The translations under genes and the position numbers were made by a program. 64,000 bases of DNA, taken from positions 1,881,486 through 1,945,485 of the forward strand of contig NZ_CP019434.1 of the NCBI RefSeq assembly GCF_001975725.1, in the 5' to 3' direction. Below are positions 1-64,000 of the stretch, one piece after another. The notes under the pieces were generated by a model that was not told the DNA's origin, did not search any database, and saw only the letters and a program-made list of their open reading frames with translations. Position 1 is the stretch's first letter. Every line of letters begins with the position of its first letter. This stretch comes from Acidihalobacter ferrooxydans (GTDB taxonomy: Bacteria; Pseudomonadota; Gammaproteobacteria; DSM-5130; Acidihalobacteraceae).

Positions 1-1172
1 TCCGGAAACAGTAGTTCTACTGCATCGGCAACGCGCGTGACGGCGGCGGCGTACTGCCGCCGGACCTGGCGCAGATAGCGGTCGTAGCCGCCACGTTCGA
101 GCAATTGCGCGACTGCGAGTTGTGGCAGGGTCGCGGAGGCCAGGTTGAGCAGGTACTTGTCATATTCAATACGCGCGCGGTAACGGCCGGGCGCGATCCA
201 ACCCAGGCGCATGCCGGGCGACAGCGTTTTCGAAAACGAGCTGCAATAGATCACGTCGCCGGCCGCATCCCAGGCCTTGGCAACGCCGGGACGACTCAGA
301 CCGAATCCGAGTTCGCCATAAACATCGTCCTCGATCAGTGGTATGCCGCGAGCACTCAGCAGCTTGACCAGTGCCTGCTTGCGCGCCTCGCTCATGCAAA
401 ACCCGAGTGGATTGCTGAAATTGGATACGACCACACAGGCCGCCACCGGCCAGCGCTCGACAGCAAGCTGTAGCGCATCGAGCGCAATGCCCTCGCGGGG
501 ATGAGTGGGGATTTCCAGCGCTTGCAGACCGGATGCCTCGATGACCTGCAACAGACCGTAGAAGGCCGGCGATTCGATGGCAACCACCTGTCCGGGACTG
601 GCGACAGCGCGCAGGGCGAGAGCGAGCGATTCCTGCGCGCCGCTGGTGACGACGATGTCCTCGGGGCCGACCGCGCAGCGCAGGTCGGCCATGCGACGTG
701 CGATCTGCCGGCGTAGCGCGAGGTTGCCGGGCGAGAATTCGTACCGCGAGCCCGCGGCGGGGTACTTGCGCGCGACCTCGGCCATCGTGCGGTTGACGGC
801 GGTGATCGGCAGGAAGGAGACATCGGGCACCGCGGCCGCCAGTTGAACATTGTCCGGGCCGTTGGCGGCGCGGGCAATTTGCAGCACGAGATGCTGTCCG
901 GTAACGGCATGGGGTTCTGCGGGCGGCCGTGACGCCGACGGCTCACGGCGCGGCGGGTGCTGGGGCAGTCGCACGTAATAGCCCGAGCGCGGCCGTACTT
1001 CCAGGCGGCCGCGATCTTCAAGCAGACGGCAGGCTTCGACGGCGGTGGATATGCTCACCCCGAACTGTGTGCTCAGGCGCCGCACGCCCGGCAGGCGGTC
1101 GCCGGGGCGGTAGCTGCCGTTGTCAATGCGGGTTTCGAGTTCGGAAGCGACGGCTTCGTACAGATGAGTCAT
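1..1172 (-). CDS. MocR-type GntR/aminotransferase regulator (3' end outside window)
   Basis: This is a transcription factor of the MocR subgroup: an N-terminal GntR winged helix (about residues 1-70, starting MTHLYEAVASELETRIDNG) fused to a class I aminotransferase fold. The PLP-binding lysine lies in SSFSKTLSPGMRLGW (Lys315). In this family the aminotransferase domain senses a ligand through PLP rather than catalysing a reaction. The C-terminus runs off the left edge. The start is the ATG at 1172; no strong ribosome-binding site is visible. The gene is divergent from an EamA exporter across a 269-base gap, a common MocR arrangement, so it probably controls that exporter. The ligand cannot be told from sequence. 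Confidence 0.88.
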   Translation of the reverse strand, partial: MTHLYEAVASELETRIDNGSYRPGDRLPGVRRLSTQFGVSISTAVEACRLLEDRGRLEVRPRSGYYVRLPQHPPRREPSASRPPAEPHAVTGQHLVLQIARAANGPDNVQLAAAVPDVSFLPITAVNRTMAEVARKYPAAGSRYEFSPGNLALRRQIARRMADLRCAVGPEDIVVTSGAQESLALALRAVASPGQVVAIESPAFYGLLQVIEASGLQALEIPTHPREGIALDALQLAVERWPVAACVVVSNFSNPLGFCMSEARKQALVKLLSARGIPLIEDDVYGELGFGLSRPGVAKAWDAAGDVIYCSSFSKTLSPGMRLGWIAPGRYRARIEYDKYLLNLASATLPQLAVAQLLERGGYDRYLRQVRRQYAAAVTRVADAVELLFP

Positions 1173-1214
1173 GCGCGGGCCCTGGAGACGAGGCGAAGAA
1201 ACAAGGAATGTGCC

Positions 1215-1225
1215 GATACAGTATC
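1215..1225. promoter_or_regulatory. Palindrome GATACAGTATC between divergent MocR and exporter genes
   Basis: A perfect 5+1+5 inverted repeat lies 43 bases upstream of the regulator start, in the divergent intergenic region. Its place suggests an operator or an overlapping promoter element for the MocR-type regulator, but it is short and a chance match is possible. Confidence 0.3.
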
Positions 1226-1441
1226 AAACATCCTTCATCTGTGACGGTGTAATTTTTTATTTCTGAGTCTGTCATGCGCGAGGCCTGGCATTTAGGGTGA
1301 AGAGGCGTCGGAAGCGGAACGGTTCCCTCTCCGCCAGACGCGGTTAGACCGCATGATGCGGGATGGCCCGGTTTTCGAACATCATAGCCGCGGCGCTGAC
1401 TCAGACGCACTCGCGCAGGCACTCAACCGAAGGAGAATGAC

Positions 1442-2320
1442 ATGATGGCGTCGAGTCAAGAACGTGCCGGATTGGTTTGGGCATTGCTGGGCGTGGTTGC
1501 CTTCAGCCTGACCTTTCCCGCTTTGCGGATCGCGTTGCAGGGCCTGCCGCCGACGTTTATCGGCACGGGGCGTGCGGTGCTGGCGGCCTTGTTCGCCGGC
1601 ATGTTGTTGCTGACGACACATCAGCCCTGGCCCACGCGGCGGCAGTGGCTGGCGCTGACGCGGGTTACGCTGGGTGTGGTCATCGGGTTTTCCTGGCTCA
1701 GCGCAGAGGCGCTGGTGCATCTGTCGGCGGTGCAGGCAGGAGTGATGGCAGGGCTGCTACCACTTGCAACTGCCGTGGCTGGCGCGTGGCTCGCCGGTGA
1801 ACGGCCGCCGCGAGCGTTTTGGATCGCCGCGCTTTGTGGCAGCCTGGGTGTAATTGCTTTTGCGCTCAGCCGCGGCGGCACGCTGCTCGGTGCCGGCAAT
1901 TGGGCTCTGTTTGCAGCTGTGGCATGCGCCGCGCTGGGTTATGCTGAAGGCGGTCGCTTGGCGCGGGAGTTGGGCGGCTGGCAGGTGATTTCCTGGGCGT
2001 TGGTGCTGGGTGCGCCGTTACTGGTCATTCCGGCGGTGCTGAACTGGCCGCAGCAGTCCGTGCCGCTCTCGGCCTGGATCGGTTTCCTGTATCTCGCGCT
2101 GGTGAGTCAGTGGCTGGGTTTCTTCGCCTGGTATCGCGGCATGGCGCTGGCGGGGGTGACGCGCACTTCGCAAGTACAGTTGCTGCAGGTCTTTTTCACC
2201 TTGCTTGCCGCGTGGGCGCTGCTTGGCGAGCCGGTTGCGTGGAGTACCTGGTTGTTTGCGCTGTGGGTGGTTGCTGCGGTGGCGGCCGGCCGACACATTG
2301 CGGCGCTGCGCAAAACGTGA
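1442..2320 (+). CDS. EamA/DMT-family membrane exporter
   Basis: This is a 292-residue inner-membrane protein of the drug/metabolite transporter superfamily with two EamA repeats and about ten hydrophobic segments, the normal size for the family. AGGAG at 1431-1435 stands 6 bases before the ATG and fixes the start; a second ATG follows at once. Members export amino acids, metabolites or drugs, and the substrate cannot be predicted here. It is divergent from the MocR-type regulator, which probably controls it, and convergent with the RND operon across a strong hairpin. Confidence 0.88.
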   Translation: MMASSQERAGLVWALLGVVAFSLTFPALRIALQGLPPTFIGTGRAVLAALFAGMLLLTTHQPWPTRRQWLALTRVTLGVVIGFSWLSAEALVHLSAVQAGVMAGLLPLATAVAGAWLAGERPPRAFWIAALCGSLGVIAFALSRGGTLLGAGNWALFAAVACAALGYAEGGRLARELGGWQVISWALVLGAPLLVIPAVLNWPQQSVPLSAWIGFLYLALVSQWLGFFAWYRGMALAGVTRTSQVQLLQVFFTLLAAWALLGEPVAWSTWLFALWVVAAVAAGRHIAALRKT

Positions 2321-2350
2321 GGCGGTCGGTCAACATGGTGACCGACCGCC
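2321..2350. terminator. Hairpin between convergent exporter and RND genes
   Basis: A 12-bp perfect stem (GGCGGTCGGTCA paired with TGACCGACCGCC) with a 6-base loop directly follows the exporter stop codon and faces the 3' end of the RND pump gene. There is no T-tract on either side, so intrinsic termination is likely but not certain. It could serve both strands. Confidence 0.55.
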
Positions 2351-2365
2351 GTTGCGGATTGCGCC

Positions 2366-5300
2366 TCAGGATTGACTGTCTTCCTCGGCAGCCAGACGGT
2401 CGAGGTCGCGCTGCTGGGCGTCTTCATTGGCCTTGATCCTGGCGTGGTCCTTGGACAGGTACAGATACATCACGGGAACGATGTAGAGGCTGAACAGGGA
2501 GCCGATGCCAAGGCCGGCGGCGATGACGATGCCGAGCTGGTTGCGCGGCGGCGCGCCGGAGCCGGTGGCGATGATCAGCGGGATGACGCCAAAGGCCATC
2601 GATAGCGTGGTCATCAGGATCGGGCGCAAACGGATGCTGGCCGCTTTTTCCACGGCTTCGCGCAGACTGAGCCCGAGGCTTTCCTGTAGGTCATTGGCGA
2701 ACTGCACCACGAGAATGCCTTGTTTGGTGATCAGGCCGATGAGGGTGATCAAGGCAATCTGGGTGTAGATGTTGAGCGTGACGCCAAATAGCGGAAAGGT
2801 CATGAACAGTAATGCGCCGGCGGCCGACATGGGCACGGCGAATATGACGATGAGCGCATCGCGGAAGCTGTTGAACTGCGCCGAAAGCAGCAGGTAGATC
2901 AATACCAGGGCGAGGGCGACGGAAATCATGAAGGTGTTGCCCTGCTCGATGAACTGGCGCGATGCGCCGGCGTAGTTGACCGACGCGGTTGGGGAAATTG
3001 CCAACGTCGTCTGCTTGAGAAAACCGAGCGCCGCGCCCTCCGAAACGCCAGGGAAGGGCACGCCCTGGATGGATACGCTGTTCAATCGGTCGAACTGCGG
3101 CAGGCTCTCCGGGATGACCTTCGTCTTGAAGCTGACCAGAGTCGACAGGGGCACCAGCGCGCCGTTGGCCGCACGCAGATGAATCTGTTCGAGTGCGCGG
3201 GTCGTGTCGCGGTAGGCCATCGGCGCTTCCGGGATAACCTGATAGGCGTAACCGTTCATGATGAAACGGTTGACATAACTGCCGGACAGCATGGGCTGCA
3301 GGCTGCTGGCGATCTGACTCATGCTGATGCCCAGATCGGAGGCCATGTGCCGATTGACCACCAGTTCATGCTGTGGCTGGTCGATTTTGAGGTTTTTTTG
3401 CAGGAACAGGAATTTGCCGCTGCTGCGTGCCTTGGCAAGCACCTGGGTGGCGATGTGATCGAGATCCTTGTAGGACGCCGCGGAGGTGATCACGAAATCG
3501 ATCGGGAACAGCCCTGTGGAACCGGGCAGCGGCGGCGGGGTGAAGGCCGCGGCCTTGAGTCCGGCAACACCGCCGAGCGCGTGCTGTACCGCCGGTTTGA
3601 GCTGGCTTGCGGTCTTGCTGCGTTCGCTGAATGGCTTGAGCTGCATGCCGGCGATCAGACTATTAGTGCCGGCGCCGGTCGGGCTGAAACCGGTGACCAT
3701 GAAGGTGCGTTGCTTTTCGGGGAACTTGTCCAGCACACCCAGTACCTGTTTGCCGTAGGTTTCCAGATATCCGGGCGCAGCGTCGGGTTCGGAAGTGCCA
3801 AGGGTGAAGATGATGCCACTGTTCTGTGGCGGCGAGAGTTCGTGGCGCACGCCGGTGAACATAAGGTAGACGGCCACGAGTGTCGCCACGACGAATAGCA
3901 GACCGACGCTCGGGAATTCCAGAAAGCTGTGCAGTGAGCGGTCGAAACCGCGGTTGAGCTTGTCGAACGCTGAGTTGAGAAAATGGTTCAGACCGTGGGT
4001 TGGCGTCTTGCGCAGAATCGCGCCACTGAGCACGGGCGACAGCGTGAGCGCGACGACCATCGAGATGATGACGGCGAACACGATGGTGAAGGCAAACTCG
4101 GTGAACAGTGCGCCGCTCAGACCGCCAGCGAACGCGACGGGCAGGTAGACGGCCATCAGCGTGGTGGACATGACGACGATCGGCAGGCTGAGTTCGCGCG
4201 CCGAGAGCACCGCTGCCTGAAAGCCGGAGCGACCCTCTTCGATGTGTCGATGTACGTTCTCGACCATCACGATGGCATCGTCAACCACCAGGCCTATCGC
4301 AAGAACAAAAGCTAATAATGTCAATAGGTTATAAGTATAACCTGATAAGTACATGAAGAACCCTGCGCCCGCCAGCGAAAGCGGAATTGCCACGACTGGC
4401 ACCAGCAGCGCGCGCAACGAGCCGAGGAACAGGAAGATGACCAGCACGACCACTGCCAGGGTAATGCCGATGGTGATGGCTACTTCGACGATAGAACTCT
4501 GGATGAAGGTTGCGGCGTTGTAGGGCAGGCCGAGTTTCAGGCCGGGCGGCAGATGCGACTTGAGCTGGTCGAGTTTCTGGCTCACGCCGAGAGCGACATT
4601 CAGCGAGTTGGCCGAGGGCGTGGTCTGGATGCCAATGGCCACGGCCGGTTTGCCGTTGTAATAGAACTTGGAGGTATAGGACTGCGCACCCAGTTCAACC
4701 TTGGCGACGTCCTTGAGATACACCGGCGTGCCGTGAACGGTTTTGACGACGAGGTTATCGAACTGTTTCGCGGAGGTCAGACCGAGATTGCTGGTCAGCG
4801 GAATGGTGATGAGGCGGCCTTTGGTCTTGCCGGTGGCGGCGACGACGTTCTGCGCGGCAAGCGCCGTGTTGACCTCAACGGGCGTGACGTCGTGCGCGGT
4901 CATTGCCACGGGATTGAGCCACACGCGCACCGCCTGGTTGTTGCCGTTGCCACCCGATGCGCCGGGCGGCATTATCTGCGCTTCGGACACGCCGGTGACG
5001 GTCTGCAACAGCGGCTGGACGTTGCGCACGACGTAATCGACGATTTGCGGGATGTTCATCGCGTGGTCGGGGCTGTAGAAAGCGATGTACATCAATGCGG
5101 TCGAACGGCCCGAAGATGTCGAGACCACCGGCGGGAAGCTGTTTTTCGGCAGCAGGGCCTCGACCTGCTTGATCTTGGTCAGCGCGTTGGTCTGCGCGGT
5201 GTCCGGATTCGTGTTGAGCTTCATGTTCAGGGTGATCGTAGAGGAACCCTGGCTACTGCTGGAGGTCATGTAGTCCAGCCCCGGGACGCTGCCGAGCACA

Positions 5301-5527
5301 CGGCTGAGCGGCTGGGTGATATAGCTCTGCACGGTGTTCGGGCTGGCGCCGGGATAGGACGTGGAGATTGTCAGGACGGTCGAGGTCAGCTTGGGGTACT
5401 CGCGCACGGTGAGTTTGCTCAGGCCATAGACGCCGAGCACGGCAATGACCGTGGCGAGCGTGACCGCGAGCACCGGACGTCGGATGAACAGGTCTGTCCA
5501 GCGGGCGTTTTGAAGATGGCGTGACAT
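2366..5527 (-). CDS. RND efflux pump inner-membrane transporter (HAE1 family)
   Basis: This is a 1053-residue proton-driven efflux pump, the usual size for AcrB/MexF-type proteins. The N-terminus (FIRRPVLAVTLATVIAVLGVYGL) is a typical first membrane helix. The proton-relay pair in transmembrane helix 4 is present (GLVVDDAIVMVENV, Asp416 and Asp417). It begins 3 bases after the membrane-fusion protein stop and is the last gene of the repressor-channel-fusion-pump operon. The substrate is unknown. An AT-rich run of rare codons encodes helix 4 around 4290-4345 (see findings). Confidence 0.95.
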   Translation of the reverse strand: MSRHLQNARWTDLFIRRPVLAVTLATVIAVLGVYGLSKLTVREYPKLTSTVLTISTSYPGASPNTVQSYITQPLSRVLGSVPGLDYMTSSSSQGSSTITLNMKLNTNPDTAQTNALTKIKQVEALLPKNSFPPVVSTSSGRSTALMYIAFYSPDHAMNIPQIVDYVVRNVQPLLQTVTGVSEAQIMPPGASGGNGNNQAVRVWLNPVAMTAHDVTPVEVNTALAAQNVVAATGKTKGRLITIPLTSNLGLTSAKQFDNLVVKTVHGTPVYLKDVAKVELGAQSYTSKFYYNGKPAVAIGIQTTPSANSLNVALGVSQKLDQLKSHLPPGLKLGLPYNAATFIQSSIVEVAITIGITLAVVVLVIFLFLGSLRALLVPVVAIPLSLAGAGFFMYLSGYTYNLLTLLAFVLAIGLVVDDAIVMVENVHRHIEEGRSGFQAAVLSARELSLPIVVMSTTLMAVYLPVAFAGGLSGALFTEFAFTIVFAVIISMVVALTLSPVLSGAILRKTPTHGLNHFLNSAFDKLNRGFDRSLHSFLEFPSVGLLFVVATLVAVYLMFTGVRHELSPPQNSGIIFTLGTSEPDAAPGYLETYGKQVLGVLDKFPEKQRTFMVTGFSPTGAGTNSLIAGMQLKPFSERSKTASQLKPAVQHALGGVAGLKAAAFTPPPLPGSTGLFPIDFVITSAASYKDLDHIATQVLAKARSSGKFLFLQKNLKIDQPQHELVVNRHMASDLGISMSQIASSLQPMLSGSYVNRFIMNGYAYQVIPEAPMAYRDTTRALEQIHLRAANGALVPLSTLVSFKTKVIPESLPQFDRLNSVSIQGVPFPGVSEGAALGFLKQTTLAISPTASVNYAGASRQFIEQGNTFMISVALALVLIYLLLSAQFNSFRDALIVIFAVPMSAAGALLFMTFPLFGVTLNIYTQIALITLIGLITKQGILVVQFANDLQESLGLSLREAVEKAASIRLRPILMTTLSMAFGVIPLIIATGSGAPPRNQLGIVIAAGLGIGSLFSLYIVPVMYLYLSKDHARIKANEDAQQRDLDRLAAEEDSQS

Positions 5528-5530
5528 GGC

Positions 5531-6733
5531 TCAGTTCCCTGCGGTCGCGGTGGCGGTGTCGAGCAGGCCCTTGGGCGCCGGCACGATTTTGACGTGCGCT
5601 CCCGGATAGAGGCTGACCTGACCGGCGATGACCACGGTCTCGCCGGGTTTGAGTCCGTGAGTCACGTCGACGTAATTGCCTTGCGTGGGGCCGGTTTTGA
5701 CGATCACCTGTTTGGCGATGCGGCCCTTGTCGGTGTGCTTGACCACATAAACATACGAGCCGTAGGTGCTGTAGGTGATGGCAATGGTGGGCACGGCGAT
5801 CACCTTGCGCTGCTGGGCGAGGCGCAGCGTGACCTGACCGAACATGCCGGGTCTGAGCTGGTCCTTGCTGTTGTCGATCTTCGCCTGCACGGAAACCGTG
5901 CGGGTGCTGTTGTTCACGGACGAACCGAGCGCGGTCACCTTGCCAGCGAAGTGCGCGTGCGGCAGGCCGCTCACGCTGAGTTCAACCGTGTTGCCAACGG
6001 CAACGCGGGAAAGATCGCCCTGCGGCAGGCTGAAATCGACGCGCAGCGGATTCCACTGCTGAATGTCGACGATGTCGGTACCGGGTTGAACATATTGCCC
6101 GAGGCTGACCTGCCGGATGCCCAGGTGACCGTTGAACGGTGCGCGTACCTGGAGGTTTGCCAGCGTGGCTTGTGCGGATTGCACGGCGGCCTGCGCTTCA
6201 CGATAGCTGGCTTCGGCGGCCTGCAGGTTCGATTCGCTGGTGGCCTGATGCGCGTAGAGCTTGCGCTGGCGTTGCATTTGCTGTTTCGCGTTGAGCAGCT
6301 TGGCTTGCGCGGAGGCGAGCTGGGTCCGGGCGACATTGTCGTTGAGCTGGACCAGCAGTGTGCCTTTGCGCACGGTCTGGCCGGACTCGAAATGCAGCGC
6401 GGTCACGGTGCCGGAGCTTTGCGAGGTCAGCATGGTGCCCTGTTCGGCGCTGAGACTGGCTGTCGCCTGAAGCTTTTCGGCCCAGGTCTGCGCCTTGGCC
6501 TTGGCGACCGAGACGCCGACCGCAGGCGGCGGCATGGAGGCCATCGCGGAGAGGAATTTACCCGTGATGAAGCGGTTGAAACCGATCACGCCGCCGTAGA
6601 CGATGATGACGAAAATCAGCATGTAGCTGATGCGGAGCGCGAGTTGAACCTTGCGTGAAGCCAGGGGGAAGTGCTCCTCAGGAGTGCGATGGAGGGGTTG
6701 TGGAAGACGAAGAATCGGTTGCCGGCCAGGCAC
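5531..6733 (-). CDS. RND periplasmic membrane-fusion protein
   Basis: This HlyD/AcrA-type adaptor links the pump to the outer-membrane channel. It has an N-terminal membrane anchor (about residues 32-50 of the longest form), a biotinyl/lipoyl-like half motif, a coiled-coil hairpin (about 140-195) and beta-barrel domains. The start is unclear. The longest frame begins at a GTG (6733), overlaps the channel gene by 56 bases and has no Shine-Dalgarno. A GAGGAG that overlaps the channel stop codon sits 9 bases before an in-frame CTG at 6664, which would give a protein starting at LASRKVQLALR. Translational coupling to the channel gene is likely either way. Confidence 0.9.
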   Translation of the reverse strand: MPGRQPILRLPQPLHRTPEEHFPLASRKVQLALRISYMLIFVIIVYGGVIGFNRFITGKFLSAMASMPPPAVGVSVAKAKAQTWAEKLQATASLSAEQGTMLTSQSSGTVTALHFESGQTVRKGTLLVQLNDNVARTQLASAQAKLLNAKQQMQRQRKLYAHQATSESNLQAAEASYREAQAAVQSAQATLANLQVRAPFNGHLGIRQVSLGQYVQPGTDIVDIQQWNPLRVDFSLPQGDLSRVAVGNTVELSVSGLPHAHFAGKVTALGSSVNNSTRTVSVQAKIDNSKDQLRPGMFGQVTLRLAQQRKVIAVPTIAITYSTYGSYVYVVKHTDKGRIAKQVIVKTGPTQGNYVDVTHGLKPGETVVIAGQVSLYPGAHVKIVPAPKGLLDTATATAGN

Positions 6734-8204
6734 GGCCGCCCAGGGCGACGTACAGCGCGGCGGTGTCCGCGTAGCGTTGGGCGAGGGCCTGAACGTAGGC
6801 GATGCGGGCCTGGCTGGCCGTGGTTTGCGCGGTCAGCAGCGTCTGGAAATCGACGCCGCCGAGGCGATACTGATTGCTGACGATCTTGAGGGCGGCGTCG
6901 GCATCGGCCAGCGCGCTCTTGCGGGCTTTCAGGGCGGCGGCATCATTGTCCAGCGCGCGCAGGCCGTCGGCAACCTGCCGGAAGGCTTGCAGCACGGTGC
7001 TGCGGTAGTTCGCCGCGCTGGCCGCCACTGCGGCTTTGGCGGCTTCGGATTTGTCCTTGAGCGCTCCGGCGTCAAACAGTGTGGCGGACGCATTCAGCGC
7101 GATGTTCCAGAAGTTGAAGGTGGATTTACCCAGATCGGCTATCGTCGGCGCTCCGCGGCCAAAGGCGGCCGTCAGGGCGAAGCTGGGAAAGCGCTGCGCG
7201 TAGGCGAGCCCGTATTTTGCGTAGGTGGCACGCAGAGCGGCTTCCGCCGCCTGTACATCGGGGCGTGCCTGCACCAGATCGCTGGGCAGACTGACCGGTA
7301 TTTTCGTGGGTAGAGTCAGGGTGCCGAGTCGCGGCAGATCGGTGGACAAATCGGCTGGATACTGGCCGGTCAGCGTGGCCAGCAGGTGGCGGCTCGTGGC
7401 CAGACTCTGGCGCAGACCGGCCAGACTCGCTTCGGTGCTGGCCACGGTGCTGCGCTGGCTGAGTACGTCGCTGTAAGGTGCTGCGCCCAGGCGGTATTTG
7501 TCCTTGACCAGTTTGAGCGCACGCCGCTGGCGGTCGAGAATCGCTTGCATCGCCCGGGTTTGGGCGCGATAGCTCGCGGCCTGCAGGGCCGTGGTCGTGA
7601 TGTTGCCGGCCAGCGTCTGATAGGCGGCCTGCAGCTCGAAGCGCTGCGCTTGCGCCTGCGCGGCGGCGCTGTCGCTGGCGTACCGCAAGGCGCCGAAGAT
7701 ATCCGGGTTGTAGCTGACGTTCAGTTGACCGACAAACGTGTCGTACGTGAGCGGTTGGCCGGTCAGTTGCGAGATCGCGCGTTGGCGTTCGCCGGAGGCG
7801 CCAGCGCCCACGCTCGGAAAATTGGCCGCGCCAGCCGCCCGCGCAAGGTAATCGTACTGGCGCAGCGTCGCGCGTGAAGCGGCCAGCGTGGGGCTCTGCG
7901 CGAAGCCTTTTTCAATCAACGCGTCGAGCGATCTGGAGTGAAAATTGCGCCACCAGTGCGCCGGCGCCGGGCCGGTTGTCAATTGCTGCGCCGTGCCGCT
8001 TGCATTGACGGTTTTATGCGCAAGCGGCGTGGCTGTGTAGCGCGCCGGTGCGGTGGTATGCGGCGCTTGATAAGGCGGTGCCACGGCACACCCGGCAAGC
8101 CCGATGGCGAACAGGCCGGCGAGGGCCGCAGGTGCGGTGCGACGCAGCATCGGCGGCCTGTTCGGGAGGGTGATGGTGGCGCGGGTGGTCAGAATCGTCG
8201 GCAT
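6678..8204 (-). CDS. NodT-type outer-membrane efflux channel lipoprotein
   Basis: This is a TolC-like outer-membrane factor of the NodT/OprM lipoprotein type. A signal peptide ends in a lipobox (LAGC, followed by AVAPPYQAP), and two long efflux-protein repeats rich in alanine helices follow. The annotated start gives 508 residues. An ATG at 8150 (MLRRTAPAALAGLFAIGLAGC) would give a more typical lipoprotein signal peptide. Neither start has a strong ribosome-binding site. It lies between the TetR-type repressor and the fusion protein in one operon. Confidence 0.92.
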   Translation of the reverse strand: MPTILTTRATITLPNRPPMLRRTAPAALAGLFAIGLAGCAVAPPYQAPHTTAPARYTATPLAHKTVNASGTAQQLTTGPAPAHWWRNFHSRSLDALIEKGFAQSPTLAASRATLRQYDYLARAAGAANFPSVGAGASGERQRAISQLTGQPLTYDTFVGQLNVSYNPDIFGALRYASDSAAAQAQAQRFELQAAYQTLAGNITTTALQAASYRAQTRAMQAILDRQRRALKLVKDKYRLGAAPYSDVLSQRSTVASTEASLAGLRQSLATSRHLLATLTGQYPADLSTDLPRLGTLTLPTKIPVSLPSDLVQARPDVQAAEAALRATYAKYGLAYAQRFPSFALTAAFGRGAPTIADLGKSTFNFWNIALNASATLFDAGALKDKSEAAKAAVAASAANYRSTVLQAFRQVADGLRALDNDAAALKARKSALADADAALKIVSNQYRLGGVDFQTLLTAQTTASQARIAYVQALAQRYADTAALYVALGGRAWPATDSSSSTTPPSHS

Positions 8205-8296
8205 CTGCTGTCTCGATACGTAAGTGTGGGGCCGTGAATACGGGCGCGGCGGTTACGACAGACCCGTTCTTGATCGTGCATTTATCAGGAAGGCGT

Positions 8297-8941
8297 TCAG
8301 TGTTGCTGGCGGCGTTCGGCCTCCATCTCGACCAACACGGTGGCCTGATCGGTCAGGCGTTGCAACGTCGCTTCCAGCGCGTTGTCGTCTCTCGTCAGTC
8401 CGGGTGCAAAGGCCTGGACGATGTCCGGTTTGAGGAACAGCATCATGCCCATGCCGATAAGGCTCAGCGCGAGTTGGTTGATCGCGTCGTCGATCACCTC
8501 GGCGTGGCAGTGCCGGCACAGGAAGCGACATAGCTGTTCGTGCCGCGGACGGAAAAAATCGCTCCAGCCAGTCGTCAGCATGCCGGTTGGCTGCATTTGC
8601 TCACGCATGAACAACAGGTGCATATGCGGCATCTGGCGATCATTCGCGAGTGTGCGCAAGGGTCGGAAGTAGGCCTCAAGACCTACCCGCAAGGGGGTGT
8701 CGTCGGCGCGCAGTTCGTCCGGGATCTCGGTGAGTTCGGCGGCGGGGCGCAGAACCTCCCGATAAAGTGAAATCTTGTCGCCGAAGTGATAATGCACGGC
8801 TGCACCGTTGGCGCCCGCGGCCTGGCAGATTTCACGGACCGACGCGCGGTTATAGCCCTTCTCGGCAAACACCCGGGTGGCGGTGCGCAGGATGCGTTCG
8901 CGAGTGTTGTCGGCGGGTCGGTCCATTCGGGCGAGGTCCAT
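8297..8941 (-). CDS. TetR/AcrR-family repressor (CerR/DUF1956-like)
   Basis: The N-terminal helix-turn-helix (NTRERILRTATRVFAEKGYNRASVREICQAAG) is followed by a C-terminal domain resembling the CerR/DUF1956 subgroup. The ATG at 8941 (MDLARMDRPADN) is chosen because longer forms would start inside the operator-like palindrome. It is the first gene of the operon encoding the channel, fusion protein and pump, with 92 bases to the channel gene. Autorepression that also controls efflux is therefore likely. The inducer is unknown. Confidence 0.88.
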   Translation of the reverse strand: MDLARMDRPADNTRERILRTATRVFAEKGYNRASVREICQAAGANGAAVHYHFGDKISLYREVLRPAAELTEIPDELRADDTPLRVGLEAYFRPLRTLANDRQMPHMHLLFMREQMQPTGMLTTGWSDFFRPRHEQLCRFLCRHCHAEVIDDAINQLALSLIGMGMMLFLKPDIVQAFAPGLTRDDNALEATLQRLTDQATVLVEMEAERRQQH

Positions 8942-8968
8942 GTGATGGATGACACGCAGTTTACGCAT

Positions 8969-9001
8969 TTTCAAACGATCGAATCAAGCGTTTGTTTGAA
9001 A
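8969..9001. promoter_or_regulatory. Probable operator of the TetR-type repressor
   Basis: Half-sites TTTCAAAC (8969-8976) and GTTTGAAA (8994-9001) form a perfect 8-bp inverted repeat with an additional internal CGTTTG at 8989. It lies directly upstream of the TetR-type gene, where an autoregulatory operator would be expected. The binding assignment is an inference. Confidence 0.5.
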
Positions 9002-9091
9002 CAATTGAATGACGGCGGGTCATCCCACGCAGGCAAGGCCGATTTCGATCTAAATTGCGGGTCGGCCTGATTGCGTGTTGGAGGGTCTAAG

Positions 9092-9251
9092 CCCGAATGT
9101 TTCACAAATTCCCGCCGCTCTCGCGGGTCTCTTGATTCCACAAGGGATATCTCCTCAGTCAGCCGTCATCGCCGATACGCCGCTCCTTCTGAAATCCCCT
9201 TGTGAAAACAATATCCGGCGCGATACCGGCACTAGTTATGAAACATTCGGG
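9092..9251. repeat. 160-bp palindromic dispersed repeat, copy A
   Basis: The outer inverted termini are CCCGAATGTTTC and GAAACATTCGGG. An inner inverted repeat (CACAAGGG at 9139-9146, CCCTTGTG at 9197-9204) is nested inside. It matches copies at 12798-12957 and 61361-61521 along its whole length. The left and right termini differ from copy C by a paired change (A with T instead of G with C), which keeps the stem. It lies between the TetR-type gene and lexA. No coding capacity is seen. Confidence 0.85.
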
Positions 9252-9286
9252 TCAGGGAGTTGGAAGGGAAAGCGGGGAAGCCTTGC

Positions 9287-9338
9287 AAAAGTTCTATAAA
9301 AGTTCTAATTTGCATCTATCGAACAATTTGGAACTTTT
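9287..9338. promoter_or_regulatory. Probable LexA operator, AAAAGTTC-type half-sites
   Basis: Directly upstream of lexA there are two direct copies of AAAAGTTC (9287-9294 and 9298-9305, 11 bp apart) and one inverted copy GAACTTTT (9331-9338). LexA normally represses itself, so these are the best operator candidates. They do not resemble the E. coli CTGT-N8-ACAG box. A -35-like TTGCAA at 9283 overlaps the first half-site. Confidence 0.5.
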
Positions 9339-9341
9339 AGC

Positions 9342-9935
9342 ATGCATCCACGCCAAGCAGAAATCCTCAATGCCATCCGCAATCATTTCACAACCTATGG
9401 TCATGCGCCGACTCTGACCGAGATCGGCCAGCGGCTGGGTCTGGAGAAAAACACCGTCCACTACCACGTCAGAGCCATGCTCTCCGCGGGGCTGCTGATC
9501 CGCGAGCCCGGTTGGCGCGGATTACGCCTGCCGGCGAACATGGATGAGGAGGCGATGAGGTCGTTGCCCCTGGCGGGGCGTATTGCGGCGGGGCATCCGA
9601 TCGAGGCCATTCCGGGGCAGGATGCACTGGATCTTTCGGCGCTGTTGCTGGGGTCTGGTCGCTACGCGTTGCAGGTCAAGGGGGAGTCGATGATCGATGC
9701 GGGGATTTTCGACGGCGACTACGTGATTCTCGAACGGCGCGATCATGCGCAGGATGGCGACATCGTCGCAGCGCTGATCGACAATGAAGATGCAACGCTC
9801 AAGCGGCTGCGGCACACCAACGCAGGTGAAGTTCTGTTGGTGCCGGAAAATGCCGACATGGCACCGATGGTGTTCGCGCCCGAGCGCGTGAGCATCCAGG
9901 GCGTGCTTGTTGCGCAACTGCGCAGGTACCGCTGA
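9342..9935 (+). CDS. lexA: LexA SOS repressor
   Basis: This 197-residue protein has an N-terminal winged helix (HPRQAEILNAIRNHFTTYGHAPTL) and a C-terminal S24 autoprotease domain. The cleavage site is Ala83-Gly84 (IAAGHP), the nucleophile Ser116 (GESMIDAG) and the general base Lys154 (ATLKRL). RecA filaments trigger self-cleavage and derepress SOS genes. It is followed after one base by a Y-family polymerase, so the two form an SOS mutagenesis cassette. Putative half-sites upstream suggest autoregulation. The wing and recognition region (LGLEKNTVHYHVRAM) differs from E. coli LexA, in line with a different operator. Confidence 0.95.
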   Translation: MHPRQAEILNAIRNHFTTYGHAPTLTEIGQRLGLEKNTVHYHVRAMLSAGLLIREPGWRGLRLPANMDEEAMRSLPLAGRIAAGHPIEAIPGQDALDLSALLLGSGRYALQVKGESMIDAGIFDGDYVILERRDHAQDGDIVAALIDNEDATLKRLRHTNAGEVLLVPENADMAPMVFAPERVSIQGVLVAQLRRYR

Positions 9936-9936
9936 C

Positions 9937-11184
9937 ATGGGTGCGAGCCAAAATCCGACCGTCGCCGCCTGGCCGCGCATGATCGCGTTGGTCGACATGA
10001 ATGCTTTTTTCGCCTCCATTGAGCAGCGCGAGCGTCCGCAATTGCGTCGCCGGCCGGTGGCCGTTACCAATGGCGATGAAGGCACCTGCATCATCACCTC
10101 ATCCTATGAGGCCCGCGCCTGTGGCGTGCGCACCGGCATGCGTTTGCGTGAGGCGCGCAGGCTGTGCCCCGGCCTGATTCGGGTGACCGCGCGCTCGGCG
10201 CTGTACGCCGAAGTCTCGACGCGGATCATGGACGCCTTGCGTGATCAGGTGTCGCCAGATATCGAAGTGTTCTCCGTCGATGAAGCCTTTCTTGATCTGA
10301 CCCGAATGCAGCGTCTCTACGGGAGTGCCGAACTTGCCGCGGAGCAGGTGCGGCGTGTCATTCATGCCGTCTCAGGCCTACCATGCTCGGTTGGTGTTGC
10401 TGGTGACAAAACCACCGCCAAATGGGCCGCTAAACAGCGCAAACCCAATGGTTGCACAGTAGTGGCGCCCTGGGAGTCGGCCGAGCGACTGCGCTATGTT
10501 CCGGTGACCGAACTGTGCGGCGTGGGTCGTGGCATCGGCGCCTTTTTAGCCCAGCGCGGCGTGCGCACCTGCGGCGAGATGGCGGCTTTGCCCGTCGGGG
10601 AACTGGCCCGGCGCTGGGGCAATGTCGGACGCCGCATCTGGTTAATGGCGCAGGGCCAGGATCCCGAGGCGGTGCGCACCGATGCGGCGCCGCCCAAAAG
10701 CATCGGTCACGGCAAGGTGCTGCCGCCGGCGACCACGGATGAACGCGTGTTGCGCACCTACCTGGAACATATGGCGCACAAGGTTGCCGAGCGTCTGCGC
10801 CGACACCAACTCGAAGCGCAGCAATTCTTCATTGGCGTAAAAACCGATATGGGCTGGGTGGGAGGACGCCAGTTGACCGCCGAACCGACCGACGATTCGC
10901 GCCCTGTGATCATGCTCTGTCGACGAGTATTGCACGAAGTCTGGCTCGGCCAGCCGGCCTTCCAGGTGCAAGTGACCGCGCTCGATCCACGGCTCGCCAA
11001 CATTCAGCTTGAGTTGTTCGCGCAACACAATCCGCATCGTGGATCGCAGAACCGGACGCTGGACGAAGTGAATCGCCGTTTCGGTTCACTGACTGTCGGG
11101 CCGGCCAGCCTGCTCGGGCGTTCCATGACCGCCGATGTCATTGCGCCGGCCTGGCGGCCACATGGACATCGGCACACCGTCTGA
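9937..11184 (+). CDS. Y-family DNA polymerase (DinB/ImuB-like, translesion)
   Basis: This 415-residue translesion polymerase has the catalytic motif IALVDMNAFFASIEQ (Asp20) and SVDEAFLDL (Asp115, Glu116), followed by thumb and little-finger domains. A beta-clamp-binding pentapeptide, QLELF, lies in the C-terminal part, followed by a further ~55 residues. The ATG at 9937 lies one base after the lexA stop; an internal ATG at 9979 is also possible. Both acidic motifs are intact, so it is probably an active Pol IV/UmuC-like enzyme rather than an inactive ImuB. Damage-inducible co-expression with lexA is expected. Confidence 0.9.
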   Translation: MGASQNPTVAAWPRMIALVDMNAFFASIEQRERPQLRRRPVAVTNGDEGTCIITSSYEARACGVRTGMRLREARRLCPGLIRVTARSALYAEVSTRIMDALRDQVSPDIEVFSVDEAFLDLTRMQRLYGSAELAAEQVRRVIHAVSGLPCSVGVAGDKTTAKWAAKQRKPNGCTVVAPWESAERLRYVPVTELCGVGRGIGAFLAQRGVRTCGEMAALPVGELARRWGNVGRRIWLMAQGQDPEAVRTDAAPPKSIGHGKVLPPATTDERVLRTYLEHMAHKVAERLRRHQLEAQQFFIGVKTDMGWVGGRQLTAEPTDDSRPVIMLCRRVLHEVWLGQPAFQVQVTALDPRLANIQLELFAQHNPHRGSQNRTLDEVNRRFGSLTVGPASLLGRSMTADVIAPAWRPHGHRHTV

Positions 11185-11200
11185 TCCGTGCTAACCATCT

Positions 11201-12466
11201 TTACAAAGCAGAAATCGTTCCTGGCGCGGCGTTGTGTTCGGGCGATGTGTAATGTTCCTGCACGTATTGTTTGACCAGTGCTTTAAATTCTGCCGCGATG
11301 GTGTCGCCCTTGAGCGTGACGGTTTTTTCGCCGTCGACATACACGGGTGCGACCGGGGTTTCACCACTGCCCGGCAGACTGATGCCGATATTGGCGTTAC
11401 GGCTTTCGCCTGGCCCGTTGACCACGCAGCCCATGACCGCGACGCTCATGTCCTCGACGCCAGGGTGCGTGGCGCGCCAGACCGGCATTTGCGCGACCAG
11501 GAACTCCTGAATCTCGGAGGCCAGGTGTTGAAAATAATCGCTGGAGGTGCGCCCGCAGCCGGGGCAGGCGATGACGCGGGGAGTGAATGAGCGCATGCCC
11601 AGCGATTGCAGGATTTCCTGCCCGACCAGCACCTCCTGCGTGCGTTGCCCGCCGGGCTCGGGGGTGAGTGAAATACGGATCGTGTCGCCGATGCCTTCGT
11701 CCAGCAGCACGGACAGCGCCGCGGTGGAAGCGACGATACCCTTGGTTCCCATGCCGGCCTCTGTAAGGCCGAGATGCAGCGGGTAGTCGCACAGCGCGGC
11801 CAGATCGCGATATGCGCGGATCAGATCCTGCACGCCCGACAGCTTGCAGGATAAAATGATACGGTCATGCTCGAGCCCGAGCTCTTCGGCGCGCCGGGCA
11901 CTGGACAATGCCGATTCGAGCAACGCGTCGTGGGTGATTTCCTCCAGAGCCTTGGGCTGTGACTGCTGGGCGTTCTCATCCAATAGCCGGGCCAGCAAGT
12001 CCTGATCAAGCGAACCCCAGTTGACACCGATGCGCACCGGCTTGTCGTAGCGACAGGCAAATTCGATCATCTGCGCGAATTGCTCGTCGCGTTTCTTTCC
12101 ACGGCCAACGTTACCCGGATTGATGCGGTATTTGGCCAACGCTTCGGCACAGGCTGGATGTTTGGTCAGAAGTTTGTGTCCGTTGAAATGAAAATCGCCG
12201 ATCAGCGGGACGTCGAGGCCCATGGCTTCCACGCGTTCGCGAATTTCCGGTACCGCGGCCGCGGCTTCCTCCGTGTTGACGGTAATGCGGACCATCTCGG
12301 AGCCGGCGCGGGCCAGTTCGGCAACCTGGATGGCCGTGCGCAGCGCATCGGCGGTGTCTGTGTTAGTCATGGACTGAACGACGACCGGCGCATCGCCGCC
12401 GACCGTGACTGAGCCGATGTGGACGGCAACGCTTTTTCGTCTATGTTTTGGAGCAACGGATGTCAT
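11201..12466 (-). CDS. ispG: 4-hydroxy-3-methylbut-2-enyl diphosphate synthase (flavodoxin)
   Basis: IspG (GcpE) catalyses the penultimate step of the MEP isoprenoid pathway with a [4Fe-4S] cluster. The cluster cysteines are visible in [12 protein letters not shown] and CVVNGPGES. The length of 421 residues fits the bacterial two-domain form: an N-terminal TIM barrel, beginning [26 protein letters not shown], then the Fe-S domain. It stands alone, convergent with the polymerase gene. Its upstream region carries repeat copy B. Confidence 0.96.
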
Positions 12467-12797
12467 GAGCTTTATTGATCCAGTGTGGTGAGAAGGTGGG
12501 CGGAAGCCGGATATTGCATTAGGCGGAGGTGATGATTGTGCCGATGTTTGGATTCACAGGAGAGCCTCAGCAGGCGACATCGTTGCGCGATGCCCGACTG
12601 AAGAAGCAATCTGTGGATTCAAAGATCGGGCAAGGATGCTTCTCCTGATGGCCTATCCGGTTTGAGTGTAAGGTCATCGACTTTGAGTTTTCGTCATCAT
12701 GATATGAAAACTGTAGCCGCATCCTGTGACAAATGAAACATGGACTCAATGAACGGGGGAGCCATTGCCCGACATTGATACATGCCCGGGCCTCTAT
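12467..12797. other. Non-coding region upstream of ispG
   Basis: No convincing gene is present; short reading frames here match no family I know. The stretch CCGGATATTGCATT at 12507-12520 matches part of the hairpin element at 31063-31131 and may be a decayed half-copy. Confidence 0.4.
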
Positions 12798-12957
12798 CCC
12801 GAATAATTGGCAAGTTTCCATCGATCCCACGGGTCTCCTTATTCCACAAGGGATAATTCGTCAGTCGGTCGTCATCACCGATACGCCGATTCTTTGGGCA
12901 TTGCCTTGTGAAACCCATATCTGACGCGATATCAGCACTAGTTTTAAAGCATCCGGG
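12798..12957. repeat. 160-bp palindromic dispersed repeat, copy B
   Basis: This is the most diverged of three copies. The left end CCCGAAT (12798-12804) and right end CATCCGGG are recognisable. The inner pair CACAAGGG (12845-12852) and GCCTTGTG (12903-12910) is kept with one mismatch. Internal blocks such as GATACGCCG and TGTGAAACCCATATC match copies A and C. It lies between ispG and the DUF1631 gene, again between divergent genes. Confidence 0.8.
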
Positions 12958-13091
12958 CTATCACTGCGGCGCGGTAGACTCCTGGCTGGTTGCGCAGGGA
13001 GTCCCCCGTAGGCTTAGTTTGTCGGCCCTTGTTAGCATGCGTCACAAAGGCTTAATATAAAACTGCAACAGTGTTGCGGAGAATCAGAGTC

Positions 13092-13185
13092 CAGAAGCCT
13101 GTCGGACTAGGAGGATTGTAGCGAGGCGAATGGGCCCGTTATCCCATCGCCGCAGCCGATTCTTTCCAAGTCCGACAGGCTCCTA
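13092..13185. repeat. Second dispersed repeat family, copy 1
   Basis: A 13-bp perfect inverted repeat (AGCCTGTCGGACT at 13096-13108, AGTCCGACAGGCT at 13169-13181) brackets a core containing TTATCCCATCGCC and CAGCCGATTCTTTC. The core and the terminal sequence TAGGAGCCTGTCGGAC recur at 31161-31240. It is non-coding. Confidence 0.75.
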
Positions 13186-13337
13186 GGATACGTGCTCACC
13201 GATTGTGACGCTGTGTTCCCGCCGTATGGGTGGGAACGGCTACTCGCCAGGCGATTGCCGAGCTGCAGGCAGAAGGTTCGCCATGAGCTTGCGTCATCGC
13301 TCCGCCATCTGCGCTTTTGCTGATCGAGGTCAGGCTA

Positions 13338-15766
13338 ATGGCAATGACTGACAACCGCACCGATAGTTTGATTCCGCAGCGCGGTGCGTTGATTGCACAT
13401 CTGCGGGAGCAGATACAGCAAACTCTTGAGCAGCGTTGCAAGCTCTTGTTCGAAGATGTCGACGATGGGTTTTCAAACGCGCCGACAAGGCTGAAAGCAA
13501 CGCGCAGCAGGAGATGTATTTCGATGCGATGCGCGAGGCGCGCCACAAAAGCAAGAGCCTGGAATCGGATTTCATCACAGGTGTACTCAAGGCATTTGAG
13601 CAGCTGTTTTCACCCGCCGTATTGCGCCATCGTGATCATTCAAATGCAGGGGATTTCGGCGAACTGAGTTTGCTGGAAACGGATGTGCTCGAAGAGCGCC
13701 TTGCCATGGACGGCATGACCGGCAAAGCGCAGCGCATCTACGAAAACGAATTGCATTCAATCACGCATCGCCTCGCCACTCTGGCGAAGCGCACTGATGC
13801 GCTGAAGGAGGATGAACTTCCGATTGGGCCCAAAGTGCTTTGCCGTGCGTTCAGCGAGGCCGCAGCCGCGCTGGAGATGCCGATTCAGCCCAAGCTCGTT
13901 CTTTACAAGCTTTTTGAGCAGGATGTCCTTGGCAATCTGGGCGAATTCTATGCCGCTTTCGACGAAAGTTTGCGTAAAGCGGGGGTGTTGCCAGACTTGA
14001 GAGTCGCTGATCGCCCGGGTGCCTCGGGATATTGCCGCGCGCGCCGCAGTGCTGCGCAGAGGCGTGTTCCGGAGCGGGCGGTGGATCGCGGATTGATGGG
14101 TGAGGGCGCAGTCGCTGATGTCGAGATGGATGAACTCACGCACGCGCTGACGAATTTTCTGCATTCGGCACGGTTGGCAAGCCCCGGGATGAAGGTGGAG
14201 GTCGATGATCTGCCCGGCCCGATTTCAAGCGGTTCGCCATTGATCGCCGGTGCCGACATTGTCAATGCCCTCAGCCAACTGCAGCATATGCGCACGCAAG
14301 GTGAGCCCGCGCCCATCGCGGCAGGTTTCCTCAAGCAGGAGGTGCGCAGAACCGTCGCCCAACATGGAACAGATGCGCAGACCTTGGCGACTGTGGACGA
14401 GAACACCATTGATATCGTCGCGATCATGTTCGGTTTTGTGCTGGACGACCCCGATCTTCCGACTGTTTTCAAAAGCCTGATTGCCCGTTTGCAGATACCG
14501 CTGTTGAAAGTGGCGCTGATGGATCGCGAATTTCTGACCCATCGCCAACACCCCGCGCGACGCTTGCTCAATACGCTGGCGCAAGCCGGCGTAGGTTGGA
14601 GCGAAAATGACGATGCGGACACTGACGACTTGTTCAAATATGCTGAAAAGGCCGTCAATCGGGTGCTCGATGAATTCGATTCCGATATTCGCATTTTCGA
14701 ATCCGTACTTGAGGATTTCGAGCGTTATCTGGCCGGTGAACAATCCGCCGTGCAATCGCACGAAGTGGAATCTATTGAAACCGCGCAGCGGCAAGAGACG
14801 AGTGAAATTGGCAAGGCTGCGGCGAATGTGGCCATCCAGCAAGTGCTGGAGGGTCATACCATACCGCCCGGCGTAGCCGAATTTTTACGCAAGTCGTGGC
14901 GAAACCTGCTGGTTGGCATCTACGTGAGCCAAGGGAGCGAATCCGAACTCTGGAGTCGTGCACTGAACATCGCTTCAACGCTGGTGTGGAGTTTGCTGCC
15001 CAAGCAAACGAAAGAACTGCGTGCGCAGCTTCTGGCCAGCCTGCCGAACCTGCTGCAAGGCTTGAATCAGGGGATGGATCACTTGAGCTTATCCCAGGAG
15101 CAACGCGATGCGCTGTTGCAGGAATTGGCCATTGAACACCGCCGGCTGGTAACGGCTCCGCTACCCCCCGAAAGCGGGCTTTATGTTGCCGCGCCGGTCA
15201 GCGAAGCGGTATCTACGACACCGGTGCCGAATTCGGATTGGGACGGGATCCGGAGCGAAACCGACGCAGCAGAGACTGCGCCCGACATTCAACTCAATGC
15301 CGACACGGATGAGACTGAAACCGCACCTCAACCCGGTGAAAATCTGGAGGCTGAGACCGTGGCACCTGCTGCGGTTGATCTTTCTGATCGCATGGCTTTC
15401 ATCGTCCGCAAGACTGAGGAAATCCGTCGAATGATTTCAGAAGCTTCGGGGATAACCGAGGCATCGGACGAGCCGTCGGGAAAACCCGAAGATGATGAGT
15501 TTTCCGAGCGTGCCGAGAACATGCAGGAAGGAACCTGGTTGGAGTGGGTCGACACGGAAGTGGGCGACCGTCGCATGAAGCTTTCCTGGCGTAGTGCGAT
15601 CAGCGGAAAGTATTTTTTCGTCAATCGCCGTGGCTTGAAGGCCGCCGAGATGACGGTTCCCGAATTGGCCGGCGCTCTGCGCAACGACAAGGTGCGCGTC
15701 ATCGATCAGGCAGCGGTCATCGATAAGGCGTTGGTGAATGCGCTCGACAGCCTCGGTGTGAACTGA
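13338..15766 (+). pseudogene. DUF1631-family protein gene with a single-base frameshift
   Basis: DUF1631 proteins are large (about 700-800 residue) helical cytoplasmic proteins of unknown role. Here the N-terminal part (from ATG 13338: LIPQRGALIAHLREQIQQTL, then RCKLLFEDVDDGF) and the remaining ~765 residues (KRADKAESNAQQEMYFDAMREAR onward) lie in two different frames. Inserting one T in the TTTT at 13470-13473 joins them as ...DDGFFKRADKAESN..., which fits the family pattern. The rest is open to the stop at 15766. A TTG at 13436 could start a shorter product. It may be a real mutation, a homopolymer sequencing error or slippage. The C-terminus resembles a PilZ-like beta domain (TWLEWVDTEVGDRRMKLSWRSAISGKYFFVNRRG). 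Confidence 0.75.
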
Positions 15767-15974
15767 CCAACGGATACGCTTTGTGTGTGTCTGGATAGGG
15801 TATCAATCGACCCGTATCCGTCAGCGGATGTGTTTACCTGATGAGCCGGTCGAGCCTGGCGGAACCGTCGCGAGCCGCGTGGAAAAGAACCCATGATCGC
15901 TGCGTCGATTCTTTCCTGGCCTGACTGGGCCTGGGATAAAAGGGACTGTCTGCCCCCCCCGCTGTATCACGCGC

Positions 15975-16529
15975 TCAATGCATTTCGAGTTTGCCTAATT
16001 CTTCCAGCACCGCGAGCACCAATGATTCGCCCTGGGCGCTCATGCCCTTGAGCAGAACGTCTGGGTTGCGTTCGCCTTCGACCAGCCGACGCATGAGCCC
16101 ACCCATGCGACCCATGTCGCCGCCGACCTGGGTCATCTGTTCGGCCATTTGCGCCAGCAACTCCAATGCCTGCACGTCGCCGCGGGTGCAGGCGTGAATC
16201 ATCCCGGCCAGCCCGGGTGCGGCCAGTACCGGGTCCGGTTTGGCGGTGGGGTCGGGCAGGCTGTGCGGGTCTTGCAGGCCGCGCAGGATCGCTTCGACGA
16301 TGACGCTGTCCTCCTCGTCCAGCTGGGCGAACAGACTCATGTCGCGCGAGCCATTCAGAATACGGCGAATCGCGGCGACCAATGCGCCCCAGCCGTTTTC
16401 TTCACTGGTACGCAGCAGTTGGTCGACCGGAGCGCGTAGCTGCGGGTTCTGCGTAGCCTGGACAACGCTCACGATGAGGGCGGCATGGGCCTGGACGATC
16501 TGTTGTTGACGGGGCGGTAGCTGGCTCAT
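15975..16529 (-). CDS. Unnamed 184-residue protein downstream of valS
   Basis: I do not recognise this family. The start is the ATG at 16529 (MSQLPPRQQQIVQAHAALIVSVVQ), preceded by a good AAGGAGAT; longer forms would overlap valS. It is predicted to be soluble and alpha-helical with no signal peptide. A methionine/glycine-rich patch (MAEQMTQVGGDMGRMGGLMRRL) lies near the C-terminus, which ends VLAVLEELGKLEMH. It begins 13 bases after the valS stop on the same strand and is probably co-transcribed with it. Confidence 0.7.
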   Translation of the reverse strand: MSQLPPRQQQIVQAHAALIVSVVQATQNPQLRAPVDQLLRTSEENGWGALVAAIRRILNGSRDMSLFAQLDEEDSVIVEAILRGLQDPHSLPDPTAKPDPVLAAPGLAGMIHACTRGDVQALELLAQMAEQMTQVGGDMGRMGGLMRRLVEGERNPDVLLKGMSAQGESLVLAVLEELGKLEMH

Positions 16530-16542
16530 GTGGCTGATCTCC

Positions 16543-19311
16543 TTACAAAGCGCCAATGCGCGCGTGTTGTTCCTGCAGACGGGCGATGGTGCTTTCCATC
16601 TCGCTGACGCGCTTGCGCTCCTGTTCGACGACTTCCACGGGAGCACGTTCGACGAAATTGGCGTTGTCGAGCTTGGCGCGACAGCGTGACAGGTTGACTT
16701 CGAGCTTGCCAATCTCGCGTGTGAGGCGTTCGAGTTCGGCGTCTTTGTCGATGAGGCCGGCCAGTGGAATCAGCACGCGCATGTCGCCGACCAGCGCCAT
16801 CGCGGATTCCGGGGCTGTCGCCGCGTCGTCCAGATAATCGATGCTTTGCAGACGAGCCAGGCTGTCGAGGAACGCTCGGTTGGCCGTGCACAGGCGGCGG
16901 TCGTCGTCGCCATGCCCGGCGAGCAGCACCGGCAGTGGCTTGCCGGGCGCGATGTCCATTTCCGCGCGGATGCGGCGCACGCCGAGGATGAAGGTCTGCA
17001 CCCAGTCCATGTCCTTTTCCGCAAGCGGATCGAGCCTGGTGTCGTCGGCTTCGGGGTAGGGCTGGAGCAGGATGGTGTCGCCGGCGCGGCCGGCCAGCGG
17101 CGCGACCGTCTGCCAGATTTCCTCGGTGAGGTAGGGCATGATCGGGTGCAGCAGGCGCAGCAGCGCTTCCAGCACGCGCACCAGCGTGCGTCGGGTGCCG
17201 CGCTTGGCGTCGTCCGCGGCTGATGCGTCGGTGAGTACGGTCTTGGCCAGTTCCAGATACCAGTCGCAGTAGATGTGCCAGGTGAAATCGTAGAGCGCAC
17301 GGGCCAGCAGGTCGAAGCGGTAGCCGGCGAAGTGGCCGGCGACCTCGGCCTCAACGCGCTGCAGACGCGAGATCACCCAGCGGTCGGCCAGCGATAGCGT
17401 GATCGGCGCCTGCGCGTCCAGGCCCGTATCCTGACCTTCGGTGTTCATCAGGACGTAGCGCGCGGCATTCCACAGCTTGTTGCAGAAGTTGCGGTTGCCC
17501 TCGATGCGTGCGAGGTCGAAGCGCACGTCACGCCCGGTCGAGGCCAGCGCGGCGAAGGTGAAGCGCAGCGCGTCCGTGCCGAAGGCGGGAATGCCGTCGG
17601 GATAGTCGCGTCGGGTCGCCTTGGCGATCTGTTTGGCCTTTTGCGGCTGCATCAGCCCGCGCGTGCGCTTGGCGAGCAGTTCGTCGAGCGTAATGCCGTC
17701 GATCAGGTCGATGGGATCGAGCACGTTGCCCTTGGACTTGGACATTTTCTGGCCTTCGGCGTCACGCACCAGGCCGTGTACGTAAACCTCGTGGAAGGGT
17801 ACGTCGCCCATGAACTTGAGGCCCATCATGATCATGCGGGCGACCCAGAAGAAAATGATGTCGAAGCCGGTGACCAGCACGCTGGTCGGATAGTAGCGCT
17901 TGAGTTCATCGGTGCTGTCCGGCCAGCCGAGGGTGGAGAAGGGCCACAGCGCGGAGGAAAACCAGGTGTCGAGTACGTCCTCGTCCTGGCGTAGCGCGAG
18001 GTCGGCAGGCAGGGCGTATTTTGCCCGGGCGGCGGCTTCGTCGTGGGCGACGTAAATCGTGCCTTCGGCGTCGTACCAGGCCGGCACGCGATGGCCCCAC
18101 CAGAGCTGGCGCGAGATGCACCAGTCCTCGATGTTGTTCATCCACTCGTAGTAGGTTTTGTCCCAGTTCTCGGGGACGAACTTGATGCGCCCGTCGCGCA
18201 CGGCTTCGATGGCGGGTTTGGCCAGCGGCGCGGCCTTCACGTACCACTGGTCGGTGAGATAGGGTTCGATTACGCTGCCGGAGCGATCGCCTCGCGGCAC
18301 CATGAGCGTGTGGTCGTCGATGCGCTCCAGCAGACCGAGCGCTTCGAAGTCGGCGATCACGCGCTGGCGCGCCTCGAAGCGGTCGAGACCGCGATAGGCT
18401 TCGGGCGCCGCGTCGTTGATATGCGCATCGGGGGTGAAGACGTTGATCAGCGGCAGGTCGTGACGCTGGCCGACCGCGTAGTCGTTGAAGTCGTGCGCGG
18501 GAGTGATCTTGACGCAGCCGGTGCCGAATTCGGGGTCGACATATTCGTCGGCGATGATGGGAATGCGCCGCCCGGTCAGCGGCAGTTCGATCGTCTGACC
18601 GATGAGCTCGACGTAGCGGGCATCGGCCGGGTGCACGGCCACCGCCGTGTCGCCGAGCAGGGTTTCCGGGCGCGTGGTGGCGACCACCAGATGACCGTCG
18701 CCGGAACTGAGCGGGTAGCGCAGATGCCAGAGATGGCCTTGTTCTTGTTCGGAGACGACTTCGAGGTCGGAGATGGCGGTGTGCAGCACCGGGTCCCAGT
18801 TGACCAGGCGTTTACCGCGGTAGATCAGCCCTTCGTCGAACAGACGCACGAAGACCTCGGTGACGGCGGCAGACAACCCGGCGTCCATGGTGAAGCGTTC
18901 GCGGCTCCAGTCCAGCGAGGCGCCCATGCGGCGCAGTTGGCGGGTGATGTTGCCGCCGGATTCGTGCTTCCACTGCCACACGCGGTCGAGAAATTCCTCG
19001 CGTCCGAGGTCGTGGCGGGTGACACCCTGCTCGTTGAGCTGGCGCTCGACAATCATTTGCGTGGCGATACCAGCGTGGTCGGTGCCGGCCTGCCAGAGGG
19101 TGTCGTCGCCGCGCATGCGATGGTACCGGATCAGCGCATCCATCAGCGTGTCCTGGAACGCATGCCCCATGTGCAGCGTGCCGGTTACGTTGGGCGGCGG
19201 GATCATGATGCAGTAGGGTGCCCCCTCGCCCTTGGGCGCGAAGTAGCCGCGGTTTTCCCAGGTTTCATACCAGTGGCGTTCGATCGCGTGCGGGTCGTAG
19301 GTCTTTTCCAT
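16543..19311 (-). CDS. valS: Valyl-tRNA synthetase
   Basis: This class I aminoacyl-tRNA synthetase charges tRNA-Val. The signature motifs are HMGH (residues 47-50, [12 protein letters not shown]) and KMSKS (522-526), followed by an anticodon-binding domain and a C-terminal coiled coil ([20 protein letters not shown]). It has 922 residues, near the usual bacterial length. The start [15 protein letters not shown] at 19311 is chosen on homology over longer upstream frames. It is divergent from serS across 184 bases. Confidence 0.97.
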
Positions 19312-19396
19312 GTTGTCAGTATGTCCGGCGGCGGGTCTGAAAAGCCGTCGATTATACCGACGCTGCGCAACAGTGCCGAGCCGTATGCAGGAGTGA

Positions 19397-22242
<2,846 letters not shown>

Positions 22243-22717
22243 CGACAACGGCGTGTAATGGAATTAACAGCGACACGTGAAGAGCGTGGGTATGCGCTCC
22301 TGGCTAACTTTTCTGACGGATTTGCCATCGGATGGAAGATTGGGAGTCCGCGAGACATTCTCCCAGACGCGTTGCGGGAAAACTGAAATGCTTTGGACTC
22401 AAGGTAACTTTTACGATTTTCACGAAGGCGACACCTTTTCACGATTCTCGCCTGGCCTATGAGAACTGGGGCAAGGGGCTTAAGGAATTGAGGCTTTCCG
22501 TCCAAATCCGCAAGGCCACGGCATCCTCCTCTGTTACATCCGAAACAATCGAAATCGTTGAGGATCAAATAGCGGTGCGGATTCAAAAGGGCAAATCCAC
22601 CCCGAAGGAAGAGTCAGTTGACGGAATTCAGATCAAACGTTCACCTTGCCAGTGGGTGCAACGCGACATAGAAGCCCGCGGCCGACGCATCCGGAGGGTT
22701 CTGAAGGTGGCTCCAAG
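22243..22717. other. 475-base intergenic region between dacB and uvrA
   Basis: I see no supported gene. A 129-codon plus-strand frame (22332-22721) and a 115-codon minus-strand frame overlap here, but neither resembles a known family. No LexA half-site of the kind found upstream of lexA is evident, so SOS control of uvrA is not visible. Confidence 0.4.
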
Positions 22718-25700
22718 GTGACGCAGTCCGCTCACATTCGCATCCACGGGGCGCGCCAGAACAATCTCAAGCACCTCGATCTGGAGCTGCCGCTGGCCGA
22801 GTTGATCGTGGTCACCGGTGTGTCCGGTTCGGGCAAGTCCTCGCTCGCCTTCGACACCGTGTACGCCGAGGGTCAGCGGCGCTATGTCGAGACCTTCTCG
22901 CCGTATGCGCGGCAGTTTCTGGAGCGTATGGACAAACCGGCGGTGGATCGTGTCGAGGGCATTCCGCCAGCCATCGCCATCGACCAGACCAACCCGGTGC
23001 GCACCTCGCGTTCAACGGTCGGCACCATGACCGAGCTGAACGATCACCTCAAGCTGCTCTTCGCGCGCGCGGCGCATCTGTATTGCCGTGGCTGCGGGCA
23101 AGAAGTGCGACGTGATACGCCAGAGTCGATCTCCGCCCGGCTGTTCGACGAAGCCGGTCAGGACGAGCCGCTGCTGATGGTCTGCTTCGGCATTTCCGTA
23201 CCGGAGAATTTCTCTGCTGCCGAGGTCGAAGGCTACCTCGAGCAACAGGGCTACACGCGTATGCACAATCGCGCCGGCGCGTGCATCGAAGTCGTGCAGG
23301 ATCGCCTGCGGCTCAACGAGGACAATCACGGGCGTCTGCTCGAAGCGCTGGAAACCGCGCTGCTGCGGGGGCAGGGCCATCTGACGGTCTATCGGCTCAA
23401 CGAGCAGCGCGAGGCCGGCGAGGCGCGGCGTTTTTCCGCCGCACTGCACTGTGCCACCTGCGACATCGATTACGCCGAGCCGACACCCAACCACTTCTCC
23501 TTCAACTCGCCGGTCGGCGCCTGCGACACCTGCCGCGGCTTCGGGCGGGTCATCGGCATCGACTACCGTATGGTGATCCCGGATGAGAGCAAGACCCTGG
23601 CCGAGGGCGCAATCAAGCCCTGGCAGACGCAGAGCTACGCCGAGGTGCAGGGCGATCTGCTGCGCTTCGCGCGCACGTCCGGTATTCCCATCGACGTGCC
23701 CTGGCGCGAGCTGAGCGACGCCCAGCGGCGCTGGGTGATCGCCGGCGAGGGCGACTGGGACGACGGCGTGTGGTACGGCGCCGAGCGCTTCTTCGCCTGG
23801 CTGGAGAGCAAGAGCTACAAGATGCACATCCGCGTGCTGCTGTCGAAGTACCGCAGCTACGACGATTGCCCCGACTGCGGCGGCGCGCGGCTCAAGACCG
23901 ACAGTCTGCTCTGGCGTCTGGGCGGGCGCGACGAGGCGGATGCCGTGCTCGACCCGGCTCAGCGTTTCCGTCCGCATGGTGTCGATCTCGACGACGGCAC
24001 TCTGCGTGCGCTGCCCGGCCTCAACGTGCACGACCTCATGCGTCTGCCGCTGGCGCGCTGCCGTGCATTCTTCGCCGCGCTGCGCCTGCCGACACCGCTG
24101 GATCAGGCGACCGATCTGCTGCTGGGTGAAATCCGTGCGCGGCTCGCCTATCTGAATGAGGTCGGGCTGAGTTATCTCAGTCTCGACCGGCAGTCGCGCA
24201 CGCTATCGGGCGGCGAAGTGCAGCGCATCAACCTCACCACCGCGCTGGGCACCTCGCTGGTCAACACGCTGTTCGTGCTCGACGAGCCCAGCATCGGCCT
24301 GCATCCGCGCGATATCGACCGCGTGGTCGGCGTGCTGCGCCGGCTGCGCGACGCCGGCAACACGCTGCTGGTCGTCGAGCACGACCCGCAGATCATGTTC
24401 GCCGCCGACCGGCTGCTGGACATGGGGCCGGGACCGGGCGAGCAGGGCGGGGAGGTGGTGTTTTTCGGTCCACCTAGCGAACTGAACACCGCGACCGGAT
24501 CGCTCACTGCAGACTATCTTGCCGGCCGGCGCGCGGTCAGTGCGGAGGCTTCGCATGTCGATAGTGAGATAGCCGACTGGCTTGAAATCCTCGGCGCGGC
24601 CGCGCACAACCTGCGCGACATCGATGTGCGCATTCCGCTCGGCCGCCTGGTATGCGTCACCGGCGTGTCCGGTTCGGGCAAGTCCACGCTGATCGGCGAC
24701 GTGCTTTATCCCGCGCTGATGGCGCATTTCGGCAAGCCGCAGGAAAAGCCGGGGGCGCATCGCGAGATTCGCGGCATCAACGCCATCGACGGTGTCGTCC
24801 TGGTCGACCAGAGCCCCATCGGCAAAACCGCACGCTCCAATCCGGCGAGCTATGTCGGCGCCTTCGATGCGATTCGCAAGCGCTTCGCCGCCGACCCGCT
24901 GGCGCGTGAGCGTGGTTACGCGGCCGGCACCTTCAGCTTTAACTCCGGCAACGGGCGCTGCCCGAGCTGCGCGGGTTCGGGTTTCGAGCACGTCGAGATG
25001 CAGTTTCTGTCCGATGTCTATCTGCGCTGCCCGGACTGCGACGGCCGACGATACCGGGCGCCAGTGCTCGATGTGCGCCTGCACGGCCTGGACCGCGAGC
25101 AGGCACTCTCGGTCGCCGATGTGCTGGATCTGACGGTCGCCGAAGCCATGGCGTTCTTCGCCGACGCGCCCGACGTGCTGCACGCGCTGGCGCCGCTGGC
25201 CGCGGTCGGGCTGGACTATCTGCGTCTGGGCCAGCCGGTGCCGACGCTGTCGGGCGGCGGGGCGCAGCGTCTGAAGCTGGCTAAACACCTCACGGGTACC
25301 GAATCCGGTCATCAGTTGTTCCTGTTCGACGAACCCACTACCGGCCTGCACTTCGAGGACATCGCCCGCTTGCTGACGGCGTTCCGTCGCCTGCTTGCGC
25401 AAGGTCATTCGCTGGTGGTGATCGAACACAATCTGGACGTGATGCGCGCCGCGGACTGGCTCATCGACCTCGGTCCCGAAGGCGGGGAGGGCGGCGGTCG
25501 CCTGATTGCCGCCGGGCCGCCGCAGGCGCTCATCGAGTGCGCGCAATCACACACCGGCGCCGCGCTACGCGATTACGACGCCGCCCTGGCCCGGCTGTGG
25601 CGGACACCCGTCGCCGCGCAAGCCGCGCCCGCGTCCGCGTCCGACGGCGCTATCCGAATCCGCAATGCCCGCGAGCACAATCTCAAGGGCGTGGATCTGG

Positions 25701-28252
25701 CTATCCCGCGCGAGCGCTTCACCGTCATCACCGGCGTTTCCGGCTCGGGCAAGAGCACGATCGCCTTCGATATTCTGTTCAACGAAGGCCAGCGGCGTTA
25801 TCTCGAATCGCTCAACGCCTATGCACGCCAGTTCGTACAGCCCGCATCGCGCCCCGAAGTCGATGCCGTCACCGGCATTCCGCCGACGGTCGCCATCGAA
25901 CAGCGCACCAGTCGCGGTGGACGCAAGAGCACCGTCGCCACCCTGACCGAAATCCACCATTTTCTGCGCCTGCTGTTCGTCAAGCTTGGCACGCAGTACT
26001 GTCCCGATTGCGACATTCCCATCGAACCGCAGACGCCGGAGGCAATCCTGGCGCGCCTGCTGCGCGACCAACGCGGGCGCCAGCTGCACCTGTATGCCCC
26101 GCTGATCAGCGGCCGCAAGGGCATCTACACCGAACTCGCACACTGGGCAGCCGCGCGCGGCCACGGCGCATTGCGCGTGGACGGCGCGTTGCTGCCGACC
26201 GATCCCTGGCCAAAACTCAAGCGTTATCAGGAACACGACATCGATCTGCCGGTCGGCGCAACCATCGCCGACGCCAAACACGAACGCGAACTTGCCGAGC
26301 TGATCGCGCGGGCGCTGGACTACGGCAAGGGCCTGCTCAAGGTGGCAGTCCAGGGCCGCGACGGGGAAATCACCTTTTCCACCGAGCGCGCCTGCCCCGG
26401 CTGCGGACGCAGTTTCGAGCCGCTCGATCCGCGCCTGTTCTCCTACAACTCCAATCGCGGCTGGTGCGAACGCTGCTTCGGCACCGGCACGCAGCTCAAG
26501 GGCTTCGATGCCGAACAGACGGGCGAGGAGGGTGCCTGGAACGCCGGCTACGAAGGCGAGGAACATGTTTGTCCCGCCTGCCACGGCCAGCGCCTGAACC
26601 CGCAAGCGCTGGCCGTGCGCCTGCACGATCATTCCATCGCGCAGTACAGCGCCCTGCCCGTGACGGCCGCGACGCAGGCCTTCGAGCGCATGACGCCGCA
26701 GGGCCGCGAGGCCGACATCGCCCGCGACATCCTGCCGGAAATCCGCAGTCGGCTGGCTTTTCTGCAGGAAGTCGGATTGGGCTATCTGGCGCTCGACCGC
26801 GCCGCGCCGACGCTGTCCGGCGGCGAAGCGCAGCGCATCCGCCTCGCCGCGCAGCTCGGCTCCAATCTGCGCGGCGTCTGTTACATCCTCGACGAGCCGA
26901 CCATCGGCCTGCACCCGCGCGATAACCGCCTGCTGCTCGATACGCTGCATGCCCTGCAGCGCAAGGGCAACACCGTAGTCGTGGTCGAGCACGACGAAGA
27001 CACCATTCGCGGCGCGGATCACCTCATCGACATCGGTCCCGGCGCGGGTTCGCGCGGCGGTCGGCTCGTCGCGCAGGGCGATCTGGCCGAACTGCTGCGC
27101 CATGGCGAATCGCAGACCGCGCGTTGTCTGGCCGAACCCATGCGTCATCCGCTCTATCCGCGGCGCACCTTCGCGCCGGAGCAGGATAGTGCGCTCGTCA
27201 TCGGCGGGGCCGCACTGAACAATCTGCGCAACGTGAATGTACACATTCCGCTGCGGCGGCTGGTATGCGTCACCGGCGTGTCCGGCTCAGGCAAGTCAAC
27301 CCTGGTGCGCGAAGTCGTGCACGGCAATCTGCGCCGTCTGCTCGCCCGTCAGGGCAAACGCGGCCGCAAGCCGACATTGCAGGGCTGTACGCGCCTCGAC
27401 GGTTATGCCGATTTACTGCGCGTGCTGGAAGTCGATCAGACACCGATCGGCCGTACACCGCGTTCCTGCCCAGCTACTTACGTTGGATTCTTCGACCAGA
27501 TTCGCAAGTTGTTTGCCCAGTTGCCAGAGGCGCGTATCCGCGCCTATACCGCCGGGCGGTTCTCATTCAACAGCGGTGGCGGGCGCTGTCCGGCCTGCGA
27601 AGGGCAGGGCATGCGCCGCGTGGAAATGAGCTTCCTGCCCGACGTAGTGATGCCCTGCGAGGTCTGTGGCGGCGCGCGGTACAACACCGAGACCCTGGCC
27701 GTGCGCTACAAGGACCGCAGCATCGCCGACGTGCTGGCAATGAGCGTCGACGAGGCGCTGGCGTTCTTCAGCGCGCAGCCGCCGATTCATCGCGCGCTGG
27801 CATTGCTCCACGACGTCGGTCTGGGTTACCTGACGCTCGGCCAGCCCAGCCCCACGTTATCCGGCGGCGAAGCGCAGCGCATTAAGCTGGTCACAGAACT
27901 GGCCAAGGCCGCGCCGGCGCGCGGGCGCAAGGCGGAAGCCGGCACGCTCTATATCCTCGACGAGCCGACCGTGGGCCTGCACATGGCCGATGTGGAACGG
28001 CTGGTTCATGTGCTGCAACGTCTGGTCGAAGCGGGCAATTCGGTGATCGTTATCGAGCATAATCTCGACGTGGTCGCCGAGGCGGACTGGATCGTCGATA
28101 TGGGGCCGGAGGGCGGCGACGGCGGCGGACGCGTCGTCGCGCAGGGCACGCCAGAGCGGTTGGCGCGACGCAAAAAAAGCTCGCACACCGGACGCCTGCT
28201 CGGCGCGTTCCTGGCCACCCGCAAGACAGGCGCTATAACGGAGACAAACTGA
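22718..28252 (+). CDS. uvrA: Double-length fused excinuclease subunit UvrA
   Basis: This is an ATP-dependent DNA-damage sensor related to UvrA but about twice the normal length (1844 residues). It contains two complete UvrA units in tandem. Four Walker A motifs of type GVSGSGKS begin near residues 34, 649, 1006 and 1521. Four signature motifs are present: [24 protein letters not shown] and LSGGEAQR. Zinc-finger cysteine pairs occur in both halves (for example CPSCAGSG and CPDCDGRR, then CPACEGQG and CEVCGGAR). The second signature in the N-terminal unit has Gly for Glu. The GTG at 22718 follows AAGGTGG and is preferred to upstream frames. It overlaps the next gene by one base. Confidence 0.93.
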
Positions 28253-28863
28253 TGTATCTGCCTGAACATTTCAAGGAAAACGATGCGCAGCGCATTACAG
28301 CGCTGCTCCGGGAGTACCCCTTCGCGGAACTGGTGACGGTGCGCAACGGCGCGCCGCAGATCACGCACCTGCCGCTGCTGTACAGCGAAGATGCCGCCGG
28401 GCACGGCTGGCTGCACGGCCATGTCGCGCGGGACAATCCGCAGTGGCGCGATCTGGCGGCAGGAGGTCAGGCGCTGGCTGTGTTCAACGGTCCGCACGCC
28501 TATATTTCACCACGTTATTATGAGAAGGACGGCGTGCCGACCTGGAACTACGCGGTCGCACACGTCCGCGGTCGCGGCGAACTGCTCGAGGACCGTCAAG
28601 CCTTGTCTGATCTGCTGGACCGTTTGACTGCGACTTTCGAGGCCGAAGCCGGGGCTGCGGCCTGGCGCTGGCGCGACTACGCGGAACGTTTCGACGGCAT
28701 GCTCGATCACATCGTCGGTTTCGTCATTGCGGTGGAAAGCATCGAGGCGAAATTCAAATTAGGGCAGAACCGCGCCGAGGTCGATCAACGCAAGGTGCGA
28801 GAGAAGCTGACTGCTTCAGCCGATACCGGCGAGCAGGCATTGGGGCTTATAATGAGGATATGA
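28252..28863 (+). CDS. FMN-binding negative regulator, PaiB family
   Basis: This 203-residue protein matches the PaiB/FMN-binding split-barrel family. It starts [15 protein letters not shown], and the conserved WNYAVAHVRGRGELLED segment and the C-terminal KFKLGQNRAEVDQRKV motif are present. In Bacillus PaiB affects sporulation and protease genes; in proteobacteria it more likely acts in flavin- or polyamine-linked detoxification. The ATG overlaps the uvrA stop (TGATG), so it is translationally coupled. Confidence 0.88.
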   Translation: MYLPEHFKENDAQRITALLREYPFAELVTVRNGAPQITHLPLLYSEDAAGHGWLHGHVARDNPQWRDLAAGGQALAVFNGPHAYISPRYYEKDGVPTWNYAVAHVRGRGELLEDRQALSDLLDRLTATFEAEAGAAAWRWRDYAERFDGMLDHIVGFVIAVESIEAKFKLGQNRAEVDQRKVREKLTASADTGEQALGLIMRI

Positions 28864-28873
28864 TAAATCCCGA

Positions 28874-28901
28874 TAAAACAACCAGATGAATAATTGTTTT
28901 A
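28874..28901. terminator. Weak hairpin between convergent PaiB-like and aminotransferase genes
   Basis: TAAAACAA (28874-28881) and TTGTTTTA (28894-28901) form an 8-bp AT-rich stem ending in T's on both strands. It lies between two convergent genes. The low stem stability keeps confidence modest. Confidence 0.35.
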
Positions 28902-28909
28902 ACGTGAAT

Positions 28910-29782
28910 TCAAATCGTGGATTCGACGCATCGTGTATAAGCCGTCTGCAACGCGTCCGTGATCGGCCCCGGACAACGACGCATGCGACGCCCATCGATT
29001 TCTGCAACGGGGATTAACTCAGCGCCTGTGCCACTGAGCAGGCACTCATCGGCTGTGTAGAGATCGTAAAGATTCAGCGTGCATTCGGCATGCGCAATAC
29101 CGAGCTCTGCGGCAAGCTCCAGAATCACTTCACGCGTAATCCCTTCCAGCGCACCATCGGTCACCGGCGGCGTCAGCAGGCGACCGTCACGCACGACGAA
29201 GATATTGTCCGTCGTACCTTCGGTGACATGGCCCTGCGCGTTGAGCAGCACGGCTTCGTCCGCGCCCACGTTGTTGGCTTCGATGCGCGCCAGGATGTGG
29301 TTCAGGTAGTTCAGGCTCTTGATGCGCGGGTCGAGGCCGTCCGCCGGCAGGCGGCGCGTCGCGGCGGTAATCAGGCGAGCGCCTTGCCGGCGGCGCTCCT
29401 CACTGATCAAGGCCAGACGATCTGCAATGACGAACATGCTGCCGTGCGCGCAACTGCGTGGATCGATGCCCAGGGCGCCTTCGCCACGCGTCACGACGAC
29501 GCGTACATAGCCGCTCGGTTCCGGATAGTGCTTTGCGAAATGCTCGATGACTTGCGCCAGTGTTTCGATGGAATAGGGCAGTTGCAACAAAATGGCAGCG
29601 GCAGAGCGTTGCAGACGCGCAAGGTGTTCGCTTAGACGGAATACACGTCGCCCATAAAAGCGGATCCCCTCGAACACGCCGTCACCGTATAGCAAGCCGT
29701 GATCGAACACGGAAATGCTGGCTTCAGCAGGGGATACGAACTGGCCATCCAGCCAGCACATCGAGCTTGCGTGATCAGTCAT
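28910..29782 (-). CDS. ilvE: Branched-chain amino acid aminotransferase (class IV)
   Basis: This fold-type IV PLP enzyme catalyses the last transamination of valine, leucine and isoleucine synthesis. The PLP lysine is Lys155 (DPRIKSLNYLN). Other family motifs are the N-terminal HGLLYGDGVFEGIR, EGTTDNIF and GTGAELIPV. The length of 290 residues is slightly short of E. coli IlvE (309). A D-amino-acid aminotransferase or aminodeoxychorismate lyase is less likely but possible within this family. Its ATG overlaps the stop of a doubtful small upstream frame. Confidence 0.85.
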   Translation of the reverse strand: MTDHASSMCWLDGQFVSPAEASISVFDHGLLYGDGVFEGIRFYGRRVFRLSEHLARLQRSAAAILLQLPYSIETLAQVIEHFAKHYPEPSGYVRVVVTRGEGALGIDPRSCAHGSMFVIADRLALISEERRRQGARLITAATRRLPADGLDPRIKSLNYLNHILARIEANNVGADEAVLLNAQGHVTEGTTDNIFVVRDGRLLTPPVTDGALEGITREVILELAAELGIAHAECTLNLYDLYTADECLLSGTGAELIPVAEIDGRRMRRCPGPITDALQTAYTRCVESTI

Positions 29783-30030
29783 GTCACCGAGACCTTAGCT
29801 TGAACCAGATAATCCAACGGCAGGACACCCTGAAGCGTCTCTCCGCGCCACAGGCCATCCGAGTTCAAAACGGATGGTCGGAGAAGCACAGATACACAGC
29901 TTTTGCGCGCCCGGCCTATCTCAGTGAACTCTATCAAGTTCGACGCGTACTTGTCAGACGCAGACGCCGTCTCGGAAACCTTACAGGCCACTCCGGCTGT
30001 ACAGAGTGTATCGCTGCTGCCCGGTGCCAT
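29779..30030 (-). CDS. Doubtful 83-residue reading frame before ilvE
   Basis: The frame begins MAPGSSDTLCTAGVACKVSE and matches no family I know. Its stop codon overlaps the ilvE ATG as ATGA, which suggests coupling. However, no ribosome-binding site precedes its ATG, and the 276-base gap may simply be non-coding. Confidence 0.22.
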   Translation of the reverse strand: MAPGSSDTLCTAGVACKVSETASASDKYASNLIEFTEIGRARKSCVSVLLRPSVLNSDGLWRGETLQGVLPLDYLVQAKVSVT

Positions 30031-30058
30031 CTGTACCGCATGTAACGCGACTCACGAA

Positions 30059-30955
30059 TCAGTCGGAAATTGGCTCTTTAAAGTCGTACAAACCTTGATC
30101 GCACTTCCAGCCGAGCCCGCATCCGGGGCAGTCCAGGCGGGATGCATCACGTTCGACCAGGGGAGTCGCGCAACTGGGGCAGGCAAAAAACTGACCCGCA
30201 GGCGCCCGCTCACCAGTATCCGGGGCCTTGTTGTGTACGAAAACGCTGGGTGAAAGATGCCCGAATCGACCCGTCCTCTGGATCAGGCTATCCATGCCGA
30301 CCAACCACTTGAGTGGCACGGTACGTTTCAGCAAAGGAACACGGAAATATGAAACCGATAATGCTTCGCCGACCTTGAAGCCGACATCCTGAAGCTGATT
30401 GCGGATCCAGTCCGGATGGAAGTCGTAATGCAGCGGCGCGAACTCGATGGGTTCTTTGTCGAACGGAGACCAGTTTTGTCTTTTCAGCGAATATCTGAGA
30501 ATCGCCTTCATATTCAGTTTGTTGGCATATTCCAGTATATAGTCTCCACGGGGTTGAATAATCCGGGCCATCTGGCGAAAAACAGCGATTGGGTCAGTCG
30601 CGTGGTGAAGCGACCGGACCTGGACTATCGTGTCGAACGCTCCCGATACAAACGGCATGTCGTACCAGTTTCCCGCCACGAATATATACCGCGGATCGTG
30701 CTGTAAATGCGCTTGCGCTTCGCGCAGCAATGAGCGCGAATAGTCGAACAACACGACTTTATCGTACCCGGTGTATTCATTTGAGAGGCGCCCGAACCCG
30801 GCGCCGATCTCGATCAGGCTCGAACCTCGCGCGGGAACCAGACGCTTCAACGCAACGCGTTCAACCAGGTCCTCATACTCACGACCCTGACCCTCCCAGA
30901 ACTGCGTGCGGTAGTCCGAGTTTTCGTAGTTACAAATCGGCTGTTTTTTCATCAT
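30059..30955 (-). CDS. SAM-dependent methyltransferase with C-terminal zinc ribbon
   Basis: This class I methyltransferase has motif I at residues 47-57 (LIEIGAGFGRL), an acidic loop (VVLFDYSRS) and a conserved motif-IV region (GAFDTIVQVRSLHH). The last 42 residues form a Trm112-like ribbon with CPSC and CPGC (Cys259, 262, 276, 279). The substrate is unknown; small-molecule, quinone or tRNA methylation are all possible. It lies alone on the minus strand, with repeat elements upstream. Confidence 0.82.
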   Translation of the reverse strand: MMKKQPICNYENSDYRTQFWEGQGREYEDLVERVALKRLVPARGSSLIEIGAGFGRLSNEYTGYDKVVLFDYSRSLLREAQAHLQHDPRYIFVAGNWYDMPFVSGAFDTIVQVRSLHHATDPIAVFRQMARIIQPRGDYILEYANKLNMKAILRYSLKRQNWSPFDKEPIEFAPLHYDFHPDWIRNQLQDVGFKVGEALSVSYFRVPLLKRTVPLKWLVGMDSLIQRTGRFGHLSPSVFVHNKAPDTGERAPAGQFFACPSCATPLVERDASRLDCPGCGLGWKCDQGLYDFKEPISD

Positions 30956-31062
30956 TCGGCAAGTATATAAAGTCTTAAGCGTAGAAAATCAGAATGTTAT
31001 TGGAATGTAATGCGTAGGTTGGGCGAGCGGCAGCTTTTATGGTGATGCTTGATGCCGCGCCC

Positions 31063-31131
31063 TTAACCCGGATCCGGATATTGCATAAATCTACACCGAT
31101 TCAGCACAAATTTATGCAACATCCGGGTTAA
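31063..31131. repeat. Hairpin element sharing the terminus of the 160-bp repeat
   Basis: The outer arms are TTAACCCGGAT (31063-31073) and ATCCGGGTTAA (31121-31131). The inner arms are TTGCATAAAT (31081-31090) and ATTTATGCAA (31110-31119). The right end ACATCCGGGT matches the right end of repeat copy C. It is non-coding, upstream of the methyltransferase gene. Confidence 0.7.
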
Positions 31132-31160
31132 TAAACGGCAATCCACTCATCTCAAGCCAT

Positions 31161-31240
31161 TAGGAGCCTTTCGGACGACGAAAAAGAGTGGGGAAATGAG
31201 CCCATTATCCCATCGCCTCAGCCGATTCTTTCGGCCCCTA
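31161..31240. repeat. Second dispersed repeat family, copy 2
   Basis: The termini TAGGAGCC and GGCCCCTA form an imperfect inverted repeat. The core TTATCCCATCGCC and CAGCCGATTCTTTC match copy 1 at 13092-13185. It starts 30 bases after the hairpin element at 31063-31131. Confidence 0.72.
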
Positions 31241-31352
31241 GTGCACAGAGGCGGGATATTACCACCGCCACGACTGAGTTGTGCGAAAACCGCTTAATCA
31301 CCAGCCTGCGACACCCATTCGCGACATGAGCATCGCCAGACAACCAAGGCTG

Positions 31353-31706
31353 TCAGTCGGCTATTTCGACATACAATACGCCGTCCTCAACCTTGATCGG
31401 ATAGGTCTGCAGGGCTTTTTCCTTGCGCACCACATTGAGCATTTGAATCCCTGGTGGGAAATTCGCCCAATCCATCACCTCGCCGGTACGAATATCGAAA
31501 CGGGCACGGTGCCAGGGGCATTGAATCAGCCGATCATCGAGAACCTTGCCCTTGGCGAGTGGCGCTTTTAAATGGGGGCAGGCCGCCTGCGTGGCATAGT
31601 AGCCATCGCGCAGCGCATAGACGGCAAGATTATGACCGCCAGCCTGACAAGCCTTGACCTGGTTTGATGGGAAGTCTGCCTCGTTGCCAATGCGATATCG
31701 ACTCAT
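31353..31706 (-). CDS. Rieske [2Fe-2S] ferredoxin-type protein
   Basis: This small soluble Rieske protein of 117 residues carries the cluster motif CxH-17-CxxH (ACPH with Cys43 and His45, QCPWH with Cys63 and His66). Such proteins pass electrons in oxygenase systems or nitrite-reductase-small-subunit-like roles. No oxygenase is next to it, so its partner is unknown. It follows fabV on the same strand with 235 bases between, so it probably has its own promoter. Confidence 0.88.
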   Translation of the reverse strand: MSRYRIGNEADFPSNQVKACQAGGHNLAVYALRDGYYATQAACPHLKAPLAKGKVLDDRLIQCPWHRARFDIRTGEVMDWANFPPGIQMLNVVRKEKALQTYPIKVEDGVLYVEIAD

Positions 31707-31941
31707 GATTTCATGCTCCTTGACTGTAGACCGTGCCGGTATTCATGCGGCTGTCGGGTTGACGTTCAGCCACACCACCACGGGAATTCTACGCCTTCTG
31801 CAGACAGAATCTTTGCTCAGGGGCCAGCAGCCGCCACCGATCCGCGAACACGATCAGCCGATTGCGGGCACAGGGCCACCTATCGATCGCACTACCCTAG
31901 TTCGCATAATCAATATTATGTTAAATAATAGAAGTGCGTAC

Positions 31942-33132
31942 TTAAATATCGATAACGTTGAACGCAACCTCAGGACTGACTTCAGCCGTATAGTCCACGC
32001 CACTGAAGCCAAAGCCGAACAGCTTGAGAAATTCGGCTTTGTATGATGCGTAATCCGTGCTCTCAAAGACGTTGTCACTAGTCACTTGTGGCCAAAGTGC
32101 GCGACAGCGCTCCTGGATGTCTTCACGCAGTTCCCAATCGTCCATACGCAGGCGAGCGTCCTCATCGGTGACTGCCCCCGAACCGTACAGCCCCGTCAGG
32201 AAAAGTCGGTCGATCTGTTCGATGCACCCTTCGTGAAGTCCACCGTCTTTCATCACTTTCATCACAATGGACAGGTACAGGGGCATCATGGGAATCGCGG
32301 CCGAAGCCTGCGTCACGACAGATTTCAGCATGCTGACGCAGGCGCGCCCCCCCTTCTCGCTCAGTTGCGCATTGATCGCATGAGCCGCTCTGTCGAGGTC
32401 CTGTTTGGCGCGCCCTAATGCGCCGTGCCAATAGATCGGCCAGGTAATATCGGTGCCGATATAGCTGTACGCGGTGCTTTGACAACCGTCTGCGAGCACG
32501 CCGGCTTCGCTCAGTGCCGACATCCACAGTTCCCAATCCTGTCCGCCCATGACTTTGATAGTGGCCTGGATTTCCGCTTCGGTGGCCGGTTCGATTTCTG
32601 CTTCCATCACGGTGTCGCGATTGGTATCGATGGCGTGGGCGCGAAATGGTGCGCCAATGGGTTTGAGCGCCGAGCGGACAATTTCGCCGGTGTCCGGCAT
32701 CTTGCGCACCGGGGATGCCAGTGAATAGATCACCAGATCAATCTGGCCCAGATCGGCCTTGATGAGATCGATGGTTTTGGCTTTCGCTTCCGCGGAAAAT
32801 GCATCGCCGTTCAAACTTTTGGCATACAGGCCCGCATCGTGCGCGAAACGCTCGAATGCCGCGGCGTTGTACCATCCGGCCGTCCCGGTTTTTTTCTCGG
32901 TACCGGGGCGCTCGAAGAACACGCCAAGCGTGGCCGCACCTGCTCCGAACGCCGCGGTGATTCGGGAAGCAAGCCCGTAGCCGCTGGATGAGCCGATGAT
33001 GAGGACGCGTTTGGGGCCGTCACTTAACGGATGCTGTTTTACGTAGTCGATCTGTTCGCGCACATGCGCGGCGCATCCGGTGGGGTGTGCTGTGGTGCAG
33101 ATGAATCCACGAATTTTTGGCTCAATAATCAT
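31942..33132 (-). CDS. fabV: Enoyl-ACP reductase FabV (trans-2-enoyl-CoA reductase family)
   Basis: This 396-residue NAD(P)H-dependent enzyme reduces trans-2-enoyl-ACP in the last step of each fatty acid elongation cycle. The nucleotide-binding loop is [17 protein letters not shown]. The FabV-type active-site pair Tyr-8-Lys is seen in [10 protein letters not shown], longer-spaced than in FabI. FabV enzymes are known to be much less sensitive to triclosan than FabI. It is likely single-transcribed. Confidence 0.94.
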
Positions 33133-33251
33133 ATGAATCAGGTCTCTTCGGCAGAACTTGAAGCCGCGGCGATAACGGCCGCGTCAGGTGGTGATCGGGC
33201 ATTTTAACGGATTGAATCTAACGATTGACCAAGGCGAGGCGCTGTGTGCGA

Positions 33252-34712
33252 TTAGCGGTAACGTCCGTACATTGCGCACAAATGCGAGACTTTGCCTGAG
33301 AGCCCCTCTTCGATTTGTTCCCATTTGAAACGCCAATGCCAGTTGCCTTCCGTGGTCCCTGGCGTATTCATGCGATCGGCGGAACCCAGGCCGAGCAGGT
33401 CTTGCAGAGGCACGATTGCAAGTTGGGCGACTGAGGCGAATGCCGCGCGCACGAGCGGCCAGGGCATCGGGTCCGCTGATGTTCCAAAGTAGTCGATGAC
33501 CCGATTTTGCAACTCCGGTGGAGAGGCGTCGAACCAACCCAGCGTGGTGTCGTTGTCATGCGTGCCGGTGTATACAACCGATTCAAGTCGGTGATTGTGC
33601 GGCAAATAGGGGTTGCTGGGGCCACCGTCAAAGGCAAATTGCAGAATTTTCATGCCGGGAAACCCGTAATCGTCACGCAAGCGCTCGACTTCCGGCGTGA
33701 TGACTCCGAGATCCTCGGCCACCAGCGGTAGGCTGCCGAACGTATCGACGAGTGCATCGAACAGGGCGCGCCCAGGCGTGGCCTGCCAGCAACCGTTTTG
33801 CGCTGTGTGCTCGTGAGCAGCGACGGACCAGCAGGCTTCGAAGCCGCGAAAATGATCGACTCGCAAAAAATCGAACAGTTCGAGCTGGCTTTCGAGGCGA
33901 GTTTTCCACCACGCGAATCCATCGGCCTCCATCCGGGGCCAGTCGTACAGCGGATTGCCCCATAGCTGACCGGTTGCCGAAAAATAGTCGGGCGGTACGC
34001 CCGCGACGTGGCGTGGAGCGCCGGTCTCGTCCAGATCGAAAAATGCCCGGTTGCACCAAACGTCAGCGCTATCGAGTGCGACGAATATCGGCATGTCACC
34101 GAACAGGCGGATGCCTCTGTGGTTGGCGTATCCGCGCAATTCGCCCCATTGTTTGAAAAAGAGAAATTGCTCGAAAATACACTGCGAGGTGTGTTCGAGA
34201 AGTTCCGCACTGGCGGCCTTCAGGGCGTCAGGCTCGCGATCGCGCACTGTCTGCGGCCATTCCCACCAGGGCGCGTTGTCATGGTGCCGCCGCAGCGCCC
34301 GGAATAGCGCGTAATCGGGTAGCCATTGCTGATGATGCGCAATGAACGCATCAAATTCATGCCGTATTTCCGGACTGGCGGATGTCTCGAATGCGCGACG
34401 ACTGAGGAGCAGGAGACGTGAGCGCGCTTCGGATGAGGCGGCTACGCTGATATCTTCCGCGTCCAGCCATCCGCGTTCCGCGATCCACTCCAGGCTGATG
34501 AGCCGATGATCACCGGCATGGACGGACTGTGCCTGGTAGGGCGAACCATCTTCATGCGGGGGATTGAGCGGCAAAACCTGCCACACGGCCAAACCGCAAT
34601 CGTGTAGGAAATCCACAAACCGGCGTGCGTTCGGCCCCAGCTCACCGTGCATGCACGGGCCTGGGAGTGAGGTCGGATGCAGCAGAACGCCAGCGCTGCG
34701 GTATTCGGGCAT
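33252..34712 (-). CDS. malQ: 4-alpha-glucanotransferase (amylomaltase)
   Basis: This GH77 enzyme disproportionates maltooligosaccharides in maltodextrin and glycogen turnover. Family motifs include HPTSLPGPCMHGELG, LPLNPPHEDGSPYQAQS, the nucleophile region FDFLRVDHFRGFEACW and the acid/base region LVAEDLGVITPEVERLR, with GTHDNDTTLGW. It has about 486 residues. The ATG at 34712 or a GTG six bases earlier could start translation. It follows the GH57 gene closely and is the last gene of the glgC-GH57-malQ operon. Confidence 0.95.
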   Translation of the reverse strand: MPEYRSAGVLLHPTSLPGPCMHGELGPNARRFVDFLHDCGLAVWQVLPLNPPHEDGSPYQAQSVHAGDHRLISLEWIAERGWLDAEDISVAASSEARSRLLLLSRRAFETSASPEIRHEFDAFIAHHQQWLPDYALFRALRRHHDNAPWWEWPQTVRDREPDALKAASAELLEHTSQCIFEQFLFFKQWGELRGYANHRGIRLFGDMPIFVALDSADVWCNRAFFDLDETGAPRHVAGVPPDYFSATGQLWGNPLYDWPRMEADGFAWWKTRLESQLELFDFLRVDHFRGFEACWSVAAHEHTAQNGCWQATPGRALFDALVDTFGSLPLVAEDLGVITPEVERLRDDYGFPGMKILQFAFDGGPSNPYLPHNHRLESVVYTGTHDNDTTLGWFDASPPELQNRVIDYFGTSADPMPWPLVRAAFASVAQLAIVPLQDLLGLGSADRMNTPGTTEGNWHWRFKWEQIEEGLSGKVSHLCAMYGRYR

Positions 34713-34725
34713 CGCCACCAGTCAG

Positions 34726-36426
34726 CTACGCCTGTCCGCGCCGCATGGTGCCGCCGGTGGCAGGCTCGCCACCGCCGAACGAGAAGGCGTGCCCCAGATA
34801 TTCGGGGGGCTTCTCGTGCAGCGACAGGTACAGATTCGAAAGGTGCAGTCTGTACAGATGATCAAAGTCGTTCACCGATGTGGATGGGTTGTAGTCGCCG
34901 AACCACCAGCACCAGTCAGACCCTTCACAGATAGCCAGCTGATGCCGCGCGTGGTCCAGCGCCCTGCCCTGCAAGCGCCCCGATTTTACGACGCGATCGA
35001 ATGCCTTTTTTGCGTCCGCGAGCATTTCCCAGCCGCGGTTTTTATCCTTGTCGCCAATCCAGGTCGAAAATGTTCCATAGACCCAGCTTCCGGCGACCAG
35101 ATGCGACAACGGTTTTGCCGCAACACCGTCTGCAATGATAGACCCAAAGGTCGTCAGCTCGATTTGAGGGTGGTCGGACAGCAGTTCATAAAGCCTGGAT
35201 AGAAAAAAATAACCGTTGGCGGGATAGTATTCCCAGGCATTTTCACCATCGAGAATCACCGAAACCACGCGGTCATCGTGGTCGGTTCGGTTGGCAATGG
35301 TTTCAAGGTTGCTGACGAAATTCGCGGCCGCGTCGTCTCCATGCCAGTTGGAGTATTTGAAGCCGATCGAGTCGGAGAGTGTGTCGTCGCGGAAAAAACA
35401 GGATACGCCGGTGCCGTCGAGACGGTATGGGCGATATAGCCAGTTTTTCTCGTCGGTAAGATTTTCGCCAGTTTTCTTGAGTGAATTGGCCAGCACCGTC
35501 TCCCCGCTCGCGGCCCACTTCAGTCCCGCCTGATCCAGAACTTCCAGCGTGCTCGCGCTGACGCTGCCTTCGGATGGCCAGCATCCGATCGGGCGGATAC
35601 CGAAAACCCGCTCGAAAACGTTCAGGCCATGTTCAATGTGCCACTGTACGCGCTCGCGCCCGCCGGGATAATGGCCGATGCCTTCGGGCAGTTCCACATC
35701 CGGCATCGCTTCCTGCGCACTGCGAAGATCGAGCAACAAGGGCATGATCGGATGCCCATAGGGCGTCATTGACAGTTCGACGCGCCCCTGTCTGGCAAGC
35801 GATTTGTAACGGGCGAGCACACCGCCAAGGATTTCGCCGACGAGTTCGAGTAATTCGCGCCGATCCTGAATGGTGAAATGCGTCGCCTGGGCGACCAGCC
35901 TTTCGATTCTGGCATCGCTGCGGCAAACACTTTCGCCCATCCACACAAGGTGATACCAGACCAGCAAATCGGCCAGAAACTGGTCGCTGACGTAGTCCAG
36001 CCCTCGGTTGTACTCAGTCATCCAGCGCACGGTGCTGACCAGGTGAGCGAACACCGGATGCGGGTCCACCATATGCGGCTGATTGGCTTTGAGGCATGCC
36101 TCGGCCAGCAAGCGCCGCTGTTCAGGGTTTTGCGGCAGCACAGGCCCGGCCAGCGCAGCCAGCAGAGGATCAAGTATCGGGCTCCCCTGCTGCAGCCAGC
36201 CTTCGATCTGTTCTGCATACGCCTCGATCTGTTCGAGCAGAATCGGCGCGAAATTAATCACGGCACGCGCCTTGGGATGCGCCTCAAGATGCGCGGCCAT
36301 GTCGACGTAGTCCTTGATCGTATGCAGATAGGTCCACGGCAGCTTGAACTCGCCCTGTGCATCACGATATTCCGGCTGGTGCATATGCCAGCACAGCACC
36401 ACTTTGAGCTTTTGCCTATCGGGCAT
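34726..36426 (-). CDS. GH57 glycoside hydrolase (alpha-amylase/branching-type)
   Basis: This 566-residue protein starts [20 protein letters not shown], the typical GH57 opening. The family glutamate region ([10 protein letters not shown]) and a late DGENAWEYY segment are present. GH57 includes amylases, 4-alpha-glucanotransferases and branching enzymes. Given the neighbours, glycogen or maltodextrin processing is likely, but the exact activity is not predictable. The ATG at 36426 overlaps the 3' end of glgC by 11 bases, so the two are translationally coupled. Confidence 0.88.
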
Positions 36427-37681
36427 AGTGAAGAGGCGCTCCAAGCATTTCCGCAGTGACCAGAACGATACCGTTCGGCGAAACATGGAAGCGTCGGGCA
36501 TCCTCTTCGGGATCCTCGCCGATCACCATGCCCTCGGGTATGCGGCAGCCCTGGTCGACCACCACGCGCTTGAGGCGAGCCTTGCAGCCAATATCAACGT
36601 CAGGAAGGATGACCGAATCCTCGATTGTCGCGAATGAATTGGCGGTCACATTGGAATACAGCAAGGAGTGGCGCACGGTCGCGCCGGAGATGATGCAGCC
36701 ACCGGAGACCATCGAATCTACGGCCATCCCTCGCCGGTCATCATCATCGAAGATAAACTTTGCGGGTGGCAGCTGCTCCTGGTAGGTCCAGATCGGCCAC
36801 TGCGTGTCATACAGATTCAGTTCCGGCGTCACGCCGATCAATTCCAGGTTCGCCGTCCAATAAGAATCGATCGTGCCGACATCGCGCCAGTAAGCCTGGG
36901 TTCCCGTCTGCGTATCGCGATACGGAAAAGCCATGACACGATATTTCCCGATGATTTCCGGAATAATGTTCTTGCCGAAATCATGTTCGGATTTCGGGGA
37001 GTCCGCATCCTTGATCAACTGCTCATATAGAAACTGCGTGTTGAATACATAGACGCCCATCGAGGCGAGCGCCCGATCCGTGCGGTCAGGCATGTGCTGC
37101 GGCTGCTGGGGCTTTTCCTTGAAATCGTAAACGCGTCCCGCCTCATCGACACCCATGACGCCGAATGCCTTCGCGGACTCCAGGTCAACTTCAAGACAGG
37201 CGACAGTCATGTCGGCACCGGTTTCGACGTGATGCGCGATCATTTCGCCGTAGTCCATCTTGTAGATGTGATCACCAGCCAGGATCAGGATGTACTCGGG
37301 TGCATGCCCACGAATGATGTCGAGGTTCTGATACACCGCATCGGCGGTGCCGGCATACCAGGATGTGTCGACTCGTTGCTGCGCGGGCCACAGTTCCACG
37401 AACTCGTTGAACTCGCCGCGCAAAAAACCCCATCCCTTTTGCACGTGCTGAATGAGCGAGTGCGCCTTGTATTGAGACAGAACCGCGACCCGGCGTATGC
37501 CGGAATTGATACAGTTGGATAAAGGGAAATCGATAATGCGGAACTTGCCGCCGAAGGGAACCGCCGGTTTGGCCCGCCAGTTGGTGAGATCGCGAAGTCT
37601 GGAGCCACGTCGGCCGGCGAGGATCAGCGCAAGTGTATCGCGGGTTAACCGGCTGACAAAACGCTGCGACTCATACTTCAT
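36416..37681 (-). CDS. glgC: Glucose-1-phosphate adenylyltransferase
   Basis: GlgC makes ADP-glucose from ATP and glucose-1-phosphate, the committed step of bacterial glycogen synthesis. The protein has 421 residues. Signatures are the N-terminal [34 protein letters not shown] and the C-terminal left-handed beta-helix with allosteric-site residues. It is divergent from glgB and heads the glgC-GH57-malQ operon. No glgA synthase lies in the window. Confidence 0.96.
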
Positions 37682-37854
37682 ATGGTCACCTGAGTCTGGT
37701 AGGGTGATCGGTGATGCGCATCAACCTGTAGCGGGCCGACAATAACTCACATCACACCGGGGTTGCTCACTCAATTCCTGCGTTTAGATTACTGGAAACG
37801 CCCGAGGATATACAATCCCAAACGGGCAACACTGCAAACCTTAAGGTGCATTCA

Positions 37855-40041
37855 ATGCCAAATCTGACCCCGGCGGTCGTTAACGAAGATATTCAACGCA
37901 TTCTTCAGGCGCGTCACTACGCGCCTTTCAGGGTTCTTGGAAAGCATCCCGCGGCAGGCGATGAAGTATTTGTGCGAACTTACCTGCCGCACGCCGTCGA
38001 GGTCGCGCTCGAAAATGGCACGTTGCCGATGACGCCCGTCGAAGCAGCGCCGGGCCTTTTCGAATGGACAGGACCGGCCACCCTGCTCAGTACGCACTAT
38101 CGCATTCACTGGCGCGACAATACGGGGCACGAACACAGCTTTATCGATCCCTACTGTTTCAACCCGCAAATCAGCGAATTCGACCTGCACCTGATCAACG
38201 AAGGCAAGCACTGGCACGCCTACAAAGTCCTGGGCGCGCACGCGCATCAGGCTGAGGGTGTCGACGGCATGTTATTCGCCGTTTGGGCACCGGGCGCCGA
38301 ACGCGTGAGCGTCGTCGGGGACTTCAACCGCTGGGACGGTCGCTACCACCCGATGCAGACGCATGGCGGCACTGGAATATGGGAGCTGTTCATTCCTGAA
38401 CTCAGCGCCGGAACACTATATAAATTCGAGCTGCGCAACCGCGACAGCGGAGCGGTCATGGTGAAGATCGATCCGTACGCGCATCAGTTCGAGCAACGCC
38501 CGCTGACCGCCTGCATCACCACTGAGCCGAGCACATATGACTGGGGTGATGCCGCCTGGCTGGCGCATCGCGCCAAGTGGGATTGGCAGCATGCGCCCAT
38601 GTCCATCTACGAAGTTCATCTCGGTTCCTGGCAGCGGGACGACAAAGGCGAGTTTCTCAGTTATCGCGCCCTGGCCGACCGCCTGACCGGACACGTCACT
38701 GAAATGGGATTTACCCATGTCGAACTGCTTCCGATAACCGAGCATCCACTGGATGCCTCCTGGGGCTACCAAACAACCGGCTATTACGCGCCGACCAGCC
38801 GTTTCGGCAAGCCGGACGACTTGCGCTATCTCATCGACCGCCTGCATCAGGCCGGAATCGGCGTACTGCTCGACTGGGTGCCGGGGCACTTCCCGAAAGA
38901 CGCGTTCGCGCTCGCGCGCTACGACGGCACAGCGCTCTACGAACACGAAGATCCACGCCTTGGCGAACACCGCGACTGGGGCACCCTGATCTTCAACTAC
39001 GGGCGCAATGAAGTGCGCAACTTCCTCGTTTCAAGCGCCATGTACTGGGTTGAAGAATTCCATATCGACGGGCTCCGGGTCGATGCGGTCGCCTCGATGC
39101 TCTACCTCGACTACTCGCGCAAGCCCGGCGACTGGATACCGAACAAATACGGCGGCCGCGAGAACCTCGAAGCCATCGATTTCCTGCGTGAACTCAACGC
39201 GACGGTACAGGGACAGCATCCTGGCGCCCTGATCATCGCCGAGGAATCCACTGCTTGGCCACAAGTCACCCAGCCGCCAGAGGTCGGTGGGCTCGGTTTT
39301 GCCATGAAATGGAATATGGGCTGGATGCACGACATCCTCGAATACTTCAAACAGGACCCGGTGCATCGCAAATACCACCATGACCAACTGACCTTCGGAC
39401 TGCTCTACGCGTTTACGGAAAACTTCGTCCTGCCGTTTTCGCACGATGAGGTCGTACACGGCAAACGCTCCCTGCTCTACCGCATGCCGGGCGACGAATG
39501 GCAACGCTTTGCCAACCTGCGCACGCTCTATGCCTTCATGTATGCCTATCCAGGCAAAAAACTGCTGTTCATGGGCAGTGAGTTCGGCCAGGGCGACGAA
39601 TGGAACTTTGATGGCCAGCTTGATTGGTACGTCTGCCAGTTCCCGTTCCACGAAGGCGTCAAAACGTTAGTACGCGATCTGAATCGGCTGTACCGCGAGC
39701 ATCCGGCGCTCCATGCACACGAGTTCGAATGGCAGGGATTCGACTGGATCGATTGTCACGATGCAGCGCAGTCCGTGCTGAGTTTCGTGCGCAGAGCACA
39801 TGGCCGAGAACTCATCATACTGTGCAACTTCACGCCGGTCCCCCGCATGGACTATCGCATAGGCATAGACAACGCCGGAACCTATCGAGAAGTACTGAAT
39901 TCGGATTCCGAATACTACGGCGGCAGCAACACTGGCAATTCACCCCAGATTCAGACACGGAATACGCCGTGGATGGGGCGGGAATATTCATTGGATCTCG
40001 TGCTGCCGCCCCTCGGCGTGCTGATCCTGGAAAGAATCTGA
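37855..40041 (+). CDS. glgB: 1,4-alpha-glucan branching enzyme (GH13)
   Basis: GlgB introduces alpha-1,6 branches into glycogen. The 728-residue protein has an N-terminal CBM48 region, a GH13 barrel and a C-terminal beta domain. Catalytic motifs are [11 protein letters not shown] (Asp410), AEESTAWP (Glu463/464) and [14 protein letters not shown] lies 8 bases before the ATG at 37855 and decides it over a GTG nine bases upstream. It is divergent from glgC across 173 bases, where a TATACAAT -10-like box ends at 37816. Confidence 0.96.
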
Positions 40042-40058
40042 CGACTCCAACATAGGAC

Positions 40059-40087
40059 TGGTCAGTTTACGCAAAGACGGCTACAAT
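40059..40087 (+). promoter_or_regulatory. Candidate promoter of tRNA-Ala
   Basis: TGGTCA (40059-40064) and TACAAT (40082-40087) are separated by 17 bases and end 13 bases before the tRNA. The -10 is a good match to the consensus, the -35 a moderate one. Confidence 0.4.
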
Positions 40088-40100
40088 GCGCACCTTCAAT

Positions 40101-40176
<76 letters not shown>

Positions 40177-40203
40177 TATGATTCTGAAAAAGCGGTTAAC
40201 AGG

Positions 40204-40230
40204 AAAGACCACCTAAAAAGGTGGTCTTTT
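40204..40230 (+). terminator. Strong intrinsic terminator after tRNA-Ala
   Basis: A 10-bp perfect stem, AAAGACCACC (40204-40213) and GGTGGTCTTT (40220-40229), encloses a TAAAAA loop and runs into T's (CTTTTCTTGT). It ends the tRNA transcript. Confidence 0.85.
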
Positions 40231-40320
40231 CTTGTCTTCAAGATGCCGCTGTAGCCAGTTTATTATCCACAGGGTTTTCACAGTCAAGAGTCCTCGACTC
40301 GCCGCTTTATTGTCTACGCC

Positions 40321-40500
40321 TTCTCTGGCAAGCAAGATCTCAACCGGGGCGAGAAGACGCTGACCGAGCAAGGCGCGACGCCCGCCGCATGGAAAGCTGC
40401 GAAGCGGTGTCAGAAGGACGGCGATGCAACCTGGACCAGGAAGCATGGCAAAAGCCTCTTCGGCTGCAAGCCGTCGATCAATATCGACACCGCGCACGCA
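40321..40500 (+). pseudogene. Remnant of an IS5-type transposase
   Basis: In one frame the translation reads GATPAAWKAAKRCQKDGD, then ATWTRKHGKSLFGCKPSINID. This resembles the IS5-family segment just before the second catalytic acidic residue (pattern: PxxW, then QKDxDARWTxKxGKxxFGYKxHxxxD). No start codon, N-terminal domain or downstream DDE region remains. No terminal inverted repeats are evident. It is a decayed insertion downstream of the tRNA terminator. Confidence 0.6.
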
Positions 40501-41226
<726 letters not shown>

Positions 41227-41227
<1 letters not shown>

Positions 41228-42099
41228 TGTCCATTCCTCCCCGTGAGGCTGCTGTCGAGTGCCGCGTGCGAGCGCTCGCGGGCATTGGTCTGCGGGCCGC
41301 GCATGAACAGGTCATGCTCGATACGCGTCCGACCATCGGCTGGCTGGAGGTGCACAGCGAGAACTATTTCGGCACGGGTGGCCGACCGCAGAATCAGCTA
41401 CAGCGTATCGCCGAGCACTATCCGATCAGCCTGCACGGCATCGGCCTCGGCCTGGGTAACAGCCAACCACCGGAGCGTGCGCACTTGCGTGCGCTCCGGC
41501 AATTGCGCGATCTCATCCACCCGGTGCGCATCTCGGAACACCTTTGCTGGAACGGACATGCGGGTCGCTATGTGCCAGATCTGCTGCCCCTGCCGCACAC
41601 AGCGGCCACTATTGCGCATGTGAGCGCTCATATCGATAGGGTTCAGCAGTATCTGGGTCAGGCGATTCTGATCGAAAACGTCAGCAGCTATGTCACCTGG
41701 GCCGACGCACAGATGCCGGAGTGGGAATTTCTGCTAGAGGTCGCGAACCAAAGCGGATGTGGCATCCTGCTCGACGTGAACAACGTTTACGTGAATGCCT
41801 GCAATCATGGCTTCGAACCGATGGAGTATCTGCGCCACATTCCGACGTACTTGATCGGGGAAATTCATCTCGCCGGTCATGCGCGGCGCGAGATCGACGG
41901 ACAGACGCTCCTGATCGACACGCACGACCGGCCTGTTGCGGAAGATGTCTGGGCGCTGTACGACGCGCTGATCCGGCGCACCGGCCCGATACCCACGCTG
42001 ATCGAACGCGACAGTCAATTGCCGCCATTACCCGAATTGCTGGCCGAGGCCGAACGTGCCGCCGAAAGCATGTCCGCAGGTGGGACCATCGCCTCATGA
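41227..42099 (+). CDS. bufB1: DUF692 multinuclear iron oxidative enzyme (MNIO)
   Basis: This 290-residue TIM-barrel enzyme of the MNIO (DUF692) family modifies cysteines of the precursor. Family motifs: GIGLRAAHE, WLEVHSENYF, SLHGIGLGLG, RISEHLCW, LIENVSSYV, LLDVNNVYVNACNHG, GEIHLAGH and DTHDRPV. These carry the His, Glu, Asp and Asn ligands of the iron cluster. It is coupled to the precursor gene by a one-base overlap and to the next gene by ATGA. Confidence 0.9.
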
Positions 42100-42827
42100 A
42101 AGCGGACGATCACGCCGGTAACGACTGGCAGAATGCCTTCCTGGAGGCGCTCTACACCGGCGACATCCCTCCCGGGCTTACCGCTGGGCCACAAACGGAG
42201 CAACGCTTCCAGGTCTACCGCAACCAGACACGGATTGGTCTGAGTGAAACGCTGTGCGCCATCTATCCAGCCGTTGAACGCCTGGTCGGCAACGATTTTT
42301 TCATGGAGATGGCCGCGCTGTACGTTGCACAGCATATGCTGTCAAAAGCCGACTTACGCGAGTACGGCGCGCAGTTGGCCGAATTTATCGGCGCGTTCGA
42401 ACCTTTGGCCGCGCTGCCTTATCTACCCGATGTCGCCAATCTTGAATGGGCGTGCCATCAAAGCCTGCACAGTGGCCACGGGCGCGCCGCTGCCGCCACC
42501 GAACCCCTCGGACTCGCGCCGCATGTGCGCCTACTGCACTCGGCTTATCCCAGCGCCGAAATATGGGACTTCGCGCTGCGCGAGCATGCCGCTGACGAGC
42601 GCCTGAATATCGACGGCGCAGGCGGCGAATACCTGCTGATCGCACGCCCGCGGCTGGACGTTGAAGTCCGTGCGCTGGATGCCGAAGACTGGCTCTGGCT
42701 GAAGAACGTGGCGCATGCGTCTCCCAGACGGACGGAACGTCACGTTTATTGGCTGGAGCAGGGTATCCTATGCGCCGTCGAACCTGGGGGAAATAACCAT
42801 GAGTACACCGCATCAACGACTGCGTGA
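42096..42827 (+). CDS. bufC1: DUF2063 partner protein of the MNIO enzyme
   Basis: This 243-residue protein has the DUF2063 opening (DWQNAFLEALYTGD), then FQVYRNQTRIGLSETLCAIYPAVERLVGNDFF. In bufferin systems this protein binds the precursor leader and helps the DUF692 enzyme. It overlaps bufB by 4 bases. Its last 29 bases overlap the start of the downstream thioredoxin/NHL gene, which keeps the four genes together. Confidence 0.88.
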   Translation: MKADDHAGNDWQNAFLEALYTGDIPPGLTAGPQTEQRFQVYRNQTRIGLSETLCAIYPAVERLVGNDFFMEMAALYVAQHMLSKADLREYGAQLAEFIGAFEPLAALPYLPDVANLEWACHQSLHSGHGRAAAATEPLGLAPHVRLLHSAYPSAEIWDFALREHAADERLNIDGAGGEYLLIARPRLDVEVRALDAEDWLWLKNVAHASPRRTERHVYWLEQGILCAVEPGGNNHEYTASTTA

Positions 42828-44400
42828 CGCGCCGCGCATCGCTCACTCACGGCATGCTGCGCAAGGGCTGCGCGGCGGGCGCCGCCAGACATCGCATGTG
42901 GCGCACACAGGTTTTCAACGTCTGCGTCGCGTGATCGGGCATCTGTTCGCCTGCCTGCTCCTCATCGGCATCGCCACGCCCGCACTCGCCGCCGATCTCT
43001 TCCCGGCCGGCGCGCCGTGGTTCAACGTCAGTCGTCCGCTCACCAACGCCGATCTGGCGGGTCGCGTGGTCTTGCTCGACTTCTTCACGCCAGGCTGCAT
43101 CAACTGCATCCACATGCTGCCCGAAACCAAGCGGCTGGAACACGAGTTCGGCAACCGCTTGCTGATCATTGGAGTGAATTCGCCCAAGTTCACCGCCTCG
43201 CAACAATCTAGCAATATCAAAGGCTTCATCGCCCGCTACCACATCACGCATCCCATCGTGACTGATAAGGGCATGACCTTGTGGAAGCTCTTCAGCGTGT
43301 ACGCATGGCCCACGCAGATACTACTCGGCCCCAATCTCATGCCCGTAGCCCGCTTCGTCGGCGAAGGGCATTACGCACAGATACGCGAAGCCGTGATCAA
43401 GACTCTGGCCAAAGCGCGCGCGGCCGGTGATCTGACGCATGCCGCATTGCCCCTCAAACCACCGCCTGTTGACCCGCATGGCCTGCTGCAACCCGGCAAA
43501 GTGGCCGTATCCGGCAGCTATGTTGCCGTCAGCGACACCGGTCACAACCGTATCCTGCTGCTCAACCGCGACGGCAAGCTCCTGCGCATCATCGGCACCG
43601 GCAAGCCGGGCGCGGTCAATGGTCCGGCAGACGCGGCCCGCTTCGACAGCCCGCAAGGACTGGCCTTCGTCGGTCGGTCACTCTACGTCGCCGACACGGG
43701 CAACCAGCTCATCAGACGCATCGCCCTGCCCTCCGGCGCGGTCACGACCGTCGCCGGTAACGGCCACCAGGCCTATGACGTCTCCGGCATGCATGCGGCG
43801 CGCAGCGTCGGATTGAATTCCCCCTGGGCGCTCGAAGCGGTCGGCAACACGCTTTACATCGCCATGGCCGGCGATCATCAGGTGTGGCGCTATGACCTGA
43901 AACAGGGCCGCATCGGACCTTACGCCGGCAGCGGCTACGAAGGGCTATCCAATGGCGCCCTGGCACGCGCGAAGTTTGCCCAAAGCAGCGGACTGGCCTA
44001 TCACGACGGCATCCTGTACGTCGCCGATCCGGAATCCTCATCGGTCCGCGCAATCATCATCGCGCAAAATCGTGTGCGCACCGTGCTCGGCTTCGGCCTG
44101 TTCGATTTCGGACTGCGTGACGGCCCCTCTCCCCAGGCCCTGCTGCAACACGATCAGGGGCTGGCCTGGCTCAACGGAAAACTCTATATCGCCGATACGT
44201 TCAACAATGCGATTCGTGTGTACGAACCCGGCTCGCAGCAACTGACAACGTTGACCACCGCGCTGGCGCAGCCCGGTGGCTTGGCTGAGTTCGGCCCTCA
44301 CACCTTGCTCGTGGCGGATACCAACGCAAACCGCATGGTGACGGTCGACACAGAAAACGGCGCAGTGCAGGACTGGCCGATCAAGGGCAGCGGCTTTTGA
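42799..44400 (+). CDS. Periplasmic thioredoxin-like/NHL-repeat protein (NHLRC2-like)
   Basis: This 533-residue protein has a signal peptide after an extended basic N-terminus (FACLLLIGIATPALAA). A thioredoxin fold with Cys100-Ile-Asn-Cys103 (DFFTPGCINCIHMLPETKRLEHEF) follows, then NHL/beta-propeller repeats (DTGHNRILLLN, VADTGNQLIRRIALPSG, AMAGDHQVWRYD, ADTFNNAIRVYEPG). The layout matches NHLRC2-type proteins. It is translationally overlapped with bufC and would place a thiol-redox protein in the same compartment as the cysteine-rich peptide. The start ATG follows GGGGGA. Whether it acts on the peptide is inference. Confidence 0.85.
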   Translation: MSTPHQRLRDAPRIAHSRHAAQGLRGGRRQTSHVAHTGFQRLRRVIGHLFACLLLIGIATPALAADLFPAGAPWFNVSRPLTNADLAGRVVLLDFFTPGCINCIHMLPETKRLEHEFGNRLLIIGVNSPKFTASQQSSNIKGFIARYHITHPIVTDKGMTLWKLFSVYAWPTQILLGPNLMPVARFVGEGHYAQIREAVIKTLAKARAAGDLTHAALPLKPPPVDPHGLLQPGKVAVSGSYVAVSDTGHNRILLLNRDGKLLRIIGTGKPGAVNGPADAARFDSPQGLAFVGRSLYVADTGNQLIRRIALPSGAVTTVAGNGHQAYDVSGMHAARSVGLNSPWALEAVGNTLYIAMAGDHQVWRYDLKQGRIGPYAGSGYEGLSNGALARAKFAQSSGLAYHDGILYVADPESSSVRAIIIAQNRVRTVLGFGLFDFGLRDGPSPQALLQHDQGLAWLNGKLYIADTFNNAIRVYEPGSQQLTTLTTALAQPGGLAEFGPHTLLVADTNANRMVTVDTENGAVQDWPIKGSGF

Positions 44401-45012
44401 TCAGCCTTCGCGCAGCAGTCGGCGGACGGGAGCAAAACTCTGCCGGTGACAGACGCTGGGGCCATGGCGCTCCAGCGCCGCGAGGTGGAGCGCCGTTGGG
44501 TAACCCTTGTGGCGCGCGAAATCGTATTGCGGATAGCGATCGTGCAAGCTCAGCATCTCGGCATCGCGGGCCACCTTGGCCAGAATGGACGCAGCGCTGA
44601 TTGCTTCGATGCGTGCATCGCCGCCAACGATGGTCTGCACCTGACAGTGCAACCCGTCAGGGCTCCGGTTGCCGTCGATGAGCGCGCAGTCGGGTTCCGG
44701 ATGCAATGCCTCGATCGCACGGCGCATCGCCAGCAGGCTCGCCTGCAAAATGTTCAGTCTGTCGATTTCCTCGACCTCGGCGTGCGCGATCGCCCACGCC
44801 AGAGAGCCTGCGCGAATCTCGGCATCAAGTGCCTCACGGCGTTTGGCCGACAATTTCTTTGAATCGGCCAGACCCCGGATCGGACGCGCCGGATCCAGAA
44901 TCACCGCAGCCGCGAATACCGGCCCGGCCAAGGGTCCGCGCCCCGCTTCATCCACGCCGGCGACGCGACCCGCCTGCGGGTGTCCATCCTGCCTGAAAAT
45001 GTCTTGTTCCAT
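44401..45012 (-). CDS. rnhB: Ribonuclease HII
   Basis: RNase HII removes ribonucleotides from DNA. Its signature [16 protein letters not shown] carries two catalytic acids; further conserved acids follow. Starting at 45012 ([15 protein letters not shown]) it has 203 residues, near the usual length. It is convergent with the thioredoxin/NHL gene, with adjacent stop codons. In many gammaproteobacteria rnhB follows lpxB on the same strand; here lpxB is about 2.4 kb away and on the other strand. Confidence 0.94.
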
Positions 45013-45219
45013 GCTCGTCCCGGCACCGTAAAACACACCGACGCCCGTCCGCCGGCCTGTGAATAGATGCTGTACTGCGCCGCAACGACGGCGCCGCTCG
45101 GACAGCACGATATCAGGCCCGCGTGGTGCGCTCTATCCGGGGCGGGCTCCATTGCCTAATCAGACCGTTAATGCGAACATCCCCGATGTCATACGCGTGC
45201 GCCTGTTCGTGCAGTAGAT

Positions 45220-46200
45220 ATGAACTCAACAATACGCCACAAGGCACTGATCTTGAATAAAACATTAAAAGCAGCAGTCATTGGCGTAGGGTATCTGGGC
45301 CGTTTCCACGCGCAAAAATACGCCGGTCTGCCCGACGTGGATCTGATTGCTGTTGCTGACCCGAATCCGGAGCAGGCGGCACGCGTCGCTGACGAATGCG
45401 GTACACGCGCCCTCACCGATTTCCGTGAATTGCTCGATACCGTGGATCTCGTCAGTGTCGTGGTCCCGACGCAATTGCACCATGCAGTGGCACGCGAATG
45501 TCTGGCGCACGACATTCACGTGTTACTCGAAAAGCCGATGACCGTCACGCTTGCCGAAGCGGACGAACTGATCGAGCTTGCCAAACAGCGCAGCCGCGTC
45601 CTTCAGGTCGGGCACCTCGAACGGTTCAATGCAGCCGTGTTGGCCCTTGAAGGCGTGTTGACTACCCCGCGTTTTATCGAGTCGCACCGTCTTGCGCCCT
45701 TCAATCCTCGTGGTGCCGACGTCAATGTCGTGCTCGATCTGATGATCCACGACATCGACATCATTCAGATGCTGGTGCACTCGCCAATCGAAAATATCGA
45801 TGCCAACGGCGTCCCCGTTCTGACTGATGAGGTTGATATCGTCAACACACGGATACGGTTTGCCAACGGATGTGTGGCCAATGTCACTGCCAGCCGGGTG
45901 AGCATGAAGCCTCAACGAAAAATACGGATTTTTCAAAACGACGCATACATAACGGTCGACTTCAACAACCGGGTTCTCGACGTGCACCGCAAAGGCGATC
46001 GCGAGGTCTTTCCCGGCATCCCCGAGATCAATTCGCAGGAACGCCAGTTCAAAAGCGGCGATGCCATACGCGATGAAATCGTTGCCTTTGTCGATGCCAT
46101 TCGTCGCGGCGTCGCGCCACCGGTGACCGGCGAGGATGGCCGCCTGGCACTGGAAACATCTATTCGGATTTCCGACTTGCTTGCGAAACAGGCCCATTGA
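45220..46200 (+). CDS. gnnA: Gfo/Idh/MocA-type sugar oxidoreductase, probable GnnA
   Basis: This NAD-dependent oxidoreductase has a Rossmann motif (AVIGVGYLGRFHAQKY) and EKPMTVTLAEADEL, the Gfo/Idh substrate-domain motif. GnnA oxidises the 3-hydroxyl of UDP-GlcNAc before amination. The call rests on its place next to an aminotransferase and lpxB, as in Acidithiobacillus ferrooxidans. ATG 45220 gives 326 residues. A TTG at 45253 (MNKTLKAAVIG) with AAGG 8 bases upstream may be the true start. Confidence 0.8.
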   Translation: MNSTIRHKALILNKTLKAAVIGVGYLGRFHAQKYAGLPDVDLIAVADPNPEQAARVADECGTRALTDFRELLDTVDLVSVVVPTQLHHAVARECLAHDIHVLLEKPMTVTLAEADELIELAKQRSRVLQVGHLERFNAAVLALEGVLTTPRFIESHRLAPFNPRGADVNVVLDLMIHDIDIIQMLVHSPIENIDANGVPVLTDEVDIVNTRIRFANGCVANVTASRVSMKPQRKIRIFQNDAYITVDFNNRVLDVHRKGDREVFPGIPEINSQERQFKSGDAIRDEIVAFVDAIRRGVAPPVTGEDGRLALETSIRISDLLAKQAH

Positions 46201-46314
46201 AACACCCACGTTCAAAAAACTCCCTGTGATGCCCCTCTTGTACCACGCGCGGCCGACGTTACACTCAGGCCGTACTCACGATTTACCCAACATTCGACCG
46301 CCGGAGATAAAGGC

Positions 46315-47412
46315 ATGATTCCGATGCTTGACCTGAAGACTCAATACCGGGCGCTGCGCGAGGAGATCAACCAGGCCGTTCTGAATACGCTCGAATCGAC
46401 GCAGTTCATTCTCGGCCCCAACGTCCAGGCCTTCGAGCAGGAAGCGGCTGCATATCTGGGCGTAGAACACGCGATTGGCGTTGCTTCCGGTACCGACGCC
46501 CTGCACCTGGCGCTGATTGCGGCCGGCGTGAAAGCGGGTGACGAAGTCATCACCTCCCCTTTCACCTTCATTGCTACGGCCGAGGCGATTCTTTACGTCG
46601 GCGCGACGCCGGTGTTTGTGGACATTGATGCCGACACATTCAATCTCGACCCCGCCAGGGTCGAAGCCGCCATCACGCCCCGAACGCGCGCGATCCTGCC
46701 GGTACACCTGTTCGGCCAGCCAGCCGACATGAGTGCGCTGACCGAGTTGGCTGCACACCATGATCTGATCGTGCTGGAAGACTGTGCACAATCGTTCGGC
46801 GCGACGTTTTCGGGTGGACAGACAGGCTCATTGTCCATGGCCGGCTGTTTCAGCTTTTTCCCCAGTAAAAATCTCGGTTGCTATGGCGACGGCGGGCTCA
46901 TCAGCACGAATTCCACTGCGGTCGCCGAGCATCTGCGTGTTTTGCGCAATCACGGGTCATGGAAGCGATATCACCATTCCGAGCTAGGGTTCAACAGTCG
47001 CCTGGATGAAATTCAGGCGGCCATCCTGCGCATCAAGCTCAGGCATATCGATGAATACAACGCGGGGCGTCGGCGTGTGGCCAGGCGCTATACCGACGCC
47101 CTGATGGCCATCGAGCAGATAACACCACCGCTGGAATCGGTACCGGGCGAACACATTTATCACCAATACACCGTGCTTAGCCCACGTCGAGAGGACGTGA
47201 TGTCAGCGTTGCAGGCAGCCGAAATCGCCTGCGCGATCTATTATCCGATCCCCCTGCATCAGCAGGATGTATTTGCCCAAACAAGCCGCGACCAACGGTT
47301 ACCTGTCACGGAAAGCGTCGCCAGCCAGTGCTTTTCGCTACCCGTCTACCCCGAACTTCCCGACAGCGATATTGACCGTATCGTGGATACGATACGGTCG
47401 TGCCTTGCCTGA
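46315..47412 (+). CDS. gnnB: DegT/DnrJ/EryC1 aminotransferase, probable GnnB
   Basis: This 365-residue PLP sugar aminotransferase has Lys185 in SFFPSKNLGCYGDGG, ASGTDALHLAL and EDCAQSFGA. Paired with the upstream oxidoreductase it would convert the 3-keto intermediate to UDP-2-acetamido-3-amino-2,3-dideoxyglucose (UDP-GlcNAc3N). It stands 114 bases after gnnA and 18 before lpxB. Other sugar aminotransferases of this family share these motifs, so the substrate is inferred from context. Confidence 0.82.
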   Translation: MIPMLDLKTQYRALREEINQAVLNTLESTQFILGPNVQAFEQEAAAYLGVEHAIGVASGTDALHLALIAAGVKAGDEVITSPFTFIATAEAILYVGATPVFVDIDADTFNLDPARVEAAITPRTRAILPVHLFGQPADMSALTELAAHHDLIVLEDCAQSFGATFSGGQTGSLSMAGCFSFFPSKNLGCYGDGGLISTNSTAVAEHLRVLRNHGSWKRYHHSELGFNSRLDEIQAAILRIKLRHIDEYNAGRRRVARRYTDALMAIEQITPPLESVPGEHIYHQYTVLSPRREDVMSALQAAEIACAIYYPIPLHQQDVFAQTSRDQRLPVTESVASQCFSLPVYPELPDSDIDRIVDTIRSCLA

Positions 47413-47430
47413 ACCGGTGTTGAAGACAGA

Positions 47431-48609
47431 TTGAGCAGTCACCCGGACAACCCGTCCCACGGCCAGCGGATATTGATCGTCGCTGGCGAAGCATCGGGCG
47501 ATCATCATGGCGCGCGATTAGTCCGCGAAGTCCTGCGCCGCGCGCCCGGGATTCGTTTTTCGGGAATCGGCGGTGAGGCCATGCGACATGCCGGGGTCGA
47601 GGTACTTATCGACTCTTCCGATCTTGCAGTCGTCGGTCTGGTCGAGGTTCTGATGCATTACCGTACCTTGCGTAATGCACTGGAATTGATGCGGGAAAAG
47701 CTACGCAGGGAACGGCCGGACCTGCTGGTTTTGATCGACTACCCGGATTTCAATCTCCGCCTCGCAAAAACGGCGCGTGAACTGGGCATCCGGGTGCTGT
47801 ATTACATCAGCCCGCAAGTCTGGGCCTGGCGGCAAAAACGGGTTCATGCGATTCGCGAGTGCGTGGACATGATGGCGGTCGTGTTTCCCTTCGAGAAGCC
47901 TTTCTACGAAGCCGCCGATGTACCGGTGCGGTTTGTGGGTCATCCGCTCACCGACGAAGTTCACAGCGAACTGAGCCGTGCGCAAAGCGCCGCTGAGTTC
48001 GGTCTTGATCCCGAACGCCCTGTCGTCGGTCTGTTCCCCGGCAGCAGGCGCAGCGAACTACAGCGCCTGCTGCCGTTACAGCTCGCCGCTGCGCGATTGC
48101 TGCGGGAAAAAATACCGGGGTTGCAATTCATTCTGCCGCGCGCCTCGACTCTGAGCGACACCGCAGTGAGTTCGCATCTGCGCGCTGCTAATCTCGATGT
48201 CAAACAAGTCACCGGTAATTTCTACGACATCATCCAATGCTGCGATGCCATCGTCAGCGCATCAGGCACCGCGACACTTGAAATCGCCCTGATGGGCAAA
48301 CCGCTCGTCGTGGTGTACCGCGTGAATCCGATCAGTTATCAGCTCATGCGACGCCTGATAAAGGTCGATCATATTGCTCTTTGCAACATTGTGGCGGGTC
48401 GCCGCGTCGCTCGGGAATTGATACAGAATCAAGCCACTCCAGCAGCCATTGCGACAGAATTGCAGCAGATACTCACCGACGCCGGTTATGCGGATTCCCT
48501 ACGCGAGGGGTTCGCGCAGATTCGCGAGAAACTGCGCGGCGACGGCACAAACGCTACCGACATTGCCAATGTGCTGCTTGATATGATTGCCCCCTCCCCA
48601 ACACCCTGA
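47431..48609 (+). CDS. lpxB: Lipid-A-disaccharide synthase
   Basis: LpxB joins two acylated glucosamine units into the lipid A disaccharide. The 392-residue GT19 protein has LIVAGEASGDHHGARLV near its start, the inner loop YISPQVWAWRQKRV and FPGSRRSELQRLLP. A TTG start at 47431 follows gnnB after 18 bases; no strong Shine-Dalgarno is present, so coupling is likely. It is on the plus strand, opposite lpxA, so the usual lpxA-lpxB co-direction is broken. Confidence 0.94.
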   Translation: MSSHPDNPSHGQRILIVAGEASGDHHGARLVREVLRRAPGIRFSGIGGEAMRHAGVEVLIDSSDLAVVGLVEVLMHYRTLRNALELMREKLRRERPDLLVLIDYPDFNLRLAKTARELGIRVLYYISPQVWAWRQKRVHAIRECVDMMAVVFPFEKPFYEAADVPVRFVGHPLTDEVHSELSRAQSAAEFGLDPERPVVGLFPGSRRSELQRLLPLQLAAARLLREKIPGLQFILPRASTLSDTAVSSHLRAANLDVKQVTGNFYDIIQCCDAIVSASGTATLEIALMGKPLVVVYRVNPISYQLMRRLIKVDHIALCNIVAGRRVARELIQNQATPAAIATELQQILTDAGYADSLREGFAQIREKLRGDGTNATDIANVLLDMIAPSPTP

Positions 48610-48632
48610 AACCGCGCGCGCAGGGCAGGACG

Positions 48633-49406
48633 TCAGCGAATTACGCTGCGGCGCACGTTCTCGTTCAGGAACTCGATGATCGGACGGACAATTGCATCTT
48701 CTTCAGCCAGCGCCTGCAGCGCTGACATTGCTTCGTCCAGGCTCAATCCGTTGCGATAGAGTAACTTGTAGGCGCGCAACAGATTTTCGATCTGCCCGGG
48801 CGTAAAGCCTCTGCGTTTTAACCCGCCCTTGTTGATGCCATGCGGATGAGACGGATTACCCGAAACCAGCAAATACGGGGGGATATCCTTGGAAACCGCG
48901 CTTCCCATACCGGTAAATGCGTGCGCGCCGATACTGCAGAATTGATGCACCAGCGTGAAGCCGCTGAGAATCACCCAGTCAGCGATATGAACATGACCGG
49001 CCAGCGATGCGTTGTTGGAGAAAATGGTGTTATTCCCGATCTGACAATCATGCGCTATATGGATATACGCCATGAGCATATTGTCGTTACCAACCACCGT
49101 GATACCACTGCCGTGCGTCGTGCCGCGGTGAATCGTCGCGCTTTCGCGGATGAGGTTCCGGTCACCGATCACCAGTTTGGTTGGTTCGCCGCGATATTTT
49201 TTATCCTGCGGATCGGCGCCGATGGACGCGAACTGGAAAATTGTATTGTCTTTGCCAATATGCGTCGGTCCCTGAATAACAACATGCGGACCAATTTTCG
49301 TGCCCTCGTCAATCGTGACATTGGGGCCGATGATCGAATACGGTCCAATCTCAACATTCCCGCTCAGTTCAGCCTTGGGATCGACAATCGCTTGCGGATG
49401 AATCAC
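48633..49406 (-). CDS. lpxA: UDP-GlcNAc (or UDP-GlcNAc3N) 3-acyltransferase LpxA
   Basis: This left-handed beta-helix acyltransferase of 257 residues starts lipid A synthesis. The catalytic pair is in HIAHD (His119, equivalent to E. coli His125). The chain-length ruler at the position of E. coli Gly173 is Met167 ([11 protein letters not shown]). The GTG at 49406 overlaps the fabZ stop and follows GAGGTG. Next to gnnA/gnnB, its substrate may be UDP-GlcNAc3N rather than UDP-GlcNAc. Confidence 0.95.
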
Positions 49407-49852
49407 GCGATCACCTCGCGCCCCGCGCACATCAATTCGGCCTCGGCTGCGATTTCTCCGTCAACACGGGCTGTTGCAGCAAATTTCCACATATCTCGCT
49501 TCACTTTCAGCAACTCGACATACAACTCCACTTGATCGCCTGGCTCAACCGGGCGCTTGAAACGCGCCTTGTCTATCGAAACGAACAGATAGAGAAAATT
49601 CTCAGGAGGCTTTTCCTCACGCGTTTCATATGCGAGCAGTCCTGTGGCTTGCGCCAATGCTTCCAGAATCAATACGCCCGGCATGACCGGGCGATGTGGG
49701 AAATGGCCTTGAAAAAAAGGTTCGTTCATCGATACGTTTTTTATTGCCCTCATCCACTTTCCAACTTCGTAATCGACCACGCGATCGACCAGCAAAAACG
49801 GATAGCGATGTGGCAGACGCTGCATGATTTGATTGATATCGATTTCTTTCAA
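49403..49852 (-). CDS. fabZ: 3-hydroxyacyl-ACP dehydratase
   Basis: FabZ dehydrates 3-hydroxyacyl-ACP in fatty acid elongation and competes with LpxA and LpxD for the same hydroxyacyl pool. The 149-residue hot-dog protein carries [12 protein letters not shown] and the active-site segment [23 protein letters not shown]. It is part of the lpxD-fabZ-lpxA cluster, overlapping lpxA by 4 bases and lying 10 bases after lpxD. Confidence 0.97.
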
Positions 49853-49862
49853 GGAATTGACC

Positions 49863-50930
49863 TCAGAGATGTTTCTTGTTGTCGGAAGACTCGATAGTGG
49901 ACCGCAGGGTCGCTACCTCGGTCTCCAGACGTTTAAGTGTGCGGGCCATGTCGTCCAGATGCCGGAGCCGCGCTGCATTTTTCTGCCACTGACGCATCGA
50001 TTGCGCAGGCAGACTGGACGAGTATGGGCCAGACCGCTCAAGATCGCTGGCAACCAGACTCATCCCGGTCACATGAACGTTATCCGCGATTTTCAGATGG
50101 CCTGCGATACCAACGCCGCCACCGATGGTGCAACCGCTGCCGACTATTGCGCTGCCGGCAATTCCCACACAACCGGCAATCGCGGTGTTCTCGCCGATTT
50201 GAACGTTGTGTGCGATCTGGATCAGGTTATCGAGTTTCACGCCGTCACCGATCAGCGTGTCCTCGACCGCACCACGATCGATCGTCGTATTCGCACCAAT
50301 TTCGACATCGTCGCCGATGACCGCACGACCGATTTGCGGCACTTTCAACCAACGGCCGTTCTCTTGAGCCAGGCCAAACCCATCGGCACCGATGACCACA
50401 CCAGGATGCACAAGACAACGTTGTCCGATACGGCAATCGGCACCGACAAATACGCGGGCGACCAGTTGACTTCCCGTACCGATACGCGCTTTTTCCATAA
50501 GAACGCAACCCGGCCCTATAACTACCTCATCATCGATCCGACAACCGGCGCTGATGACGACGTTCGGTCCGATACTGGCTGTCGGCGCGATCTGTGCGTC
50601 GGGCGCAATAGTGGCGCTCGGATGGATACCGGATTCGTTCGATCGGGATGGATACAACAGGGTCAGTGCCCGGGCAAATGCCACATGGGGATTATCAACA
50701 ATCAATGCCGGCACCGGGCATTGCCTGGCCCATCGCTCCTCAAGCAGAACTGCGCCCGCTTTCGTGTGGCGTAGTTCCTCGAGATGTCGGCGTCCGACCA
50801 TAAAGGTCAAGGCCGTTGCTGTCGCAGAACTCAGGGCTGCGGCACAGTCGACCTGTGCATCCGCACAGCCGATCAGACGTGCGTTAAGCAATTGCGCAAG
50901 TTGTCCCAGTGTCCTACCGCTGCTGTTCAT
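49863..50930 (-). CDS. lpxD: UDP-3-O-(3-hydroxyacyl)glucosamine N-acyltransferase
   Basis: LpxD adds the 2-N-linked hydroxyacyl chain in lipid A synthesis. The 355-residue protein has an N-terminal uridine-binding domain ([15 protein letters not shown]), a left-handed beta-helix of hexapeptide repeats ([20 protein letters not shown]) and a C-terminal helical coil ([18 protein letters not shown]). The helix histidine ([12 protein letters not shown]) is present. It follows skp in the operon. Confidence 0.95.
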
Positions 50931-50991
50931 ACCGGTCTTAATGATGATTTTTAAGGAGCAACCGCATCGTGGTCAGTCTGACGCCCATGGT

Positions 50992-51510
50992 TCACGGGTT
51001 TTTTTTCAGTTCGGCCAGAACCTGGCTGGTCAGGTCCACTCGCTTGCTCGCGTAGGCCACACCACCCGTCAGCACCAGGTCATACCCTCCGTTTTTTGCC
51101 ACCTTGACCACCGCGTCATAGATTTTTTTCTGTAATCCCTGCAGCAATTGAGTCCGTTTCGCGCTGAATGCGTGACTGAAACTACTCATCGCCTGATTGA
51201 ATGCGCCCACTTTCTTGCGCAGAGCTTGCTCGGCAGCAGTCTTGCTCGCTGCCGACATCACTGCGGCATTGCGCTTGAGCTTGGCTTCGTCTTGCTGAAT
51301 GGCATCGCGTTGCGCCTTCAACGCCTGCTCGCGACTACCGAATTCTTTTTTCAATGTGGCGCTTGCAGCCGCCGCCTGTGGCGCGTCTGCCATGATTTGC
51401 TGAACGTCGACGAAGCCGATTTTGGTCGCTGATGCAGCGAATGCGATGGATGGCGCGGCAAGAAGAACGACCGCGACGAACAGACTGGTGACATAATTAC
51501 GTGACAGCAT
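50992..51510 (-). CDS. skp: OmpH/Skp-family periplasmic chaperone
   Basis: This 172-residue exported chaperone holds outer-membrane proteins on the way to BamA. It has a signal peptide (FVAVVLLAAPSIAFA), then a long charged coiled-coil arm (about 45-125) and a short beta core (GYDLVLTGGVAYASKRVDLT). Place between bamA and lpxD is the standard proteobacterial arrangement. Confidence 0.93.
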   Translation of the reverse strand: MLSRNYVTSLFVAVVLLAAPSIAFAASATKIGFVDVQQIMADAPQAAAASATLKKEFGSREQALKAQRDAIQQDEAKLKRNAAVMSAASKTAAEQALRKKVGAFNQAMSSFSHAFSAKRTQLLQGLQKKIYDAVVKVAKNGGYDLVLTGGVAYASKRVDLTSQVLAELKKNP

Positions 51511-51518
51511 GATTTACC

Positions 51519-53840
51519 TCAGAAGTATGTGCCGATATTGAATTGAAACGTTTGTGTCTGATCGCCCGGTTTGGCATTCAGTGGCTTGGCAATACTGAAT
51601 GACAACGGCCCGATCGGTGACAACCATTCGAGCCCGAGGCCCACGGAACTGCGCAATTGGTTCGCCTTGAACGTCCTGGCGCTGGCGAACACGTTGCCTA
51701 TATCGTAAAACAGGCTCATGCGCACGGAATTACTATTGGTAAGAAATGGCGCAGGAAAGCGCAGACCCGCGCTGGCCGTGGTCAGAAAATTACCACCTGT
51801 CGGCTGCCCCGTGACAGGATCACGCGGCCCGAGCGAGCTGTCCTTGTAGCCTGCCACCGACCCCATGCCGCCGGCGTAGTATTTATCGAAGAACGGCAAT
51901 GTGCGCGTACCATCATAGCCTGCGCCGTAGCTGACATTAGCATTGAGCACGCCAGTCAGCCAGCTCGATAACGGAATGTATTGATCATTGAAATAACTGA
52001 CCTTGTAGTATTTCACGGTACTACCGGGTGTGATCAACGATAGATTCAGGCCCTGGTAATTGCCGGAAGTCGGAAATACGGTGCGGTTGCGTGTATCGTG
52101 CGTCAGTCCAGCCCCCAGCTTGAACAGATTGTAGGTGCTGCCGTAGTCGGCAATGTAACTGGTGACGGATTCCGCCGGGTCGGTGCCCACAGTGACCTTG
52201 ACTTGCTGGTATCCGTAACTCGCATTCAAGGTATTAAACTCTGAAAGCGGGATGCCATAACTCACCGCCATTCCAAGCCGGTTCGCATTGTAGTCAATGA
52301 TATCCGCACTGGCCGTATCGGTGCGCTGGTAGTACAGATTGATACCGCGACTGACGCCGTTGATCGTGTAATACGGGTTGATGTAATTGATTTGATACAG
52401 CGTGTTTATTCGACTTGTATTCACGCTGAGATTAAGGCTGTTGCCCGTACCGAGAAAATTCTGGCTACTGATGCCGGTGGCAAACGTGATGCCGTCAAAC
52501 TGCGAATAGCCGATGCTCGCAGTAAAACTGCTGGAAAGCCGCTCCTTAACATGCACGTTCAAATTGACCTGATCGTCGCTGCCCGCTACCCGTTGGGTAT
52601 CGATCTTTACCGATTCGATGTATGGCAGGCGCTGCAAGCGACGCTTCGAGAGATCGATCAGCTTGGTCGAGTAAAGCCCGCCTTCCATCTGCCGCATCTC
52701 GCGTCGCAGTACATTGCCTGAAGTACCGTTATTGCCGATGAAATGGATTTCATGGACATAAACCCGGCGCCCCGGATCAACGAAGAAAGTCAGACTGACC
52801 TCATGTGTCGCCTGATCGACCTGCGGGACGGGATTAATGTTGGCGAAGGCATAGCCGTTATCGCCATAGAGATTCTGTAGTGCCTTCACGCTATCGAGCA
52901 CCTGCTTGCGTGAAAACACCTCGCCCGGCTTGATCTTCAACAACTTCATGAGCTGAGCCTTGGGATAGAGCAGTTTGCCCGCGAGAGAGACCTTCTTGAC
53001 GGAATATTTCTCGCCCTCGTGAACATTGATTGTGATGTACATATTGCGATGATTCGGTGTCAGGGCGACCTGCGTCGAATTCAGCGCAAAATTGATGTAT
53101 CCGTCGTTAAGGTACTGCGACTGCAGTGTATTCAGGGATGAACTCAAGCGAGCCTGCGAATATTTGTTTCGGCTGCTCCAGAATTCCCACCAGGGCTTGG
53201 TGCCGACATCCAGCAGCCCGAGCAGGTGCTGTTCTCTGAAGGCGTGATTGCCAACCACGACAACCTGTTTGATGGTGGCGGTCTTGCCTTCGATGATATG
53301 GATATCGATGTCGACGCGATTGCGCGGTAATGGTTTTACCGTGGTGTCGATTTTTACGTTGTATTTGCCTTGGCCATAGTATTGCGCAAGCAATTCATTG
53401 CGCAGTTCGTTCAGCACATCGCGTTTGAATACCAGGCCCTTCGCAATGCCCGCCTGCTTGAGCGCCCGTTTCAGCTGGGCCGTCTTGATCAGTGAATTGC
53501 CTCTGAATCGAATATCGTTGATTGCCGGTCGTTCCTTCAAATCAACAATCAGAACGTTGCCCTGACGATAGACGTTGACACGGCTGAAAAAGCCGGTTCC
53601 GTACAGTGCGTCTATGACCTTGGGCGTTTCAGAGTACTGAAACTCCTCACCGACATGGACGGGCAGATAGGCAAACACCGTGCTGGGCGATATACGCTGC
53701 AAGCCCCGTAACTCGATATTGGCAATCTTGAAACTGCCCGCCGGTGCGATGGTCGCGGTCGCTGCAGCCGCCGGGAGTGGTGAAAATGCAATGCCGAGGC
53801 CGAGCAGAAGCAAGGGTGACGCCAAGCGTGTGAAGGTCAT
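51519..53840 (-). CDS. bamA: Outer-membrane protein assembly factor BamA
   Basis: This 773-residue protein inserts beta-barrel proteins into the outer membrane. It has a signal peptide, five POTRA domains (roughly 35-420) and a 16-strand barrel ending in FNIGTYF, a C-terminal aromatic signature. The ATG at 53840 overlaps the rseP stop by one base; the TTG three bases upstream is not needed. In barrel loop 6, where most family members have VRGF or VRGY, this one has VAGY (Ala663). The loop otherwise looks normal (SSLGPRDP). Confidence 0.95.
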   Translation of the reverse strand: MTFTRLASPLLLLGLGIAFSPLPAAAATATIAPAGSFKIANIELRGLQRISPSTVFAYLPVHVGEEFQYSETPKVIDALYGTGFFSRVNVYRQGNVLIVDLKERPAINDIRFRGNSLIKTAQLKRALKQAGIAKGLVFKRDVLNELRNELLAQYYGQGKYNVKIDTTVKPLPRNRVDIDIHIIEGKTATIKQVVVVGNHAFREQHLLGLLDVGTKPWWEFWSSRNKYSQARLSSSLNTLQSQYLNDGYINFALNSTQVALTPNHRNMYITINVHEGEKYSVKKVSLAGKLLYPKAQLMKLLKIKPGEVFSRKQVLDSVKALQNLYGDNGYAFANINPVPQVDQATHEVSLTFFVDPGRRVYVHEIHFIGNNGTSGNVLRREMRQMEGGLYSTKLIDLSKRRLQRLPYIESVKIDTQRVAGSDDQVNLNVHVKERLSSSFTASIGYSQFDGITFATGISSQNFLGTGNSLNLSVNTSRINTLYQINYINPYYTINGVSRGINLYYQRTDTASADIIDYNANRLGMAVSYGIPLSEFNTLNASYGYQQVKVTVGTDPAESVTSYIADYGSTYNLFKLGAGLTHDTRNRTVFPTSGNYQGLNLSLITPGSTVKYYKVSYFNDQYIPLSSWLTGVLNANVSYGAGYDGTRTLPFFDKYYAGGMGSVAGYKDSSLGPRDPVTGQPTGGNFLTTASAGLRFPAPFLTNSNSVRMSLFYDIGNVFASARTFKANQLRSSVGLGLEWLSPIGPLSFSIAKPLNAKPGDQTQTFQFNIGTYF

Positions 53841-55201
53841 CAATGAAACAGCCTGTATAAATCGTTATAGAAAACCAGCACGATCAACGCGCCCAGTAAG
53901 GTAAGCCCGATTTTTTGCCCGATCAGTTGGGTGGACTCGGCAAGCGGACGGCCACGTATCAGTTCGATGAACAGATACAGCAGATGCCCGCCGTCCAGTA
54001 TAGGGACCGGCAGCAAATTGAGCACGCCCAGACTGACGCTGACCACCGCAAGAAAGCCGAGAAACACGGATAACCCGATGGCGGCCGTGATTCCTGCGTA
54101 TTCGGCGATGGTAACGGGACCGCTCAAGTTATGCACCGACGCCTGTCCGACGACCAACCGCGCCATGACCTGAACAGTCAGAACCGTCATGGCCCATGTC
54201 TGCTGCGCGCCCTGCACGAGCGCATCCACCGGCCCGTAACGAACCTGGGTGCGTAAAGTATCACGCACGGAGGCAGGCACAAGCCCCTGCACTTCTGCAT
54301 CGATGAATCCTTCGGTCTTGCCACTGACATCACGACCGACCGGGGTGACGACGATTGTCCGGACTTTGTCGCCGCGCTCGACCGAAAAGGTCAGCGGCTT
54401 ACCGGGACTGGCCTGAATCTGTTTGATCCAGGATCGCACCGATGCGACTTTTACTCCATTAACCGCAACGATGCGATCACCCTTGCGCAAGCCGGCCTGC
54501 GCTGCCGCGCCGCCCGGCAGCGCCTTGTCGATGACCGGTACGGACGGACGCCAAATGCTCAAACCCATGCGTCTGAGCACTTCGTTATTGTCTTTCAGGA
54601 GATTGATCCCGCGTATGTCCAGATGACGGGTTGACTCCACACCACTGACGGAGCGCACCGCGAGTTGAATGGAGTCGCCCTGCAGGCTGTTCTCAAGCAG
54701 GGCCATGCGTGCCTGCTCCCAGGTCTGCACCGGGTGCCCATCGACAGCCAGGATCAGATCATGCGGCTTGACGCCCGCTTGCGCTGCAAGACTGTCAGGT
54801 GCGACGGTTCCGACATAGGGCTTGATCCCCTGCACGCCGAGCATGTACATGCCCGCATAGAGCAGTATCGCCAACAGGAAGTTGGCGATCGGACCTGCGG
54901 CGGCGATCGCCATGCGTCGTACCACTGGCTTGCGATTGAATGCTTGCGAAAGCAATTCTTGCGGTACTTCGCCTTCGCGTTCGTCGAGCATCTTGACGTA
55001 GCCGCCGAGCGGAATGGCCGAAATCACATATTCTGTGCCGTTCGCGGCCTGGTGGCGCAAAAGCGGCCGACCGAAGCCAACGGAAAATCGCTGCACATGA
55101 ACGCCCATGCGGCGCGCGACCCAGAAATGGCCAAACTCATGCACCGTCACCAAAATGGTGATGGTGACCAGATAGGCAAACAGACTCCACAACGCGTTCA
55201 T
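53840..55201 (-). CDS. rseP: Site-2 intramembrane zinc protease RseP
   Basis: RseP cleaves anti-sigma factors in the membrane in envelope stress and clears signal peptides. The 453-residue protein has the zinc motif HEFGH (21-25), two PDZ domains in the periplasmic part and the LDG motif ([12 protein letters not shown]) near the C-terminus. The start [12 protein letters not shown] at 55201 overlaps the dxr stop by 4 bases. Confidence 0.95.
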
Positions 55202-56400
55202 GGACGGTGCTGTTTCCCGGCGTGTCCCGTCAACCACTCAGTCGCATACGTGCGCGCCTCGGAATCCCACTCGATAACAGTTTCCAGATCGTCCGCCGAA
55301 GCGGTCCCAAGCGCTTCCAGGGTCGCCTCGATCACATGGGGAATCGCAGTGAAACGAACCTCTCCATCGAGAAAGGCCGCTACGGCCACTTCATTTGCGG
55401 CATTGAGCACGGCCGTTGCCGTGCCCCCCGCTGCCAGGGCGTCATAGGCCAGGCGCAAGCAAGGGAAACGCTGCCGGTCGGCCGGTCTGAAGTCGAGACG
55501 CGCAACCTGAAACAGATCCAGTGGCTCAACACCGGAATCGATGCGTTCGGGCCAGGCCATGGCGTGTGCAATCGGCGTGCGCATGTCCGGATTTCCAAGT
55601 TGCGCAAGCACAGAGCCGTCCGTGTAGGCGACCAGTGAATGAATCACGCTCTGCGGATGCACGACGACTTCGATCGACTCGGGCGACGCATCGAACAGCC
55701 AGCGGGCCTCGATGACCTCCAGCCCCTTGTTCATCAGAGTCGCCGAATCGACAGAAATCTTGCGGCCCATGCTCCAGTTCGGATGTGCGCAGGCTTGATC
55801 CGGTGTAACCGAATCCAGATGCTCCGCCGGAAAGTCGCGAAAAGGCCCGCCTGAAGCTGTCAGAAGCACGCGGGAGACGCCAACTGCGCTCAGTCCGCGC
55901 GCGAAGTCCGAGGGCATACATTGAAAGACCGCGTTGTGTTCGCTATCGATTGGCAGCAGGGTGGCCCCATGATCGTGTACTTCCCGCATGAATAAAGGTC
56001 CGGCCATGACCAGCGATTCTTTGTTCGCAAGCAGGATGCGCTTGCCGCCACGCGCCGCGGCCAACGTCGGCTGCAGTCCGGCTGCCCCGACGATCGCCGC
56101 CATCACCGCGTCGGCCTCCGGCAGGCTTGCCAACTCGACCAGTCCCGCCGCCCCGGACAGCACATGCGCGGCGACCCCGGCCGCGGCCAGCTTCGTTTGC
56201 AGTTCGGAGGTCAGCGAAGCGTCTGCGATCGCAACATATGCCGGGTGGTGTGTCGCACACAGCGCAACGAGCCGATCGACATCACGGTGCGCACTCAGCC
56301 CCAGGACACGAAAACGCCCGGGATGCCGCGTGACGACATCGAGCGTGCTTGCCCCGATACTGCCAGTGGCGCCGAGTACGACAACATTCTGCTGTTTCAT
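55198..56400 (-). CDS. dxr: 1-deoxy-D-xylulose 5-phosphate reductoisomerase
   Basis: Dxr makes 2-C-methyl-D-erythritol 4-phosphate in the MEP isoprenoid pathway. The 400-residue protein has the NADPH motif [17 protein letters not shown], the metal-binding [12 protein letters not shown] and the flexible loop [17 protein letters not shown]-type segment (here [16 protein letters not shown]). It overlaps cdsA and rseP by 4 bases each, so the operon is tightly coupled. Confidence 0.97.
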
Positions 56401-57218
56401 GTGATGTAACCTCCATGCAGGAACATCAGCCCGAGCATAAAAACCGGCGCTGCAGCCAGATGGCTATCGATGCGATCAAGGATACCGCCGTGTCCAGGCA
56501 ACAAGTCCCCGCTGTCTTTTGAGCCCGCAATCCGCTTGAGCATGCTTTCGAACAAATCGCCGAAAACCGATGCGATGATTGTTACCATTGTCAATGCAAC
56601 GAACAGTATCCAGGCGACCGGATTATCCGCGGCGAACACCAGCGCACCAATCAGCGCAATGACCAACCCCATGGCCAGCTCACCCATCAGCCCTTCCCAG
56701 GTCTTCCCTGGGCTCAGATGCGGCGCCAAGCGCCGACGACCGAAACGTTTGCCGGTGAAATATGCAGCGGAGTCGCCGCTTGCGCCGAGCACCACAAGAA
56801 ACAACATCAGCCACGGATCGTAGCGGTGAATCAGTACCACAGAGATCCAGGCCGGCACCAACGCAAACAGACCGGCCACCTGCAGCCTCAGATTGGTGGT
56901 GCTGCCAGACCATCGGGTGCGCCATGTCGCGAGTGACGCCGCAGCACCGATCCACCAGACTACCCCGATCGTTACCGGCAACCACTCCCAGCCCGCTTCG
57001 ACACTCCACCATGCCAAACCGGCCAGAGCAACTGTCACGGCCGCATAGCCACCCTGTACCAGGATGCCGCGCAAACCAGCCAGCGCCGCCCATTCACTCG
57101 AACCGAACAGAACAAGTGCCAAACCGACCAACGCGAACCATATCGTCGATAGATACAAAATCACGCAGACCGCGATGACCGACAGGGCTAGACCGGTGAA
57201 TATCCGCGTTTTATCCAT
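56397..57218 (-). CDS. cdsA: Phosphatidate cytidylyltransferase
   Basis: CdsA makes CDP-diacylglycerol, precursor of all phospholipids. The 273-residue integral membrane protein has about eight hydrophobic helices and the family signature late in the sequence ([26 protein letters not shown]). It overlaps uppS by 8 bases and dxr by 4. Confidence 0.95.
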
Positions 57219-58011
57219 TCGCGTCTCCGATCTGTTCGCTGGTCTGACCGAAGCGGCGCTGGCGCTTCAGAAAATCATCAATGGCCACGTCGAGCGCGGC
57301 CGCATCGAAATCCGGCCATAAGGTATCGGTGAAATACAGCTCCGTATAGGCCAGTTGCCACAACAGGAAATTACTGAGGCGGCGTTCTCCGCCGGTGCGG
57401 ATGAACAAATCAGGCTCGCACAGGTCGTACGTCGCCATATACGCTTCCAGCGGCGCCGGATCACCAGCGATCTCATCAACCGTACGTCCCGTGCTGACAC
57501 AGGCCGCGGCATAACGCCGTGCGGCCTGTTCGATGTCCCAACGGCCTCCGTAATTGGCGGCAATGACTAACGTCATCTCCCGGTTGTCTTGCGTATATTG
57601 CTCAGCGCTCACCATTTCGGCCTGAAGCCGCTCGCTGAATGCGTTGCGATCGCCAATGAACCGGATACGGACGCCTTTATGGTGCAGTTGCTCGCGTTCG
57701 CGCCGCAACGACGAGAGAAACAGTTCCATCAGCGTGCTGACCTCGTCCCTCGGCCGGCGCCAGTTTTCACTGCTGAAGGCGAAAACCGTCAGTATCCGAA
57801 TACCCCGGTCGAGGCAGGCGGCAATGATGGAGCGTACTGTTTTAACTCCACGGCGGTGTCCTTCGGTTCGCGGCAACAGCCGGGCTCGCGCCCAACGCCC
57901 ATTCCCATCCATCACGATGGCAATATGCCTTGGTATCGAGGGACCTTTGGAGTCTGGGATCGGCACGATGCTTGGATTAGCGCTCGACGGCAGCGCTTGG
58001 CAGCGGAGCAA
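57211..58011 (-). CDS. uppS: Undecaprenyl diphosphate synthase
   Basis: UppS makes the C55 lipid carrier for peptidoglycan and other envelope polymers. The cis-prenyltransferase motif MDGNGRWARAR and EGHRRGV are near the N-terminus, and RTGGERRLSNFLLWQ near the C-terminus. The longest frame (TTG at 58011) gives 266 residues. A GTG at 57966 or a later start is possible; no clear ribosome-binding site is present. Confidence 0.94.
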   Translation of the reverse strand: MLRCQALPSSANPSIVPIPDSKGPSIPRHIAIVMDGNGRWARARLLPRTEGHRRGVKTVRSIIAACLDRGIRILTVFAFSSENWRRPRDEVSTLMELFLSSLRREREQLHHKGVRIRFIGDRNAFSERLQAEMVSAEQYTQDNREMTLVIAANYGGRWDIEQAARRYAAACVSTGRTVDEIAGDPAPLEAYMATYDLCEPDLFIRTGGERRLSNFLLWQLAYTELYFTDTLWPDFDAAALDVAIDDFLKRQRRFGQTSEQIGDANG

Positions 58012-58102
58012 GAGAAACGGAACGACCGGGAACCACGGCCGTGAACTTGGCAGGATGACATGCAGACTCGAGCATCGCTGTTGCAGTGCTGACGCCTGGG
58101 CG

Positions 58103-58660
58103 TCAGACCTCCATCAGCTCTTTTTCCTTTTGTGCCAGCGCGGCATCGACCTCGCCAATGAACTGATCGGTCAATTTCTGCACCGTTTCCTGGGCACGCC
58201 GCTCGTCATCCTCGGAAATCTCCTTTTCCTTGACCAGCATTTTAAGGTCGTTGTTGGCATCCCGGCGAATGTTGCGGATCGCCACACGGCTACCCTCGGC
58301 TTCATGCCGAACCACACGCACCAGGTCCTTGCGGCGCTCTTCGGTCAGTGGTGGCATCGGTACGCGGATCACAGTACCGGCGCTTGCAGGATTCAAGCCA
58401 AGATCAGAGGTCATAATGGCTTTCTCGATCGGCGCAACCATGGTTTTTTCCCAAGGCGTGATGCTGAGTGTGCGAGAATCCTCAATGCTGACCTTGGCGA
58501 CCTGATTCAGCGGCGTCGACGAGCCGTAATAATCCACAGTGATATGATCGAGCAGACTGGGTGTCGCGCGACCGGTACGAATTTTGGAAAACTCGATCTT
58601 GAGTGCTTCCAGCGTCTTTTGCATACGCGTCTGCGCAGCCTGATGAATGTCGTCAATCAT
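58103..58660 (-). CDS. frr: Ribosome recycling factor
   Basis: Frr splits post-termination ribosomes together with EF-G. The 185-residue protein starts [21 protein letters not shown] and has the conserved [21 protein letters not shown] and [17 protein letters not shown]. It lies between pyrH and uppS, 2 bases after pyrH, in the standard order. Confidence 0.97.
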
Positions 58661-58662
58661 GA

Positions 58663-59397
58663 TCAGTCTCGCTCTACCAATGTTCCGATCGGCTCACCCA
58701 GAATAATGCGTTTGAGATCACCGGGCTGATACACGTCAAACACACGCAGCGGAATCGCGTTGTCACGGCACAGCACCAGGGCTGTTGCATCCATGACGCC
58801 GAGCTTCTCGGTGAGTGCCTCGTCATATGTCAGACGCTCATAGCGCTTGGCGGATGGATTGCATTTCGGATCGCTATCGTACACGCCATCGACCTTGGTG
58901 CCCTTGAGCATCAGATCCGCATTGATTTCGCTGGCGCGCAGGCTGGCTGCCGAATCCGTGGTGAAATAAGGATTGCCTGTGCCCGCGGCGAACACCACCA
59001 GACGCCCCTTCTCAAGGTGGCGCACGGCTCGACGCAGGATGTAATCTTCACAGATCTGGTTGATCTTGAGTGCTGACATCACGCGACAGTACGCGCCCTG
59101 ACGTTCGATGGCATCCTGCATCGCCAGAGCATTCATCACCGTCGCCAGCATCCCGACCTGATCGGCAGTCACCCGATCCATCCCGCCCTGCGCAAGGCCC
59201 GCGCCACGGAACAGATTGCCTCCGCCGATCACCATCGCCAGTTGCACACCCATCCGCGACACTTCGGCTGCCTCGGCCGCGAGTCGACTGATCATTTCGG
59301 GTTCGATGCCGAAATCGCCGCTTCCCATCAGTACCTCGCCACTGAGCTTGAGCAGCACTCTGCGATATGCGGGTCTGGCGTTTTCGGCGGAGCTCAT
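58663..59397 (-). CDS. pyrH: Uridylate kinase
   Basis: PyrH phosphorylates UMP to UDP. The 244-residue protein starts [21 protein letters not shown] (59397; upstream frames are not supported), with IGGGNLFRG and the [20 protein letters not shown] segment typical of bacterial UMP kinases. A hairpin separates it from tsf. Confidence 0.96.
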
Positions 59398-59440
59398 TGA
59401 TGGCGTCCTTTGATCTGAATAAACATGACAACGTAACACA

Positions 59441-59474
59441 TCACACAAGGGCCGCTGTAGCAGCCCTTGTGTGA
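59441..59474. terminator. Hairpin between tsf and pyrH
   Basis: A perfect 12-bp stem, TCACACAAGGGC (59441-59452) and GCCCTTGTGTGA (59463-59474), with a 10-base loop, lies just after the tsf stop. There is no T-tract. It may attenuate transcription from rpsB-tsf into pyrH. The CACAAGGG/CCCTTGTG core equals the inner stem of the 160-bp repeat. Confidence 0.55.
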
Positions 59475-59482
59475 AGACAGAC

Positions 59483-60361
59483 TCAGGACGCCTTGACCTG
59501 GGCCATGACCTCTTCAGCGAAGTTCTCGGTCTTCTTCTCGATGCCTTCACCAACCTCAAAACGGACGAAACGCTTGACGCTGGCGCCTTTCTCTTTGAGC
59601 AACTGCGCGACCGTCATATCCGGCTGTTTGACAAAAGGCTGTCCCAGCAGGGTGATTTCACCCAGGAACTTCTTGATGCGCCCTTCGACCATTTTTTCAA
59701 CGATCTGCGGCGGTTTGCCGCTTTCGAGCGCCTGGGCGGAGAAAATCTCGCGTTCCTTGTCGATAAGCTCCGGCGCAACCTGCGCTTCATCGATACACAC
59801 CGGGCGGCTGGCCGCGATGTGCATGCTCAGATCGCGCGCCAGTTCCTCATCGCCACCGGCCAGATCTACCAATACGCCGATACGTACGCCATGACGATAG
59901 CTCCCCAAACAATCGCCCTGCATCTGCACACGCTCGAAACGGCGCACCTGGACGTTTTCTCCGACCTTTGTAACAAGTTCTTCACGCGCTGTTTCCAGCG
60001 GCTTGCCGGCGGCGTCCAGCGCCATCAGCGCCGCAACATCCGCCGGAGCATCGCGGAGCGCGCACTGGGCGACAGCGTCGGCAAACTTTTCGAAGTTTTC
60101 ATCTTTGCCCACGAAGTCGGTTTCGCAGTTGATCTCGACCAGCACCGCCGTGCCGCCATCGTCAGACATGGCGATAACCACCTGCCCTTCCGCAGCCAGG
60201 CGACCCGCTTTTTTGACCGCTTTGGCGGCGCCGGATTTGCGCATCGCCTCGATCGCGGCTTCCATATCGCCGCCAGCCTCAGTGAGCGCCTTTTTGCATT
60301 CCATCATGCCGGCGCCGGTACGCTCACGCAGTTCCTTGACTTGACTCGCCGTGATCTGCAT
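59483..60361 (-). CDS. tsf: Elongation factor Ts
   Basis: EF-Ts recycles EF-Tu-GDP. The 292-residue protein starts [26 protein letters not shown] (60361) and has the [12 protein letters not shown] motif. It follows rpsB with a 79-base gap, the usual rpsB-tsf arrangement. Confidence 0.97.
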
Positions 60362-60440
60362 TGCCCTAAACCTCCTAAAACTCAATTCATGGAATTGCCG
60401 CGCCGTGTGCAGAGCACACGGCGCGGCACGGCAAACCTGA

Positions 60441-61199
60441 TCAGGACGCCGCAGCCGGTGCGGCCGCGTCGTCGGAGACCTCGACGAACTCGTCAGTCGC
60501 GCCCGTGCCGGCACGGGCAGCCAGTCGACCCTCGTTGATCGCATCGGCCGCGGCTGTCACGTACAACTGAATGGACCGCATCGCGTCGTCGTTGCCGGGG
60601 ATCACATAGTCGATATTGTCCAGCGAATTATTGCTGTCGACCACGCCGATGATGGGGATACCAAGCTTGGCGGCTTCGGCTACGGCGATCCGCTCGTAAC
60701 CCACGTCGATGATGAACAGCGCATCGGGCAACCTGCCCATGTCCTTGATGCCGCCGAGGCTCTTTTCGAGCTTGTCCATCTCACGGCGCAGCATCAATGC
60801 TTCTTTCTTGCCCACGCGCTCGAAGGCGCCTTCCTTTTCCTGGGCTTCCAGATCCTTCAAGCGCTGAATCGATTGCTTCACCGTTTTGAAGTTGGTCAGC
60901 ATGCCGCCCAGCCAGCGCTGATTGACGTAAGGCATGCCGCAACGCTCAGCTTCTTCGCGCACCGTGTCACGCGCCGAACGCTTTGTGCCGACAAACAAAA
61001 CCTTGTCGTTCCTGGCCGCCAACTGGCCAAGAAAATTCATGGCGTCGTTGAACAGCGGCAACGTTTTTTCAAGGTTGATAATATGAATGCGATTGCGTTC
61101 CCCGAAGATGTACTCGGCCATCTTGGGATTCCAATATCGGGTCTGATGCCCGAAATGCACGCCAGCTTCAAGCATCTGGCGCATAGTGACATTAGCCAT
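60441..61199 (-). CDS. rpsB: 30S ribosomal protein S2
   Basis: Ribosomal protein S2, 252 residues, starts [27 protein letters not shown] and contains [28 protein letters not shown] precedes the start. It heads the minus-strand operon that runs down to lpxA. Confidence 0.98.
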
Positions 61200-61360
61200 C
61201 AGGCTACTCCTCGATCAGGGTTGGGACCTCCATACACCCCGCCTGACAACCCCGGCGACTATGCGTTTGCAAGCCTCGGAGCACCCCGTCAGACGTGACG
61301 GCATATGTGTGTCGTTCATGTACATCAGGTTATGTTTCAAAGAAGCCGCGCCGTATTTGG
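61200..61360 (-). promoter_or_regulatory. Upstream/leader region of rpsB
   Basis: The first ~110 bases upstream of rpsB are rich in G-tracts on the coding strand and probably hold an rpsB leader involved in S2 autoregulation, as in other gammaproteobacteria. I cannot draw a confident conserved structure by eye. Confidence 0.3.
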
Positions 61361-61521
61361 CCCGGATGTTTCATAACTGCCATCGATCTCGCAGGTCTCT
61401 TGATTTCACAAGGGGGTATTTCCTCAGCCGGCCGTACGCACTGATACGCCGCTCCTTCAGAAATCCCCTTGTGAAACCCATATCCGGCACAATATCAGGA
61501 CAGAATCATGAAACATCCGGG
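61361..61521. repeat. 160-bp palindromic dispersed repeat, copy C
   Basis: This is the best-preserved copy. Its ends CCCGGATGTTTCAT (61361-61374) and ATGAAACATCCGGG (61508-61521) are perfect 14-bp inverted repeats. The inner arms TTTCACAAGGGG (61404-61415) and CCCCTTGTGAAA (61465-61476) are perfect over 12 bp. It lies between divergent rpsB and map. Confidence 0.87.
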
Positions 61522-61687
61522 TCAGATACGCTTTCGACCCCACCTCGCCGCGCGTTTTTACATGTGAGATCCTCACTATGAGATTCTCAACGCGAGATTG
61601 CGCCCGAGGCCGGCGCTTTATACCATAAACGACCACCCCCAACCAACCGCCGAACAGTTTTACTGAGCGGCGGCAAACGCAGGTTAT

Positions 61688-62476
61688 ATGACGGTTTCCA
61701 TCAAAACCCCGGAAGAGATCGAAAAAATGCGCGTGGCCGGCCGCCTGGCGGCCGAAGTCCTGGAAATGATCGCGCCACACGTACAGCCCGGCGTCACCAC
61801 AGACGAGCTCGACCGGATCTGTCACGACTACATCGTGAACGTACAGGACGCGGTGCCCGCCCCGCTGAACTACCACGGCTTTCCAAAATCCATCTGCACC
61901 TCGATCAACCATCAGGTCTGCCACGGCATCCCCGGCGACCGCCGTCTCAAGAGCGGCGATATCGTCAACATCGACATCACGGTGATCAAAGACGGTTACC
62001 ACGGCGATACCAGCATGATGTTCCAGGTCGGCAAGCCGACCGTTCTGGGGCAACGCGTCTGCGGCATCGCGCATGAGGCGCTGTGGATCGGTTTGCGCAT
62101 GGTCGCGCCCGGCGTACGCCTGGGTGACATCGGTCACGCGATCCAGACCTACGTCGAAGGCCAGCACGCGAGCGTGGTGCGCGAATACTGTGGCCACGGC
62201 ATCGGTCTCGGCTTCCACGAAGAGCCGCAGGTGCTGCATTACGGCAAACCGAACACCGGACTCACACTCAAACCCGGCATGACCTTCACGATCGAACCGA
62301 TGGTCAATGCCGGGCGCGCGCCGGTGCGCGTGCTGCCCGATGCCTGGACCGTGGTTACCAAGGATCACAGCCTGTCGGCACAATGGGAACACACCGTCCT
62401 CGTCACCGAGACGGGGCATGAAGTGCTCACTCTGCGCAAGGATGAACGCGAAGCGTCCGCGCAGGGCGCTGCTTGA
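61688..62476 (+). CDS. map: Methionine aminopeptidase type I
   Basis: Map removes the initiator methionine from new proteins. The 262-residue protein has the metal ligands in NIDITVIKDGYHGDTS (two Asp), HGIGLGFHEEP (His), FTIEPMVN (Glu) and the C-terminal WEHTVLVTETG (Glu). It is divergent from rpsB, as in E. coli, and overlaps glnD by one base. Confidence 0.97.
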   Translation: MTVSIKTPEEIEKMRVAGRLAAEVLEMIAPHVQPGVTTDELDRICHDYIVNVQDAVPAPLNYHGFPKSICTSINHQVCHGIPGDRRLKSGDIVNIDITVIKDGYHGDTSMMFQVGKPTVLGQRVCGIAHEALWIGLRMVAPGVRLGDIGHAIQTYVEGQHASVVREYCGHGIGLGFHEEPQVLHYGKPNTGLTLKPGMTFTIEPMVNAGRAPVRVLPDAWTVVTKDHSLSAQWEHTVLVTETGHEVLTLRKDEREASAQGAA

Positions 62477-64000
62477 TGGACGCGCCGACTACGCTGGAAC
62501 ACCACCCGGACTGGCCGCCAACGCTCGCGACGCATTACGATCTCGACACGGCAGAACAGCGCTTTTGCGCAGCGGCTGACAAAATCGCTGCGGGTCGCGA
62601 GATAATCCAGGCTGCGACCGCCGCGATTGCAGACGCCTTCGCTGCAGGAGTCCTGGCCGACGATTTGGTGCACGGCCGGGCCGCGGTGCTGGACCGGATT
62701 CTGCGCGCCTGCTGGCAGCATGTCGGACTGAGCGTCGACGGCGACCTGGCGCTCATCGCCGTCGGCGGTTACGGACGCGGTGAATTGCTGCCCGCCTCGG
62801 ACATCGATCTCCTGCTGCTCTGCACCGCGACACCCGACGAGGCCCGCGGCGAGGCCATCTCCACCTTCATCCGGCTATTGTGGGATATGGGACTGCACGT
62901 CGGGCACAGCGTCCGCACGCTCAACGAATGCGAAGACGAAGCGATCCGTGACGTGACCGTCGTAACGAACCTCATGGAGGCCCGTCTGCTGGCCGGCAAC
63001 GAGGACCTCTACGATCTGCTTGAGGCCAGTATCGCCCCGGAACGCATCTGGCCCAGCCGGGAGTTTTTTTCCGCCAAACTGGACGAACAGGCTCGCCGAC
63101 ACCGAAAATTCGGCGACAGCGCATACGGTCTGGAGCCAAACGTCAAAGACGGCCCCGGCGGACTGCGCGACATCCAGATGATCGGCTGGGTGAGCAAGCG
63201 CCACCTGCACGCCCGACGCATGAGCGAACTGGTTCATCACGGTTTTCTGACCGACGAGGAATACCACGAACTCAAGGCAGGCCAGTCCTACCTCTGGCGT
63301 GTGCGCTTCGCCCTGCATACCCTGGCCGGGCGCGGCGAGGATCGCCTGTTGTTCGATCAGCAGCGCGCCCTGGCAGACCTGTTCGGCTATCACGACGCCA
63401 CCGCCAATCTGGCCATCGAGCAGTTCATGCAGACGTACTATCGCACCGTCATGCGTCTGGAACGACTCAACGAGATGCTTTTGCAGCATTACAAGGAAGC
63501 CATTCTCTATGCCACCGTCACCGCCGAACCGGAATTTCTGAACGATCATTTTCAGGTCAGCCGCGGCTTCATCGAAGTTCGGTATCCGCAGGTATTCAGT
63601 ACCTATCCACCGGCATTGCTCGAACTGTTTCTGCTCAGCGCACAACATCCACACATCGAAGGGGTACGCGCCAGCACGATCCGCCTGCTGCGCCAGCACC
63701 GGCATCTGATTGACGAGACCTTCCGCAACGATCTGATCTGCCGCAACCTGTTCATGCAGATACTGCGACAACCGCACGGCGTGACCACACAATTACGGCG
63801 CATGAACCGTTACGGCATCCTTGCCGCCTATCTGCCCGCGTTCGCGCTGATCGTCGGACGCATGCAATACGACCTGTTCCATGTCTATACCGTGGACGAA
63901 CACACGCTCATGGTACTGCGCAACGTACGCCGCTACAGCTTCCCCGAGCTGGCAGACGACACGCCGGGCTGCGCGGAAATCTTCGCGCGCGTGCCAGCGC
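62476..64000 (+). CDS. glnD: Bifunctional uridylyltransferase/uridylyl-removing enzyme (3' end outside window)
   Basis: GlnD adds or removes UMP on PII proteins in response to glutamine. The visible 508 residues hold the nucleotidyltransferase motif (AVGGYGRGELLPASDIDLLLL, with Asp109 and Asp111), the helical domain (EPNVKDGPGGLRDIQM) and the start of the HD domain (FHVYTVDEHTLMVLRN). The ACT domains lie beyond the window. The ATG overlaps the map stop as TGATG. Confidence 0.95.
   Translation, partial: MDAPTTLEHHPDWPPTLATHYDLDTAEQRFCAAADKIAAGREIIQAATAAIADAFAAGVLADDLVHGRAAVLDRILRACWQHVGLSVDGDLALIAVGGYGRGELLPASDIDLLLLCTATPDEARGEAISTFIRLLWDMGLHVGHSVRTLNECEDEAIRDVTVVTNLMEARLLAGNEDLYDLLEASIAPERIWPSREFFSAKLDEQARRHRKFGDSAYGLEPNVKDGPGGLRDIQMIGWVSKRHLHARRMSELVHHGFLTDEEYHELKAGQSYLWRVRFALHTLAGRGEDRLLFDQQRALADLFGYHDATANLAIEQFMQTYYRTVMRLERLNEMLLQHYKEAILYATVTAEPEFLNDHFQVSRGFIEVRYPQVFSTYPPALLELFLLSAQHPHIEGVRASTIRLLRQHRHLIDETFRNDLICRNLFMQILRQPHGVTTQLRRMNRYGILAAYLPAFALIVGRMQYDLFHVYTVDEHTLMVLRNVRRYSFPELADDTPGCAEIFARVPA

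Follow-up and report, generated by a model that had tools for sequence, protein, structure and literature searches.

The 160-bp palindromic element that recurs in the window (the whole stretch of 64,000 nucleotides of the Acidihalobacter ferrooxydans genome analysed here) is a MITE, a non-autonomous transposon, as follows from its terminal inverted repeats, its 4-bp target duplication, and the ends and target that it has in common with a resident insertion sequence of the IS1380 family. It belongs to a family of MITEs that is spread over the phylum and combines IS1380-type ends and 4-bp duplications with a hairpin preserved through paired changes. The explanation that we regard as probable is that the element is moved by an IS1380-family transposase and that its hairpin is selected in the mobile lineage as a folded single strand.

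Copies in the window and in the genome

Three stretches of the window, copies A, B, and C, are alike over the full 160 bp and share outer inverted repeats of 13–16 bases as well as inner CCACAAGGG/CCCCTTGTG arms, just as an earlier note on this DNA had described. The copies, their parts, and their neighbours are as follows.

8297–8974 (-) and 9342–9935 (+): cecR-like gene and lexA, the neighbours of copy A
9092–9251 (-, the best-pairing strand of the conserved hairpin): copy A of the 160-bp element; model R2, 124.6 bits, E 2.8e-26
9092–9104 (+): left terminal inverted repeat of copy A, CCCGAATGTTTCA, an IS1380-like end
9239–9251 (-): right terminal inverted repeat of copy A, CCCGAATGTTTCA
9138–9150 (no strand): first arm of the inner stem of copy A, CCACAAGGGATAT, with its partner at 9194–9206; from sequence and fold
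9194–9206 (no strand): second arm of the inner stem of copy A, ATCCCCTTGTGAA; from sequence and fold
11201–12466 (-) and 13436–15766 (+): ispG and a DUF1631 gene, the neighbours of copy B
12506–12661 (+): fourth, diverged copy, with ends GCCGGATATTGCATTAGG and CCTGATGGCCTATCCGG; model R2, 64.8 bits, E 1e-12
12798–12957 (-): copy B; model R2, E 1.2e-6
12794–12797 and 12958–12961: exact 4-bp duplication CTAT on the two sides of copy B
31067–31127 (no strand): 61-bp palindrome of two IS1380-type ends, CCCGGATCCGGATATTGCATAAAT and ATTTATGCAACATCCGGG, read from the sequence
60441–61199 (-) and 61688–62476 (+): rpsB and map, the neighbours of copy C
61361–61521 (-): copy C; model R2, E 3.6e-24

Pfam assigned the neighbours of copy A to a TetR/CecR-like regulator and LexA, those of copy B to GcpE (IspG) and DUF1631, and those of copy C to ribosomal protein S2 and an M24 peptidase (map). 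The fourth copy is separated from copy B by 136 bp. Rfam places the t44 RNA, the rpsB leader, at 61220–61329 on the minus strand (60.5 bits), and the insertion of copy C lies 31 bp upstream of the 5' end of this leader. The palindrome at 31067–31127 has TTAA on either side and lacks the interior of the 160-bp element. A second very short, TTAA-flanked palindrome of two IS1380-type ends was seen in another genome (G025, L054:1495–1562), and these two-end palindromes (L054:1495–1562 and window 31063–31131) probably represent a minimal form capable of movement. An inverted repeat of another kind, whose ends read GGAGCCTGTCGGACTT, occupies window positions 13094–13183; elsewhere in the genome it was also seen in the flanks of L019, L021, L022, and L250, next to or inside several copies of the element.

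The element forms a dispersed family at no fewer than 172 places in the 3.45-Mb genome. Searching this genome with copy A as the query resulted in at least 57 matches among the 40 of 149 candidates scored, some of them on both strands of a single copy. Two covariance models were then used, R1, built from 29 copies of the same genome (alignment A2), and R2, built from 27 diverse sequences (alignment A4). Among the best 150 candidates of each, R1 gave at least 146 matches at 143 distinct places and R2 at least 136 matches, 28 of them new beyond the R1 list; the lower bound of 172 is the sum of these 143 and 28 places and the window copy at 12506–12661, absent from both lists. R1 has the weaker of the two orientations; its RNAalifold structure is accordingly poor, and it was used solely as a search model. 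The CCCGAATGTTTCA end, with up to two mismatches allowed, gave 147 + 154 matches in the genome against 9 + 6 for the control. The earlier note had spoken of three copies, had proposed a covariance search of the full genome, and had held that the structure would be due to chance if the genome carried those three copies only and relatives lacked paired substitutions; the search revealed a large family rather than three copies, and relatives do carry paired substitutions (see below).

That note had also placed the element always between divergent genes. This is correct for its three copies, but genome-wide only 27 of the 83 copies (out of 91) whose context could be classed by the ORF caller lie between divergent genes, while 45 are in tandem and 11 in convergent contexts. 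The tandem copies divide 26 versus 19 by sense, and the 83 classed copies show no preferred orientation with respect to the genes beside them. None of the 91 copies lies within an ORF.

Transposon hallmarks and the candidate partner

Target duplication was analysed for the 48 of 91 copies in this genome that have intact CCC..GGG ends, the remainder being without such ends. The 4-bp duplication is exact in 13 of the 48 copies versus 1.95 expected, and the largest number reached in 1000 shuffles was 9. Mean direct identity of the four flanking bases is 2.52 of 4 compared with 1.86 (sd 0.12) after shuffling, and by register it is 0.63 for 4 bp, 0.31 for 3 bp, and 0.34 for 5 bp; the flank consensus is YTAR-like. 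In the one genome of the same genus (G001), R1 detected the element at three places, one of them full length, and the element is missing from four of four orthologous intervals, the flanks of which are too diverged to define an empty site to the exact base. The element has the features by which MITEs are recognised, namely many dispersed, short copies (here of about 160 bp), terminal inverted repeats, and a target-site duplication, and its length is too short for a transposase gene. The description as a MITE-like mobile element, which the earlier note had offered as one of three possibilities, is thus well supported by the 4-bp duplication, the ends shared with IS1380, and the absence from all four intervals of G001. 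The duplication argues against a REP/REPIN element mobilised by a RAYT (a Y1 tyrosine transposase).

A search of the genome with the end sequence led to a 1571-bp insertion sequence at G000:C1:3194256–3195826, which ends in CCCGGATATTTCAC/CCCGAATATTTCAC and is flanked by CTAG on either side. Its protein is frameshifted, and the second frame matches IS1380 (PF13701, E 3.5e-117; NF033539, E 3.5e-88). An intact IS1380 copy with a 453-amino-acid frame, the same type of ends, and a CTAG duplication lies at about G000:C1:1619528–1620727. In other genomes, IS1380 copies end in CCCGCATTTCTCAC with CTAG (G288, identical over 14 bases to the element ends found there) or in CCCGGATTTCTCWCC (G345), and in genomes of other classes in CCTGAATTATTCATAAA (G489, G536) or CCCGAATATTTCATTAG (G439), with CTAG or a sequence one base off. 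Overall, IS1380 and element ends have a mean identity of 9.5–10 of 14 bases, compared with 5.5 for random sequences. For 11 of the 14 IS1380 loci L288–L301, and for the G374 and G505 copies, automatic end finding returned either no ends or doubtful ones, and these were not counted as support.

The two also co-occur. Among 369 genomes of the class, both were found in 11, the element only in 32, the insertion sequence only in 30, and neither in 296 (Fisher p 0.0035, or 0.008 excluding the genome studied here). IS1380 was nonetheless detected in just 11 of the 43 element-bearing genomes of this class sample and in 6 of 22 in another set; carriers without a detectable IS1380 may have lost the partner, may have it in assembly gaps, or may use another transposase. 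The ends follow those of the resident IS1380 only weakly and not significantly, with an identity of 10.0 of 14 within genomes and 9.5 across them (9 genomes, permutation p 0.15). R2 gave no match inside the IS1380 copies of nine loci, and a weak match at L250 falls outside the insertion sequence. Since the interior hairpin has no match in these IS1380 copies, simple deletion of the insertion sequences examined does not account for the element. On the strength of shared ends, shared target, and co-occurrence, we infer that the element is mobilised by the IS1380 transposase.

A second kind of element in the genome studied here, about 140–260 bp long (L243:189–445, L244:208–352, L246:230–367), has the same CCCGAATATTTCAC ends with another interior and a sub-terminal motif, GCGATGATCGCG, that is also present in the 160-bp element of other species. 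Genome G505, which belongs to another class, has 26 IS1380 matches, 17 of them over profile positions 2–417 with nearly equal scores, together with several 160-bp elements, and is a possible natural test case for mobilisation.

Outside the genome studied here, the element is widespread. Of the 369 class genomes sampled, R2 detected it in 43 (this one included), representing 35 of 271 genera, and, in a sample of the phylum, in 42 of 398 genomes, 41 of which are labelled as the same phylum but another class. A pattern scan of named genomes resulted in 89 stretches at 80 loci, from Sedimenticola, Nitrococcus mobilis, Dokdonella immobilis, Halomonas, Thiohalomonas, Chromatiales, and other gammaproteobacterial assemblies, as well as from one contig of a Planctomycetia MAG that may be misbinned. 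Plasmid records contained no match for a window copy or a copy from G013. Enlarged forms were seen as well. Copies from G013 and Sedimenticola (L053, L055, L069, L082, L084, L105, L127) have small hairpins of the GTACAGGGAGGTACAAGTGCCG... type inserted at the tip, and these enlarged forms are themselves repeated. In two MAGs (L066, L073, L093, L098, L125, L131), the enlargement is a fixed insert (GGCGGTTCTCGGCTCCTGCC...) within the first internal loop, seen in several copies whose ends are normal.

A hairpin kept by paired changes

The whole element folds into one imperfect hairpin of 62 pairs. For copy A the predicted energy is -59.1 kcal/mol on the plus strand (z -3.4) and -76.4 kcal/mol on the minus strand (z -5.2), and none of 200 shuffled sequences folds as well on either strand. 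The strand named above folds better than its complement in all full copies of two sets (9 of 9 and 20 of 20); exceptions occur among the pattern-scan segments, for example L095 and L113.

Across genomes, the pairing is retained while the sequence changes. In alignment A4, which leaves out L068, 91.0% of cells pair and 41 of the 62 pairs have changed on both sides, giving a covariation score of 0.417 versus 0.176 (sd 0.008) after shuffling and 0.07–0.12 when the partner is slid. The A4 structure was then mapped onto alignment A5, made with MAFFT from 24 sequences, 19 of which come from other classes (19 of the 20 fetched, L313 being omitted for a degenerate end). Here 92.2% of cells pair, both partners have changed in 49 of the 62 pairs, and covariation scores 0.510 versus 0.207 after shuffling. 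Paired changes have therefore maintained the hairpin in at least two classes of Pseudomonadota, which would not be expected of an ordinary MITE. The unpaired loops are nearly invariant, such as the ATGA of GATGATCGC, and the non-complementary loops (ATGA opposite GGG, GGAG opposite ACTGA) are kept in most of the aligned sequences, the first of them across classes. Rfam yielded no match for the window element at the gathering threshold and, at E values up to 1, solely microRNA-precursor hairpins below their cut-offs.

A paired change is also visible inside the genome, at the terminal stem, where the earlier note had pointed to one between copies A and C. At the fifth position from each end, the 75 of 83 copies with readable ends have A-T in 27 cases, G-C in 26, G-T in 14, A-C in 5, and other combinations in 3 (Fisher p 3e-5), so the change seen in the window is real.

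Proposed selection on the folded strand and alternative explanations

If the symmetry of double-stranded DNA alone were at work, transitions would leave either strand with as many A-C as G-U mismatches. In the comparison between lineages, however, G-U exceeds A-C by 45 to 19 in 17 sequences (12 sequences versus 3), with p 0.0016, which, like the other mismatch p values, is a guide since related sequences are non-independent. For this count, sequences were obtained by sequence pattern, and only pairs that occur in both strands' folds and lie outside the pattern were scored. Of the 46 end-matched elements of the genome scan, 18 were left by a 90% redundancy cut and a length cut. In other classes the ratio is 72 to 17 (19 sequences, pairs of the opposite strand's own fold), although a model of that very strand had served to select these sequences, a choice that favours G-U over A-C. 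Within the genome studied here, by contrast, the mismatch types are balanced at 43 to 44 in an alignment of 83 copies of length 150–166 (contrast with lineages, p 0.008), with the exception of terminal pair 5, where G-T outnumbers A-C by 14 to 5.

The excess of G-U on one strand between lineages argues that the folded molecule is single-stranded, and as copies within one genome decay regardless of pairing, selection is placed on the copies that still move. It thus seems that the mobile lineage retains the pairing, in the form of RNA or single-stranded DNA, whereas resident copies decay. Most simply read, insertions are free to decay, and the copies from which new lineages arise keep a foldable strand; the absence of a gene-orientation preference agrees with free decay. 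Of the other possibilities raised in the earlier note, a structured RNA is favoured by the strong covariation and the one-strand bias between lineages and disfavoured by the lack of such a bias within the genome and of an orientation preference, and a DNA-architectural site found no support.

We therefore favour selection on a folded single strand in a MITE lineage that an IS1380-family transposase mobilises. The DDE transposase of this family would cut out the element and insert it at YTAR-like sites, leaving the 4-bp duplication. The simplest candidate for the folded strand would be an RNA transcribed across the element, and selection would fall on those copies that retain mobility. The hairpin probably aids spread, for instance as a binding site for the transposase or a host factor; alternatively, processing of the hairpin by an RNase might make insertions near genes tolerable. 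A role of RNA or single-stranded DNA in the spread of the element is likewise what we infer. In a more specific version, which we offer tentatively and consider doubtful, the family would be a phylum-wide, transposon-borne structured RNA of about 160 nt whose outer stem is the transposon end, whose conserved internal loops serve as binding sites for the IS1380 transposase or a host protein, and which, as RNA or as a folded single strand, joins or gates transposition.

Several other explanations were weighed against this one. The hairpin could act as single-stranded DNA and not as RNA, the strand exposed in replication serving as a transposition substrate or regulator in the way that attC sites and REP hairpins serve recombinases. 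A one-strand G-U (that is, G-T) bias is equally expected for folded single-stranded DNA, and the outer stem equals the transposase end sequence, but the 4-bp target duplication and a DDE transposase fit double-strand cut-and-paste, a process that does not need a deeply conserved interior, and we consider this explanation unlikely. Covariation might also arise with no structural selection at all, through template switching or gene conversion at a replicating hairpin that copies one arm onto the other. This is a known mechanism for imperfect palindromes, and the arms do covary everywhere along the stem; yet copying would erase the conserved non-complementary loops and predicts as many G-U as A-C mismatches, in conflict with both between-lineage counts, which leaves it with a small probability.

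It is very improbable that the element is a structured RNA or DNA site that regulates adjoining genes and is selected by the host at each place. The stable fold, the intergenic location of all copies examined, and the position of copy C just upstream of the rpsB leader would suit such a role. However, the classed copies prefer neither an orientation nor divergent genes, the copies in the genome mutate regardless of pairing, and the same-genus genome has three places to the at least 172 found here and lacks the element at all four orthologous intervals compared. Given the missing within-genome G-U bias and orientation preference, the structure is not kept by regulating each flanking gene. The least probable explanation, to which we give hardly any credence, is membership in the ERIC family. 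ERIC is likewise a palindromic intergenic repeat of 100–200 bp with an internal-loop motif GGAGC/GACTG, and by eye the ERIC in L147 has in common with the element the succession GGAGC, hairpin, GACTG, and then AGCGA. When R2 was applied to three E. coli loci, though, ERIC scored 6.8 bits (E 0.38), no better than the flanks, and its ends there are not CCC..GGG. Membership was rejected on this covariance test, and what remains is a likeness between elements with different ends. ERIC has been reported in Enterobacteriaceae and Vibrionaceae (PMC10969869, available text).

Among known systems, the IS1380 family (PF13701, NF033539) resembles the element in its CCCGGATATTTCAC-like ends and its CTAG/YTAR 4-bp duplication and is intact in the same genome; it differs in that the element has no transposase, and the 130-bp interior of the element is not found in the IS1380 copies examined. 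QMITE2 of Coxiella and the Correia elements of Neisseria are similarly short, with inverted ends, direct duplications, and a stable hairpin when transcribed, and transcripts bearing Correia elements are cut by RNase III (PMC10969869, available text). In contrast to the element described here, for which it was measured, upkeep of the hairpin by paired changes across classes is not reported for them in the available text of that source. The piggyBac transposons, for which IS1380 served as an outgroup, have a 4-bp TTAA-type target and ends starting with CCC, according to the available text of PMC10813416, but are eukaryotic, autonomous, and much longer. No description of the element, or of an IS1380 MITE with a conserved hairpin, was found in the open-licence papers searched.

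MITEs are usually viewed as dead leftovers of insertion sequences, with an interior that drifts freely. The present family is a non-autonomous element whose hairpin and loops are kept across at least two classes, with paired changes and a strand bias, while single insertions decay, and it separates selection on a moving lineage from selection on an insertion site. It also gives an ERIC-like repeat a likely transposase partner; we know of no such partner for ERIC itself. The family thereby provides a testable case for a folded single strand in the life cycle of a DNA transposon.
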